Below are positions 1 through 64,000 of a DNA stretch of 64,000 nucleotides, piece after piece. Source of the DNA: Stropharia rugosoannulata (taxonomy: Eukaryota > Basidiomycota > Agaricomycetes > Agaricales > Strophariaceae); contig JANCIK010000006.1 in the NCBI GenBank assembly GCA_028532985.1, positions 1-64,000 of the forward strand, given 5' to 3'. The notes under the pieces are model-generated. The model was not told the DNA's origin, did not search any database, and worked only from the letters and a program-made list of their open reading frames with translations. A program made the translations under genes and the position numbers. Every line of letters starts with the position of its first letter. Position 1 is the first letter of the stretch.

Positions 1-153
1 CTAAACCCCTAAACCCTAAACCCTAAACCCTAAACCCTAAACCCTAAACCCTAAACCCTAAACCCTAACCCATAAACCCTAACCCCTAAACCCTTAACCC
101 TAACCCTTAACCCTAACCCTAAACCCTAAACCCTAAACCCTAAACCCTAAACC
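1..153. repeat. Telomere, CCCTAAA heptamer tract
   Basis: The window opens with about 20 copies of CCCTAAA, with a middle stretch (about 58-115) that mixes CCCTAA, CCCCTAAA and CCCTTAA variants. The C-rich strand is on +, so position 1 points to the chromosome end and the G-strand overhang (TTTAGGG) would be on the minus strand. Heptamer repeats are common in plants; many fungi use the hexamer TTAGGG. The degenerate inner part is what ageing proximal telomere repeats look like. Confidence 0.97.
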
Positions 154-2090
154 AAGTCCTCCAGGATTCACATCCTAAAGGCAACTCACAACGCTCATGC
201 TACCCTCGATCCATCCGACGTAACCGCAGCATGCTATTTTTGGCCTCCACCTCGGCTCATGATGCATCTTATGCATATGAGCCTCTCCCCTACTCAAAAT
301 CTTCTCAAAAACTGTATGACTGCGTCCACCTGGCCTGACGGCCAGGGGATGCTTTGAGTACTGTCTCCAACATATTGAACTGCGCTGCCTTCATGATACG
401 CAGCCAAGACAATCTATTTGTCATGTTCACCGCAGTCCACTTTGCATAACACTATTATCTCCTTTGAAATCTCTCTATAGAAATGCGGAAGCAAGTCATC
501 CAGGATTCACGTCCTAAAGGCGACTCACAATCACTCATGCCACCTTGGATCCATCTGATGTAATTGTAGCATGCTATTTTTGACACCCACTTTGGCTCAC
601 GACGCCGTTTATGCATATGAGCTTCTCCCCTGCCCAAAATCTTCTCAAAATGCATGTGACTGCATCTACCTCACCTTATGGCCAGGGGACGCTTTGGATA
701 CTGTACCCAACGTTTTGAATTGCGCTAGCTTCATATTACGCAGCCAAGGCAATATATTTGTCATGTTCACTATAGCTGACCGTGTATAACATTATCATCT
801 CCTTTGAAATCTCTCTATAGACCTGTGAGACCAAATCCTGCGTTATTCACATCAGTAAGGCGACTCACCAACGCTCATACTACCTACAATACATCCGACG
901 TAACAGTAACATGCTATTTTTGGCCTACACTTTGGCTCACGATGCCGCTAATGCATATGAGCCTCTCCCCTACTCAAAATCCCCTCAAAATCTGTGTGAC
1001 TACGTCCGCCTGGCCTGACGGCCAGGAGACGCTATGGGTACTGTCTCCAACATATTGAACTGCGCTGGTTTTACACTACGCAGCCAAGACAATTTATTTG
1101 TCATGTTCACCGTAGCCCAACGCATATAACACTATCATCTTCCTTGAAGTCTCTCTATAGACCTGCGAGACCAAGTCCTGCAGGATTCACGTCCATAAGG
1201 CGACTCACAATCGCTCATGCCACTTTTGATCCGTCCGGCACAGCTGTAGCATTCTATTTTTGGCTTACACTTTGGCTCACGATGCCGCTAATGCACATGA
1301 ACCTCTTCCCTACTCAAAAATCTTCTCAAAATCTGTATAACTACGTCCACCTGGCCTGACGGCCAGGGGACGCTTTGAGTACTGTCTCCAACGTGTTGAA
1401 CTGTGCTGCCTTCATGATTCGCAGCCAAGACAATTTATTTGTTATGTTCACCGCAGTCCATTTTGCGTAACACTATCATCTCCTTTGAAGCCTCTCTATA
1501 GAAATGCGGAGGCAAGTCATCCAGGACTCATGTCCTAAAGGCGACTCACGACCCTATTGCTACCTTGGATCCATCTGATGTAATTGTAGCATGCTATTTT
1601 TGACCTCCACTTCGGCTCACGACACTGCTAATGCATATGAACCTCTCCCCTACTCAAAATCTTCTCAAAATCCGTATGACTGCGTCCACCTGGCCTGACG
1701 GCCAGGGGACGTTTTGAGTACTGTCTCCAACACGTTGAACTGTGCTGCCTTCATGATTCGCAGCCAAGACAATTTATGTTCACCGCAATCCACTTTGCGT
1801 AACACTATCATCTCCTTCGTAGCCTCTCTATAGAAATGCGGAAGCAAGTCATCCAGGACTCACGTCCTAAAGGCGACTCACGACCCTATTGCTACCTTGG
1901 ATCCATCTGATGTAATTGTAGCATGCTATTTTTGACCTCCACTTCGGCTCACGACGCCGCTAATGCATATGAGCCTCTTCCCTACTCAAAATCTTGTTAA
2001 AATCTGTGTGACTGCGTCCGCCTGGCCTGACGGCCAGGGGACGCTTTGGGTACTGTCCCCGACATGCTGAGCTGCGCCAATTTTAATCTA
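154..2090. repeat. Subtelomeric tandem array, ~340-bp units x 5.7
   Basis: Units begin at about 154, 493, 833, 1173, 1514 and 1846 (spacings 339, 340, 340, 341, 332); the last is partial and homology fades near 2090. Landmarks in every unit are a start like AAGTCCTCCAGGATTCAC, a GCATGCTATTTTTG block, and a CCTGGCC-TGA(C)-GGCCAGG hairpin. Units alternate between two sub-types (for example TAGACCTG versus TAGAAATGCGGA before the start), suggesting duplication of dimers. Short open frames inside are repeat artefacts with no conserved reading frame. Confidence 0.93.
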
Positions 2091-2305
2091 TGCATTCATT
2101 CATGCACCCAATGAAACACCAACTCAGGATCGATGTTACAGGAACACCATATCCCAATCGAGATTTTTCATACTACCATACATAGAAATATAAACACCAT
2201 CACCGTAGCCAAGTCATACCATTACGATAGTAAATTAAATCAAAGTCCCCGCATTTACTATTTAAAACCAACACTTTCTCTGACAAATCTACAACGTTTC
2301 TCCTC

Positions 2306-2899
2306 ATGTCGACATTTGACGAACTTGAACACCTTATCTATGCCTGCAGACGGCTACTAGTGCAAATTGCACATGACTCCCATCTGCCTCATCTGGCAGA
2401 CCACCCATCACAATCACAATCACGTTCCTACCCCCCTGCACCTCCCAATACACCAATACGACCAGTACCTCGCCAACTCACCCGTGCCTGGACTAAACTC
2501 ATCCCTTCGGCAATCCCTGTCGAATTGGTACATCCACTTACGGGCTACAACATATCTGGTGCATTTAACTGCGAGAAACCATGGATGCTTACTGCAAATC
2601 CCTCAAAGGCGATGATTAAAAACAAAAGCCTACTGGAAATCACAAAAACAAATCTATCCGGTACAGCTATGCAAATCAGAACCAACAACGCGATGTATAT
2701 TCAAATTGACAGTATTATTGGCCTACGAGTACGCTCCTACATTGACGTACATGCATCTGTGGCGCCAGGACAATTTGCATCTTCCATGAACATACGTATA
2801 CGCTTAGAATGGTTTGATGTACCACTGATTCTCTACCTCATTCCCCAATCACATTTAAAACCGAATAAAGAAGAGTATGAACGTTACATGCTACTATAG
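2306..2899 (+). CDS. Hypothetical 197-aa protein in the outermost telomeric module
   Basis: I do not recognise this protein. It is the only long frame in the first 6 kb and starts at an ATG with a TATTTAAAA box about 45 bp upstream. Residues 1-30 are leucine/histidine rich, about 35-60 are a proline/serine linker, and 75-197 look like a compact beta-rich domain with several Ile/Val-rich strands (for example around residues 105-175); no signal peptide or membrane span is evident. It lies between the 340-bp array and a hammerhead motif (3840-3898) followed by CCCTAAA repeats, so it may be cargo of a telomere-attached element rather than a host gene. No intron is needed. The function is unknown and I assign none. 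Confidence 0.55.
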   Translation: MSTFDELEHLIYACRRLLVQIAHDSHLPHLADHPSQSQSRSYPPAPPNTPIRPVPRQLTRAWTKLIPSAIPVELVHPLTGYNISGAFNCEKPWMLTANPSKAMIKNKSLLEITKTNLSGTAMQIRTNNAMYIQIDSIIGLRVRSYIDVHASVAPGQFASSMNIRIRLEWFDVPLILYLIPQSHLKPNKEEYERYMLL

Positions 2900-3760
2900 T
2901 CTCTACTAAACTTATTACCATCTCCCCAACATATTTATTAAATAAATAAATCACTAATATCCAAAAAAGAAAAATAAACAAAGATATGTCATAAATATCT
3001 AATACTAATTTCGAAAAAATTGGTCATTCCAATGCATACACCCCTCCCTAAAAAAGAGAGCATCCACCCCATAAATAAATAATTCTATAAATTATAAATC
3101 CCTAGTATCACCCTACATATAAAAGACTGACCTGATTTATCAACACCACACAAATATAAAAAGCCTTGAAGGGATACACAATTCAAGGAAAGAAAGGTGA
3201 TGGTCCCCCAACTCTCTTCCTCCATCATCTTTTATATCCTGTCAGTAGTCATATGTATTTCATCATCATATGATAAATAGCAATCACTTACTAAGATAAA
3301 AGACCAAGATATGTCAGCATTTTAGATTAATAACCAACATATGTCATCATTTAGTCAAACTTATGAGATAATCCCCTACATATGTAACATTCCTCAGTCA
3401 TACTCAACCTACCATTTATCATCATCATCAATAATCACATTAGTAACATTCTAAGGACATGAGTCATCACACATATCATAACTCAGCTGAATCACTCCAT
3501 TCCATTCTTCATCAGTCATTACATTTGATAGATATGTCAGCCCTCTCCATAATATGGCTCTACATTCTTAAATCTGAGTCATGCTATGTAAATCATCATG
3601 ACTAACTGCTTGTTTCTCAGTCAGCTACTCCCAAATCAATGACTAATTGCTACTCTCTGAGTCATTCATTTACAAATCAATGACAAATCATACTAGATAT
3701 GACACCAGAGTATGACATCAATGGAAGATAAATCCATCTCCCATAGATGCTACCATAAGG
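2900..3760. other. AT-rich non-coding spacer with GTCAT/CATCAT motifs
   Basis: About 860 bp with no open frame. It is AT-rich and full of short imperfect iterations of ATATGTCA, TCATCAT and AGTCATNNCAT. A TATAAATACT box (about 3761-3770) begins the following ribozyme-bearing segment. I see nothing else in it. Confidence 0.6.
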
Positions 3761-3839
3761 TATAAATACTCCCCAAAAATGTGGTCAGAAAGGCCATTCT
3801 ACAACCCACTCACCTCACTCATCAACTTCACTCCCCTCT

Positions 3840-3898
3840 CTGGAACTGAAGAAGCACATAAGTGCAGAAATAGGGAATTAGGAGCCCCTATTTTCCAG
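3840..3898 (+). ncRNA. Hammerhead ribozyme motif, copy 0
   Basis: Core: CTGAAGA (3846-3852), stem II GCAC/GTGC with loop ATAA (3854-3865), GAAA (3867-3870). Stem III pairs ATAGGG (3870-3875) with CCCTAT (3886-3891). Stem I pairs CTGGAA (3840-3845) with TTCCAG (3893-3898). The predicted self-cleavage site is after T3892 (AUU). All three helices close exactly where the hammerhead fold needs them. Weak point: the base pair next to the core in stem II is A-A (3853/3866) instead of the usual G-C, so activity may be reduced. A CCTAAACCCTAAAC tract follows 149 bp downstream. Confidence 0.65.
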
Positions 3899-4046
3899 TA
3901 AGAAGTTATTTTCCCTGGATTAGTGAGTTTCTATCCTATTATTTTCTTCACTTTTGTGCTTTCACACCCTCTTCATGAACATATGGCTTTGCTGTCCCTG
4001 TTATTGAAGCTTCAGCCTTTGCAACCCTTTATGGGAAGCTATTCAT

Positions 4047-4060
4047 CCTAAACCCTAAAC
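4047..4060. repeat. Interstitial telomere repeat 1
   Basis: CCTAAACCCTAAAC, two heptamers in the same orientation as the terminal telomere. It marks an abrupt switch from AT-rich sequence on the left to GC-rich sequence on the right, so it looks like the junction between two separately acquired modules. Confidence 0.85.
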
Positions 4061-4628
4061 GTGGCTCGTGTAAGTCCCAATGTGGCCTCGGGTCGCCTAG
4101 TACGCGTCGGTAACTTCTGCGCGCGCGCAGACATCACCGGCGGTGTCACACGCACAGGTAATAGTCCAAACCTTAATAGTCGTCACCCAACTTAGGCACA
4201 GCCGAAGGGGACCGACGGCGCGGCAAGGGCTATTGTTATTTTAAGAACGAAAGAGGCTTCCACGACCGCACTCCCTTAATCGGGACCGCGGGCGGTGTGA
4301 ACCCGTAATTACACCGGCGCGAAACGTCGCCGGTGGGAGATAGTCATTATTTATAGCTGCACTCACGCAGAGGCAGTGTATTTTTGTCTTTATTTTATAT
4401 TTAGACAGCATGAGACGTTCTACTTCTTCGTAGAACAATGGATGGGAGCGTTGAGCTATTCTTGGAGTAGCCCGCGCATGCGAAGCATCGGTTATGATGG
4501 GCCAAAGTGCCCAGATGACCTGGTGACCTGATCATGCGGTGTGGAATGGTCCTCGGGGTAGACAGCGTGTAAACGCATTAGCACCCTCTCATGCGCACAG
4601 ACCGTCGCCAGATGTCTATAAAAGCAGG
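4061..4628. other. GC-rich 5' part of ribozyme module 1, no gene
   Basis: No convincing reading frame. A perfect CACCGGCG/CGCCGGTG hairpin with a short loop lies at 4312-4335, and a GCGCGCGC run near 4121. A TATAAAAG box occurs at about 4617-4624, a few bases before the hammerhead motif. Short open frames here lack any recognisable product. Confidence 0.5.
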
Positions 4629-4703
4629 CCAGGTTGCACTGATGAGGGGTATCCCGAAAGCGCCCTTTACTCCTTCGTTAGGTGTAGGGTCCTTTGCAAC
4701 TGG
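4629..4703 (+). ncRNA. Hammerhead ribozyme motif, copy 1
   Basis: Core: CTGATGA (4639-4645), stem II GGGG/TCCC around a TA loop (4646-4655), GAAA (4656-4659). Stem III begins A4659-G4660 and closes with C4692-T4693, enclosing an imperfect CCCT/AGGG helix (4662-4665 with 4686-4689). Stem I pairs CCAGGTTGCA (4629-4638) with TGCAACTGG (4695-4703), one bulge. The predicted cleavage site is after T4694 (CUU). Every invariant core base is present. Downstream come a 12-bp hairpin (4731-4757) and CCCTAAA repeats (4764-4781). Confidence 0.82.
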
Positions 4704-4730
4704 TCGATACCTCATACAGCTAAGTAAACG

Positions 4731-4757
4731 CCACCACTCACCGAAGGTGAGTGGTGG
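4731..4757 (+). other. Perfect 12-bp hairpin before telomere tract
   Basis: CCACCACTCACC and GGTGAGTGGTGG are exact inverted repeats around a GAA loop. The hairpin ends 6 bp before interstitial CCCTAAA repeats and starts 36 bp after the predicted hammerhead cleavage site. The same order (ribozyme, hairpin, telomere tract) recurs at 5547-5694, which argues for a functional RNA 3' end rather than chance. Confidence 0.8.
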
Positions 4758-4763
4758 ATCCCA

Positions 4764-4781
4764 CCCTAAACCCTAAACCCT
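4764..4781. repeat. Interstitial telomere repeat 2
   Basis: CCCTAAACCCTAAACCCT, same orientation as the chromosome end, directly after the 4731-4757 hairpin. Confidence 0.92.
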
Positions 4782-5147
4782 CTTGGATCCCTCCAAGCTG
4801 GTGCTCTTGGAGCCCCTGTGAGCAGTGTTACTGAGCTGATCCTGTGGGATTTCCAGTACTCTAGTATTGTGCCATGTCCAAGCTTGTGCTATCAGATCCC
4901 ATGTGGCTAGGTTTACTGAGTGGAGCATGTAGGAGTCCTGTTGTGCAGGTATTGCATAGTGCTACCTATTCCAATGTATCCCAACCCACCACCATTATGT
5001 CCCAACACAACCTATCCCATCCCTTCCACCCCCACCCCAACATAACCAATCCACTCTCATTCCAACCCAACTCATCCCATCCCTAGGGCTGAACCCTACT
5101 CCCAACCCTACCCAAAAATGAAAAAGTAGCCCATAACCCTAAACCCA
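4782..5147. other. Short module with pyrimidine tract and weak telomere-like end
   Basis: No gene. 4976-5090 is a run built from CCCAACC/TCCCATCC-like units, almost purine-free in places. The module ends in CCATAACCCTAAACCCA (5131-5147), only about one and a half telomere units, plus degenerate copies near 5090-5115. I find no hammerhead core in it. Confidence 0.55.
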
Positions 5148-5187
5148 GTACTTGAGGTCGTACCCATACAAAGGGAAAACGAAACGA

Positions 5188-5253
5188 GATAAGATAAGAT
5201 AAGGATGTGGCTGTGCCAGATCTAATCAGTTTAGATAAGATAAGATAAGATAG
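5188..5253. repeat. GATAA microsatellite clusters
   Basis: Two runs of tandem GATAA (5188-5203 and 5234-5253) separated by 30 bp. Fungal GATA factors bind such sites when arranged as promoter clusters, but there is no neighbouring gene, so slippage repeat is the simpler reading. Confidence 0.7.
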
Positions 5254-5546
5254 GACGCTGATCATCTGGTAAAGATATACAACACGCCAACATATCGTTT
5301 GCACAAGGCATCTTCGATGCAATCTCACCGATCAACGAGATCGCAATGTTGTACCGCGAAACACCCGCGCAGGTATACGCAGCCTTAACGCTGCCGCGCG
5401 TAGCCATAAGGCTACACCTGTTATACTTGTCAAATACGCCGAAGATGAAACGATATTGCTACATTGGTACGCAAGGCAGCGCGAAACACTTACTGATATC
5501 CAGATATGTAACGCTGCCCAGAGGCTGCGTCTGTCGACGCATCCTA

Positions 5547-5621
5547 GTCAAGTACAGCCACTGACGAGTCTATAAAGACGAAAGGGCCAGCTGGATTAAT
5601 CCCCAGCCCTTTGGCTTTGAC
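5547..5621 (+). ncRNA. Hammerhead ribozyme motif, copy 2 (best)
   Basis: Core: CTGACGA (5561-5567), perfect stem II GTCT-ATAA-AGAC (5568-5579), GAAA (5580-5583). Stem III pairs AGGGC (5583-5587) with GCCCT (5606-5610), continued by TGG/CCA. Stem I pairs AGCCA (5556-5560) with TGGCT (5612-5616), then an internal GTAC bulge and a second helix GTCAA (5547-5551) with TTGAC (5617-5621). The predicted cleavage site is after T5611 (CUU). The internal loop in stem I and the stem II loop are placed as in natural fast-cleaving hammerheads, whose loops make tertiary contacts. TATAAA is embedded in stem II. Confidence 0.88.
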
Positions 5622-5653
5622 TTTCTCCCTTCTCCTCAGCTAACTAGTCGCTC

Positions 5654-5668
5654 ATCGCCTTCGGCGAT
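5654..5668 (+). other. Hairpin before telomere tract, second copy
   Basis: ATCGCC-TTC-GGCGAT, perfect 6-bp stem. It ends 9 bp before CCCTAAA repeats and begins 42 bp after the predicted ribozyme cleavage site. Sequence is unrelated to the 4731-4757 hairpin, but position and shape match. Confidence 0.75.
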
Positions 5669-5677
5669 TTCGCTCCC

Positions 5678-5694
5678 CCCTAAACCCTAAACCC
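5678..5694. repeat. Interstitial telomere repeat 4
   Basis: CCCTAAACCCTAAACCC, same orientation as the chromosome end; the innermost such tract in the window and therefore the inner edge of the telomere-derived module stack. Confidence 0.92.
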
Positions 5695-6059
5695 GAATCC
5701 GGGCTCAGATTTGTTCCCACGGTACTTGCTGGCCCTGTATGGGCCAGTATCTCCCTAGGTCAAGTTAACGTTTTTTGAAGGCTGTTTTGTGATCAGGTCA
5801 AGATCAGGTATGATGTAGGTGTGTGGTAGTGTAAAAAATTAAATTAGCTTAGAATCATCGGTATAGAATGTGAGGCTCGCGCACAAGTTCTCAATGAACC
5901 CTCGAAAGTCATATACTAAAGACGCAATAGAGCTGGATAACTTTCAAGTCGATACAATACTGTGTCTCCTTAAAGTCAATGTATTCGCCCATAACGAGCA
6001 AATAGTATTTTAAACTAGTACAGTTCTTTGGGTACCGACAGTATGTAGCTTAGCAGGAT
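5695..6059. other. Intergenic, small hairpin only
   Basis: No gene visible. CTGGCCC/GGGCCAG (5729-5747) forms a 7-bp hairpin shortly after the last interstitial telomere repeat. Confidence 0.5.
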
Positions 6060-8310
6060 GGACGAACTCGGGGATTTCGCGCGGCTGTACATGCTCGCAG
6101 TCGCCCTCCACCGTCTCAGCCGGTCACCGCGCGCATCAACTGTGTACGCCGACTACGCCGTCGCCCTCTTCGTGTTCTGGTCCTTATCTCCCTCCTGCTC
6201 GTCCTCGCCTCCCTCCCCATGGCCATGACACTCCTCGGAGTGCGTATGGGTCATATACGGGCGGTGCCAGTGTCTGCTCCGCTTGCGTTGCATCATTGAC
6301 CTTAAGAACGTGTTCTTCTGCACTAGGTGGGTAACACGAATCGTCCGAGTGATAAATCAAATCTCGAGCCCCATGTCCTCTGTGTCTTGGAAGCCCTCGC
6401 CATCTCAATACACTTGCCTACCGCCTCGTGACATAGGAATAAGCGACGAGGCAAGGAGTGTAAGAGGAACATGAGACAGCCCATACCACGAAGGAATAGA
6501 CAACAGTGCGGAATATGGTGGAATGGGCAAAGGGCCTGACCGCGGCGGGATGGGATGGGAAAAGGCCCCAATCTCATTGGTGTAAGTGTAGACGACGGTG
6601 GACTCCGTATCCGGGACTGCCGTCCCCCGAGGGCATTCGCCAAATCCACGCCGTCCTGATCATCAAAGTATTCGTCTCCGCCAGATGGCGCGACCCCGCG
6701 TACGCGTTCTCGTCCTCCCCTCCTTCCCATACACACACTCTTAACGTCCGCAGCATCCGTCTCTACCCAGCTACTTCGTTCCGCGTTCCCGACTGCGTGT
6801 TCATGGGCAGAGCTAGCTCGCCATTCGTAGACATACTCGTGGTCGTGTCAAGGTAAACAGACGGGGTTGGTGCCGAAATCCCACCACTCGCACGGAGGGG
6901 TGTCGCTTCGTTTGGAAGCGCAGCGCGCATCTGCGTCGCCCACTTCTTCGCCGGCGCGTACCGCAACATTGCTGCTTCGGGCTTATGTCCTGCGAGGGGG
7001 CGACATTATACCTAAGCCCGCCGCGCACGACAGGTGCCGGGACTTGCTGGCAGACCAACAGGCGTACAGGGCGGAAGCGGATCGGGAACGAGCTCTCCTT
7101 CCCTCTCAACATCTGCCCACCACTTCCCGGTGCCGCTCCTGCTCCTCCCCCACCGGCGCGAAGCTCTGGGGACGTGATCCGTCCTGTCCATGACGTGCTG
7201 CGCCAGCGCAGTCGAGTCTGGGCCTAACAAAGGGGTTCGGCAAGGTCGGCGAGGTATGTTCCCTGTGCAGTGAGCTTGGCATGTTGACATCTCTAGAAGA
7301 TGACGGTAGAATCGGAGGAGGCGAGGAGGTGGTACGGTACTAGGTGGGGGAAGGTCATAACATGCAAGCACATTTGGCGGCGCTGTCGGTCCTATCCCAT
7401 TTTGTACTGGCGAAGGCGGGCGGGGAGCGGTGTCCTCCCAGAGACGGCATGAGCGGGGAGGGTGACCAAATGGAAATCGATCGTATTGGGGAAAGGAGCA
7501 GCTGCGGCTGAGACGAATGCGATCGGGGGCGTATTGGGCAACGGAGACGTTGCTGCTGCAAGCCTGCATTCAGCGGTGACCACCCCCCGTTGCCGACGAC
7601 GTGCCTGTACCTTTAACATGTATAATCCGATAAGCAGAGGCCCCGAGCCCAGCATCGTCGCCGACGATTATGACCGTAAGTGAATCCGAGTGTTCAACAA
7701 CGAGGAGCGGTGGAAATCGCCGTATGCAGGGAAAGGGTGGAGGTGCTGGACAACAGGACGCGACATAGGCTGGGTTGTCGATGGGGTGGGGATTGCCTTT
7801 CTACGCCGCGCAGGGAGGGCGGGGGCAGGCGAGAGGGGCCTATACGTACCTACCGATATATAAGCTGCAGCCATTTCCAGGTAAACAGGGCACATACATT
7901 GATAAATCTTCGTTGCCTGCACTTTTGCTCTTCTCCTGGCCGTACCTGGCAACTCTCGTCTTATGCCCGCCGTGACCCAGACTGCTCCTCATCGACATCT
8001 ATCACACCGGACATCGATGGAGTAGAACCACATAGCAGGCGTTCCGGGTCCGAAACGAGGTCTTCCTTCATCCAGCTGTGCGGTGCGCCGAATGGGAGTG
8101 ATCTGAAGCGAGACCGCTGGCTCCATTACAAGTCCAAAGCGACAATGAGACGGGGTGAAAATTTGTTTACAAACAGACATACCTAGCAACCCTTGCCCTC
8201 GTCATACGGCGCCTGTACTCCTCGACTTTGCTTTACTGCATACTTGTATTGATCTGGACGTGACAAAGGACGTGAGGCCTGCCTGTTTCTCAGCGAGCCA
8301 TACTTAGATG
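6060..8310 (-). other. GC-rich region with probable unresolved minus-strand gene(s)
   Basis: Base composition jumps here and both strands have many overlapping frames, which GC-rich DNA produces by itself. On the minus strand several pieces look coding: one around 6580-6860 with an acidic stretch (GGDEYFDDQDG), one ending at 6763 (about 68 residues, APAKKWATQMRAALPNEATP), one near 7400-7655 and one near 7670-7950, plus a possible first exon near 8190-8365. They are separated by sequences with plausible GT...AG boundaries, as expected for a multi-exon, proline/serine/arginine-rich fungal protein. I cannot join them with confidence and recognise no domain. A copy of the 75-bp repeat found again at 11.35 kb lies at its 5' side. 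Confidence 0.35.
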
Positions 8311-8331
8311 ATGGCGGGGAAAGGCAAGAAG

Positions 8332-8415
8332 CTGACGCAGCGTCGCCGAACCGTGCGGCACCCAAGCGGCACCAGGACGCCGGAACACAGCCGGAACGGA
8401 ATTCTTTACGTTCCC
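8332..8415. repeat. 75-bp dispersed repeat, copy 1
   Basis: Matches 11347-11430 in the same orientation: shared GACGC(A/G)GCGTCGCC, then GGCACC..GGAC, then CCGGAACACAG(C/G)CGGAACGGAA, then a TTCCCC/CTCCCC end. It has 12 extra bases relative to copy 2. Confidence 0.7.
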
Positions 8416-8692
8416 CGTATGTATGTAGTTATGTTCGAGCAAATACAAAGGTGCTTTGCATGACTTATTACGCGGAAACGCTCCATATGTCATGGTTAGA
8501 GCTTGGACAAGGGATAAGCAAGGCAGCGGTATGAAAATATGTCTCCCAACCAGGCTGATGCGGGGAACAGAACCCATGAACCCACGAGCACCCTCCTGAA
8601 CTTTCTCTGGATCTTTGTCAGGCAGCTCCGAGGTGTTGAATGACTCCTTGATGGGTGTCTTCGGCGCGCCGCCTTGCCTTGCTGCAGAATCG

Positions 8693-11345
8693 TCACGGTC
8701 TTTCATATTCACCAGCATCCTCTCCATGCTCTCTGTCTTTATCCTTCGCATGATCCATCCCGGACTTCAACCCCAAAGCACACCCAATCCTCAGCTCACC
8801 ATACTGTCCCCCGCCCGACCTCTCCACCCAACTAGCCGTACCGTCCACGCTATCCTCAGCTGTACCACCCCCACCCATCGCCCTCCGCAAATGCATGAAA
8901 CCCAAACACTTGCGTTTCCCCAGACGTATTGCACTCGGCGATGGGGGCGGTACCTCCGTACCAGCACTCGACGTCCTGCCGCCAGACTCACCCAGAGTCC
9001 CCGATCCAAAGCTGTATCCACGCCCGCGTCCGGCATGTATATGTAGTGGTGTCTGGTCCGTAGCACCCCTTTCCTCTGCCTCCAGTATGCTCATAGTCAT
9101 CCGAAGACTCGCCCGACTAGCGCTAAAATCCATACTCGCTCGCACCCCGTCTCTTGACGCAGGGCAGTACGGGTACACTCGTCTACCGGCACTGGGCCGG
9201 CGTGCAAGGGGCGGGCCGTGAGGACTATCAGCTCCGTCCCCTCCTCGGCCAGAGTCGACGGCAGAGGCGCATGTCCCTCTGCCTGCCCATCCACACCCGC
9301 AGAGCTCCCAATAGACCGTCGTGGCGTCTGCCCCCGGCCTGGCTTCTGCTTTTGCACCCGCTGAGACTGCGGTCGCCGCTTCGCGTGTGTGTGAGCTTGC
9401 CCGGTCTTCGTGCATTGCCGTCTGGCGACGCTGGTGCGGGACCTGGGCTCGGAGTGGCGTTGCTGGCTGTCGCGGCTCTCGCTCTGCCTGAAGGTGTTCC
9501 TGGTGTGCTGGGAGTGCGAAATCCACGCCTTGCGTGACCGGTGGGACTTGGGCTAGTGTTGTTTTCGGCGGTATTGCTTGACGCGCGCGACGACGCACGA
9601 AAAAACCACCCGCTGCTTCCAGGGTTGACATTCGAGGCCGCAGGCGTATCTTCAGAATGAGCACGGTTTGGGTGTGGATGAGACTGTACTGTAGCTGTTG
9701 TAGTTACCGAAAGACGACAGCGATGATTGGGGCCGTGGCGTGCGTTGGTGGTCAGGACTTGTGAGACGTGCATCTGGGTAAATATCATACAAAAAAAGGT
9801 ACGTGCAATTAGAAGGTTAATTCTAACAAAAATTGGGGGAAAAGAAGAACCACTAACCTCCGTATCCGTACCCTCCATCAGCACCTGTTCTCATTCCCCA
9901 TCGCCGCTGCAGCTTTCCGACGATGCCACCACTAACCCCCGATCCACAGGATGTCGGAGCACTTGACCCGGAACCGATACCAGCCCATCGTTTAACACTG
10001 CCAATACGACCCGGTAGCATCTGTTTCCCAGGGGTTTGAGGAACCGAACCCGCAGCACAATGCGAATCCGGAAGTGCAGAGGACGTGCAGGGCGGGCCAA
10101 TAACGGGACGATGGCGTGCATCCGAAGAATGCCCAGAGGCAGAATGGGCGCCCTCTCCATTGTCAGTTTCTACGTCACCGTCGGCATTGCCATCTTCAGG
10201 CCCTTCCCAAATATCCTCTTCTTCAGGGAACGCGCGCGCGCTATCGAAAGACCTCCGCGAGTGCGTCTGTTCATCGATATCAACCCCCAAGCTGCGCCTT
10301 CCCTAATGCCTGCTGCCGCGGGATGGCGAACCCGGTGAGCCCGCTCCGTGAGCGACATCCACTAGCTCAAATACACCCTCTCTCTTCCTCATCCGCTCCC
10401 TGTCACCGAGGCGGCTTCTCTTCCTCAGTCGCCTCCGCTCGCGCTCCGTTCGCTCCGTCTCACGGTGTAGCTAAGGACTAAGCGGAAGTAATGAGAAAAC
10501 GCGCGCAGGGGCAGAGGGATAGCCAAATGACCCACCGTAGGTGACATGAGCGGAGCAGTCGAAGCGCTATGCATGGTACGCACAGTACCAGGGACACTAA
10601 ACACGGAGGATGGGCTAGACAGAAAAGGTGGGGGGAAAGACTCTACAACAGAAGACGAGTCTGCGGAGGAGTGCAGGTGCCAGGAAAACAGCGCCACTGG
10701 TACTATTTGAAAGGTCGATGGTAGTGCTGGAGTGGATGGCGGAAGAGAGGTAGGTAGAGGTGGGACATGCTGTGCGGCTGCGCGGGCGAGGGCAGCAAGT
10801 CTGTTACGTGCAGTGACCGTACGGTCTTCTTTGTCGTTCACTTGTGGATTCTTGAGCTCCAGCTCGCGATCGAACTCGTCGTCCCACGCATCTGCATCCG
10901 GTCGGTCATCCTTTCTGAGACTAGAGAGGTCATTAATTATTGTTCATGGGCGGCTTGGAGATCAATGGCGATCGCGAAGGAGACGCAGGTGACAGAGGGG
11001 ATGAAGGAGAGGAGGGCTGAGGGCGGTAAGTTTTGGCTGCGGGTGTGGATGACGAGTCTACCATGGGATCTGCACTTGCTCCTGGTTTCATTGGCGGGTG
11101 ACGAGAGTACTCGAAGTCATCGTCCCAGTTTTCGGTCTCGTGTTCTACATTGACAGCAACTGCGAGAGGCAGTGGCAGAGGCACAACCGTACCAGGGGGT
11201 TTCGTTGGCGTTCGGAAATTGCGCTCAGGTTCGCTTGGCCTGACAGGACTGAACTCCCCGTCTCCTTCTGCGTCCCGGTCCTCCGTCTCGACGCGCCGGC
11301 CTTGGAGCAAGAACGAGCGAACATTGGTGATGGGTAGAGACAAAA
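8693..11345 (-). CDS. Multi-exon low-complexity protein, possibly Byr4/Bfa1-like (tentative)
   Basis: A minus-strand gene seems to run from about 11345 to 8693. Upstream exon (11345 to about 11060): residues such as NVRSFLLQGRRVETED and then an ENWDDDFE motif. Next exon (from about 10910): a WDDEFDRELEL motif followed by a basic RTVTARNRLAALARA helix. Further exons near 10290-9853 (acidic EEEDIWEG, then GRIGSVKRWAG and GGYGYGG) and down to the stop near 8693. Repeated W-D-D-[DE]-F acidic motifs around basic helices resemble fungal Byr4/Bfa1, the scaffold half of the two-component GAP that restrains septation signalling; this is resemblance only. Exon joins are not resolved (several frames are open), so coordinates are an envelope. 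A true ATG is not obvious at the 5' end. Confidence 0.38.
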
Positions 11346-11346
11346 G

Positions 11347-11430
11347 GTGACGCGGCGTCGCCAAACCAACAGTTTGGCACCGGGACCCCGGAACACAGGC
11401 GGAACGGAACGCTGCATAGCGCTCCCCATT
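11347..11430. repeat. 75-bp dispersed repeat, copy 2
   Basis: Second copy of the 8332-8415 repeat, about 3.0 kb away and in the same orientation. Both copies sit at the 5' side of minus-strand coding regions, so they may be duplicated promoter/first-exon sequence. Confidence 0.7.
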
Positions 11431-11456
11431 TGCTCCATCGCTATAGAAATTGAAGC

Positions 11457-11804
11457 ATGCCTGGCCACAGGTTATTGCTGCTTGCTTGTGTCCAGTACCC
11501 GTTCTTAGGTCATGAGCAGGACTTTGGGGTGTTCATATACGAATATTGTATGCAGATGGTCGAGGCACGACACCGAGAAATAAATACCACTGCTTTGGAG
11601 CAGCGCAGGCAATCGTTAAAAACAATGAGAGCTGGCCGCCCTTACTCGTTTTACAGGGCCATAGATGACAACATGCGCGCCAGGGAATAGCGGTATCTCG
11701 TCAACGCTTTCGGCCTGGCGTCCGTTTCCGTTGTGCGGGGCGTGGCGGGGTCGCTCACGCTGGCAGAGGCTGTTCAACTTGGCCCTGCCGATGTGAACAC
11801 CTGA
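11457..11804 (+). pseudogene. Small ORF interrupted by an in-frame stop
   Basis: From ATG 11457 the frame encodes about 77 residues ending ...SFYRAIDDNMRARE, then a TAG (11688-11690), and the same frame continues without loss of coding character (RYLVNAFGLASVSVVRG..., LTLAEAVQLG) to TGA near 11804. The helical, charged character runs through the stop, so one point mutation in a protein of about 115 residues is the simplest reading. No GT...AG pair removes the stop. I do not recognise the family. It starts immediately after the 11347-11430 repeat. An assembly error or stop readthrough is also possible. Confidence 0.4.
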
Positions 11805-11939
11805 GTTAGGTACTTACTGTAAGGGTTTATGTGCGTTGTAGTTTGGTTTTAGTTCTAGGCTTCTGACGCTTCGCTTATTCCTGCTCATATAAACATGAGT
11901 ACGACTTCAGAATAGGACATGCTATATTCTCACCGTGAA

Positions 11940-12480
11940 TGGGCGGATCGGCATTACGCGGGCGAAGGAAGGTGAACTCAGAGCGGGGAGACGAAGTAAA
12001 CAACGGCACTGGGAGGAGGGCAATGCGTGGATTCTTCTAGGCGTATGCGTCTCACGACAAAGGATTCGGTGAAACCCACATAATCCGCTAGCGCCTGAAG
12101 CAATCGGGTAGTAGTGAAGGTTGAACGGAGGACTACAGCATGGACTCAGACCCAGTGGCGGTAGCAGAATAATCATGTATATGACTGAAGCAAACGCGGT
12201 CTGGAAAGGGACTGGTAGCATCACAAGAACCGCAAAAAATGTAGTCCGAGAACAAACTAATCAAGAGTGCAAGTTAGAGTGGCCCCCAGTAAAAGCCGTA
12301 GAAGACGTAGCCACCCCGCATTCAACCAAGAATCGTGCAGAGTTCACGGGGAACGATTGCGCCCGCAAGGTCTGCGGGAGTAATATGGGGCGAGCTGCAG
12401 GGACACGAAAGAGCCGAGTTGAAAAATAAAAATATGCCAAAGAGAAAGAAGTGAAGACAGAGCCTGCGCAGTAAATCCTC
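11940..12480. other. Non-coding, distant member of the GC-rich repeat family
   Basis: No gene supported. 12170-12260 matches 55805-55875 (ATGACTG.A.CAA..GCGGTC.GGA.AGGGACT and AAGAACCG.AAAAAA), so part of this stretch is an old copy of the dispersed GC-rich repeat described at 54.6-56.6 kb. Confidence 0.45.
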
Positions 12481-12877
12481 CCACAACTGAGCAGGATTGG
12501 CCTTCAATCAGATAGGCCGTAAGCTAAGATCAAACAAGCAGGAACGCAATCAGATGCGCAAGGGTAGGATCCATACCGAAGTGCACGGTATCAAATAGGA
12601 CGTGTGGGAGGGGTTTACCTCTGCATTGAGACGTATTGTTCATATTACGCGGGTGGTGTACGGCCTGAGATGTGTTTTTGCTCTAAGCATAGTTCCATCT
12701 TGAAGAGCCATTGGGTGATCTAAAAGGACGTTGCAGAGAACCGATATGATAGCTACCTGCTAGGGGCCGTCGCGGGGCATCGACCCCGAACGCATGTCAC
12801 TCCAGCGCTGGGCCCGGGCAGGGCTGTCGCACATCCACCTCTCCCTCTCTCTCTCGCGCTCCATTATGCCTTTACGG

Positions 12878-13759
12878 TTAAACAAAACCCCAAGCCCTAT
12901 CTACGCATCTTCGTCGTACCCATAGGGATGGCGATGGCTTCCGCTCTACGTCCGACTCGTCCACAGGCGCCCCAAACGTGCACTTGGCGAGGCGCGGGCT
13001 CATGGGTGTTGTCTCGCTCTTCTTCTCAGTAGTGGGTACGAAAAAAAAAAAAAAAAAGACAAAAACAAAACACTCACCTCGTCCTGGGTCTCCTCGTCGT
13101 TCCTCGCACCCCCACTCCCACTCAACCGTCTCAGCACCGCTCTTACGTACTTCATACTCGCCCTCCGCACGAAACTTCCCCCTTTTCCTTCTTGATACTT
13201 GTCGCCTTGACTCTTATCAGTCCCAGTCTGGATTACAGTCATGCCAAACGCGCGCAAATGGAAGGTCGAGGGCGGCCGCCGGCACCTGCCCCCTCCCACT
13301 GGCATTCGCGGGCGCGTGACCTATATCAGACATAGTACCGTGGCCCACGTCTGATATGGCGTAGGCATGCCCATGTCCCGCGTCTGATGCAGTATACGCG
13401 CCGTGGACTGCGTCGGACGCGGTATATGCGTGGCCTACTTCAGACGCGGTGTACGCACCACCGTGCCCCAGGTCGCTCTGGACGTAGGGAAGCATAGCGG
13501 ACGCGACGTTCTTTCCTCGAAGCAACATAGCTGAACTGGGTACGGAGTCTGGTGATGACGGAAGAGGCGGTACAGAACTCGAAAGAGGCGGAAGCGGGAG
13601 CACAGGTGGTACGGCGTCGTCGAGGACGAGCGGGGGCGGGCGGGGTGAACCTGACCGCGGGGGAACCTGACCGCGACCGCGATCGCGAACAGGTATGTGA
13701 GCGTGAATGAGACCAGGTTTGCGTTGGATGAGGTGGAAGGGGACTCTAAGGGGATTCAT
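12878..13759 (-). CDS. Hypothetical protein with GHxxAYTASD repeats, at least two exons
   Basis: Minus-strand gene. The exon from ATG 13759 downward encodes a proline-rich stretch, then about five degenerate copies of a 10-12 residue unit (GHGGAYTASEV, GHAYTASDAV, HGAYTASDA, GHGHAYAISDV, GHGTMSDI). A frame change, probably one small intron near 13217-13305, leads to a basic segment (DKYQEGKGGSFVRRASMKYVRAVLRR) ending ...EETQDE at a GTGAGT donor (exon edge 13078). The next acceptor gives an exon from 13024: KKSETTPMSPRLAKCTFGAP... to TAA at 12878. The last intron contains a long poly-T tract (13041-13057 is poly-A on +). No known domain. An upstream exon (14041-13930, starting MKPAGPSRLNATC) may belong to it. 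Confidence 0.42.
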
Positions 13760-14181
13760 CCGAGGCGTTGGATGGACGGGAATGGAAAGTGGATGGATTT
13801 GACGTGGATAGATGCTGTGTATTCGACAAATGGGAGTGTGATCTGGAATGAGACCGAGAGGGCGAGCGATGTTTTGCGTTTATCTGGGTATCTGGGGTAC
13901 GAGATGTTAGTATAAAAAGGGACATGGAGAACAAGGTGAGTAGGTTGAGCGTACCTGGATGAGTATCGGGTGTGAAATTGAAGTGGATGTTAGTGGATTT
14001 TGAGGTGCATGTCGCGTTCAGTCTCGACGGGCCAGCTGGCTTCATGGAAAAATGTATAAAATTTATGAGTTACTACAAACTCTCGCGTAACAAAATGGGC
14101 GGCAGGGGGCGTCTCACGGCTTAAAGTAATCAGTTGTCTCGTCCAACGGCTCGTGACTATGGACAATCTGGCAATCGACGA

Positions 14182-15365
14182 TTAGTTCAATACTTTGAGT
14201 CGAAGAACCATGTGGCGTACCCAATGAGCAAGGATGGCAGATACCAAGGAGACCCCTGGTTTAGTGGGGTGGTCTAGAGATATACCCCCAACACTGGTGC
14301 TGACCGTGACAGATTGATCATAAGTGCCTGTTCCATAATCCTGGACGGTAACGATGAGAAATATCACTCTCTTCCATTAGTGACAACACCCCTCATAATC
14401 TTCTTCCTGAAAATTAGCAGTGAGACTCGTAAGGGAATACTTGGAGGGAATACTTCTGTGCCTCGCACGCCTGGCGCACCCAAGCATCTCCGCAACTGCC
14501 TGAGGAATATACATATTGACCCTACCATAAATGCCCTTCGCTTCCGAGACAAACAACACCAAATCATCAGGCTGCATAACAGGCCGCTGTAGGAAACGGC
14601 CTGTGGAAAACTGAGAATAAGCAAGTCTACAATGAAGACAATGAGAACGCACGCAAATTCGTCGGGTCCATCACCGCGGCAATGAATCCAGACACTCTAT
14701 GCAGGCTGCTGTCCGACACGGTGACAGCGGGAACAACATGTTCAGTGCTCAGAGCCATCTTCAGGTGATTCGGAAACATGGTAGAGACCCTGAAAAAAAC
14801 TGGTTGATCCATTGACGTGAAGTAGATTCGTTCTAAAGGAAAGTACAGTGAGCTTATAACCAGTGTATCAAGCGATAAGAAGAAGAAACAAACACGATAC
14901 GGAACAAGATTTTGCAGGAACTGAAGATGTTCTAAAAGATTGGTTGCGGACCAGAGCTGATTATTTGCCAGGGCGTCAGTCAAGGCTGCAGAGCCAGTAG
15001 CATTGTCCTTCAAGCTTCAGGTCCAGTTCGCTACCAAATTTGGCCTTCAACTCGTCAAGATGATCTTCAGTGATCCCCGAGAGGACTAGCACAGTGATTC
15101 GGTCAGCTGCAACCACAATGTCAAGTTCACATACCTTTGAGCCGTCAGCCCTTGTTTGTAGGAATGCCCTCAGTTCTTCGATCTGTGAAAGAACCGTGTC
15201 TTCTGCCTATTCATCCTCATCACCATTCTCATCATCACCCTTCCATTCGAAGCGAGCTTTAGCAGCCAGATTCTTGATGGCTTCCGTGAAAAGTGCTAGT
15301 TCTACGCCAGTTGAACCGGACGGGCGTTTTCGCTTCGTTGGTGGCATTGGTGAGCGGTCATTCAT
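14182..15365 (-). pseudogene. Degenerate hypothetical gene, two stops and a frameshift
   Basis: From ATG 15365 the minus strand reads a basic N-terminus (PPTKRKRPSGS) then ELALFTEAIKNLAAKARFEWKGDDENGDEDE, hits TAG (15207-15209), and continues in the same frame (AEDTVLSQIEELRAFLQTRADGSK, VVAADRITVLVLSGITEDHLDELKAKFG). Near 15013 the coding frame shifts by one base. The next piece (ALTDALANNQLWSATNLLEHLQFLQNLVP) ends at an intron (about 14901 to 14790, acceptor TTTTTTCAG), then VSTMFPNHLKMAL..., VVPAVTVSDSSLHRVSGFIAAVMDPT. Another stop lies at 14377-14379, after which the frame continues to 14182. The protein looks globular, but I do not recognise it. At least three inactivating changes make this a pseudogene. 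Confidence 0.5.
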
Positions 15366-17630
15366 TCAAAGTTTGGCAACAGCCGCGAGTCCCATGAGGG
15401 GCTACGCCTAGGCTCGTGACCAGCCGCGACTCCTTTTCGCTCTCCGACGCAGGCTACGCCTTTTGTATGGTGCTTTGAGATAGTCTGTGTAAGTACCTTA
15501 CAATCGTAACAACACGGTTGAGATGATACCTTGTGAGGCATAACTATTGACAAGGAAGCGAGAGTGTACTTAGTATATTTACTCCATCATGTCTTGACCA
15601 GGTATCCTTCCATTCAAACATGTTCCTATCCACTTGACTTATGTGAGCTAACGAATGTCCGAAGTGATCATCTTTGTACTCATGCCATTCTCGAGCAAAA
15701 CCTTTAGCCGTGCCTCGTTTGCCATAATAGTACGCTATACAATATAGACGCCTACATTTTTGTTGTACGAGCTCCACGCGTGAAGATCTCATACTTGTCA
15801 AAGCTTGTGCTCTGTTCTCCGTTTGTTTCACTTATGTATCCTTTGCGGAACAGTAATGAAACCCCTAACTCTACCATCTAATTTCTCACTTCAGCTTGAC
15901 ACGCTATTGATTGACATGGAATCGTAGCAATGTGAAGCCCAACCGGCCTCTGAATCAGTAGTTTTGGACTTGGTCAGCTGTTACGTTTGTGTGCCACTCT
16001 TATGTGGGCGTTGGAGAATCTTTGATCTTAGCTGTCTCGCAATGTACCCTTATGAGCTTCTCAGCTGATACTCTACTTCCATGGACCGTAGATCTTCGTC
16101 GTTCCATTGTACAATACATCGTCAGCCCCACCCCATATTCGGTTTAAGCCACGCAGACCCACAGAATCTCTCCAAAGTTGCCTGTATAAATAATCCGTCC
16201 CTTGACTGACTTCTTTTTTTAGCTAGCGCCAAGTATCATAGGCCCGAAAAGATCGTGATAGCCCCGAGGTGACCTTCTCGGTAGCCATTCAAGCTGCCAA
16301 ACGCTCCACTGTTTGTTAACTGAGCTTGATATTGTAATGCTGCTGTACCCACGGCTTGCTCATCCACACTCATAAGGCATTGACACTACCCCAGTCCATA
16401 GAATGTCCGGCCAACGTACGTATATGATCTGTACGTAAATAATCTCTCACAGAAGAGAACTGCTCGGGGTGCGATAATTATCTATCGGTCAAAACCTTTT
16501 TCTGATTTTTCTGCGATCTCCTTCCCTCGCGCAGGTCCACTATCCACTTAGTAATGTCTAGACAATCCGATACATGATGTGAGTTAATGTGTAGCATAGA
16601 CCTTCCCGAGAAATATGTACTTCTCCGAGCACTTCGGCTTTCCAGTAAAGAAGAGTAGTTAAAAATAAATAAGCTTTGACTCTCAGCGTCATTGTTTGTG
16701 CAAGTGCTATATATGTATAATGAATGCATCTGCCCGTTCGGCTGCATGACCGAACTGGTGAACACATTGACATCCATCTCGTCGAACTTCAAACTTATAA
16801 TGACGTCTTTCCAGTGGCCATTTACTCTGGATAGACACTTCATATCTATACTATGTGTACACTGCCGACTGTATTTACCATCCTACATGCCACCTTAGTT
16901 TAAAAGGCCAAGTTGCCCGATTACGTGAAAGCATGACAGACACTTGGTATATTATTTGATTGCTATTTGTATGGACGCTGATGTATGCTTCGCAGTGTGA
17001 AAGCATATCTGGGTACGTATAGTGCAGTTTCTCCACCGGGTTAAGCTAAGAAGGCGTGGAGCATTACTGGTGGACGTGTTTCGACTTTGATGAAATGAGA
17101 CAGCTTCTACAGACCCTCAACCATTCGTTTGCGTAGTCACAGGGCATATATATTACTCAAATGGGTAATATTTGATCAGAAGTAAGCCGAGCTTTTTAAT
17201 ACCCAAGTACATGGACAGAAAAGCACTTTGCAACACATTTGTTAAACTATAAAATGTGCTACTCAGCTCTTACGGTGAGAATATCAGTAATATGTCTTGA
17301 TGTATACGAAAAGATAATCACCTGGGTATGCATTTATGTATGTCTGCTGTGGAAGAGGAGGAATAAACCTAACCATTGCGGGTTGATTTATAAAAACATG
17401 TTCTTCGCATGAAGTCATACCTAAAATAATAGATACAAAATATGGAAGAGTTAATACAAAATGCCGTTATCGCGGACTGTTTACAAATAACTTCTGCAAG
17501 AACAATGTAATCTGCTTTACTTGGCTTGGAGTGGGAAGAAGAGGAACTACATTCAAAATATTTACACAAATGATCAATGTCATGGTCTTACTTTCATTGA
17601 AATTTTCAGACGACTTATGTGGTAGTAAAA
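15366..17630. other. Intergenic, no gene supported
   Basis: About 2.3 kb of average-composition DNA. The longest frame (minus, 16843-16478, 121 codons) has no recognisable domain or splice-extended context. I see no RNA gene or repeat. Confidence 0.5.
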
Positions 17631-17634
17631 AAAG

Positions 17635-17640
17635 TATAAA
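17635..17640 (+). promoter_or_regulatory. TATA box of secreted-protein gene A
   Basis: TATAAA 140 bp upstream of the ATG at 17780. Genes B and C have a TATA box at nearly the same distance (about 136-140 bp), so the core promoter was duplicated with the coding sequence. Confidence 0.6.
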
Positions 17641-17779
17641 GTCCGGCACATTAAGCAATTGTAAAGCAGATCCTACTCTGTGTCTTACACTCTAGTAGGT
17701 ACTTCGGCACATGTCATGCCTCGAGAAGACGTGCTGAAACATTTCCTCTCTACCTTTACAGTCACAAAGCCTTTATACA

Positions 17780-18158
17780 ATGTACTTCAACATCGCGCTG
17801 ATCACTGCTGCTGTTCTTGCCTCGGCCTCCAGCGCAAAGGCAGCCACGGTGACCTTCTTTGACGGCGCAGACTGCGCGGGGACCAACCTCGGGGCAAACA
17901 CTGTCAACCCCAACACCTGCCTCACACTCGGAAGCGAGTCAGTCAGATCAATCAGTTACTCTGGTGTCCCAAGCCAGATTAATTTCTTTGAGTCTGGGGG
18001 GAAACATGATTCTTGCACCAACGGCGCGCAGCTGACTCGCGGCGGCGGATCTGGATGTGCCACTGCACCGACTGGGTAAGTGCTCTTTCTACGTTTTAGT
18101 GCATCTATTAAACCCATCATATTTCAGATTCAACTGGGAGAGTGTTTCTGTCTTTTAA
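17780..18158 (+). CDS. Small secreted cysteine protein, copy A
   Basis: Two exons: 17780-18075 and 18128-18158, with a 52-bp intron (GTAAGT...TTTCAG) that splits a Gly codon. The product is 108 aa. Residues 1-19 are a signal peptide ending ...ASSAKA. The mature part starts ATVTFF, has four cysteines (in ADC, NTC, DSC and SGC contexts) and ends WESVSVF. The pattern of a short strand A-T-V-T-F-F, a second Q-I-N-F-F strand after a SYSGVP turn, and a terminal V-S-V-F strand resembles the two-Greek-key beta/gamma-crystallin fold used by some small secreted microbial proteins; that is inference. Close paralogs are at 19321, 37534 (minus) and 39839 (minus). Probably extracellular; role unknown. Confidence 0.85.
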
Positions 18159-19184
18159 ATTGCGCAGTAATTGCAGCACTGCCAACAACGGCTCCATGTG
18201 TCAGTCCTTGACATATATAGTTAGTAAATATAAGAATCTCAGTCGCACCTTGACCGTTGTAAATAAACATGATTTGAATTCGAAGTCAGACCAATATTTT
18301 CTATATTGCATACTGTACCTAGTCGACACGAAGGTGGAGCTGACTTGCAACGACTCAAATGGCCCACGCAGTATTCTGTTTGTATCCCAGATTATTGCGT
18401 GGTAACCACTGCGATTGAGAGCTTGTTTACGGTAATCTGAATATATGAGGATCTCTGAACAGTTAGAGAAGTCTAGTTCCGTTGAATCTGGAGCTCCCAT
18501 CATCAACCGCGTCTACCGGTAAGCTCAGCGCGCCTTATACAATAGTATGAGATTTCGGCGCTTACCGGAAATTCTCAACGCCCGTGCGGCGTGCTCACCC
18601 AGTAGTCATCCATGCCTAATATGGTTAGTTGCAAGCTCATATAGGATGAAAGGGTGTGCGCGGCTACATCATAGGTCACCAGCGGCCATGTCCGCCAAAC
18701 CCACTCTCAACCATTTGTGACGTTGAATTATCTATAATTGTTTAACGCTTCTCCATGATCCGGCTCTGCAGAGCAATCCTTGCGTGTTAATCACCTTGTT
18801 AGTAACTCCCTCGAATCATGATACTTGCTCTGATTACTGTAAAAATACATGTGTTACAAGTCATCTTCTGACAGAACTGAGACATGTATAGCTGTCCCCC
18901 CGAAATAAACACTGGGATTATTGGATGATAACCTCGATGTATGTTCTGGGCCAAGTTCAGAATTATGGTACTCAACTGATGAACAGCGACTAGCCGAGTA
19001 ACGAGATAAATTCCAAGTGTCACGGATTTTGCATAAATCTGCTTCGAGACCAACGTAGGAGTCACGTTATTGTGATTGACGGAGACGCATGGACTCACAG
19101 TAAGTATCGTAAACGCCGTACCATAATCAGCGCCCATATTATGCATTACATCTTCTTTGGTCGTCTGTGTGTTTTTAAGAACAC
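18159..19184. other. Spacer between secreted-protein genes A and B
   Basis: About 1 kb, no gene supported. A minus frame at 18506-18201 (101 codons) and one at 19146-18799 have no family features. Confidence 0.45.
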
Positions 19185-19192
19185 TATAAAAG
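19185..19192 (+). promoter_or_regulatory. TATA box of secreted-protein gene B
   Basis: TATAAAAG, 136 bp upstream of the ATG at 19321; same spacing as in paralog A. Confidence 0.6.
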
Positions 19193-19320
19193 CAAGGCTG
19201 TTTGACGCATTAAAATCAGTTCTTTCCTTGAATCTTCCAGGTAAGCATCGATGCACATCGAGGCCTCATGCATAGAGCTTGACTAGTCATGGTTACTCTA
19301 CAGCTGTCAGAATTGCAACA

Positions 19321-19712
19321 ATGCACTTCAACGTCGCCCTCGCTTCCACCATCGTCCTTGCCTGTGCTTCCAGTGCAATGGCGGCCACAGTCACCTTCTT
19401 TGCGGGAGCAGACTGTACCGGCACCAATCTCGGAGTCAACACTGTTGATCCAAATACCTGCCTCACACTTGGAAGCGAGTCTGTCAAGTCCATGAGCTAC
19501 TCCGGTGTCCCCAGCCAGATCAATTTCTTTGAGTCCGGCGGGGCACATGATTCTTGCACCAATGGCGCGCAGCTCACTCGCGGCGGTGGGGATGGGTGTG
19601 CTACAGCTCCTGATGGGTAAGTTCTTTGTCTCTTGTAACAATAAAGAAGAACAGCACGCTAAACACTCGTATGCGCGTCAGATTCAACTGGGAGAGTGTC
19701 TCCGTCTTCTAA
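19321..19712 (+). CDS. Small secreted cysteine protein, copy B
   Basis: Two exons: 19321-19616 and 19682-19712, intron 65 bp (GTAAGT...GTCAG) in the same Gly codon as paralog A. The product is 108 aa with a signal peptide (about residues 1-19, ending SSAMA) and four cysteines in the mature part. I start at 19321 rather than at an in-frame ATG 42 bp upstream, because the alignment with paralogs A and C begins here and the longer start would bury the signal peptide. It is nearly identical to copy C (ATVTFFAGADCTGTNLGVNT in both). The last exon encodes FNWESVSVF, identical in copies A, B and C. Confidence 0.87.
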
Positions 19713-22700
19713 GCAGTCTCAACTGGGGGAGTGCTCAACATCTACACCCAACTGGATATCATGTATTAATAGCCGTACAACTACTGTTGGGCTCTGCCAT
19801 CGGATTTCAATAGATCTCCAACGTGCATTAAATATATAGATCCGGGTGATTTCAATTGCATCAGAGATATATGACCGCTCCACTGATGCGGCAGTTAAGT
19901 TCATGGGACCCTTTATAAGGTATATTCACCGACGTTTTTTTAGACCCTGATGAGTGTTCCTTTCTTATAAAATTACACTGTCGACCATTTTAAATAATCT
20001 TTCTGTGAACAGTTACTACACAGCACTACGGAAATTCTAATGCGCGTTCAGAAATAATGAAAGGTGTACACAACCCATAAAGCGAAAATCCCCGTTTATG
20101 GCTGCATTTCTCCAAATGCGAATATACTATAATGCGCGCTGGCAGATTCCATTATTTTTTGTCCTTTCCGCCCTAGCACAGGAAAAGGTCTTATCAGAGG
20201 AGCAGAACCCAGAGCATAGTAAGGTAAACACACATGATATATCCTAACTAAATTTATTCCCACGGAAAGCATGTCCAAATGCGTACACATCATGGTTTAT
20301 TTCATGACTACGACCCCGCTTATAGATCAGGCTAACAAGTAGTGTTCCACTTTCCCAGGCTCTGCAGAGCAGAAATGGCAAGATCTTCCGGCAGGGCGGC
20401 AATTCTGTAAAGACGGCCGACCGCATACAGACCAGTTGTAGAAAAAAGGGGGAAATGGGATGAATCTCTCTGTCGCCAGCACATCGGGTGGCTACTGTAA
20501 TGGGTGAAGAACGGAATGTAACATCTCTAAAGAGGCTAATAATTTTCACCCCTCTCTGTTATACACTAGTCCTGTACAAAACGAGCACCCAATTTAGGCA
20601 AAGTACCAATATTACCATGGGTGTAATAGGAAATAAGTATAGGTGGTACATAGCATACATTCATAGCGGCGACGTATAACAACGTGTATATATCTGGAAG
20701 ATGTCTTCGTTAACGTCAATCAAGGCTTAGAATAGAGCACTCTGATTGACAGGCTACCCATACTGAAGTTGAACGCCATACTTGAGTTTATTGTATCACC
20801 GGCAAGTAGCTTCCAAACCCCTAGTCGACGGTCTGTCATTGTCGCTTGGGAAAATTATTCGTGGTAAGAGGAGTACAAGTCAAATATTTCCTACTAGGTG
20901 TCTTTTCTTTGTTTGAAATGCAATATGTTGGGAAGATGAGATATCAGTCAGAAGGTAAACTTATCATGGAACAGATCCAGAGTCTATGGTAACTCATAAC
21001 ACCGAAGTATATATGGATAAGGGGACATTTTTCCAAGCTTTAATTATTGCGCAAGGCGTGGAAGTGGAAAAGACCATCGCATTTCACAGCCGTGGGCTAG
21101 AGTTACGCTGTCGAGTGATATATGTTGAACTGTCTGTTTTACAAAACATTGACATTGCACATGGTTTGACACATAAAACATAGCTGTTATTCAACATGTC
21201 GGATGATCATATGGTGATACTAGTTACTGAAAGCTTTCAAACTTACGGGAGATCATTTGTTGAGAATGGCCATCATCGCTATCCACAAGTCCGAGTCTTA
21301 GGCCATCTCTTCTATTGCGCATCAATTTCACCTCTTAGTGTATAGTTTGTTAACGATGTTTCCGTGCTGAGAAATATGCCAGCCCGGGCGGCTATTAGCG
21401 ATGTTCCAGGATAGCCGGACCGCAAGATTAAATACGTCCCGGCCATGCCGAGATGGCTGAGATTGAAACATTGCGGCATCACCCGCGAACATAACGAATG
21501 AATATTCTCTCTGAGCCTTTCCAAGCCTTTTCACCACATACACAAAATTAAAGTTTATATCCTTTATCTCTGAAATATTTTAACCGAATAGGAGGGGTAT
21601 ACAATATATGCTGATAGCTACGTACTGCAGTACCAGGGCCGCGCGCAAACAATTCAAACATCTGTTCATGAATTTTTACTTTGTACATTGGGCGGCCTCC
21701 TAAAATCAACTATTTTTACCTTTATAAATGAGGAGTGCATGGAGACTTTGAATATGGATATCCTTGTGCGTAACCCAATTTCTCGCATTCACAGCGTTGC
21801 GATATGTCTACCCTACATAAGCAGAGACGTATCCATCAGTAATTACTATCAAAGGTGTTGAGTCAACGTTAGCACATAGGAATGCTATAATCAGGCTCTG
21901 CCGGCGCTCATACATAAGTATTCAAGTGATGTAAATATGTCCTTACAAGCATACTATAGCTACAACGTTAATCATCTAAGAAAACAACTGCATGGAACGA
22001 AGTTGGTGTAGCTGTGATGTAGCTACTATCTTATACAAGTAGACCTGCGTCCGCAGAGCATTGGATATGTACTGAAATTGCCCAGAGTGACTGAGAAAAA
22101 TAGTAAGCGTATAGGACCGCTCATCTGGGCCTGCGCAGACTTCGGTGTTTGACATTGTCACGAGGCAAACAGATTTGGACGATTACCAAGCACTTACGGA
22201 CTTTTACACAATAACAGAATGTTATATCCCATTACAAGAGCTTGAAAGACACGACATACCATACCCCAACAGCACTTTCGCGAAAAATGGCTGAACTGCT
22301 GCGAACTTTACCACTGCGGAATGGCCAAGAAATCACCAAGAACACGGCAACGTTTCCGGGATACAAGAAATGTCTATTTTATCCCACACATATCTCTTGT
22401 CCTTCAGATGGCCTTCAAAAAATGAGCTACTTTATAACTACAAAGTTGATCACCTATCCGATACATATTACAGACATGGCCTTCTCAAGTCCGACCTAAG
22501 GCGCTCGGAAATGAGAGCATGAGAGCGTAGTACCACTGACCAAATATCTGGATACTGAAGATGGGCCTGATCGAGTCAATCGACTGTACAGATGAGCTGA
22601 ACGAACATTTCACACCACATAACGTATAAGGTAAACTCATGACGCCTCGTGTACCGACTGGCCTGATAAAGCACGTCATTGTTAGATATTCACTGGGCGA

Positions 22701-24600
22701 AGCGTATTTGTCATCGATAATGGGAATACTATGATAAATGTAAGGAGAATGTGTGCGTTGCGCAGTACAGACGTACAAGTCGCGCAGAGTGGATATTGCC
22801 TTTAATACGGAAGTAGTCCCCGGACTCATTAGAAAATACATATGGCAATACACAACATACCATGCATGCGTCGCTGGACATGAATGTGGGTCTATTTTAA
22901 GATACACCAACGGCCGCCCAGGCCCAGCACGGCAGAAGAACACGCACCTGTCGGCACCGAGACTTCTATTCTTCTCAAGACGACAAAAATAGAGATTCCA
23001 TGGGCTTGAGGGCTTATTCTGGCTGGGCGTTCTTTCGATTATCTGCTCCATCCTCCCAAAAATCGATAAGCACGACCTGCAAGACCGTAGATGGGTCTTG
23101 GCGCTGGGCAGTAGCACGTCCGTACAATCAGTGTGTGTGCATTAATTTGTGACTCGTGGTCCCAGGCGCTGACAGCTCCTGCATCGTGGGGCCGGGAGCA
23201 ATACCGTAACCGTAAAGTTCTGTGATGAGTGTATGGCTTGGGAATCTATTCAGCGATCGACTCTGAGACGGTCAATTGCGGCCTTCCGTTAATAGGAACA
23301 AAGGTGGAGGCGTGTATGAATTGGGAAAAAATAAGTATATATGGTACTTACTCGCCACTGTGGATCCACTGTTTCCGAATAATGGCTTCACCGGACGCTT
23401 TCAACCTATTCCATCCTCGCCTTGTGTGTGTGGCGATCGTCCAGTACCTACGTCCGTGCGTGAGTGTATTTCGGTGAGTACAAGGCCGTTATGGGACTGA
23501 ATGGTTTATCGGCCAACGGAGGTTAAAGCTTCTCCGTACGTTACTTGAGTTTTCCTGATACGACTTAGCCCTCAGAACAAGGGTAATTTATCCGATGGAG
23601 ATGTCTACATGATTATCGATCAATGGAACAAGTATAAAAGAGGACACAGAACAGGAAGCGGCAAGTGATAGACCAGACTAGTAGCCGAATGAAGTAAATA
23701 TTTACTAGTCAGATAGAAGCAGCGAATATCGCTCTCGCTGACAGTACTTAGAGTGACTAACATATAGTACCGACATTAATTGGCATCTCCGAAGATGTAG
23801 GCGGAATATGTGTCAAGTTAAATGACCACTATAGCCTCAGTACAGGACAATGGGCGTCGAGTTCACAATAAGTGTCTACAGAATCTCTGATGTTTCGACA
23901 ATTTTGCCTTTATCCGACCAATCAAATTTGTGTCGCAGTAAACCAGGGCTGATATGTCGCCAATGAAGACGAGATATGGACCGGGACGTTTCTTGCGTGT
24001 AACGGGTTGTACAGCTGAGTGATCATCTCTTCACAGATGTCAGTGGAAGCGGGTAGAGTTCCGTGCGCAGCCCTTCTGGGAAGACGCTCTGAGAAGACCG
24101 TCATGTCGTCCGATGCCGCCGAACGGCGCCGGTACTGTTATTGAGGTAATGTATACGTTGTTATGCAGTGTCAGAAAATCTTGACTCCCGCGCGGAATAA
24201 TCCAAACACAAACACAATCTGAAGGGTAGTTTCATGCACTTGCATTTGGGGTGGAGTGGGGTGACCGAGGGCATACCGGCGTAGCCAGAGCAGTGATGCA
24301 GTCATCACGGGCTCACGGCGCGTCACTTTAGGTTTGGGCATTAATAGCCTGGACGAGGGTATTTGCTGGGCGTCCTTGCCCCCGTAGCTTCCCACCGTAT
24401 GAACATTGAAAACATTGAAACCACGGAGGACGGTTAGTGTGTATCTGCGTCCTCGACCTATTTTCAAGGAGTATAATTTGGATACATGCGTTATTTTAAC
24501 AAAAGTTTTCTATAATTTCTTCATAGAGGCTATCACAACCCTTAATACCTACTAAGAATGAATATCATAGGATATCAATACCCCTCTAAGCGAAGGCCAC
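19713..24600. other. Long AT-rich intergenic stretch
   Basis: About 4.9 kb with no gene I can defend. The longest frame (minus, 23117-22485, 210 codons) begins at a non-ATG codon and has no domain. A plus-strand frame near 23276-23500 (PLFPNNGFTGRFQP) has some protein-like character but no partner exons. No repeats, RNA genes or telomere-like tracts seen. Confidence 0.5.
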
Positions 24601-27575
24601 GTCGACATCAATTTTAACACACGGGACCTGGTGTATTTATAAACCTAAAATATATATAAAGTCTAAAAATACACACGCTGGCTGAGGTCCAGGAATAACT
24701 GTTTGCCCAACTGCTCAATGGATAAGCCGACAGATGACCAAGTGGACTGGAGACGAATGGACGTGGTAGATTGGTCGCAACGGGGACCTGGTAGGCTGAT
24801 GGAAATTTCCCGTTTCTTTCCCCGCTGGGGATACATTCTAGCCGCCCAGTGGGCGGTGGGCGGTCTGTGAACATACCAACGCAAGGCCGCAGTGCGCCTA
24901 TCGGCGAGCGTGGGCGGGGGCAGTGCCGGACGTGTCGGGAGGGCGCTCGTTATGTCTTCTTTCAATCCATCTGAATAGGCTGACTACGATCTGAATACTT
25001 CTCTGAAACTAGTGATTATGATGGACGGCAGGCAGGCGAGGTGCCGGGCCGTCCGGTGCGTGGTTGCGTGCGTGCGTGCCCACACGACGGCGCGCAGGAT
25101 GAATAGAAGCGTCCGGAGATTCTGAGCTGCAGACATGCTGGAAGCAGCACTTTATCCAGTGGTGGTCTTCGCTATATGTTCGGTACGTACGCCGAAATGG
25201 ACAGCGGGATCAGACGAAGCATCCAGTGTCTTCATGATGGGCCGAGGATCAGACACTAGTTACCACTTCAGGAATCGAATAAACTACGTGCTTAGTAAAC
25301 AATAATCACTGGCTCTTTACATGCATCTATGAACTATATACTAGAACTTCTTTGGCGTAAGTGTACATCGTGCCACATGTGAACGCGGAAGCATTTTATG
25401 CGGGCAGCGCATGGTGCGCGCTTGGCCGTACGCATACCCTGCCCTGCAGGAAGACCATAAGGCGGGAAGGTTCCGTAACGTATGTGCGGGGCTGTGCCTA
25501 TAGACCTGGCAGACCTGATGGACCATAACGCGCGGGAGGAGAAGGTTTAATGTGGGGAGGTGACGACAAGAACTGGAAAGCGAAGAGAAGAGAAGGTGGG
25601 GCGGGGCAGACAGGTAGGCGGGACACAGGCACCCCGCACCCGTCCAACGGGAAATGGAATCCCGCTCTGCCAGTGCGCTACATATATCGTACCGCGGCAA
25701 ATTATTTTAAGAGGAATGACGCAGGGCAGCGATATTATTACGCCGCGCTTTACTTACCCACTTTACCCTCGCGGGAGTGAATGTATATGTGTGCTATTTA
25801 TTTCAGAACTAGTTCTAGACCTACATTCTGCTGTAACTTACTCTGAAGTACTGGCCACATTGCGAATACGCTGAAGCAGCGTACCTTGCGCGTGTCGCTC
25901 GCAAAATCCCCTCGCACCCACGCACGTACCACAGATGCCAGGTGAGACGTATGAGATACTCAGCAAATATCGCCCAGATAGGCAAACACGCTAGTTACAC
26001 CTGGCAGGCATTTAATTTGCAGCACCAACGTGCCGGGGAGCTTTGATATGATATATGATGCTGTTGTATACAACACGATGACCGCATGCACACATGCATT
26101 GTGACAGAATGCCAACGGCCTTGCCTGACGCCGGTTCGAGCTTCCCAGAAAGGTATCAACAGGTGCCACGGAAAAGTTCGACAGAGAAAGCATGGTGTGT
26201 GATCTAATAGAGTTGCGTGAGAGGAAGGGCGTTAACTCGGGTGCTCGGAGTACGCATTTGTTGTGGATTGATCATCTATCTATCCTTTTCATCACTATCT
26301 GCGCTGCGTTGCAGGTACAGATGCAGTGTAGCGACGGAGAGAACGGGGGTTACCCATTGTGTGACGTGGACTGAGGTATCAGAACACGGTATGCTTTGTT
26401 CCCGTTCCAGAGACGAGCATAACATATCACTGCTGGGACGGAGAGACGGAAGAAAGCAAGCTGAACTCTAAACTGAGCGATTTAGATCAGGTGGGCGTCA
26501 TCAGTCATCGTTGGGCAAGCGGCAGGCAGGCGGCCGCTCGTGTTCACTGACTAGAAGCACAGGTAGATGCCTGACTAGGGAAACGTATGGTAATGTGGCA
26601 TGGCATGGTATGGTATGGTCTGCAAAATGAACAGCTGTCTCTTCAGTGCACACGATCTATCGGCGCGTCCAAATAAAAACCAAATAAGCGCCGTCTGAAA
26701 ATGGAACAGTCTCTGTTCGTGGTCCGTCGCATATGTCTTCCGTCCGAATCTAGGCGTGCATGTAGACAGTGCAGAACGTACAAGTTGGGCTAGCGCCAGT
26801 GGTGTACAGGGCGTATGCACATGGACGTGAGGAGAAGGCGGCGCGTACGGCAGGCCGCGTGTGCTCGATTGAGTGGTCTGAGAGAAAGGGCGACCTGCGC
26901 GCTCTAGGTGACAGGCAGAAGATAGAGGACGCAGTGGCAGGACGACACGCAGCACTGTCGCGGGCGATAAGAGAGCGCCCAGGGGGATGCGGGAACAATG
27001 AGCCTAAAGTGGGGAGTCATGGGACGCGCGGACGCTGGGAGGATATGTTTGTTGAATGTCATCTCATGGATTGGGTGTGTGGGAGGCAGGAAGGACATCC
27101 GAGAGCGGTGGGAAACGGACGTCTGATTGTTGATGGAAGGTACGTACGCCGGCCCCTTTCCGACCAGGGTAAATGGTTTATGCACCAGATGGCTCGCTCA
27201 GAGGCGCTGGGGAGAAGGAACGCGCGCGCGCTAGCTGGTGCTGGCGACGCGTGATGTCATGAGTGATTCCAGAATCGCATTGTTCGGAGATAGAAGCGGA
27301 CGGTGTATGTGCAGAGATCCAGGGGCTGGTGCTGCGGAGAAGGCAGGAGTGGCGACATCAGCGGAGGCAGTAGCTGTGGGTGTGCGACGAACTGTCCGAA
27401 AGCGGACTCGGCAGGACCCCGGCACGGTGGCGGTCGATGGGCGGGGTGGCGGGCTCCGCCGGTCGGCATGGGTGTGCCGTGACAATACTGCAAAACAAAG
27501 CGAGGGTTGTGTTGGAAAGGTTCAAAGGGTGACCGTCGCAAGAGCACCCGTCTCCTCGCCTTCCCCCAGAACACC
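24601..27575. other. Intergenic, upstream region of the MADS-box gene
   Basis: Composition becomes GC-richer toward 27.5 kb. Several overlapping frames (for example plus 26769-27254, minus 27185-26904) lack conserved features and probably reflect composition. The last few hundred bases should hold the promoter and 5' UTR of the MADS-box gene; I see no distinct TATA box close to its ATG. Confidence 0.4.
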
Positions 27576-29666
27576 ATGGGTCGCAGAAAGATCGAAATCC
27601 AGCCCATCACAGTAAGTCCGCCCCCACTCCCCCTCCCTCCGCCCCTCCCGCCCCTCCTCCTCTCCTCCTGCCCCTCGCTTACCTCCCGTATTATACTTAG
27701 CACGAGCGAAACCGCTCCGTCACCTTTTTAAAGGTACGCACCCTCGCGTTTTTATATTCTCTATTTTTGTTAAAATAGGCTTGGCACTTATTCTTATCCT
27801 CCTCCCTCTCCTCGCCCTCGCCCCCTGCCTGCTCAGCGCAAGAACGGTCTCTTCAAAAAAGCATACGAGCTCGGCGTGCTCTGCTCAGTCGACGTCGCAG
27901 TCATCATCTTCGGTGCGCCGCGCTCATCACCGCCCCAGCCTTGGCGCGCTGACTTCGTTCTATTTTTATCGTTGCAGAAGAGCGCCCTGGCCATCATGTA
28001 AAGCTGTACCAGTACGGCTCTTCCGACATCCACGACATTGTGCAGAAACACCTCAGAGCGAGTTTCTCTCTTTCTCCCTCCTTATCGATTCTTATCTTTC
28101 TCCATCAGCACGACGGCGAGAAAGACACACGCGGCCCTTCAGACTTTTCCGGCAACGCCAACCCAACAAAACTCGGCGACGGCGGCGAAGACGACGACGA
28201 TGAGGACATTGACGACGATGACTTGCCCTCTCGCAGCAATAAGCGCAGACTCGACGGGAAGCTAAAGCCTGACATGGTTTCGGGCGGGGTACGTGGCATG
28301 TTTTTTCTTCGTTCTCCCACTCGGCTGACATGCCATCCAGATGGACTACTCTGGCCATCGTATCCCCCAACCGCCATCACTATCTCTCCACCCAAACCAG
28401 TCCGGGTCTGGCGCCTCCCTGCCCATCTCCAACGACCGTGGCATGCCCCGCGGCGGCGGTGGCGATTTTAAACGAACAAGTAACCGCCTTGCTTTAGGAC
28501 ATTCGCGCTCGCCATCTGACAACCCCAACGACCCTAACAGCGGGCCCTACGCCTACGGCGGCTCTTTCGGCGGACGCTCAAGTACACACTACGGACACCC
28601 TCATCACGGACATGGCGGCGGCGCAAACCACCAGCACCACCAACCTCACCACAGCGGATCTTCAGGCGCATACCAGCCATTCTTCCCCCACCCGTCGCCG
28701 CCCCCATCATTCATGCCCCTCCAAGCCGACTTCCCCCGCGGCTCGGTCTCTGGGCGGGGCGCACCAGGGGGCCCGGGTGGGCCAGGTGGCGGTGCTGGCG
28801 GGTTCGGGCTCGGACCCGCGCGCAGCAGTTCTGGCAGCTCAACGTACGACAATCCAAACATATACCCGAACAACAGTCTCCTCCGCGGCGGACCTCCAGG
28901 CGGCGGCGCACCGAGTGCAGGAGGGCCAGGCGGAGGGGCTGGTGCTGGGAACCCGGATCTCTTCGCGGCGTTTCTAGACGCCGATGAGCAGAGCCGGGCA
29001 GCAGCAGCGGCGCATAGCGGGCAGGGCGCACAGGGCCCTGGCAGCTTCGTTGGGCTTGACTGGCCCGTCCACGGTAGTACAGGCGGCGGCGCCTCGGGCC
29101 CGCCCTCTGGTCCACCTTCCAGCGCAGGTGAGTTCATCTTCCATAAGGTCATCGTCCGACCCCTTCGCCTACCCACCGCATGCCCATGCGACGATCAGCC
29201 ATTACGCCATCCCTCCATCCCTTCATTCCCTGCATGCTTCCCACCCATACATTTTCCGCTCCACTGTTCATTTCGTTTTTTTTTCATTTCTGGGCTGACA
29301 CATCCCGTCTTCTTCTATCTAGTCTCCAATCCCCCCAACCCCTCATCAGCTGGGCCCGACTCTGGCCCGGGGAACAACCCCAACTGGCTTGACTTCCTCT
29401 CCGGCAACAACCCCAACTCGTCCGGCAACCCTCCTGGCCCACGCGCGGACTCGTCCATGTCCTGGGAGCGTGGAGGGGGTCCGGGTGGGAACGACCATCG
29501 GGGCGACATCGGGGATATGTTCGGCGGCGGCGATCGCGGTCGTACAGGCAGCGGTCCAGGCGGTTTAGGAGGCACAAAGAGAAAGGGCGAAGACGACGGG
29601 CCAAGTGGACTAGCGAGCCCGGCAAGCGTCAACGGCGGTCGTGATACCAAGAAGGACGGAGGGTGA
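27576..29666 (+). CDS. RLM1: MEF2-type MADS-box transcription factor (Rlm1-like)
   Basis: Seven exons: 27576-27611, 27701-27733, 27837-27912, 27978-28057, 28109-28288, 28341-29127, 29323-29666; product about 511 aa. Residues 1-60 are a MADS domain: start [12 protein letters not shown], then [20 protein letters not shown] and [27 protein letters not shown] and the [13 protein letters not shown] helix mark the MEF2-type extension. An acidic patch ([12 protein letters not shown], about 102-113) and a basic patch follow; the rest is Gly/Pro/His/Ser-rich, as in fungal Rlm1 proteins. Rlm1 acts in the nucleus as the target of the cell-wall-integrity MAP kinase, binding AT-rich CTA(W4)TAG-type sites. 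Intron 4 (28058-28108) uses a GC donor (AGA|GCGAGT). Intron 6 is 195 bp and open in frame, so retention would insert 65 residues. The stop follows GGAGGG, where a GTGAG could instead act as a donor. Confidence 0.9.
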
Positions 29667-32386
29667 GCTCACGGCTAGAAGGCGGGGTGCGGCGCAGGCG
29701 CAGGCGCCGCCGCTCGTCCAGGGTATGTCCGATTTAATGAGTCACGACGAACTCTTCTTGCCTTACTTGCATGCCACATATATACTCACTACCCCGATTC
29801 AAAAAGTGTATCCGTCCTCGCTATCTCGTTGCTTTCGACCTATTTCAGCCAGTCCTATTCCCATCCCGTAGAATACGTGTACACTGTATTGCCACTGCCT
29901 TCTGTTTTCATTTACCTTCCTAGTCCAATCTATGTTTCTGGTCCCTTCAATGTTCATGTCAAGGCCATAATTAAAGACGGTCTTCGCGCTCTATTTCTGC
30001 GGACACTTAGGCACCCGCTCCATCTCGTCGCGATCGCATCTGGTCCAAGCACCTTCTTCGTAATTTCAAATTGCCCAGTACCACGGGTCCAATAATCGAG
30101 TGAACCCATGTACGGGCACCAAACCGATATATCGTCCCCGCCCTTCCAAGAATGACGACAGCGCGGATCCCCCAGCGCACGCGCGGGTCAGCTCAGGGCA
30201 GAAGTATAAAAATACGAGCCCAAATTGCAAATTCATAATACCCCAGTACGTACATACGCAGCTTATAAGTTATACATAACCTCAGCCTGACGTCGGGCCT
30301 GTCGGAAGCGGGAGGCTCGCTGCGAAGCTTGAAGTAAAATAAAATTCAACGCCCGCGAATATCTCCTGGGGCGTTCACCGACCCGGCGGCACGGGCACTC
30401 AAGGGGCGGACAGGGATAGCGATAGCGATCGCGCATATGCTTAGATGTGCTACTTATGGGGTTCATTATGTATTTATAGGCCCTTTGAGTGCTATTTATT
30501 CTGTTATTCTAATACTATGTTAGATTCACTGACAGACAAAGGAATGAATAGAGGTGGGAGGTATACTTAGTTTTAGCTACGAATGTGTTGATTCTGCTGG
30601 ATAATTATATATTATATGCGGTGCCTGTGCAAGTATAGACAGGAGAAGACATGTTCTATTTTATATAATGCTGTCCGACTTTGCACGTTGAAGCAGTAGC
30701 TAAAAAAAATGGAAGACTGCGTAATTACCCTAGAACTTGAAACGGCGCTCTCGGCAGGAGGTAGTGAAATACGGCCCAACTTCACCGTGTAGTCTTCTGT
30801 AGTTTACCCCCATGTTTATAACAGCAATCAATACCTTTAGTAAGAACAACGGTTGCAAGTAGATACCCCAGTCACCTCTCAAACGGCCGACGCTTAGGTT
30901 TGGCTTTCCCACACGATGCAGATGTCATTACATACTGTACATCGCAGTTAACTTGACATGTAATATAGGTCAGCTTTTGTTTGGGCAACCCGAAGCTTTA
31001 TCTGAACAGCCGTCATGTACGTCAACCAGTCAGACAAACACTGCTCTATCCTTCCGGGGCTGAGCGCTCCTAACTATATGGCACCGTTCATAGGTTTAGC
31101 TGCCTGGAAAAATAGCTCAGTAGATTATAGTGCGTACACGAAGTCATATGAGATGGTTAAGGACATTGGATTTGGCTAATTAAGAAGCTCGTAAATGCCC
31201 ATTATGTGCATCGAGGTTGTCTTTGAGCGCCTTTCCCATAGCTTAAGCCTGAAATGATCGCTTAGACGGTAAGAATTGGTAAGTATCTGGGGTGGACACT
31301 ACCTGAAACGCCTGAGGCATAGACACATGTAGAGACCAACTGCGTATCTATTTTTAGTCTAAGAGCTGTTATATAACTTCGGTAGAGAAGGCTTCTAGCT
31401 GATAATTGAGAGCGGTTAATGCTTTGCATGCATATTAATGTACGCTCACTAACGCTAAAGCTTTCTTGAGTCTGGGGTATTCGAAGGCTCACATCCAGTT
31501 CGTTTCAGCGATGCTGGTCTTCTGTAGTTTCCCAGTGGGCCTGGTTGTGCGCCAGCCAGCCCACTTTGTCATCAAGGGTTACTACACCCAGATATACCTT
31601 TGCTCAAACGAAGACCGTACTATACGGATGAATTAGTATATGTATCTGTTCGAGCGTGATGATGCCATAAGGAATGCTGACCCTCCAAGAACGCCACAAT
31701 GTAATGGTAGCTTACACTGAATGGCATGGTATATTACATTGAGTGTTTTCATCCGTGTTCGCTTCTCGTACATAGAACGGATTGCTTATACCAAAAATAT
31801 GTCACTTTGTCTAGTTTGAGCGTGTATCTTGTATGCATGGTGTGCCGTTCAGGGTGGCTCTGAAATTAAGGTGATTTGCCTCTGGATCAACCGAAGATTA
31901 AAGCTGTCACCATTTTCTTCGTAATATCATCACAAAACCTTGAGTCAGCTCTAAAGCTCATGGAACTCGCATTAAATCGAGTAAGGTTAATCCCATGACT
32001 CGTATTCAAGAGTCCCAAGTGACTGACAATGATATCATGACTGCCTACGCCCATACTTCTGTCCAGTAGTACTAAGTGGATTCAAATCATTTATCGGAGC
32101 GAATAATCATGTAATGTTAGGCTTGACGAATGCATAATAAGTCAGATACCTTGATCAAAACGTCATAAGAGAAGATAGACAAAGAAAGGTAAATGAAACG
32201 AAGTAGATTTGTAGGCATGGAATGTTGGCAAAATGATATAAGGGAGGCCAAGATAACATTGGACAAAGAGCCTCATTGTATATTATCTGACAGGGATCGG
32301 TCTCTCTCTTCCTTGGTTATGTCTTACAAGGCATGATTTTAACCTTGCTGATGCGGTTGTAAGGTACTTACATAGACTATGTTACA
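29667..32386. other. Intergenic, 3' of MADS gene then AT-rich
   Basis: No gene supported. The first few hundred bases probably include the MADS-box 3' UTR. A palindromic GCGATAGCGATCGC cluster lies near 30417-30432. Confidence 0.45.
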
Positions 32387-32906
32387 TAGCACTACACAAA
32401 TACCCACGAAAATGCCGCAAAGACACCTGGAGTAAAAGACTTCACTCATTTGAGGCTTCATCAGCTCTCTGAGAGCTCTTCGGATGATGACAAGTCCCGT
32501 TACTTGATGTCCGGTATGATCAACATGGTTGCAGGAGAGCCCATATCGGCGGCGTACCCCGGGCCTTGCGTTGTATACGTCATCGAAGGTACCCTAGATA
32601 TAGCCTATACTTGATTAGGGTTGACATTGGCCACAGGTGAATTTCATGGGAAGGACGACGCTCGCCCAGGAGAAGACATCATCATTCGTGCGGGAGATTT
32701 TCTGCATATCAATGCCGGGTCACGTATGCAGTGGGCCGCTCCAGTCAAGGCAGTTGGTATGTGGATATGTTACCTATGACTTATACTTTGATATTTATTC
32801 GATTTGTGAACATAGCCTTTTGTGCAAGCTACCTTGCATCTGATGTACAGTTCGACCATCTTGTTGTGAAGAAGAATTAAATTTGTCGCCAGTAAATTGC
32901 GAATAA
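32387..32906 (+). CDS. Small RmlC-like cupin protein
   Basis: Exons: about 32387-32588, 32637-32756, 32851-32906, with introns GTACCC...CCACAG (48 bp) and GTATGT...TGTACAG (94 bp). The product contains a single cupin barrel: GVKDFTHLRLHQLSE, a SGMINMVAGEP strand, GPCVVYVIEGEFHG (cupin motif 1 region), then RPGEDIIIRAGDFLHINAGSRMQW (motif 2 region), and a short tail. This resembles EutQ-like/RmlC-type fungal cupins, usually metal-binding, of uncertain substrate. Motif 1 lacks the usual His pair, so metal binding may be weakened. The start is unclear: upstream DFNLADAVV looks coding but is out of frame with the nearest ATG (about 32320), and the interval to the next exon is too short for a normal intron. 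The gene may therefore be 5'-damaged. Confidence 0.6.
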
Positions 32907-34971
32907 ATGCATCTCAAGTAAGACTTCAATAGTACAATTGCGCTCAATATATATCCTGTACCCTCATAAAATCTGAAGCTACGCATGACGTTGGTCTCGA
33001 TGCAAGACGTTGACGAGTATAACTGACACTTAAGTACCGTGCATTCAAAAAAATGACCGTGAGGAATGCATTGGAAACACTAATTAAGTACTTCTAACTC
33101 CCTACATTAGCGTAGTCTTTTTTCACAGTGACTGGAATATGTGACGGCCCGTGGGAACCACCCAGTCAGTGCTTTCACACGCTTTTCCGCGTTGCCATTT
33201 CTCCAGTAACATCGGCATTTCCCCGATTACGTTTTGCAAAACTACTTGAGGAACGGTAATGTCACCATATTAGCAGGACTCTATGCAGAATAGTTTACCC
33301 CCCGCAAGCTACGCATACACATACAGAACCACGCGGGTGAGAGCTCAGTACTGTAAAACCAATTCTGCAGACTGGTATATGCTCCCTATATCACTGGACC
33401 ATTTAACTGCGACGTTGGATGGTGACAGAAGAAGATATCAGAGATGAGATTTGGAACCATGATAAGAAATCCGCTGGAAGGTTGCGAGAAAGGGGTCCGT
33501 GGGGAAGATCCCCACAAGTGAGCCGATCCTATATGTTGTCTAGTGCAGGGAAATACGGTTCACAACCTAGTGCAAAGACAGATATACTGTTATTTGCAGT
33601 AACAAATAGGTTGAATCACGCCGGGCCAGTGTACACGGATTTGAGCAGCCCTTACCGGCTACCTCAAGCAAAGTTGGTTAGATTGGATTCCATGTTTATC
33701 GGCCCACGTTGCCCTGCACAGCATGCAATATATCATATGCTGTACATATTATGTTGCCTCAATTACGTCCAGCGATTCTGGCGTTTTTACTCCCTTAATT
33801 TGTGTCTTTGAGAAACCAACGCACAAGCACTGGTTTGTTCTTGTATAGTGGAGTTTAAATATATACATCCTATGCGGATCTAAGCTGTGTTAGAAGTTTC
33901 AAGTGCGCAGGCTATATATATTGTCTTAAAGAACTCAGCACATTATATTTTAATGCTCTCATGCCTTGCTGACACGCTTATTAGGTGATATATTTAAGAA
34001 GAAATGTCCAACACATCTGTAAGGAAAGGTATGTCCGAGGTGCTTTTGTGTTACCTTTTAGTTCAGTCGGGGATATTGACAAAATTATGTCTCGGACGTC
34101 GTAAGGCGAATACGCTATGTATATATAGCTAATAAATAATAAATAATATTATTCTCGAGGTGTTAGATATAACACTGCTGGCACCGACCCATGTTTGGCC
34201 GCCAAACATGTGAGTACTGATAGCATTGTGTCACTTACCAGCTCAAGTTGTGTTACGTAGAGTAGTGTGTTGTTGCTTTGCGAGTTAATAGTCCGACCCT
34301 TTGTATTGTAACCCAAGGCCGGTCCGTCGAATTACAGCAATTCATACGGTCAAAAGACGCATAAATAATACAATGGGAGTTTATCAACTCCACGGCTGGT
34401 TGAAGCCTTTCAAATTAACTTCACTAACTAGGACTCAACGTCAATGCGAAATTAGAAGCACACTTGGGTTGAATTTATTTTATTGAGTCTCAGGCATCAG
34501 CATGCACTTCGGAAGGACGGAACTTCTCATAGAGATAGCTTAAATGTGTCGGAAATTTGATTTGAGAGCTGGGAGGGGCAGGCATGTCAAGGCAGATTAA
34601 TTTTATTGTTGTATAGCTATGAATAGGAATAGCGCGCGTTAAACACATGTTATATCCTAATCTGGAAAAAATATAGAGCTAATGGTGAGGTGTGTAAGAG
34701 GTGCGCGGTCATCTACTGACTTGTACTCTGGGTAGAGTCTAAAAATGGTGTAGCATTGAATAGCCCCGGGGTGATGAGCCAATAACGACAATGTACACCT
34801 CCAGGGAAAGGCTTAGGTCAATCCCGTTAAAAGCCACCTTTGAGTAGGTCCTTGCGTTTCTAAACAACGATATTAATTTTACCAGTTTTTAACTGCTAAG
34901 ACTACTACAGGAATGCAATCCTCCGAGGTACTAGTCACTAAGTGCGTCCTCTTACCGTCACACTGTCGGCC
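32907..34971. other. Intergenic; one transposon-end-like palindrome
   Basis: A plus-strand frame at 33419-33811 (130 codons) has no recognisable domain and I do not call it. At 34171-34210 AACACTGCTGGCACCGACCC is followed by the perfect palindrome CATGTTTGGC-C-GCCAAACATG; a related end-like motif is at 61368. Nothing else seen. Confidence 0.45.
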
Positions 34972-36347
34972 ATGTCAGATATAAATTTCTCGATTAATTA
35001 CCACAGTGCAGAGAGCTTGGTCTGTCGTCTCATATCTCAATTATCTCATTTAATATTCTTACGAATCTTGTTTACATAGCTTCTTGGGCATTTCTTCAAT
35101 TCTGCTCTTTATGGCGTCCTAACCGTTCAAACCTGTAAGTGCTTGATGCCTTCCAGTTTCGGACTTTTCGTGCACCATGCTTCGCCACGTACTAATAATG
35201 GAGCTTTATGCATGCGTATTATGTGTTTATTTCCCAGATTTCTACTTCACAGCTTTTCCGAATGACGGTCCGCGTAAGAAGCTGATTGTTGCATTATTGT
35301 ACATAATGGAATCCTGCCAATCAGGCTTAATGATTGCGTATGGATATACAACAATCTCTGCTGAATTTGGTAATCAGTTATCCCTGGATCAAGTGGGAAA
35401 CGGCTGGTTTTCTGTACCAATCATGAGTGGGACCAGTAGGTTTACACTGTTCTGATTTTTCGAGCCAAATACTCAATCAAAATGATCGAATTAGTTGCCT
35501 GCATCGTCCGCGGGGTATATATTTACCGAATATATATCCTTTCAGAGTCTAAATCCATCTGTTCAGTGATTATAATCGTAAGGTCTAACATACTTGTAAT
35601 TATACGTACATCTGACGTGGTGTTTCTACAAGCTATGCATCCTTCAACTGGCCAGTGTTTGTGCGTCGTTCACACTTGGCGTGCAAACTAAAAATGCGAA
35701 ATTATTGTCTTTTATACTCACTTCAAAGGGGTCATTAACTTCATTTGGGGTAAGTCAGAATGAGCCGTATGACTCCATACTAAGACAATATCAGGTCTGG
35801 GAGGCAAGCGATGCGCTCTCTGATTTGATCATTTCTTTATGTATGTTGTATTATGTGAGGTCTACACGTACTTCAGTCAGTCAGTCTTAGTTAAATTAGT
35901 TTATACTTAACTATTGCAGCTACATCCCAGGAAAAGAGGATTCCAGAGAACTAAAGATCTAGTTAACAAGATAATCAAATTAAGTGTTGGCACCGGTTCA
36001 GTGACAGGTAGAGTCAAACTACCTTAGCACCATTGCCTTGAATGACTGATTGTCATACGATTATAGCGGCGATCTCGCTGGTAACATTAATAACAATCTA
36101 CTTGCCAGACAAACATCAATATTGGATAACGACGGCAATGATGATTGGGAAAGCATACTCCAACTCAATCATGGTCATGTACAACAGTAGGTTCAAAGTA
36201 GTTCCTAACTGCCCAGCGCCAATATGGAATGAGAAATTGGAGGAGACCTCGAGGCATTGTATGGGTGAAATTACCGGATTGCAGTTTGCAACGAGCAGCA
36301 GGGCAGGGCATAACGAGCTCTCTGGCGTAGATAGCTTGGTTTTTTAA
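34972..36347 (+). pseudogene. DUF6534-type multi-span membrane protein, degenerate copy
   Basis: Recognisable exons: 34972-35019 (MSDINFSINYHSAESL), 35080-35134 (LLGHFFNSALYGVLTVQT), 35238-35435 (FTAFPNDGPRKK... to VPIMSGT), a piece near 35484-35580 (IELVACIVRGVYIYRIYIL), 35795-35854 (VWEASDALSDLIISLCMLYY), 35920-36007 (LHPRKRGFQRTKDL... TGSVT), 36067-36347 to the stop. This is the full order of the DUF6534 family: hydrophobic seven-span fungal membrane proteins of unknown function. Two faults suggest loss of function: no AG acceptor exists before IELVAC, and the exon present in the paralog at 45153 is missing, its place taken by sequence (35655-35760) that matches 51885-51995 beside the DIRS-type gene. 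The first donor (GTCTGT) is also poor. Confidence 0.6.
35655..35760 (+). mobile_element. DIRS-associated fragment inside the DUF6534 gene
   Basis: Matches 51885-51995: both have GTTTGTGCGTCGTT(C/T)ACACTT, a GCGTGCAAA-like block, CGAAATTATTGTCTTT and GGTCATTAACTTCAT. In the second location this block lies about 420 bp upstream of the RT/RNase H gene, so it is probably element terminal sequence. Confidence 0.6.
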
Positions 36348-36594
36348 ATTTGGAGTCTTAGGCGCGTGTTCAATAAATTTGACAATTTATCTTATGATAC
36401 CTGTAAGACATTTTTGTTTTCCGCCACCCGGATGCATGTTAGCCACACTGCATTCTTATGGGCTGATCTTTGAGAACAGCCGCACAATGGTTTACTAAAT
36501 TAGTAGTACATAGGTAAAAGTATTGCTAAATACCATGAAACGGACGCAAGAAAAAACGCTGCTTCAGTGTTTACAGCTCATCAGACACACGGGT

Positions 36595-36905
36595 TTAGTA
36601 TTTGCTACGTGACACGGACGCTTAAAGTAGCAACCTTCCCATAAGTGAGTCGCAGTAACAGGCCTCTTTATAGTCTGCCTTCAATTGCTGCATAGCCTTT
36701 TCCAATCACTGTGAAATGGACTACGGAGACCTCATTCCTGAGCTCAGATGTATCGCAGGCGATAGAAGGCAACAAAGAGCACCACGGTATAGCACGGAGG
36801 GGTTGGGACAACCCCTTCAACACTTCAATTTATCCGACCTCTATCACAGTCTTTTACAATCTTTTCCCACACACTCGGATAACAGCAATATAATGAAGGG
36901 AATCA
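36595..36905 (+). pseudogene. Truncated DIRS-type RT gene, 5' fragment
   Basis: 36595-36715 matches 52311-52424, the leader of the intact element gene, and ATG 36716 opens a frame MDYGDLIPELRCIAGDRRQQ... that aligns with the first 50 residues of the 52425 gene (MDYRDLIPELRSFAEDRRQQ...). Similarity ends after about LLQSF (near 36880); the remaining frame to 37057 is unrelated. The RT and RNase H domains are absent, so this is a 5' relic. Confidence 0.72.
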
Positions 36906-37147
36906 ATATCGCCTTCATCTGGCATATGCATGGATTGTTTGTAAGCACGGAGAAAGCCAGTTTTCTTGGACACCTGCCATTCATTATGTCCTTAATAAGC
37001 AAGCATCAATCAGTTGATATGCTTAATGTTGAAATGTCTAACCACATCATGAGTTAATGGAAACATTTATATGCACGGTCTTAATCTGACTACAATGCTT
37101 ATGTTTACTCTATGTTCCCGAAATTGGGATCATGTTGTATATATGAT

Positions 37148-37534
37148 TTAGAAGACAGACACACTCTCCCAGTTGAACCTAACACGTAGGGTTTAGATCT
37201 CTATTAACTGCTAGGTCCACGAGAATGAATGAACTTACCCAGCAGGGGCGGTAGCACATCCAGAGCCGCCGCCACGTACCAACTGAGGACCATTGGTACA
37301 CGCGTCATGTTCACCGCCAGAGACAAAGAAGTCAATCTGGTTAGGGACACCGGAGTAGCTCATGGACTTGACCGATTCGCTTCCAAGCGTGAGACAGGTG
37401 TTGGGGTTAACAGTGTTGACACCAAGGTTAGTACCAGTGCAGTCTGCTCCCGCAAAGAAGGTGACTGTGGCCGCCATTGCACCAGAAGCTGAGGCAAGCA
37501 CGGCGGCGGAAACGAGGGCGACGTTGAAGTACAT
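37148..37534 (-). CDS. Small secreted cysteine protein, copy C
   Basis: Minus strand, two exons: 37534-37239 and 37178-37148, with a 60-bp intron (GTAAGT...TTAG) splitting the same Gly codon as in copies A and B. The product is 108 aa: signal peptide (residues 1-19, ending SGAMA), mature ATVTFFAGADCTGTNLGVNT, four cysteines, and last exon FNWESVSVF. It differs from copy B mostly in the second strand (PNQIDFFVSGGEHDAC). A TATA box (TTTATA on +, 37671-37676) lies about 140 bp upstream, as in A and B. Probably extracellular, function unknown. Confidence 0.86.
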
Positions 37535-37670
37535 TGTAATGGGGCTCTATAGCTGCGCGATGGCCAACATAATTAATCAACACAGTTCTTATGAAGGAGG
37601 AAGAATATATGAAAGCTTACTTGGTCAACACAGAGGAGGAGCTTGTTTAGATCGTTAAAGTGAACGCGGC

Positions 37671-37676
37671 TTTATA
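37671..37676 (-). promoter_or_regulatory. TATA box of secreted-protein gene C
   Basis: TATAAA on the minus strand, about 140 bp before ATG 37534; spacing conserved with copies A and B. Confidence 0.55.
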
Positions 37677-37844
37677 CTGTTTCTTCCATGCAGATGTTAT
37701 GTAAAGGATTGTGATTAAAAGCACGGTCACCGCTTAATGGAGTATTCACTCACCGTTGTTTGGACAGTGTCATTCTCTTTTTCACAGTGCAAACAAAGTA
37801 AAGAAGCACTGGACTGAGTTATACCTACACTAGATATTTACAAC

Positions 37845-39190
37845 GCTCCGCGAGACCTGGGATCCATATCAACTCTTACACACGGTCCATATATTATTTA
37901 AACTTGGATTACAGACCTACGAGTTATGGTATTTCCTAATACATATAAAGACAATACATAAGTAATGACATGTAACTTCATATTAGTAGTCCTCCTGTCC
38001 ATCGGAGCTGTGGTATATCAGAGGCTGGTACCTCCAGTTTATGTTTAGGGGAACAAAACGAAGAAGTGATATCTGGAACTTGACGCCTTCGTAAAGCTTG
38101 AATCTAGAAGCTTAGCAGAGCAACGCCTAATATATGGTGTGCAGTTCGTGACTGATAGCACTGCCTATATAATGTGATCTCGGTGGGGGGATAAAGCATT
38201 CCCACGACCCAATCACTCGGGTTATACAGGAGTTGGAGTTTATATATACCCTGCCATTTAACGGCGTAAGTGTAAATACCCCTCGGAAAGTCCACATCTG
38301 ATTAACTTATTTTTTCACTGCCCGGTGGCCACTGAACTGTGCCCAACTTGCGTTCAATGACTGGAACGTTCTCAAATATGACACAACCCTGCAGCTGATG
38401 CTGTGGAATAATCAGAGGTGCAGGGTTTCGTACCCTTCAACAGGTGCAGTTACGCTTCCAGAACATTCGTACCGTGGTCTAGACATAACCAGTTATGTAT
38501 ACATCCATGAAGTGCGCATACATCCACAAATGGTCCGCGAGACCTGGTACTTACATCAACTCTTACATGCGGTGCTATATTGTTTATGAAGATGCGCATA
38601 TTGTGCGGATGTCATCAATACCCGATCAACGCGCTTGATGCTCCTTCTGAGCGGACCTGCACAGGTGAAGGTGGGCTCCTGGGAGAAGATATGCCCTTCC
38701 ATCGAAAGTGAACTCTTATAGGACGTCTATCATAAAATTATCACATTTTGACTGTTATTCACAATTTTAAGAATACAAGGAGAAGAAGTGATGTCTACAA
38801 TTTGGTACCTGCGGGAATATTTGGATCATGAAGCTCTACAGAACCACGTGTAATAGATGGGTGCAGTTTATGATTCATACAACACATACTTCCCACAGGA
38901 TTAACACCCCGGGAACTTGAGGTTTTCAGGTGACCTGAAAGCTCATAAAACTTGATTGAAACTATAAAAAATTAAAATTAATTGAATTTCTGGCAGGTCA
39001 CCTGAAACCCTCAAGCTCCTGGGGTGATTACCCCCGGACCTCGGCGGAGGGTGAACGTGTGCCCATGACCTAATTAATTAGGTTACTATGCGAGAGCAGT
39101 GGGCGCCTATATATACACTGCCATTTAGCCCGGCTTAAGAGTTTATAAAAATAACCATCAGCAAGTTCATATTTGACTGAATTACATCAA
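37845..39190. repeat. Tandem segmental duplication, ~700-bp period
   Basis: 37845-38300 and 38530-39190 are diverged direct copies. Shared blocks: CCGCGAGACCTGG ... ATCAACTCTTACA (37851 and 38538), AAGAAGTGAT.TCT (38060 and 38783), and the CTATATATACNCTGCCATTTA block (about 38250 and 39110). No protein-coding gene is evident; the TATATATAC block looks promoter-like. The second copy is longer because it contains the MITE at 38903-39028. Confidence 0.65.
38903..39028. mobile_element. MITE with 33-bp terminal inverted repeats
   Basis: Left arm 38905-38937 and right arm 38994-39026 are inverted repeats with 30 of 33 matches (CACCCCGGGAACTTGAGG.. against CACCCCAGGAGCTTGAGG.., both then TTTCAGGTGACCTG). 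The 56-bp core is AT-rich and non-coding. TTA occurs on both sides, fitting a 3-bp TTA/TWA target duplication as left by PIF/Harbinger-type elements. The corresponding position in the other duplicated copy (near 38175) lacks the insert, which acts as the empty site. Confidence 0.8.
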
Positions 39191-39449
39191 ATTTGTCCAA
39201 TGACCGTGTCCAACGTGAGCTGAAAGGCAGAATTGTGCCATTCCCAGACAAGCAGCTTTTGTGAGCAAAAAATTGGCTTACGTTTAATTCTCTTCCCACA
39301 TCTGCCGGGTGATTTAATCACAACGTACTTAAGCTTCACACGTAGACATCTCTGTACATTGAAGCCCGGTCCTTTTACGGAGTTCAATAACTGGAATGAA
39401 TCTTTAAATCCGGAGTTATATACATATATGACTGCGATTATTTGTTTTT

Positions 39450-39839
39450 CTATACTTCAAATACGGAGAGCTCTTCAAAAACAGCAATACTACCCCAGCT
39501 GAAGCTATAGACTAGTCAGCACTGTTCATAGACCCGGTCCAAATTAACGTACCCAGACGGCGCCGTCCGGCATCCAGAACCGGGGCCCACAATTGGCCCC
39601 GGCCCATTGTCACATTGTTTCGTTACGAAGAACTGCATGCTCGTAGTGACGTTCGAATAGCTGGCGGAGACTACCGATATGTTGGAGGCGATTGTGAAAC
39701 AAGTGTTTTCATGGACTATGACACTCCCTTCATCTGTACCAGTGCACTCCACCCCAGAAAAGAGGGTTATGTTGGCAGAGGATGCGCGACTTGCAGAGGC
39801 TATAATGCCGGCCGTAATAAACACGATGCGAAGATGCAT
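39450..39839 (-). CDS. Small secreted cysteine protein, diverged copy D
   Basis: Minus strand. I start at 39839 (MHLRIVFITAGIIASASRASS), which lines up with the signal peptides of copies A-C, rather than at the in-frame ATG 36 bp upstream. Exon 1 is 39839-39553. A GTACGT donor in the same split Gly codon as in the paralogs and a TTCAG acceptor (intron 39552-39499) give exon 2, 39498-39450, encoding GWGSIAVF plus a short tail. W-x-S-[VI]-x-V-F matches WESVSVF of the paralogs, which supports splicing over reading through to the stop at 39516. The product is 111 aa with ANITLFSGVECTG at the mature N-terminus, four to five cysteines and several N-glycosylation sequons (NIT, NIS, NVT). It is the most diverged member. 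Confidence 0.7.
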
Positions 39840-39875
39840 ATTACTCCTGACATATGCATAACAAACGCAGGGCAT

Positions 39876-41030
39876 AGCGTAAACGATAAGACAGGTGTGC
39901 TTGTATAAGTTGTACGGAATGATCTACCGTGTAGCAACAATAGCGGTATGAACCAGGGAAAGAACCCCTGAAATGGGTTGGTGTATTTATTGCTGCCTCC
40001 TTACTCTAACTACTTCCCTTAGAAAACTAGGAATTGACGCGGTAATCGCCTTGGGGAATGCAATGCAGATTATAACATGCACAGTAAACCGCACTCCACC
40101 CAGATTGTAAAATACATGGAGGTATGCATCGGCCTACACAAAGGCTAGGCTGTGTCGTCCAATAGTATGTAACGAGGAAGTCGTACGTATGATTGTGACA
40201 ATTACATATTAGGATAAATCCGAGCGCCAGGGATCCAAATACCGTCTCATGTCCTTGTTCTACATTGGTCTATGCACACAGCTGATCAGTACCGCAGTAA
40301 TGAGGTAAAATGGATGGCTTCCCCTTCACGGGATGGTCTAGACAGTAGAACTAATCACGGATCCGGGAAGCGCGCATACATATAGAGTACACAAATAGAG
40401 TCACTGTGGATGACACAATTGACCGGTGGGAGAACGGCAGGCGCAGGTGTCTACTTAACCTACGACATAGATGAATCGATGACCGCCAATCCTCTCGGCT
40501 TCGGCCACTCTGCCGAGGAGGCTAATAAAGGGTACATATATATAAATCGTATGTATTCGTGTATTTTTCAAAATCAAACCCTACCTAATCTTACCCAACG
40601 TGTCTCCCCCGCTGCTCTGTACAAACGCCGAAACGCTCGGGAGTACGCACGAACAGGTCGGTCCAGAAACTTTGAAGTATAACCATTTGGAAGCTTGAAT
40701 GCCAACGGGTGACGTCAGTGCGATATAAATCATGAGTCTATAGAATGACAGGCTGATTTAAGGCATTGCATCAGATCCGTGGCGCTCTTAAGCTGACCAA
40801 AACAACAGAAGGGGATGATGCAAATGTATTATGCTATGAGAACCGAAAGTTTGTGGCCCAAGGAAGAGCAGAATATCCCCTAAGCACGTTCGTCAGATAG
40901 CAACATGGAGGAACCGAACAACAGAGATATCTTAAAAAAGCAGAATGGCAGACTGTCCACAGGAGGACTGCCCGTGAAATAGGGTGCGGCGATGAGCAGT
41001 AGTCAACATGCCATAGAGTAAATAAAACCC
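39876..41030. other. Intergenic, no gene supported
   Basis: About 1.1 kb upstream of copy D. A plus-strand frame at 40410-40682 (90 codons) shows no family features. Nothing else seen. Confidence 0.4.
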
Positions 41031-43215
41031 TCAGCTAGACCAAGGCGTATGCTGCAGGTAACATCGAGGCGTCACTGTGGTTCCGCAAAAGGCGACATGA
41101 GTGACGGCGGAAGGTAATGGAGGACATAGTATAATATAGACGTGTACGACCTCCATGTTTGGGGGCGGAGACGGCCCGGTCGAAGACGTGAACAGAAACA
41201 GACATAAAAGATATCACAAATTTCACTGTACATCTTCGAGGCCCTAGCTCACGACCTACGCCGAGAGAGACACAAACGAACACCAAGAAGCATGACCCCG
41301 GGTCGAATACGACGCAAGTACAACTAGGCAGGCGTCATTTTACCGCCCCAGACACCAGGGAGATCATACTCTCTCAGGCAAGGTTGTCAGGGTGTCCAAA
41401 CGACGACTATACAGTGTGAAGAGTTCCAAGGGCCACATAAAGTCCAGGCCCAACACAGGGCGTGCGGCGAAGAACGACCCCAGCGAATGTATGTAACAAC
41501 ACAAGATGAGAGCATGGACCCCACGAGACGAGCACAGACCCCACGATAAGCGCATAGACCAGTGTCACCGCCGACAGAGTCAACGACACAATCAGGCGGT
41601 GAGTACTGGGGACGTACACAGAGGCAGATGGGCAGGACAGATTTAGTATACCAAACCATAAATGGGGGCACACTTACAGCCATAACTTGAGCGAACGAGT
41701 GGTGATTTATGATCATTAGAATATACTGGAAACGGCGTATGTCTTGTCAATGAGGTTGCGCGAAGGGCCTACAGATTAGGACGACGGGATGGGTAAGTGG
41801 ACGTACAAGCGCGGACACGAGGGGACGGACGCAATTCGCCGTGTAGAAGGGGAGAGCGGAACATGAATAATCCTGGACAGGAGGAGGTGAGTAGGACCGA
41901 CAGCACGCAAGCATGTAGGTATTGTTCTACAGAGAGGGATGATAATTAGCCCTGACCGAACGATACATGTTGAACGATGATCGCGAAGCCGGGGAAGTTA
42001 TAGAAAATAGAGGCAGCGGGTGCCATTTAACGTTCAAGTTGAAAGCTGTGTTTTCATGGGGTCCAGCTGAATAACAGTGAGGGGGAGAGAAGCAATGGGA
42101 AGCGGCACATGCGCATCGTGAGCATTATCTGCTGCCAGGGAGTGCTGCTTCAGCGTGTGGAGCACCGTAGGCGACAAGGGCGCGCATACAAATGAACATC
42201 AAGCAGTTTCCAGTGCAGGAAGGTGTGGCCGTGGTCGCCGGTCATGTCCTTGAAAGCACGGGATAGACACGCCGACTCGATGGATCGCAACTCGCATGGG
42301 TAGGAAGCCAGATATCTCCCCTGCAGGGCCTAAAAGATCATGAAAGGGAGACGCACACTGGGTCCTCTCAGGAAGGGGGACGACCAAGAGAAAGGCGCTG
42401 TGAGCTCCTGAAGGTACGCATATATGCGGGTAGACATGCCTGTTTGCGCGTGCAGGGCGAAAGAAACCCCTATGCATGAGGTGATCTTGTCTGTGACAAC
42501 AGAGAATCGACCAGGCAGCGGGGAGCGGAGGGAAGTGTACGCGTAAATGGCGGCGAGGGCCTGGGGTGACGTGGTGAACGGCGGGAGCACCGTGTCGCGC
42601 GGATTTGCGCAGTCGGATCCGTACTCTCGGTCAAGAACTTGGTGCATGCCACAGTATCCGCTGGTGGTCGAGGGAAGGGATAAAATACGGGGCGTTAGGG
42701 CTGAATCGAGGTGAGGACTCGCAGGACCGGCAGATCGATGCAGATGAGGAGACCGGGTACCGAGGAATCGAGAGGAGCGCACCCTGAAGCTGAACCTCAT
42801 CCAGACTTGCGTAACATTCATGGGGCAGGAGATCAGCAGACAGAAGAAGCGCGGCACATAGGCGGGGAAAGGAACCATCTAAGAGAACGCGAAGTGCATT
42901 GAGGTGGATGGACTGAGGCATACGCCAGTAGACGTACAGCGAAATCTCGCGCGACCCGGAATATAGGAGCATTTCAGAACAATTCATGCTGGGAACGGCG
43001 AGGGAGCGATGCATGAGCGAGAGGGAGTACACGCTGCGAGGAAGGCGAAACTCAGAGTCAAAGGAGATGAAGGAGTAAGAAACAGGGTGAGCGGGGGTAG
43101 CAAGTGCAACGGGACGAAATTTTGTCACGTCGAGCCACACCGGCATGCTCCGGTAACGGCATCATACCGATGCCGGCATCTTCTAGGAAGGAGAAACCAA
43201 CACTGCGAAAACTAG
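41030..43215. repeat. GC-rich degenerate repeat, copy R1
   Basis: GC-rich block with many overlapping frames but no domain. 42230-42280 (TTGAAAGCACGGGATAGACAC) matches 54828-54850; 42418-42560 matches 47066-47175 and 62361-62470; 43130-43215 matches 47705-47800 (ACGCCGGCATG..CCGGTAACGGCAT in the latter). The longest frame (minus, 43146-42631, 171 codons) is not conserved in the other copies and I do not call it a gene. Confidence 0.6.
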
Positions 43216-43660
43216 TTTTATTTCGTTTAACAATCTCCGAGGCTCTTTATTCTGATTTAATCTCTTTGTCAAGTGCTCACCTTGGCTGTGATTTTGGATC
43301 CAGTGTAGGAAGAAATGCTATTCTGGCCAATAAATAAGTAAGCACCCATGAGCGAATGAATAACCCATGCAACGGTGGTTTAAGCGCTCACCTCGATTAG
43401 GCCTGCCTGATACCGAAGTTTCCATGCAAGTTTAAAAAAACTGACTCACGCTTCGCTCCGGCTGAACGTACCCGGACTCTAGTGATAGCTATTAACCTAT
43501 TAATGTAAACCTTATATGGAGTGGACCAAGCGTCTGGCATTCCCACCCAACTCTGTCAGTCTTGTCATACCATATGGAAGAAGCAGATCTACTGTCGCAT
43601 CTACCACATGGCCACCTGGCCACCAGCACAGATACGGCACGTGTGTGCTCTTTTCTATGA
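42400..43660. repeat. Segmental duplication, copy 1 (pairs with 47060-48280)
   Basis: Collinear with 47060-48280 over about 1.25 kb: the 3' part of the GC-rich repeat, then an F-box gene promoter (shared CTCACCTCGATTAGGCCTG, GAGT.G..CAAGCGTCTGGCATTCCCACCCA) and the first codons of the F-box gene. Similarity stops about 90 bp into the coding region. Confidence 0.75.
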
Positions 43661-43810
43661 TATCAGCGTCACTGTGGCCATCCGGGTAGAGATGGACATC
43701 CCAGAGAGTTTCCCGAAGTACGAGCGTATACAAAGAGAGATGCTTTCAGCAACCCCAGTACTGACAGATATTGTAGTGCACTCCTCTCAAAGTGTTCTTA
43801 TATTTCACAC
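43574..43810 (+). pseudogene. Truncated F-box gene copy
   Basis: ATG 43574 opens MEEADLLSHLPHGHLATSTDT, matching MEEEQLLSHLRNGYLASRRDT at 48185. The frame meets TGA after 28 codons. A short related stretch in another frame (around 43650-43760, including ERIQREM against GIEREM) follows before homology ends. No F-box motif remains. Confidence 0.72.
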
Positions 43811-44429
43811 ATAACACTTACTCACACCTCGATATGTAATTACAAGTTTATAAATAGATACTCAGTACATCTCTGTGGGATTGATTACTTTTCGATAGCA
43901 TTTCTTGAGAACATTTTTCCAGTTTCTCGTTCTGTGCATTTCCTATCTACGTTTTCTGATTATAATCCCACATATATCCAGCACACTGGTAGTTTTCCTT
44001 GAAATCATGATGATTGAACAGCCATGACAGCGGGCCTGAACCGGTCATTAACTACGTAGCACATGGCGTCCTGGATTAAATATTGCATTGCCTTGTGTTA
44101 CTTCCTAACATAAAGAAAGACTCTGTACATCCTTGAGACCGCGAACATCGAGATACAATAGAACATTTTGCATTACCATAACCATTCACAGAAATGCTAT
44201 ATTGTGCCAACTGGCGACAGGGACAGGCAGCCTTGTAGAAATTAAAGGCCGTAAATTCTGGGCGCCAACTTGGTTGATAAATGATCATCTGCGTTCTTTG
44301 ATAGTAACACATCTCCTCTGTGAAGTATGTGGGAGGGACCAATGACATCTTTTCCTGTGTGTATATAAAGTGCAAGATTGGTTTCATAAAGGTTCTCGTC
44401 TTACCCCGCAAGCCCATCCAGCACGGATA

Positions 44430-46226
44430 ATGTCGAACAGCATGGCGAATTTTCCACAGATTCCGGCAGATATTGCGCCAACGTATGTTCTCCTCTGTAT
44501 GTAATTAAGAGTTACATGCTAATCTGGCAAATTGTTACGGCATAGAACGGCTCCCCAGGTATTGATTTTCAAATTTGTCTCTCATCCTCATTAAATTCCC
44601 AAGTTATTTGGAATAGTTATAAACTTCATGCTGTTTGGCGTTCTATCCATACAAACTTGTAAGAAATATGCCTTGGTCACATTGAATCCACGTTAATTTA
44701 TAGTTGCTCTATAGACGTATATCACCTGAATTTTTCTGATGATAAAGTTCAAAATAAAGCTTTGGGTAGGATCTATTTCTGTCTAATCAGCGTACTTATG
44801 CTAATTAACGAAAGTATATGGCGTTTTCATATCCGAGGTGGTGCAAACTACGATGACGGGAGCCGACCTGTACTTCTGGTATGTACAATATCATTACACT
44901 TTCCGCACTTCAGGTCCACATTGCCTTTACAGGTATGGAAGTGGCTTCGGAAATCTGGACCACTTATCCAATGTGAATCTGACTCCATTTGACACCCCAA
45001 TCATATGCGGGCTTGTAGCTGCTGTGGTTCAATGCTTCTTCGCATACCGTATCTACACACTGAGAAATTCATATCTATGGATCTGCATCTTGATCATCCT
45101 CGTGCGCTATCTCGTGGCTGCGGCGGAAAGACAACTTAACTGAAGCTTTTAGACCTCGCTTGTTCAAACAGTGGGCGCAATGGGCGTAGGATACAGGGTG
45201 CGTGCATCCCCGTGTTTCGAAGAGCTGCATCCTATAATGTATTCAATTTTGGCATCGTAGGCTTTCAAGCTGCAGCAGTTTCCTCGGTTCCACGAGCAAG
45301 TGCTATTTCCCCAGTCATTTGACGTATGTACAGTTTCTTGAACCATCAATATTGTTTAATTTCTAAACGTATCACACTGAACGCGTCAGGTTTGGCTGAT
45401 CGGCGATACTATATGTGATATTCTCATTGCGGGGACTATGCTTTGGCTTGTAGGCTGTTTCATCTCTCCGTGTCAGCGTAACTCTCCTGTCTAACTGCAA
45501 TTGACAGTTCCAAGAGACACGGACAGAAGGTGGCAACTATGGGACTCGAATACTTGGTAAACTGGTTCGCTTAATTGTCGAGACAAATACCCTAACAGGT
45601 AAGATAATGATGAGCGCCTATGAATGGAGATACTAGACGACCAAATCAACTAATCAATGCACAGCTAGTATGGCCTTGGTGTCATTTATCTTATACGTCA
45701 CCCTTCCTGTGAGCTTAGATAAATATTTTCTATTAGTAATTATTTCTGATTTTTTAGACAAGCGCCTTATTTGTATGCACGTACGTGTTTATACTTCGCA
45801 GACTTCATACCAAAGCTGACATGATCGTTACTATATTGATTGTACTAGGACGCTCATCATGGGGAAGCTGTGCGTCACATCTACCCTGTTCCATTCCAAC
45901 ATAATGACCCATTTTTGAGCAGATATTCCAACACTCTGCTCGTTACATTTAACAACCGTATTGTCATGAGGAACATGCACTGCCCGAGTCAATACAGTAG
46001 TAGATATAGCGAACGAATGCCAGTCAAGGCTGCAAGTCGCCACTGGGCCTCCCAATCCAACAATGACGCCGACATGTTTCGGTTGACATCCAACGGTTTT
46101 GCTGTCCAGCCTGGAAATGCGGACGATTATGAGACACGAGTAAGCATGAATCCAAATGGCTTATTTGCACAAACTTTGAAGGCGGAAAAGGCACGGCAAC
46201 TAATGAGCATAGATGTGCCTGTTTGA
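44430..46226 (+). CDS. DUF6534-type multi-span membrane protein
   Basis: About 12 exons: 44430-44482, 44604-44658, 44715-44765, 44815-44878, 44933-45101, 45153-about 45240, 45390-45449, 45508-45598, 45665-45708, 45758-45780, 45849-45869, 45923-46226. Segments in order are MSNSMANFPQIPADIAPT, LFGIVINFMLFGVLSIQT, YVYHLNFSDDKVQNKALV, YGVFISEVVQTTMTGADLYF, GFGNLDHL..., CQ-type VVQCFFAYRIYTL, TSLVQTVGAMGVGYR, VWLIGDTICDILIAGTML, TRILGKLVRLIVETNTLT, FILYVTLP, TLIMGKLYSNTLLVTFNNRI, then a polar cytosolic tail. This is the DUF6534 family, seven-span fungal proteins of unknown function abundant in mushrooms. Two joins are unresolved: exon 1 to 2 needs a non-standard donor to keep frame, and the exon after 45153 runs into a stop at about 45260 without a clean donor. 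Confidence 0.72.
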
Positions 46227-46339
46227 CACCGGACATAGTAGCACATATATGTATCTGATTAACGGAGATGATGGTGTATATATTCTCATTTAGGCGTTTC
46301 CGAGATGCACCATCGATCTAAAGCTTGATCATGGAAGAT

Positions 46340-47800
46340 AAGGCTATTTGGCAGTGCTCGCCGAGCTAGCTGAAACAGATACAACACGTATAAATGTTCT
46401 TCCTTGGACAAAACGCCATGCGCAGAGGGCCGTCTTCGCGGAAGATATTGAGGACGTCCAATGTCGCGTACGGATCTTCAGAGAATATGCTCCGTATTTA
46501 TGCGGCGTGGGGAGAGGAGCTGGGGCCGGTGTGACAAAGGGTGAGGTAGGGCCGTGTGTACACGGTGGAGGGCAGGGTAGACCGAGTTGGAAGGTGCTTA
46601 TATTGTTTTGCATAGATACAGAGACAAGGAATCAGGGAGGGCAATCAGAGCTCAGAGGAGAAGGGGAGGGTCGAATGGGTAGGGCGGGGAATGCATGAAT
46701 AGGGCATTTGAATTGCGTGGCGGGATTAATTGGCGGAGCATTCCGTCGTAGGCGCTATGGATGGGGTTGGTCGGCGGAGGTGAGTATGCCGCCCGTGAAT
46801 ATCTGTGCAGGTTGCACGAGGGAGACGTTGGGCTACGCAGCGAAGCTGCGAAATAGCATACGAAGCCAGAGATAGAAAGGAAGAACGCGGGGGCGGTACC
46901 GCGATCCCACCACCCTCGCTGAGTGCCGCAGTAGGTGTCGCTCCCTTCGTACGTGCAACACCAAGAGAGAAAAGGTTGCACCCGAAGCCCTGCTTATTGA
47001 TGCTCCGAACCTTTGCTGCACTTCATGTAGTGATTGTACCCCATAAGCCTCGTCACCAAGCAACACGCATATATGGGGGATGACATGCCGGTCTGCAGAG
47101 CAAAAGAAGGCACTATGCACTAGGTGATATTGTCTGTTACAGCGGAGAACGACGCAGGCAGAAAGAGCGGAGACCTCTACGCGCAAACGACGGTTCGGAG
47201 GGGTTGCGTTTAGAAGGGAGAGAAGAGGTGAACAGCGGAAGGAGCACGCGGTGCAAATTCGCATAGCCAAATCTGTACGGTGCAGCCTGCAGTATCCGCT
47301 CGTGGTTGAAGTAAGGGGGCGGTAGGTGAGGTAGGGCTAAACAAGTGAACGGGGGCCTAAAGCATATGTTCAGTAAAGTAGACCACTGGAGAAAGCGCGG
47401 AAAAAGACTCGCAGGACCGAGAGATCCATACACAAGAGGTTATGACTCAGGAATTGAGAGGAACGTTGCCTGAAGACAAGAATAGACAAGAACGACGCGA
47501 CACATAAGCAGGGTACTATGGACACATTTACGAGCACGCGGATTTGCGGAGGGTCTTAAGCATACGCCAGCAGACGATTGGGAGGTCGGACAATACGCAT
47601 GAAGTGAAAATAGTGCTTTTACAGTGAGACCTTGCGCAAACGGGAGACGAGGGCGATTCAGAACAGATGAGAACGTAAGCGAGATGAGGCTCACCCGGAA
47701 CAAGGCAAACCGGAACCACGCCGGCATGGCCCGGTAACGGCATTATGCCGAGGACGGCATCTTGATGCAGCAGAAGCCCAACACTCCACAAAATCTGTTT
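46340..47800. repeat. GC-rich degenerate repeat, copy R2
   Basis: Same family as 41030-43215; its right half is collinear with R1 (42400-43215). It ends in a T-rich (TTTTA)n tract (47797-47827). No conserved reading frame. Its end adjoins the promoter of the first F-box gene. Confidence 0.6.
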
Positions 47801-48280
47801 TTTATTTTATTTTTATTTTTATTTTTCGTTTCAAATGGCATTGTATAATTCTATCTCTTATTCGAGTGTTGGCCTCAGCCGCGATCGCGGATCTAATGCA
47901 GGAATAAACACTGTAACTTTTATATATAAGTGCAAGCACCATCTTAACTACAAAAAATCACTGTAGTCCGAAGTTTGTGCACGAAAGAATGATAAATGCA
48001 ACGGCAGTTTAAGTGCTCACCTCGATTAGGCCTGAAACCAAAGTTAAAAAACTGACCCACGCTCTGATCCGGTTGGACATAGCCGGACTCTAGCGATGAC
48101 TGTTAACTTATTAATAAAAACCGTATATGGAGTAGGTCAAGCGTCTGGCATTCCCACCCAGCTCTTTCAATCTTGTCATACCATATGGAAGAAGAACAGC
48201 TGCTGTCGCACCTACGAAACGGCTACCTAGCCTCCAGAAGAGATACGACATACATACGTTCTTTCCTAGATGAATCATCA
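47060..48280. repeat. Segmental duplication, copy 2 (pairs with 42400-43660)
   Basis: See 42400-43660. This copy retains the complete F-box gene downstream, so it probably represents the source arrangement. Confidence 0.75.
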
Positions 48281-49855
48281 CACCAACTCAGTGGCATCGA
48301 ACGGGAGATGAATGCAAAGTTTGCACAGCTCGAACAACTAGAACAGCAGTTGTTAAACCTTCAAGCCGTATGTGAGCCTTACAAAGGCCTAATACATCCA
48401 ATTCGACGCCTCCCCATGTCCGCACTCCAACTTATCTTTCTGTATTCACTCCCAATCCATAGCAATTCCTATGTTGGCTATACGGATTCCCCACTCCGAC
48501 TCACACACACCTGCAGTCGCTGGCGAGAAGTGGCGATCAATACTCCATCACTTTGGACATCCATATATTTTCGAACTCCAGAATTCATGATATATGATGA
48601 ATGTAGCGAAATACCGTGGCATGTCTATTTCAGGAGAAAGGCCGAGATGGTAACGAACTGGCTAGACCACTCCGGCGACTGTACGCTACACATTTCACTG
48701 TGGATAACGACTGTTCTCGAGGAGGCGGGCCACGGTTTGAACATAATTCTGGACGCATTGATGCCATCCACTAGACGTTGGGGTACTCTCCACCTCAATG
48801 CAGCTGATGGAAGTCTGGACAGGATTGCTTCCTTACCATTAACCGCACTTCCTCGCCTACACACTCTCACTGTACCATCCGAACTGCATCTATTTACTCC
48901 ATACGACATGCAAATTAAAGTAGCAAACTGGGCTACAAGCGGTCCAGTCAGCGCACCTAGGCTCACGAAAGTATCCTACGGCGGTAAGAGAGAAGATTTT
49001 GGTCAATTCAGGCTCAACTGCAGTCAGCTCACATCCGTAACGCTTCATGGTGCGAAGGACTTCGTGTCGTTTTGGCATCTTAACCAATTTTTACTACGAT
49101 GCCCACTGTTATGGGACCTTGGCCTTGATATAAGCGGACATCAAATCGATCCCAAGAACAATTTGGAAATGCCTCGGATCATCCCACTTATTCATCTAGA
49201 AAGTCTCTGTCTGCGTGTATCAGACCCATGCCATTATGACGCGCATGTTGTCTTTGACAGGCTTTTCCTTCCATCTCTAAAGACGCTCGAGCTGGACTGT
49301 AGGGGCATTTCATCCATTCTAATGATCCTCGGCCAGGTTCCCTTGGGGCTCGAAACACTAATAATAGATCCATTCATATACTCAGAAAAACACAGTTTCC
49401 TTGATTCCATTAGACCATTCACCACTTTGAAGAATCTCATACTGAAGCGGAGCATGTACGGCGCTCGGCCAGATAACACAGCTCTTTTGGGACAGCCTAG
49501 ATTGGAGAATGCATTCCTCTCATTCTTCATCACCCAATCTGACAACATTGAACGACCGCTTTTTCCAAGTCTCGCATCATTCACGTGTCTAGTCCGGTCT
49601 GCGTTTTCTGATCAGGCCATCCTTGACTTCGTTAATCATGGTCAGGACACGTTAAAGAAGATATCTATTACGCAAAATACCAAACATCACCAACCTACAA
49701 TGCAAATGAAGGGCGAAATGTTTTCCCAGCAGGGCATAATTTTTGAGGTCCTTGCGCCTTCGGATTTTATGCATGAAACCACTGGTTTTAGATATCCTGC
49801 AAACATGGGCATAGAACGCCGGCAAGGGCGGAATAAAGGGCTTCCATTATTTTAG
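48185..49855 (+). CDS. F-box-like protein 1
   Basis: Intronless, 556 aa from ATG 48185; an in-frame ATG at 48173 would add four residues, but the truncated duplicate at 43574 conserves the 48185 start better. Residues about 34-62 form a coiled coil rich in Glu/Gln/Leu (GIEREMNAKFAQLEQLEQQL), followed by the F-box-like segment: HPIRRLPMSALQLIFLYSLP, then LRLTHTCSRWREVAINTPSLWTSI. The remainder is leucine-rich with irregular LRR-like spacing. This coiled coil plus F-box plus LRR-like layout is typical of the very large mushroom F-box families; the F-box would bind Skp1 in an SCF ubiquitin ligase, and the C-terminal part would choose the substrate, which is unknown. Confidence 0.86.
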   Translation: MEEEQLLSHLRNGYLASRRDTTYIRSFLDESSHQLSGIEREMNAKFAQLEQLEQQLLNLQAVCEPYKGLIHPIRRLPMSALQLIFLYSLPIHSNSYVGYTDSPLRLTHTCSRWREVAINTPSLWTSIYFRTPEFMIYDECSEIPWHVYFRRKAEMVTNWLDHSGDCTLHISLWITTVLEEAGHGLNIILDALMPSTRRWGTLHLNAADGSLDRIASLPLTALPRLHTLTVPSELHLFTPYDMQIKVANWATSGPVSAPRLTKVSYGGKREDFGQFRLNCSQLTSVTLHGAKDFVSFWHLNQFLLRCPLLWDLGLDISGHQIDPKNNLEMPRIIPLIHLESLCLRVSDPCHYDAHVVFDRLFLPSLKTLELDCRGISSILMILGQVPLGLETLIIDPFIYSEKHSFLDSIRPFTTLKNLILKRSMYGARPDNTALLGQPRLENAFLSFFITQSDNIERPLFPSLASFTCLVRSAFSDQAILDFVNHGQDTLKKISITQNTKHHQPTMQMKGEMFSQQGIIFEVLAPSDFMHETTGFRYPANMGIERRQGRNKGLPLF

Positions 49856-50194
49856 AGTTGTGTTTTATATATAAATTCTGATGAATAAATATTTGAAAAA
49901 TCTCTAATAATGTTGCCCCGACATATCTCAAAGTTGCTATTGGCTATCTCCGGCTATCCACAGGACCAGACGGGATGGGTCAGTCACAAAGTTCGGGTTA
50001 ATACGGCCATGACTTTGCTGACTGCGCCTGACTTTGAAAATGTAGCTTATGTAACGGCATCAAATGCCAAATGCCAGATGCAACGGCCGACGGCCGCCAA
50101 CTTTGAACTACCCTAAATTGTGACTAGGTTTCTCACCTGATTGAAACTTGCGTCTCACCACCATCCCGAAGCTGTACCAGAGTAATCGCTCGGC
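49856..50194. promoter_or_regulatory. Intergenic between the two F-box genes
   Basis: About 340 bp holding the 3' end of F-box gene 1 (AATAAATA at about 49884) and the promoter of gene 2. The imperfect repeat TGACTTTG/ACTTTGAA occurs several times (50010-50110). No separate gene. Confidence 0.4.
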
Positions 50195-51760
50195 ATGAAT
50201 ACCGACCTTTTACCACACCTCCTCACGAACTATGTTCCAACAGATCAAGAAAGAAACAATATTACCACTTTCCTGAGGGACAGACACTCCGAGATTCAGG
50301 TTTTGCAATATCACATTGGTGTTATACGCGCGGAGTCTCTTGCTCTTAAAGAACAACATACAAGCCTTCAAAGGACAATTGACATTAACAAAGCAGTGAT
50401 TTCTCCCATTCGATCCGTCCCCGTTGAAATACTGCAACGGATATTTCTGCATTGTCTACCACACGACCGGGAAGCAGCCATTCAAGTGCAGGAGTGCCCG
50501 CTTCTGTTAACTCACATCTGTAGTTACTGGCGCGCAATAGCATTGTCCACACCTCGGCTTTGGGCCTCGCTCCACATCGCCATTTCCACCAGTAACGTCA
50601 GAATTTCAAGAGATAGTCAAGAAGCCTTCTTCGATATGTTCTCGCGTATCGTGGATCACAGGATAGAGGCTGTCACTGAATGGCTTCGTCGCTCTGGTGA
50701 TTGTACATTGGATATCACCCTTTTCAGCAATGCAGACTATGTACTCCTTCAACGAGTTCTTGACGTAATTCTTCCACTTTCCAACCGTTGGGGATCACTT
50801 CACCTATATGCAAAGGAAACCTTTCTCGGTCGTATTCAAGCTCTGAAAAAGAATAATCTGCCCCGCTTGCACACTGTTACCTTTTCTATGGGAAACGACA
50901 AATTAATGTCAAGGTGGGCTGGAAGTGGAATATTCCAAGCCAAAAACCTGAAGTCACTCTGCTTGTATCCAACGCAACTTAATCCCGATCTTAACGTGTT
51001 AACTCCTGCACGTCACTCACAAATCACCTCATTATATCTACATTGTATTCATTGCCTGCAATCCTTCAGTTTCTTAGACCTCTGCAACTTTCTTGCCCAA
51101 TTTCCACTTCTCGCCGAACTTGGGATGGAAATATCTACTGAATTCAGAACACCCGCCATGATGGTTATGCCTATCCGAGTCTTACCGACAGTATCCTTAC
51201 ATTGCCTCACCAGTTTTAGCATGCAATTTTCCAAAAATACCGGCCGTCTCACTCGGTTTTTCCAGGCTTTAGATATGCCAGTCGTCACTTCTGCGAGTGT
51301 TTTCGCATATTTCCAGGTTCCAATCTCGCAGTTGCTCTCGAACGTCTCTCATACACTGCGCGTTCTGGTTATCGACCCCACCTACATGACATGTGCAGAA
51401 TTTGGAGCGTGCATGTGTGCTCTACGCAACCTTACACATCTTACCGTCACAAGAAACACACACCACGGATATCTGAAACCGCTAAGTGGGGATTCGCGCA
51501 GAAATGCTGTGCAACTGGGTGACACATTTCTCTCCTTGTTTATCCTTCCCCAACATGAAAACAACAGCGACCAGACATTTGTCCCAATCCTGTCGGCCTT
51601 TCGCTACGAAATTACCAGCTGCTTCTCCCAACAGGTCATACTGGATTTTGTGTACAGTCGTCGAAGTCACTTGAAGACTGTTTATATCAAGAGAAATCAA
51701 AAGGACGGCGAGGATGACTTCAATCTTCTAGTTGATGGAATTGATTTAGTATTCTACTGA
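50195..51760 (+). CDS. F-box-like protein 2
   Basis: Intronless, 521 aa. An N-terminal coiled coil (about 30-62, including RDRHSEIQVLQYHIGVIRAE) leads to the F-box-like segment: SPIRSVPVEILQRIFLHCLP, then LLLTHICSYWRAIALSTPRLWASLHIAI (about 70-130). A C-terminal leucine-rich region follows. It has the same architecture as the neighbour at 48185, including the motif W-L-[DR]-x-S-G-D-C-T-L after the F-box in both proteins, so the two are tandem paralogs that have diverged strongly. Predicted role: substrate receptor of an SCF-type ubiquitin ligase; target unknown. Confidence 0.86.
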   Translation: MNTDLLPHLLTNYVPTDQERNNITTFLRDRHSEIQVLQYHIGVIRAESLALKEQHTSLQRTIDINKAVISPIRSVPVEILQRIFLHCLPHDREAAIQVQECPLLLTHICSYWRAIALSTPRLWASLHIAISTSNVRISRDSQEAFFDMFSRIVDHRIEAVTEWLRRSGDCTLDITLFSNADYVLLQRVLDVILPLSNRWGSLHLYAKETFLGRIQALKKNNLPRLHTVTFSMGNDKLMSRWAGSGIFQAKNLKSLCLYPTQLNPDLNVLTPARHSQITSLYLHCIHCLQSFSFLDLCNFLAQFPLLAELGMEISTEFRTPAMMVMPIRVLPTVSLHCLTSFSMQFSKNTGRLTRFFQALDMPVVTSASVFAYFQVPISQLLSNVSHTLRVLVIDPTYMTCAEFGACMCALRNLTHLTVTRNTHHGYLKPLSGDSRRNAVQLGDTFLSLFILPQHENNSDQTFVPILSAFRYEITSCFSQQVILDFVYSRRSHLKTVYIKRNQKDGEDDFNLLVDGIDLVFY

Positions 51761-51884
51761 TGAAACTGTTACTTGTAAATGAACGGAGATAGACGGTCTA
51801 GAACTCAGCTTAGCTATGGAGGTGCTCTGATTTATGCACCTCCGAGAAAATATTTGTCCAAATTACAAATAAAGTAAGGTACAG

Positions 51885-51995
51885 GTAAGGGTTTGTGCGT
51901 CGTTTACACTTGAAGCTTGACGTGCAAAGCAAAAACACGAAATTATTGTCTTTGGGTCATTAACTTCATCTCGCCACAGTTACCCCATACTAACG
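51885..51995 (+). mobile_element. Likely terminal sequence of the DIRS-type element
   Basis: About 105 bp matching 35655-35760. It lies 3' of F-box gene 2 and about 430 bp before the RT/RNase H gene. A GCGCGCTGCGCG palindrome follows at about 52003-52014. Confidence 0.55.
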
Positions 51996-52424
51996 CGCGC
52001 TGCGCGGAACGCCGGAATACTAAATACTGGACACAAGATTGAGAAACCAACTCCAGACCGAACTGCCGCTCTTCCATTTCTGTTCTGCTCGGTGTACCAA
52101 ATTATATCGAGTCTCGGTCACGGTCAGTCCTTTCCGCGACAACATATCATTCTGCCTTTCACCGCTCAACAATCAGATGAAGTATGTAGTGCTCTCATTA
52201 GTGGCAGACCAGATGACAATGCTTCTGGAACACGATAGTGCAAAATATGGTTGCTACATGGTTAGATAAATGCCTGGCCCTCGCCTTGAACATGTGACGC
52301 TACTATTTTTAGATATTTGCTGCGTGACACCGGCGCCTAAAGTCGCACCCCTCCCATGAGTTCAGATTCGCAATGAGAAGCGTCTTCATACTCTGCCTCC
52401 ATATCATCGTACAATTGCAGTAAA

Positions 52425-54482
52425 ATGGACTACAGAGACCTCATTCCTGAGCTCAGGAGTTTCGCAGAAGATAGAAGGCAACAAAGAGCATCACAGAACA
52501 GCACGCAGGGGTTGGAACAACTTCTTCAACGCTTCGATTTCGCCGATCTTCTTCACGCTATCGTACAACCTGCTCGTCATGTTCCTTCAGCTGTAACAGC
52601 TCTAAGAGCCGATGGAACCGACACGGAGACTGTCAACACTGCCAGGCGCCTCGTACAACGCAGAAGGCAACATCCGGTTACGCCATACCACGCGGACGAA
52701 TGGGAGCGACTGCTTCAGCAATTACAGCTATCCGATAAATACCCCACCATCGTCCAGTCGCTTCGTCAAGGATTTGATGTTGGTATAGGACGCATAACAA
52801 AAACAGAGACACCGCCAAATACCAATACAATTGACAAGCATGCAAATGCATACCAGAATATCATCGACAAAGAATTCTCAATGGGTCGATACTTAGGTCC
52901 GTACCCAGCAAGAGTTGTCCAGGCCGTCATCGGTTCCTTTCAATCATCCCCTCTGTCCATAATTCCGAAATCTACACCTGGCAAATTTCGCGCAGTGCAT
53001 AACTTCTCGTATCCATATGCCCCTCGCGGATCCTACAAGTCCATCAATCACACCATCGACCCTGACCAGTATCCGTGTACATACGGCACCTTTGACATAG
53101 TCTCGCATATCATTTTCCATCTTCCACCAGGCTCTGAGGCTTCGACTCGTGATATTTCCGAGGCTTACCGCACGATCCCTATCATTCCATCACAGTGGCC
53201 AGGGCTCGTTGTGCGACTGAGCGGACAAGATTCCTACGCCATTAACACAAATAACAACTTCGGGCTCAGTTCTGCAGGCGGGATCTTCGGCCAAGTCGCA
53301 GACGCCTCCGCGGACATCTTTCGTGCATCCGGTATCGGCCCTGTATCTAAATGGGTTGACGACTACATTTTCTTTAGGGTGCCTCGTGAGCAGATTAACT
53401 TGTATAACTCTCGCAGAAGAGAATGGCGTAGGGAGATCGAACGAAACGGTGGAGAAGCGCAGAAATCTTCAGGTCGTATTTTCTTTGAAGGAGATGTCAT
53501 GATGGCGACTGAGGAGCCAGCCGAGTTCGACGAAGACATGGTATTCCAAATGCAGGACCTCTCTAGGCAGTCACCTCGATCACCCCATGATTCCCGCTTC
53601 TCATACAGCGATGAAGATATCGATCAGATCTCACAGCGGCTCGGTATCCCCTGGGAGGGCACCAAGACAGTTCCTTTTCGTCAAATAGTCAAGTATATCG
53701 GCTTCACGTGGGATCTAAGCTCCAAGACCGTCTCGATCCCCGAGGATAAGCGCCAGGAGTATGCTCTGGAGATCTTGAACTTTCAGCAAAAGGGCTCGTG
53801 TAACCAGGAAGACGTACAGAAGCTCTATGGAAAGCTCAATTGGGGATGCATGGTTGCTGTAGCCGGTCGAGCGTATATGACCAGTTTGGAGACATTACTT
53901 TCCACCTTTTCCTCGCTTCCTGGTAATGTCGACCTTCCTATACCACGTGAAGTGAACAAGGATCTGGAATGGTGGCTGGATACACTTTGTTGCGGGATTG
54001 AAAGAGCCGTTCCAGGACCTTACAATGTTGTTGACATGGAGGCATATTCTGATGCCAGCACTGAGGTTGGGATCGGCATAACTATCGGGCGACGTTGGCG
54101 TGCATGGACGTTACTTCCAGGCTGGAAAGCCGAAGAACGAGATATTGGATGGGCAGAGGCGGTTGGGTTCGAGTTTCTCGTGCGCATTCTCTGCACGATG
54201 GTCAGACCCGGCTCTCACGTCAGAGTTTATGGGGACAACCAAGGTATCGTCGAAGGCTGGAGAAATAAAGGAAGAAGCAGGAATAAGCCAAGCAATATTG
54301 TCTTTCGACGCATCCACAAAATTTCCGCGGCGCATAATTGCACCTTTGTCACTCGGTACGTTCGAAGCAAGGAAAATCCCGCTGATGGCCCGTCACGAGG
54401 AGTATATCCTCCCATTCAGAACCTCCTTCCTCGAATTCCAATTCCACAAGAACTGCGCCGATTTATCGCTGATAGTCATTAA
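52425..54482 (+). CDS. DIRS-type reverse transcriptase-RNase H
   Basis: A single 685-aa frame. RT domain about 150-330: motif A TRDISEAYR (catalytic Asp 243), NFGLSSAGGIFG (about 278-289), and motif C WVDDYIFF with Asp 312/313. Further RT/thumb sequence to about 500 includes KYIGFTWDL. RNase H about 535-660: YSDAST (Asp 543), WAEAVGFE (Glu 578), VYGDNQG (Asp 604), NPADGPSRG (Asp 654). All catalytic acids are present, so the enzyme could be active. The family is that of basidiomycete DIRS-like tyrosine-recombinase retrotransposons, but no tyrosine recombinase, gag or methyltransferase frame lies within several kb. Residues 13-50 and 74-112 look like two copies of one motif (RRQ..., L-L-Q-x3-F/L-x-D-x4-I-V-Q). 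A 5' relic of a second copy is at 36595-36905. Confidence 0.88.
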   Translation: MDYRDLIPELRSFAEDRRQQRASQNSTQGLEQLLQRFDFADLLHAIVQPARHVPSAVTALRADGTDTETVNTARRLVQRRRQHPVTPYHADEWERLLQQLQLSDKYPTIVQSLRQGFDVGIGRITKTETPPNTNTIDKHANAYQNIIDKEFSMGRYLGPYPARVVQAVIGSFQSSPLSIIPKSTPGKFRAVHNFSYPYAPRGSYKSINHTIDPDQYPCTYGTFDIVSHIIFHLPPGSEASTRDISEAYRTIPIIPSQWPGLVVRLSGQDSYAINTNNNFGLSSAGGIFGQVADASADIFRASGIGPVSKWVDDYIFFRVPREQINLYNSRRREWRREIERNGGEAQKSSGRIFFEGDVMMATEEPAEFDEDMVFQMQDLSRQSPRSPHDSRFSYSDEDIDQISQRLGIPWEGTKTVPFRQIVKYIGFTWDLSSKTVSIPEDKRQEYALEILNFQQKGSCNQEDVQKLYGKLNWGCMVAVAGRAYMTSLETLLSTFSSLPGNVDLPIPREVNKDLEWWLDTLCCGIERAVPGPYNVVDMEAYSDASTEVGIGITIGRRWRAWTLLPGWKAEERDIGWAEAVGFEFLVRILCTMVRPGSHVRVYGDNQGIVEGWRNKGRSRNKPSNIVFRRIHKISAAHNCTFVTRYVRSKENPADGPSRGVYPPIQNLLPRIPIPQELRRFIADSH

Positions 54483-54599
54483 ATGACATCTGAAGTGAGA
54501 AAGTTGAGGGATCTGGATGATATCTTTGATGCTCTCCTTGTAGTATAAGCACGTCGTTGTAGTCTTAGTATGCGGTAAATTCAAAGAAAATATTTTAAA

Positions 54600-56640
54600 T
54601 ACAATTATGAGCTACTACGAGTAGGGAGATGAAGAGACACCGCCAAGGTCCGAAAACGAGAGATAAGGAATGAAGAACGAACGGACTGGGCGAAGCAACA
54701 TTAGGAGCTAGCAGGTGTATGTAGAACGCAGCATGAACATTAAGTACAAGTGTATATGAATAGACGCCAGATACGGGTATAGCCAGCGCAGGAGAGTGAG
54801 CTGTGAGCTGTGATCGCAGGATATGACTTCGAAAGCACGGGACAGACATACAGCAATTGAGGACAGACATATCAAGTACGAAATAGACCTAGTCCCAGCG
54901 ATCTTCGCACATACAAGATTTGGCTTGCTGTAAAGTCATAAGAGTACGGGGCCCTGCGGGGCCTGTCAGGAAGGGGTGTGAGCATAATCAGGCAGGGGAT
55001 CCAGGACGAGCGAGACAAATTCCACGACTCAGAATATAACATCGGTCTCACATCGTCACCAAGATGAGCGAGTGTGGTGAACATATTCCTAGTGGGTTGA
55101 CAACGGGAGATAGATGGGTAGCAGCAATTGGTTCCTCAACTCGAAAAGGGCGCATATATTCCGTGAAGCGTGGCATTACGCGGGGAACGGAGGACGGGCA
55201 ACAGGTAACAGTCAACGGGAAACGGGCAAAGTGTAAGAGTGGAATGCAGTAAAAGACTGCCGCGTTGAGGGGGAGGGAAGACGAGGTGAATAGTGGAGGA
55301 GCGCGCCGAGGAGATGAATGCTTGCAGCCAGATGAATACTCGCGTTCAAGAACTCAGTGAAACGCAGGCAAGGACTCGGGCGGGAGGGGGCGGTAGAGCT
55401 GAAGGGGACTCTACAGCGTAAACCCAAAACCAGCGGCAGCAGCAGCATAACAATAAAGATGACTGTAGCAAGCGCAGAGAGGTAATCACAGGAAGTCAGC
55501 AGTCAGCAATGGGTGGTAGCACGGGGATTCGACGATCACGTCGGACGGGGTACCGCCATCACACCTGAATAAGAGGCAGACAAGAGAGATCCAAACAGTA
55601 CCCAACCCATAATTGCGTAGTATTCACGGTCCGGCAAGAGTTCACCTGAGATTACAAGGACGGTGCACTGAGAACGGGGAGACGGTGTGTACGACAGAGG
55701 ATCAAGCCGCGCAGATCGATGCGCGCAGGCGGATGCGTACTACGGTCAAGAACTCAGTGAAACTCGCAGTGCCGACACGGCAGCAGCAGGAGCAGGACAA
55801 CCATGCATATATGACTGGAACAAGTGCGGTCCGGAGAGGGACTTGCAAGACCGCGCGCAAGAACCGAAAAAAGTGAAACCCGAGAAGACGCCGACGAAGG
55901 AAGTCAGCAATGGGTGGCATGGGGATTCAAAGAGTGCAAGAATGTCTATGCACGGGACAAGGATAGTGAGGGAGTCGCATAGAATGCTACACGGGCGGCG
56001 GGAGCGGGACGGGTGCTGGGTGCGTGAGCGAGGGCGAGGGCAGGGAAAGCGGGCTGAAGACAGGCCTGAGGTCCCGGCAACGTGCAGTACGAGCGGCGAG
56101 GAAGCGTCGGGAGCGGGGGAAACTGTATGTGGGGTTTAGGCGGAGAGTAGCGAAGAGCCGAGGAGCCAGTATATTGGAAGGGGACGGAAAGGAGCTCATT
56201 CAATGCCCAATGCGATGGGTGAGATGCGCGGGACGGGCGTAGCGGGACGGAAGTAGAATCATGATCCGTGTACAGGGCACCCGGACAAGGGCTTTTACGG
56301 GACACACGCCGAGTGTGCAGGATCGGGCCATTGAGAGGCTGCGCAACGGATACGAGGGCCATGGTAGTACGACGCAGAGAGCCGGGAGCGTCGCCTGATT
56401 CATGCAACGAGAGCGCGAGGATGCACGGGAAAGGGTAGCAGGGCAGAGTGCGACGTTTCCGTAGCATGCGCCAATCGCGTTGGTGGGAATTCCAGTCTGT
56501 GGGAAGCGCGGGGCGTGGATGTCTGGTGCACGGAAGGAGGGCAGGAGCGCGGCGACTAAAGCCAATCCACCCAACAGTTTTTGGAAAACACGTGGCATGT
56601 TTGTCACGGGATATTTTTCCCATACGCCAAGTTGCGGATT
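54600..56640. repeat. GC-rich degenerate repeat, copy R3
   Basis: Purine-rich on +, many frames, none conserved. 54828-54850 matches R1 at 42245; 55655-55760 matches R5 at 62692-62790 (GAG.TTACAAGGACNG.GCACT, GGCGGAT.CGTAC); 55805-55875 matches 12170-12260. It contains an internal direct repeat, AAGAACTCAGTGAAAC, at 55347 and 55748, so the block itself is partly duplicated. Confidence 0.6.
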
Positions 56641-56916
56641 AACATATGCGCCTATTGTGCCGTATGCCTTAAAAAATCATATCTCTCCACCACTAAGGTA
56701 TGTAGTGAGGTCACGTCGGTTTTTCCTGTTCCCATCGAAGACGCACACATACTCCACCTTATATGTACCATAACGCGCGACCCAAACACGACCTCCGATC
56801 AACCCGCGATTAGAGACGTGAAATTTGTGGTTATACGAGGGTCACGACTCGCGCACTCCTTCTAATCCGTGCAATTCTTGCATTGGAGCCTGGATTAGGA
56901 AACTAGTATTACTGTA

Positions 56917-58613
56917 CAAACGTAGTACAGTAGTAAGTCAGTCCCAGACCCGGGTTTGGATCAGCAGAAAACTATTCCGGCCCGACAACCCCGGAAGGCG
57001 GTCCGGGAGGGTGTCATCTGGGGCAGGTCGGACATTTCGTTATCGATGCGAATTCACCTTCTTCAAATACACGACGATTACCTATAACCCTTCTCCCTTG
57101 ACGCTCAAGAACAGAAATTGCAGTGCTTCTAGCAGATGTCTAGGTGATTGGTAAGTCTTGTTCTGTTATGTGGAAAATCATCTCAATTCAACGCTCACCT
57201 TCCCCGCCCTCCACCCGTCTGATTCACTGTGGCGGCGATGTTCAGGTCGATGGCCTATATTGATAACCAGCTCGGATCATCCTGTGAGTGCGTCAGGATT
57301 ATGTTTATTTACCTGAAGGGTTTACGTTCGTACCTCGCCAATATAGCTACGACCTCGGTTATCTCCGCATAAGAGAAAGTGTCGATTGACGCTATTCCTT
57401 CAGTGAATGTGAATTGGAGTATAATCCGGGTTAAGGTGAGGCACGTACTTTGTGTCCGAGGATGAACCCTCCCATGTTCTACACCTGCCTCCACCTTCCT
57501 CTTTTTGCTGCGTCTGGTCGCCGCATTATCATCTGCGCTCCTGCCAAGTGTCAAATCATCATGGTGTCTCTACACAGAAGGGACGGCTGTATAACCTACC
57601 TTTGACACATATACGTGCCTTGAGCCTGGTTCCCAATGGCACAGAGCTCGATGACTCCATTCGGGGCGTCGGTTCTGCCATTCAAGGTTTTAGAATATTC
57701 GGTTGTCCTTTCTAGTGTTATATGTGGACTTCCATGTGATTTGCGAGCTTATAGAGAGTAAAGCAAAATCAGTGTTATAAGCATCTATTTAATTTAACTA
57801 ATTAATTGGCTCACTTATTACCTGTCGGTGTGCAGAAGACCGCATTGACTGGTCTGAGCGCTTGACATTGTCGATACGCATTGTGGCTGGAAGATGAATA
57901 GGCGAATTTTGGGCTTGCTCTCGTAGCTCCAAAGCCCCCGCTTTCCTCTTCGAGCCACGTCTGGACGATGTGTCCGGGTCTGCAACCCTTTTGCTGTTTG
58001 TCGTGTCAGTTATATTTTTACACTCTGGAACGACGGAAGGGACTGTAACTTAACGCACCTCTGACCTTGTATGCGTGTCACTTGAGCGTCATTCGCATCT
58101 TCGGGACCTCTGCCAAGACTGCTTCCGGCCGCTAAATGTGATGTTACTTATATTCAAATCCTTTTCATATTCGAGACACCACATACGAGTTATTACGCTC
58201 TCATGACCTCGTCCACTATCTGCAGCTGCAGGCTCGAAAACGGCCCGCGGCGTACTGATTTGATGGTAACTCGTCGAAGATTTACGAGCCACTTGAGCTG
58301 GGTCAGTCTCTGACACTCTGTGTTCTTCAGCTTGAACAGGAAGGGACGGCCGTATCACTGTCTCAAACAGAAAGGTAGGTCATAAACCACAGGAATATAA
58401 TACGGCCCTTTAGTACCGCTCACCTGGCTCATCACCAAATTCCAAAGGCTCATCGCAAACACCGAGTGTTTGATCGAATGTGCAGTACCGTCCATTGCAC
58501 CCGCACGACGACAAACACCCAAGGCCAATAGTTGGAATGGACATGTGGAGGGCCAGGAGAGGTTGGAATCGTTTCAATGAGGATGTTGTTGAGTGCGAAA
58601 AATCTGGGTCCAT
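56917..58613 (-). pseudogene. Nuclear-type hypothetical gene, left arm copy (3'-truncated)
   Basis: Minus-strand copy of the gene at 59383-61141, in the left arm of the inverted duplication. Exon 1 (58613-58424) is intact here: MDPDFSHSTTSSLKRFQ..., then a cysteine cluster (GCLSSCGCNGRYCTFDQTLGVC). Exon 2 continues VIRPSLPVQAEEHRVSE... to GHESVIT at a GTATGT donor. Later exons give GSSLGRGPEDANDAQVT, a basic SSRRGSKRKAGALEL nuclear-localisation-like stretch, ERTTEYSKTL.., RRSKKRKVEAG and FTEGIASIDTFSYAEITEVV. A 2-bp deletion near 57254 relative to the other arm breaks the frame after YQYR, and the duplication ends before the true C-terminus. No known domain. Confidence 0.55.
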
Positions 58614-58835
58614 GTTTTTGAACAGCGCCCGGGAATATACTACTACATGCTGCTACGCGAGCGTGTCTTCGGTCTATTTCTGTCTCCATCAGTCATCAAA
58701 GAAGAGTGCCTTATCTCCTGCCTAATTCACGTACATGTTGTAAATTTTTCCATGTAAATTTTTTCTGACGTTTTGCGTGTTCTTTCTACGCTCGCTTACC
58801 TGAAGCTCCGGCTAGTATAACAGAGCGAGTGAGAA

Positions 58836-59194
58836 CGAATGCTCTCATTTCCATCCCGATCCAAACCCGGTCTACACGCTGCGCGCCTGCGCGCCCACCC
58901 CCCTGTCGTGCCCCCGAGCTCGCGGAACAACGCGCTCTTGTAATTCAAGGAAAACGTGAGTCGCGCATGTGACGGGTGGGCTCTACAGCACTCCACCACG
59001 GTTAGCTTTCGTTGTAATGGCCTAAGAATAAGCATAGTGAACCACACGACCTGTTCAATATTTACATGTATTTATAGTCTTTCGCGTTTTAGGGACCCAC
59101 TGACATACACGAGACATAAAGATCTGCATGGGCCACTATACACACTTGTTGGGGAGCTATTATTGATAAGAAAATTGATACTTGAAAAGCTTTT
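58836..59194. other. Palindrome spacer with GC-rich repeat fragment
   Basis: Single-copy centre of the inverted duplication. 58850-58925 (reverse orientation) matches 62025-62110 and 63075-63135 (GAGCTCGGGGGCAC..., GATC.GGACC-like block), so the duplication may have formed at, or around, a repeat copy. Confidence 0.55.
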
Positions 59195-59382
59195 GACTCG
59201 CACTGTCTTACTAGCCGAAGCGTCTAGTAAGCGAGAGTAGAAAGAACACGCTAAATATCTGTAAATTTTTACAAGGAAGGAGATAAGGCACTCTTCTTTG
59301 ATGGTTGAGCCGAATATAAATAGAACGAAGGGACGCTCGCGCACAAACATGTAGTAGTATATTAACGGTCGTTGTTGAAAAC

Positions 59383-61141
59383 ATGGAACCAGATTTTTCG
59401 CACTCAACAGCCTCCTCATTGAAACATTCCAACCGCTCCTGGCCCTCCGCATGTCCATTCCAACTATTGGCCCTGGGTGTTCGCTGTCGTGCGGGTGCAA
59501 TGAGCGGTACTGCACATTCGATCAAACACTCGGTGTTTGCGATGAGCCTTTGGAATTTGGTGACGAGCCAGGTGAGCAGTACTAAAGGGCCGTATTATAT
59601 TCCTGTGGGTTCTGACCTATCTTTCTGCTTGGAGTGATACGGCCGTCCCTTCCTATTCAAGCTAGAGAACACAGACTCGTGTCAGAGACTGGCCCAGCTC
59701 AAGTGTCTCTGACGAGTGACCATCAAATCAGTACGCCGCGGACCGTTTCCGAACCTGCAGCTGCAGATAGTGGACGAGGTCATGAGGGCGTAATAACGCG
59801 TATGTGGTCTCTCGTATGAAAAGGATTTGCATATATGTAAGTAACATCACATTTAGCCGCCGGAAGCACTATTGGCAGAGGTCCCGAAGATGAGCATGAC
59901 GCTCAAGTGACACAAATACAAGGTCAAAGGTGTGTTAAGCTACAGTCCGTTCCTTCGGTCCAGTGGATACAAGAAATAACTGACACGCCAAACAGAAAAA
60001 GGCTTGCAGACGCGGAGATGTCGCCCAGACGTGGCTCGAAGAGGAAGGCGAAGGCCTTGCAACCACGAACGCAAGCAGAAGACTTGGCTCTTCATGCCTC
60101 AGGCCCAGGCACACTGCATAACAGCAATGTCGAGCCACCCGAGCATTCTTCACACCGACCAGTAATTAGAACACGTGAGCCCATTCATTAAGCTACTAAA
60201 TATAACACTAATTCTACTTTAATCCCCGTACAATTGCAAATCAGATGGTAGTACGGTGTGTATACAAGAAAGGACAACCGAGAATAGAAAAACCTTGAGC
60301 GGCAAAACCGGTAATAGCCCGAACGGAGTCTCCGGGCTCTGTGCCATTGGGAACCAGGCGCAAGGCACATATATGTGTCCAAGGTAGGTTACACAGCTGT
60401 CCTTTCTGTGTACAGACACCATGCTGATTTGACACTTAGCAGGAGTGCAGATAATATAGCTGCTAACAGACGCAGCAAGAAGAGGAAGGTGGAGGCATGT
60501 GTCGAACAAGGGAATGTTTATGCTCAGATACAAGGTAAGTGCCTCACTTTAACCCACATTTTACTCCAATTCACATTCACCGAAGGATTAGCGTCAATCG
60601 ACACTTTCTCTTATGCGGAGATAACCGAGGTCGTAGCTATATTGGCGAGGTACGAACGTTAACCTTTCAGGCAAATAAACATAATCCTGACGCACTCACA
60701 GGATGATCCGAGCTGGCTATCAATATAGGGGTCATCGACCTGAACATCGCCGCCACTGTGAATCAGATGGGTGGGGGAAGGTGAGCGTTGAATTCACATG
60801 ATTTTCCACATAACAGAACAAGACTTACCAATCACCTTATGTTCTTCAGAGCAACATCTGCAGGATGCACGCGCAATCCTGTTCTTGACGGTCGAGGGAG
60901 CAGGGTTATAGGTGATTGTCGTGGATCTGAATCAGATGAATTCGCATCGATAATGAAATGGCCAGGCCCAGGACGACCCCCTCCCGGACCGCATTTGCGG
61001 CGGTTTCGGACCGATCTGAACCCGGGACTGACATACTACCGTACAACGGAACCGCTCATACTTTTCAGGGTTCGAGATACGGACATTATGATAGAAGACT
61101 TTGCTTATTTGAGATTCGAACATACTTATAGCTTATGTTGA
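59383..61141 (+). CDS. Nuclear-type hypothetical gene, right arm copy (exon 1 frameshift)
   Basis: About nine exons: 59383-59571, 59635-59799, 59857-59929, 59996-60161, about 60245-60384, about 60440-60535, a short exon with FTFTEGLASIDTFSYAEITE (to about 60668), 60702-about 60780 (RMIRAGYQYRGHRPEHRRH), and 60851-61141. Two basic patches (PRRGSKRKAKALQ and RRSKKRKVEAC) suggest nuclear localisation. The last exon encodes about 95 residues outside the duplicated arm, with ESDEFASIMKWPGPGRP and ILFRVRDTDIMIEDFAYLRFEHTY. Relative to the left arm, exon 1 lacks one G (GAAAC-ATTCC against GAAACGATTCC), shifting the frame before the cysteine cluster, so this copy may also be non-functional unless translation starts later. 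I do not recognise the family. Confidence 0.5.
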
Positions 61142-61815
61142 TGAAGTTGTAGTGTCGTTGACGTTTAGTAGTCATAGGCCTGACGTTTAACTGAACCCTG
61201 CCCCTCTCTGCCAAATATACAAACAAACCGACAAACGGGAGGATGTAGTTCAGTCATGTACTTGAACATGTAAAACTTGTAGTAGTAAAAAATATGCATA
61301 GCTATTCATCTTATCTTATATCAAGTTGGCTGATACATATGGCACTACATCACGGTAACTAGATTGGAACACTGCTAACGCCGACCCATATTTTAAAATC
61401 GACTTGTATGGCTCACAAAGAGGTAACAAAAGATCTCATTATTTCCTTGAATTGCAATGGCGATGCTTGTTAGCAGAGAGATGTAAAACTACTACGTTTT
61501 GAGCTGGGGATGGACTAGATAAAAACGTAGATCAAATCAGAGAACATAAGGTGTCACGTATTGAATTCCAATCAGACAGCACTGAAGATTCTCAAGCACA
61601 CATATGTAGTCCGGGCTCAACGCAAGATGTGCAGCAAGGAATGACACCAGCGAATATGAAATTACAAGTTCGAGCAACACTTCCATTTAGTCAAAGTGTA
61701 GGCATCGCCAGAGTAGCCTCTCATAATGTAAGTGACTGGTGACCAACGCGGCAGGAACGCAGACATATCTAGTTATATTATATATTATTTTATGGTAACG
61801 AACAGCCCTTCTATT
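61142..61815. other. Intergenic with a transposon-end-like motif
   Basis: No gene supported (the plus frame at 61551-61742, 63 codons, is unremarkable). At 61368-61400, AACACTGCTAACGCCGACCCAT is split here as AACACTGCT/AACG/CCGACCCAT and followed by the palindrome ATTTTAAAAT; it resembles 34171-34210. Confidence 0.4.
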
Positions 61816-61819
61816 TTAA

Positions 61820-62510
61820 CTGTCAAAAAGATGCTGGATACATAGCCGACTAACCAAATCAGCGCCCTCACTTCCCTCTATGCACCCAGAGGTATTCGAA
61901 AATACCTTGGAGGCGTTACTCGCTGACTTCAGATCCATGGAGCCGGTCGTCGATAATATTTCAAGCAGCATTGGTGGGACTTTCAGATTATCTGCGAGAA
62001 GTGCGAAGCACTTCGTTCCGCGAGCTCGGGGGCACAGTAGGGGGAGCAGACGCGCAGCTTGTAGATTAGGTCTGGATCGGAATGGGACGGGGTATATTTC
62101 CAGAGCGAGCCACACTAGGGATGGCAATGCAGGAAGAGATGAGCGAGGGCTAATACTGCCTTGACAAGGGAAAAAATTGCTTGGCTCACAGAAAAGTTGG
62201 GAACGAGCGAAATGGTAGACATAGGCGCATATATACATATATGCATCATATATTGCTGAGCGGGTCGACCCAGTATCAACCAAAGCGGGACGAGAGGTGC
62301 TGAGTACACAGATACAATGCCGCACACCGGGGCCTACCGGGGTCTATTAAGCTCCAAGATATGCACGCATATATCAACATACGCGAGACCCGTTTGCGCA
62401 TGTACAGCAAAAAAAGCTCATTCAATGAGGTTCAGAGAAAAGGTTGTCCATCAGAGCGGGGAACCTGTTGGAGTTGGCCAAGCCAGCATCGGTGATGGAG
62501 CTCATTAATT
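61820..62510. repeat. GC-rich degenerate repeat, copy R4
   Basis: 62361-62470 matches R1 (42418) and R2 (47066): GCATATAT, then GACCCGTTTGCGCATGTACAG, then a CAATGAGGT block. 62025-62110 matches 58850-58925 (inverted) and 63075-63135. No conserved frame. Confidence 0.55.
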
Positions 62511-62579
62511 GGAATGGACATTAGTAATTAGATTACTAATCTACCTACGTACAGAATTTTCTAGTAAATATTCCGTAGT

Positions 62580-63640
62580 GTATTTAAGCGCCCATAGGGC
62601 AACCCAATAAACAACCTTTTATTCGTCTATCTTTCCAATAGAACCATACCGGGATGAAACAGGAGCAAAAAGAGAGCCGATCAGGGTACGTGAGTTTACA
62701 AGGACAGGGCACTAAGATCAGGGGGAGGGGTTCAAGGACGCGCGGATCCTTGTAGGCGGATACGTACCCAAGGACAAGAGTTCGATGCGACGCAGTACCC
62801 ACTACTGCCTGAGGCCATGGTACCGCAGAACCAGACGGAGAGGCATACGACGACCTGCATAGGTGGACGGCGGGTGCGCACGGGACAAGGGTAGCGATGG
62901 GGAGACATTTGAGGGATGTCACGCGGGAGACGGGAGCGGGTTTGGGGCATAGGCTTGAGCAAGAACATGTAGGTGGGCTGAATCCCAGAGACGATAACAG
63001 GGCCGGGGGAACTTCGGATATGTATCCGGAGAATAGATGAAGTTAGTCTGCGTGAAGTACGGGGCGGTTGGGAGGCAAGCTTGGGGGCACGGCAGAGAGG
63101 GTAGGCGCGCAGCTTGTAGTCCAGGTCTGGACTTTATAGGATGGACGATGGGGACGGTAGAAAGCAATGAGCGCTTGGGAAGACACGCGTTGAGAAAGTA
63201 AACCTCAAGGAGGGTGTGGGGCCTGGTGGACGGTATCCGGTGGTAAGCGACAGGCGCGAGGGATATCGATGGAATCGAGAGCATCATTGCAGATGCCCAT
63301 GTATTCAAACGTGGGTGGTGCTTATGAGCCGCATGTGGGAAGGGACGCAAAGGACTCAGGGTGCGGTGTACAAGATTGCGTCGGGCTGCGCAACGATCTC
63401 GTACAAAAGCAAAATTATAGAGAGGGACGGGATCAACGAAGGAGAGTGGAGTCGCGACTTGAGCTTGGGTCACGGCGCATGGGGCAGGGCAGCATCGAGA
63501 ACGAGGGAAAGAGCGCGGTATCGGTACACGGAGGTTAGATCGGGGCGGAGGGCCGGAAGGGTACGGAGGAAGAGGAAAAAACGATATACTACGCCACTTC
63601 AGAAGTCACTCGTGTCGGACCTTGTGTAAGATTGATTTTG
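62580..63640. repeat. GC-rich degenerate repeat, copy R5
   Basis: 62692-62790 matches R3 (55655-55760). 63060-63140 (CTTGGGGGCACGG, GCGCGCAGCTTGTAGTCCAGGTCTGGA) matches R4 at 62028-62085. Overlapping frames (for example minus 63473-62919, 184 codons) have no recognisable domain. Confidence 0.55.
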
Positions 63641-63836
63641 TGTGGGTGTGTGGGTGCGAGCAACGACATAATTGGTGGGGTGGTCTTGAGGGTGTTGCTT
63701 AAGAAAAGTGTGCTGGACAAGCTGAATCTTCTGGGGCAACTAAACTAAGCTTCTTGGATTGTAAATGAGTGTGCGTGGTAAATTAGCTCCCTATCTACAT
63801 GTAAACAGTGTCCTTAAATACTGTAAATCATGCATC

Positions 63837-63999
63837 TATAAATAGTAATATATAGAATTGTCTCCTGACTTCCGAGCACCAACTAAATTCTTTCTAGAAA
63901 ATCACACCACTAGAAAATTGTACCAGTAGAACCATGTCCGAGACCAGAAATACCCCGTTGTTCCATACCAAATCTGCCAGATCTGCGCTCACAAAATAG
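63837..63999 (+). other. Possible 5' end of a gene cut by the window edge
   Basis: A TATAAATA box at 63837-63844 is followed 90 bp later by ACCATG (ATG 63934), a good start context. The frame is only 21 codons (MSETRNTPLFHTKSARSALT...) and ends in TAG one base before the window edge; a first exon with a nearby donor is possible but none is visible. Low confidence. Confidence 0.25.
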
Positions 64000-64000
64000 C

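Follow-up and report, generated by a model that had tools for sequence, protein, structure and literature searches.

The window, a 64-kb stretch of DNA taken as a whole, comes from a 48-Mb genome in 20 contigs, where it forms the left end of contig C6; the chromosome-end features described here lie on its + strand. The terminal telomere, read as the C-rich strand (CCCTAAA)n, occupies positions 1-150 (TRF reports 1-153, period 7, 22 copies). Abutting it is a 340-nt tandem array of 5.7 copies (151-2077; TRF and genome comparison) that forms the 5' part of an element, E1 (2071-4060), delimited by four genomic copies with a common 3' end and closing in a C-strand telomeric tract (4047-4060). Genome comparison then places three further elements in a row. 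The first is the 5'-truncated 3' end of a Penelope-like element, E2 (4057-4763, from E2 coordinate 3510 onward), with a perfect 12-bp hairpin (4731-4757) and a C-strand telomeric tract (4764-4781). Element D (4784-5138) follows, set apart by a telomeric tract (5137-5146) from the 5'-truncated 3' end of a second Penelope-like element, E3 (5147-5674), which has its own hairpin (5654-5668) and C-strand telomeric tract (5675-5694). E1, E2 and E3 each hold one hammerhead ribozyme motif.

Deeper in the window, a 685-aa open frame (52425-54482) has RT-like motifs by eye and no Pfam match; beside it are an F-box-like frame (48185-49855) and a frame without match (50195-51760). On another chromosome, at the left end of C8, a Ty3-type pol fragment with RNase H, integrase and chromodomain (L068, 75-2662) abuts the contig end.

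The three hammerhead motifs

The descriptor used to search for the type I core asks for CTGANGA, GAAA, T16.1 and H17, together with a helix I no shorter than 4 bp, a helix II no shorter than 3 bp in which a first mismatch is allowed, and a helix III with three or more of its four pairs formed. Run on both strands, it finds exactly three sites in the window, all of them on +, and none in 60 equally long windows simulated by a first-order Markov model; the descriptor was designed with the sites already known, and its tolerated mismatch is what admits site 1. The motifs lie at 3840-3898, 4629-4703 and 5547-5621, with U16.1 at 3891, 4693 and 5610, so that cleavage is predicted after 3892, 4694 and 5611 (3892/3893, 4694/4695 and 5611/5612). 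All three have the CUGANGA...GAAA core and U16.1-H17 at the cut. A sequence-only reading of this DNA had reported three such motifs with these strands and cuts, and cleavage-site spacings of 802 and 917 nt; both are reproduced. Its further claim that the stems close in register holds in that the descriptor finds three helices in register, helix III included, at every site, and the G10.1-C11.1 pair is present at sites 2 and 3; at site 1, however, an A-A at 10.1/11.1 lies beside the core and passes as the tolerated mismatch. The helix sequences are unlike among the three sites, which belong to three separate elements, in agreement with the difference in sequence that had been noted.

How well are the motifs kept elsewhere in the genome? 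All 16 complete E2 hammerheads have an intact core, and 13 of them are identical; the C1R and C15 copies have one change each and the C9int copy three, all in helix III. Four of the five E3 hammerheads are intact, the C7-right copy being the one without C11.1, and the four E1 hammerheads are identical. The pattern CTGANGAGN8CGAAA has 19 matches across the genome, 16 of them in E2, against 6 for a reversed control. The other matches were rejected as hammerheads: C2:2800951 does not satisfy the descriptor, and helix I is absent by eye from C7:1034297 and C7:1104127. In the window and the rescanned loci there is one hammerhead per element, near its 3' end.

Covariance models and folding, proposed earlier as checks on the motifs, went against them. 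Rfam returned no family at gathering score over the 64-kb window, and a permissive scan of 3600-5900 gave only RF00008 at 5530-5583 (20 bits, E = 0.57); the curated hammerhead models thus fail at sites 1 and 2, and at site 3 give a weak, partial match. A genome search with RF00163, in which 73 of the 7529 first-look candidates were scored, gave nothing at E up to 10, and the same model has sub-threshold matches in 11 of 14 control genomes. The hammerhead is the minimum-energy fold at none of the sites. It is furthest from the minimum in E2 (-16.9 against -30.2 kcal/mol) and E3 (-17.1 against -24.0), and close to it in E1 (-16.5 against -17.7). The minimum-energy folds of E1 and E2 retain the three helices, with the A's of GAAA paired to the T's of the cut site, and that of E3 is a different fold. 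A MAFFT alignment of the hammerheads was set aside, as it misplaced E3. On balance there is a good case that the E2 and E3 hammerheads are real motifs preserved by past selection.

Does site 1 belong with the other two? The A-A beside the core, found in all four E1 copies, makes it the weakest and least certain ribozyme of the three. We incline only slightly against the view that it is a chance or decayed look-alike, a ribozyme that does not work. That view draws on the A-A, on the lack of a detected RT in E1, and on the distance from predicted cut to telomeric tail, which is 155 nt in E1 and 64 and 70 nt in E3 and E2; it must nevertheless accommodate a motif that otherwise satisfies the descriptor, has the strand and relative place of those in E2 and E3, and folds as a hammerhead near its energy minimum. 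Our confidence that the E1 motif is catalytically active is low.

The elements and their copies

The longest E2 copy, at the right end of C8, is 4227 nt long and is interrupted by the telomere inside an open frame of 1025 aa. This frame matches RVT_1 with E = 4.4e-6 and 27 bits, just below the 29.6 cut-off. Its RT has 67 homologues among 7999 scored candidates, the best 43% identical over 98% of the query, and the three of the 67 that name an organism come from the basidiomycetes Bondarzewia, Fibroporia and Armillaria, so the DNA is itself likely from a basidiomycete. For the RT part taken by itself (residues 228-759), the top six Foldseek rows and the top 11 VIA-align rows for the predicted fold are all telomerase; a sequence search of solved structures gave no match of note (one row, E = 0.4), and no relatives of the RT were found in viral and genome contig collections. 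GIY-YIG was not found in the 1025-aa frame, which comes from a 5'-truncated copy and includes the C-terminus. The same scan does detect GIY-YIG in P0065 and P0067, remote members of the 67 and the only two to combine it with RT.

E3, in its longest copy, carries the end of a related RT in a 377-aa frame; identity to the E2 protein is 43% across 210 residues of the RT region, and to P0036 61% across 272 columns. An RT tree puts the two families in different supported sets; this tree was made quickly, drew warnings of long branches, has an outgroup that does not form a single clade, and includes E3 with 27% of the columns filled. They are alike in having hammerhead, hairpin and telomeric tail, with differing helix sequences; given their separate places in the RT tree, the common tail may be ancestral. 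The E2 RT is telomerase-related and homologous to Penelope-like RTs, and the E3 RT is homologous to them as well. Lack of a detectable GIY-YIG domain, location at chromosome ends, an inward 3' end and the complement of the telomeric repeat are all as in endonuclease-deficient telomeric Penelope-like elements. We hold with high confidence that E2 and E3 are the tails of telomere-attached elements of this kind, an association that had been suspected from the sequence. The accompanying idea of a single family of small telomeric ribozyme elements has to be given up: sites 2 and 3 sit in the truncated tails of two RT-encoding families and site 1 in a third, unrelated element, and the spacings of 802 and 917 nt come from how the copies happen to be truncated and stacked; they are not unit lengths.

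Copy numbers, all lower bounds, are at least 18 for E2 (28 match rows less 10 reverse rows from the palindromic hairpin), at least 5 for E3 and at least 4 for E1. On the coordinates of the longest copy, E2 starts at 17 different points, namely 1, 1775 (two copies), 1784, 2230, 3113, 3132, 3167, 3330, 3510, 3525, 3564, 3962, 3964, 4046, 4067, 4107 and 4144, accurate to a few nt, as telomeric or D letters may lengthen the alignments. The copies end at 4222-4227 or at 4189. None starts exactly at the predicted cut (4148/4149 in E2 coordinates), the nearest being the C11 copy, aligned from 4144. No complete 5' end was found among the copies, and no giant multi-ORF unit was seen. The one E2-E2 tandem, on C9, consists of truncated copies and holds no complete unit.

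The 3' end of E2 is itself variable. Five of the 18 copies (C7L, C5L, C5R, C11 and C9int) have no hairpin, and in these GCCACC is joined straight to the telomeric tract. Internal initiation has been described for a Penelope element in the available text of PMC11167929, and the hairpin-less ends may reflect internal initiation by a telomeric primer. In three of the 13 hairpin-bearing copies the loop is flipped, GAA for TTC; these are the window copy (4743-4745) and those of C4 and C8R. Both Penelope families have degenerate C-strand telomeric tracts directly after the RT frame (C8 left, 7567-7593, which is L014 1100-1126; and L078 3150-3240), so that roughly the last 1.1 kb of E2 resembles a telomeric unit of its own.

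E1 copies share their 3' end, those of C1 and C10 starting further 3'. Outside the window the 340-nt array is found only on C3, and a 197-aa open frame of E1 (2306-2899) is likewise confined to C6 and C3; this frame matches no Pfam family, and none of 56 candidates is a homologue at E up to 0.001. RT was not found in the 1990-nt E1 reference, though both long copies are possibly cut off upstream. At its end E1 follows the pattern of E2 and E3, a hammerhead before a C-strand telomeric tail, and it has likely been moved in trans.

Element D has 28 match rows in the genome besides the window. A search for its 3' end, GTAGCCCATAACC, finds that end continuing into 17 different flanks, the window included, with or without telomeric repeats; five of the flanks are truncated E2 ends. 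The descriptor finds no hammerhead in the window D or in the rescanned D loci L047 and L049, and the hammerheads of L048 belong solely to the neighbouring E2, E1 and E3. It is possible that D is a fourth end-attached family, one that has no ribozyme. The D loci are L004-L006, L012, L014, L023, L025, L047 and L049-L054, and some copies are preceded by an 85-nt satellite.

Proposed attachment to chromosome ends and the possible part played by the ribozyme

How did these elements come to be where they are? Pointing inward, with the 3' end away from the nearest contig end, are 26 of 27 copies (E2 18/18, E3 4/5, E1 4/4), and 22 of the 27 are no more than 50 kb from a contig end; the 27 are spread over 16 contig halves. 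The other five are more than 200 kb from an end, and one E3 copy points outward. This last copy (C7:3322967) and the elements at C10:275039-276360 lie 220-275 kb from contig ends, and are possibly internalised former ends. The elements are stacked head to tail in varying order: E1-E2-D-E3 in the window, D-E2-E1-E3 on C10, E2-E2 at C9R and E2-E1 at C1R. Copies of E2 and E3 start at different 5' points and share a 3' end made of the hammerhead, mostly a hairpin, and then CCCTAAACCC. The terminal telomere directly caps six of the 18 E2 copies (C8R, C1R, C2, C9R, C7R and C11); at the left end of C11 only 46 nt of E2 separate it from a second telomeric tract.

The reading we favour, and regard as quite probable, is that the three type I motifs occur in the 3' tails of stacked retroelements near chromosome ends, that the RNA of E2 and E3, Penelope-like elements with no detectable endonuclease, likely anneals by its CCCTAAA tail to the chromosomal overhang and is copied onto the end, and that the ribozyme would likely trim read-through RNA from these stacks. 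A chromosome 3' end, TTTAGGG, could anneal to the CCCTAAACCC tail and act as primer for the first cDNA strand. The inward orientation fits such priming by the G-rich chromosome 3' end, and one 3' end with many 5' starts is what reverse transcription that began at the 3' end and stopped early would leave. The six directly capped E2 copies indicate that a truncated end was capped anew, presumably by telomerase. That copies were truncated and then re-capped with telomeric repeats can be read from the junctions; the pairing, the priming and the action of telomerase we infer.

What might the ribozyme do in such a cycle? Every complete genomic copy spans the predicted cut, so the RNA templates that were copied were uncut there. 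On the RNA that serves as template, the 3' ribozyme may be slow or blocked. It may work mainly on transcripts of the array, in which cleavage by the ribozyme of the distal element would release the 5' end of its neighbour. With the templates uncut, we think it likelier that the ribozyme processes read-through RNA from arrays than that it processes the 3' end being copied; a structural role is a strong competitor, and our confidence in what the predicted cleavage does in these elements is low. In Drosophila, a 3' promoter of HeT-A drives the next element. A putative promoter, TATAAAA (4617-4623), stands immediately 5' of hammerhead 2, and a similar TATAAAT (3761-3767) lies upstream of hammerhead 1. 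By analogy, it is conceivable that these TATA boxes serve as 3' promoters for the next element.

In that structural role the hammerhead fold would be preserved chiefly as a tag that presents the telomeric tail or is bound by the RT, and cleavage would be dispensable. We lean against this possibility but take it seriously. Besides the uncut templates, it can call on D, which joins the same ends with no hammerhead; on Anolis Penelope, where hammerhead mutants left in vitro insertion unaffected in the available text of PMC11167929; and on a proposal, in the portion available of PMC6431247, that the fold exposes the telomeric stretch. A pure tag, however, would have no need of the core nucleotides, and the core, beyond the helices, is intact in all 16 complete E2 copies, one of which matches the reference at 90% across 1026 columns. 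The hammerhead and tail 75-nt bins of that copy are low, with three changes each, which adds slight weight on the same side, as one upstream bin is equally low.

One might think instead that the elements spread by subtelomeric recombination or duplication and not by reverse transcription onto ends. Exchange between ends does occur: the E2 copies of C7L (L070) and C8L (L069) share one 5' junction and are 99.7% identical over the 1.5 kb beyond it, while their 3' ends and inner flanks differ, which indicates that recombination between chromosome ends also contributes; the C15 copy starts 9 nt from that junction and is 97% identical over 826 nt beyond, and the window subtelomere recurs in part on C7 at 93%. 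As the main route it is nonetheless improbable, since duplication alone would not be expected to give many 5' starts, one 3' end and varied inner flanks, nor the 46-nt copy of C11 lodged between two telomeric tracts. A retrozyme-like cycle, in which cleavage at two adjacent hammerheads of a stack (head-to-tail order does place at least two on one possible transcript) releases circular RNAs that are then copied, is very improbable, because neighbours differ in kind and truncation, leaving no defined unit between two ribozymes, and genomic copies end in the telomeric tail and not at the predicted cut.

Returning to attachment by annealing and copying, a broader version can be put forward tentatively, and we would not yet bet on it. 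At least four elements, two RT-encoding Penelope-like families, E1 and D, would attach to ends through a common C-rich tail that resembles a telomerase template and acts as a docking device; the telomerase-like RTs would mobilise E1 in trans, making it the telomeric equivalent of a retrozyme.

Comparison with known systems

Cervera and de la Pena are said to have described, in 2014, monomer-stable hammerheads encoded by fungal Penelope elements, and the motifs here may be that already known fungal form. According to the part of PMC7761336 available, the type I hammerheads of Penelope-like elements are minimal variants that lack helix III or loop-loop contacts; ours are also type I, but have helix III. 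The retrozymes treated in the available text of PMC7761336 and PMC9695139 resemble E1, and E1 only, in placing a hammerhead in an element with no RT of its own. They differ in that no unit flanked by two hammerheads, and no defined circular unit, was found in the window and rescanned loci, and in that our elements are attached to telomeres.

Penelope-like elements are reported at the chromosome ends of Agaricus bisporus (PMC7473861), and in location our elements are like these and the other chromosome-end Penelope-like elements, fungi included, of PMC7473861 and PMC12477314. The available text of both makes no mention of a hammerhead for the fungal end elements, and the likeness is one of description, not of sequence. 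The literature searched, which did not take in key earlier work on hammerheads and Penelope elements, holds no description of a hammerhead at a fungal telomere.

The closest parallel is with the Terminons and Athena elements of bdelloid rotifers, in which, by the available text of PMC6431247, a 3' hammerhead is followed by reverse-complement telomeric repeats. Endonuclease-deficient Penelope-like RTs, 5'-truncated head-to-tail stacks at telomeres and the 3' layout are common to both. As far as that text goes, the differences are that the RT here is nearest to basidiomycete proteins among the homologues that name an organism; that the tail is CCCTAAACCC, in place of the rotifer ACACCC/TCACCC; and that helix III is present, and E2 and E3 have an extra hairpin before the tail. 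No giant multi-ORF unit was seen among copies of which the longest is 4.2 kb and is cut short by the telomere. The Terminon-like 3' layout is itself known, then, and it is E1 and the ribozyme-free D that are the least conventional parts. What does the parallel add? On these ends telomerase-type repeats and retroelement attachment occur together, and the telomere-capped 5' truncations are a record of individual events. The role of the hammerhead in such elements becomes a question that can be put to test. And the presence of the rotifer layout in what is probably a fungus, in two separated RT lineages, suggests that this layout is an old one.
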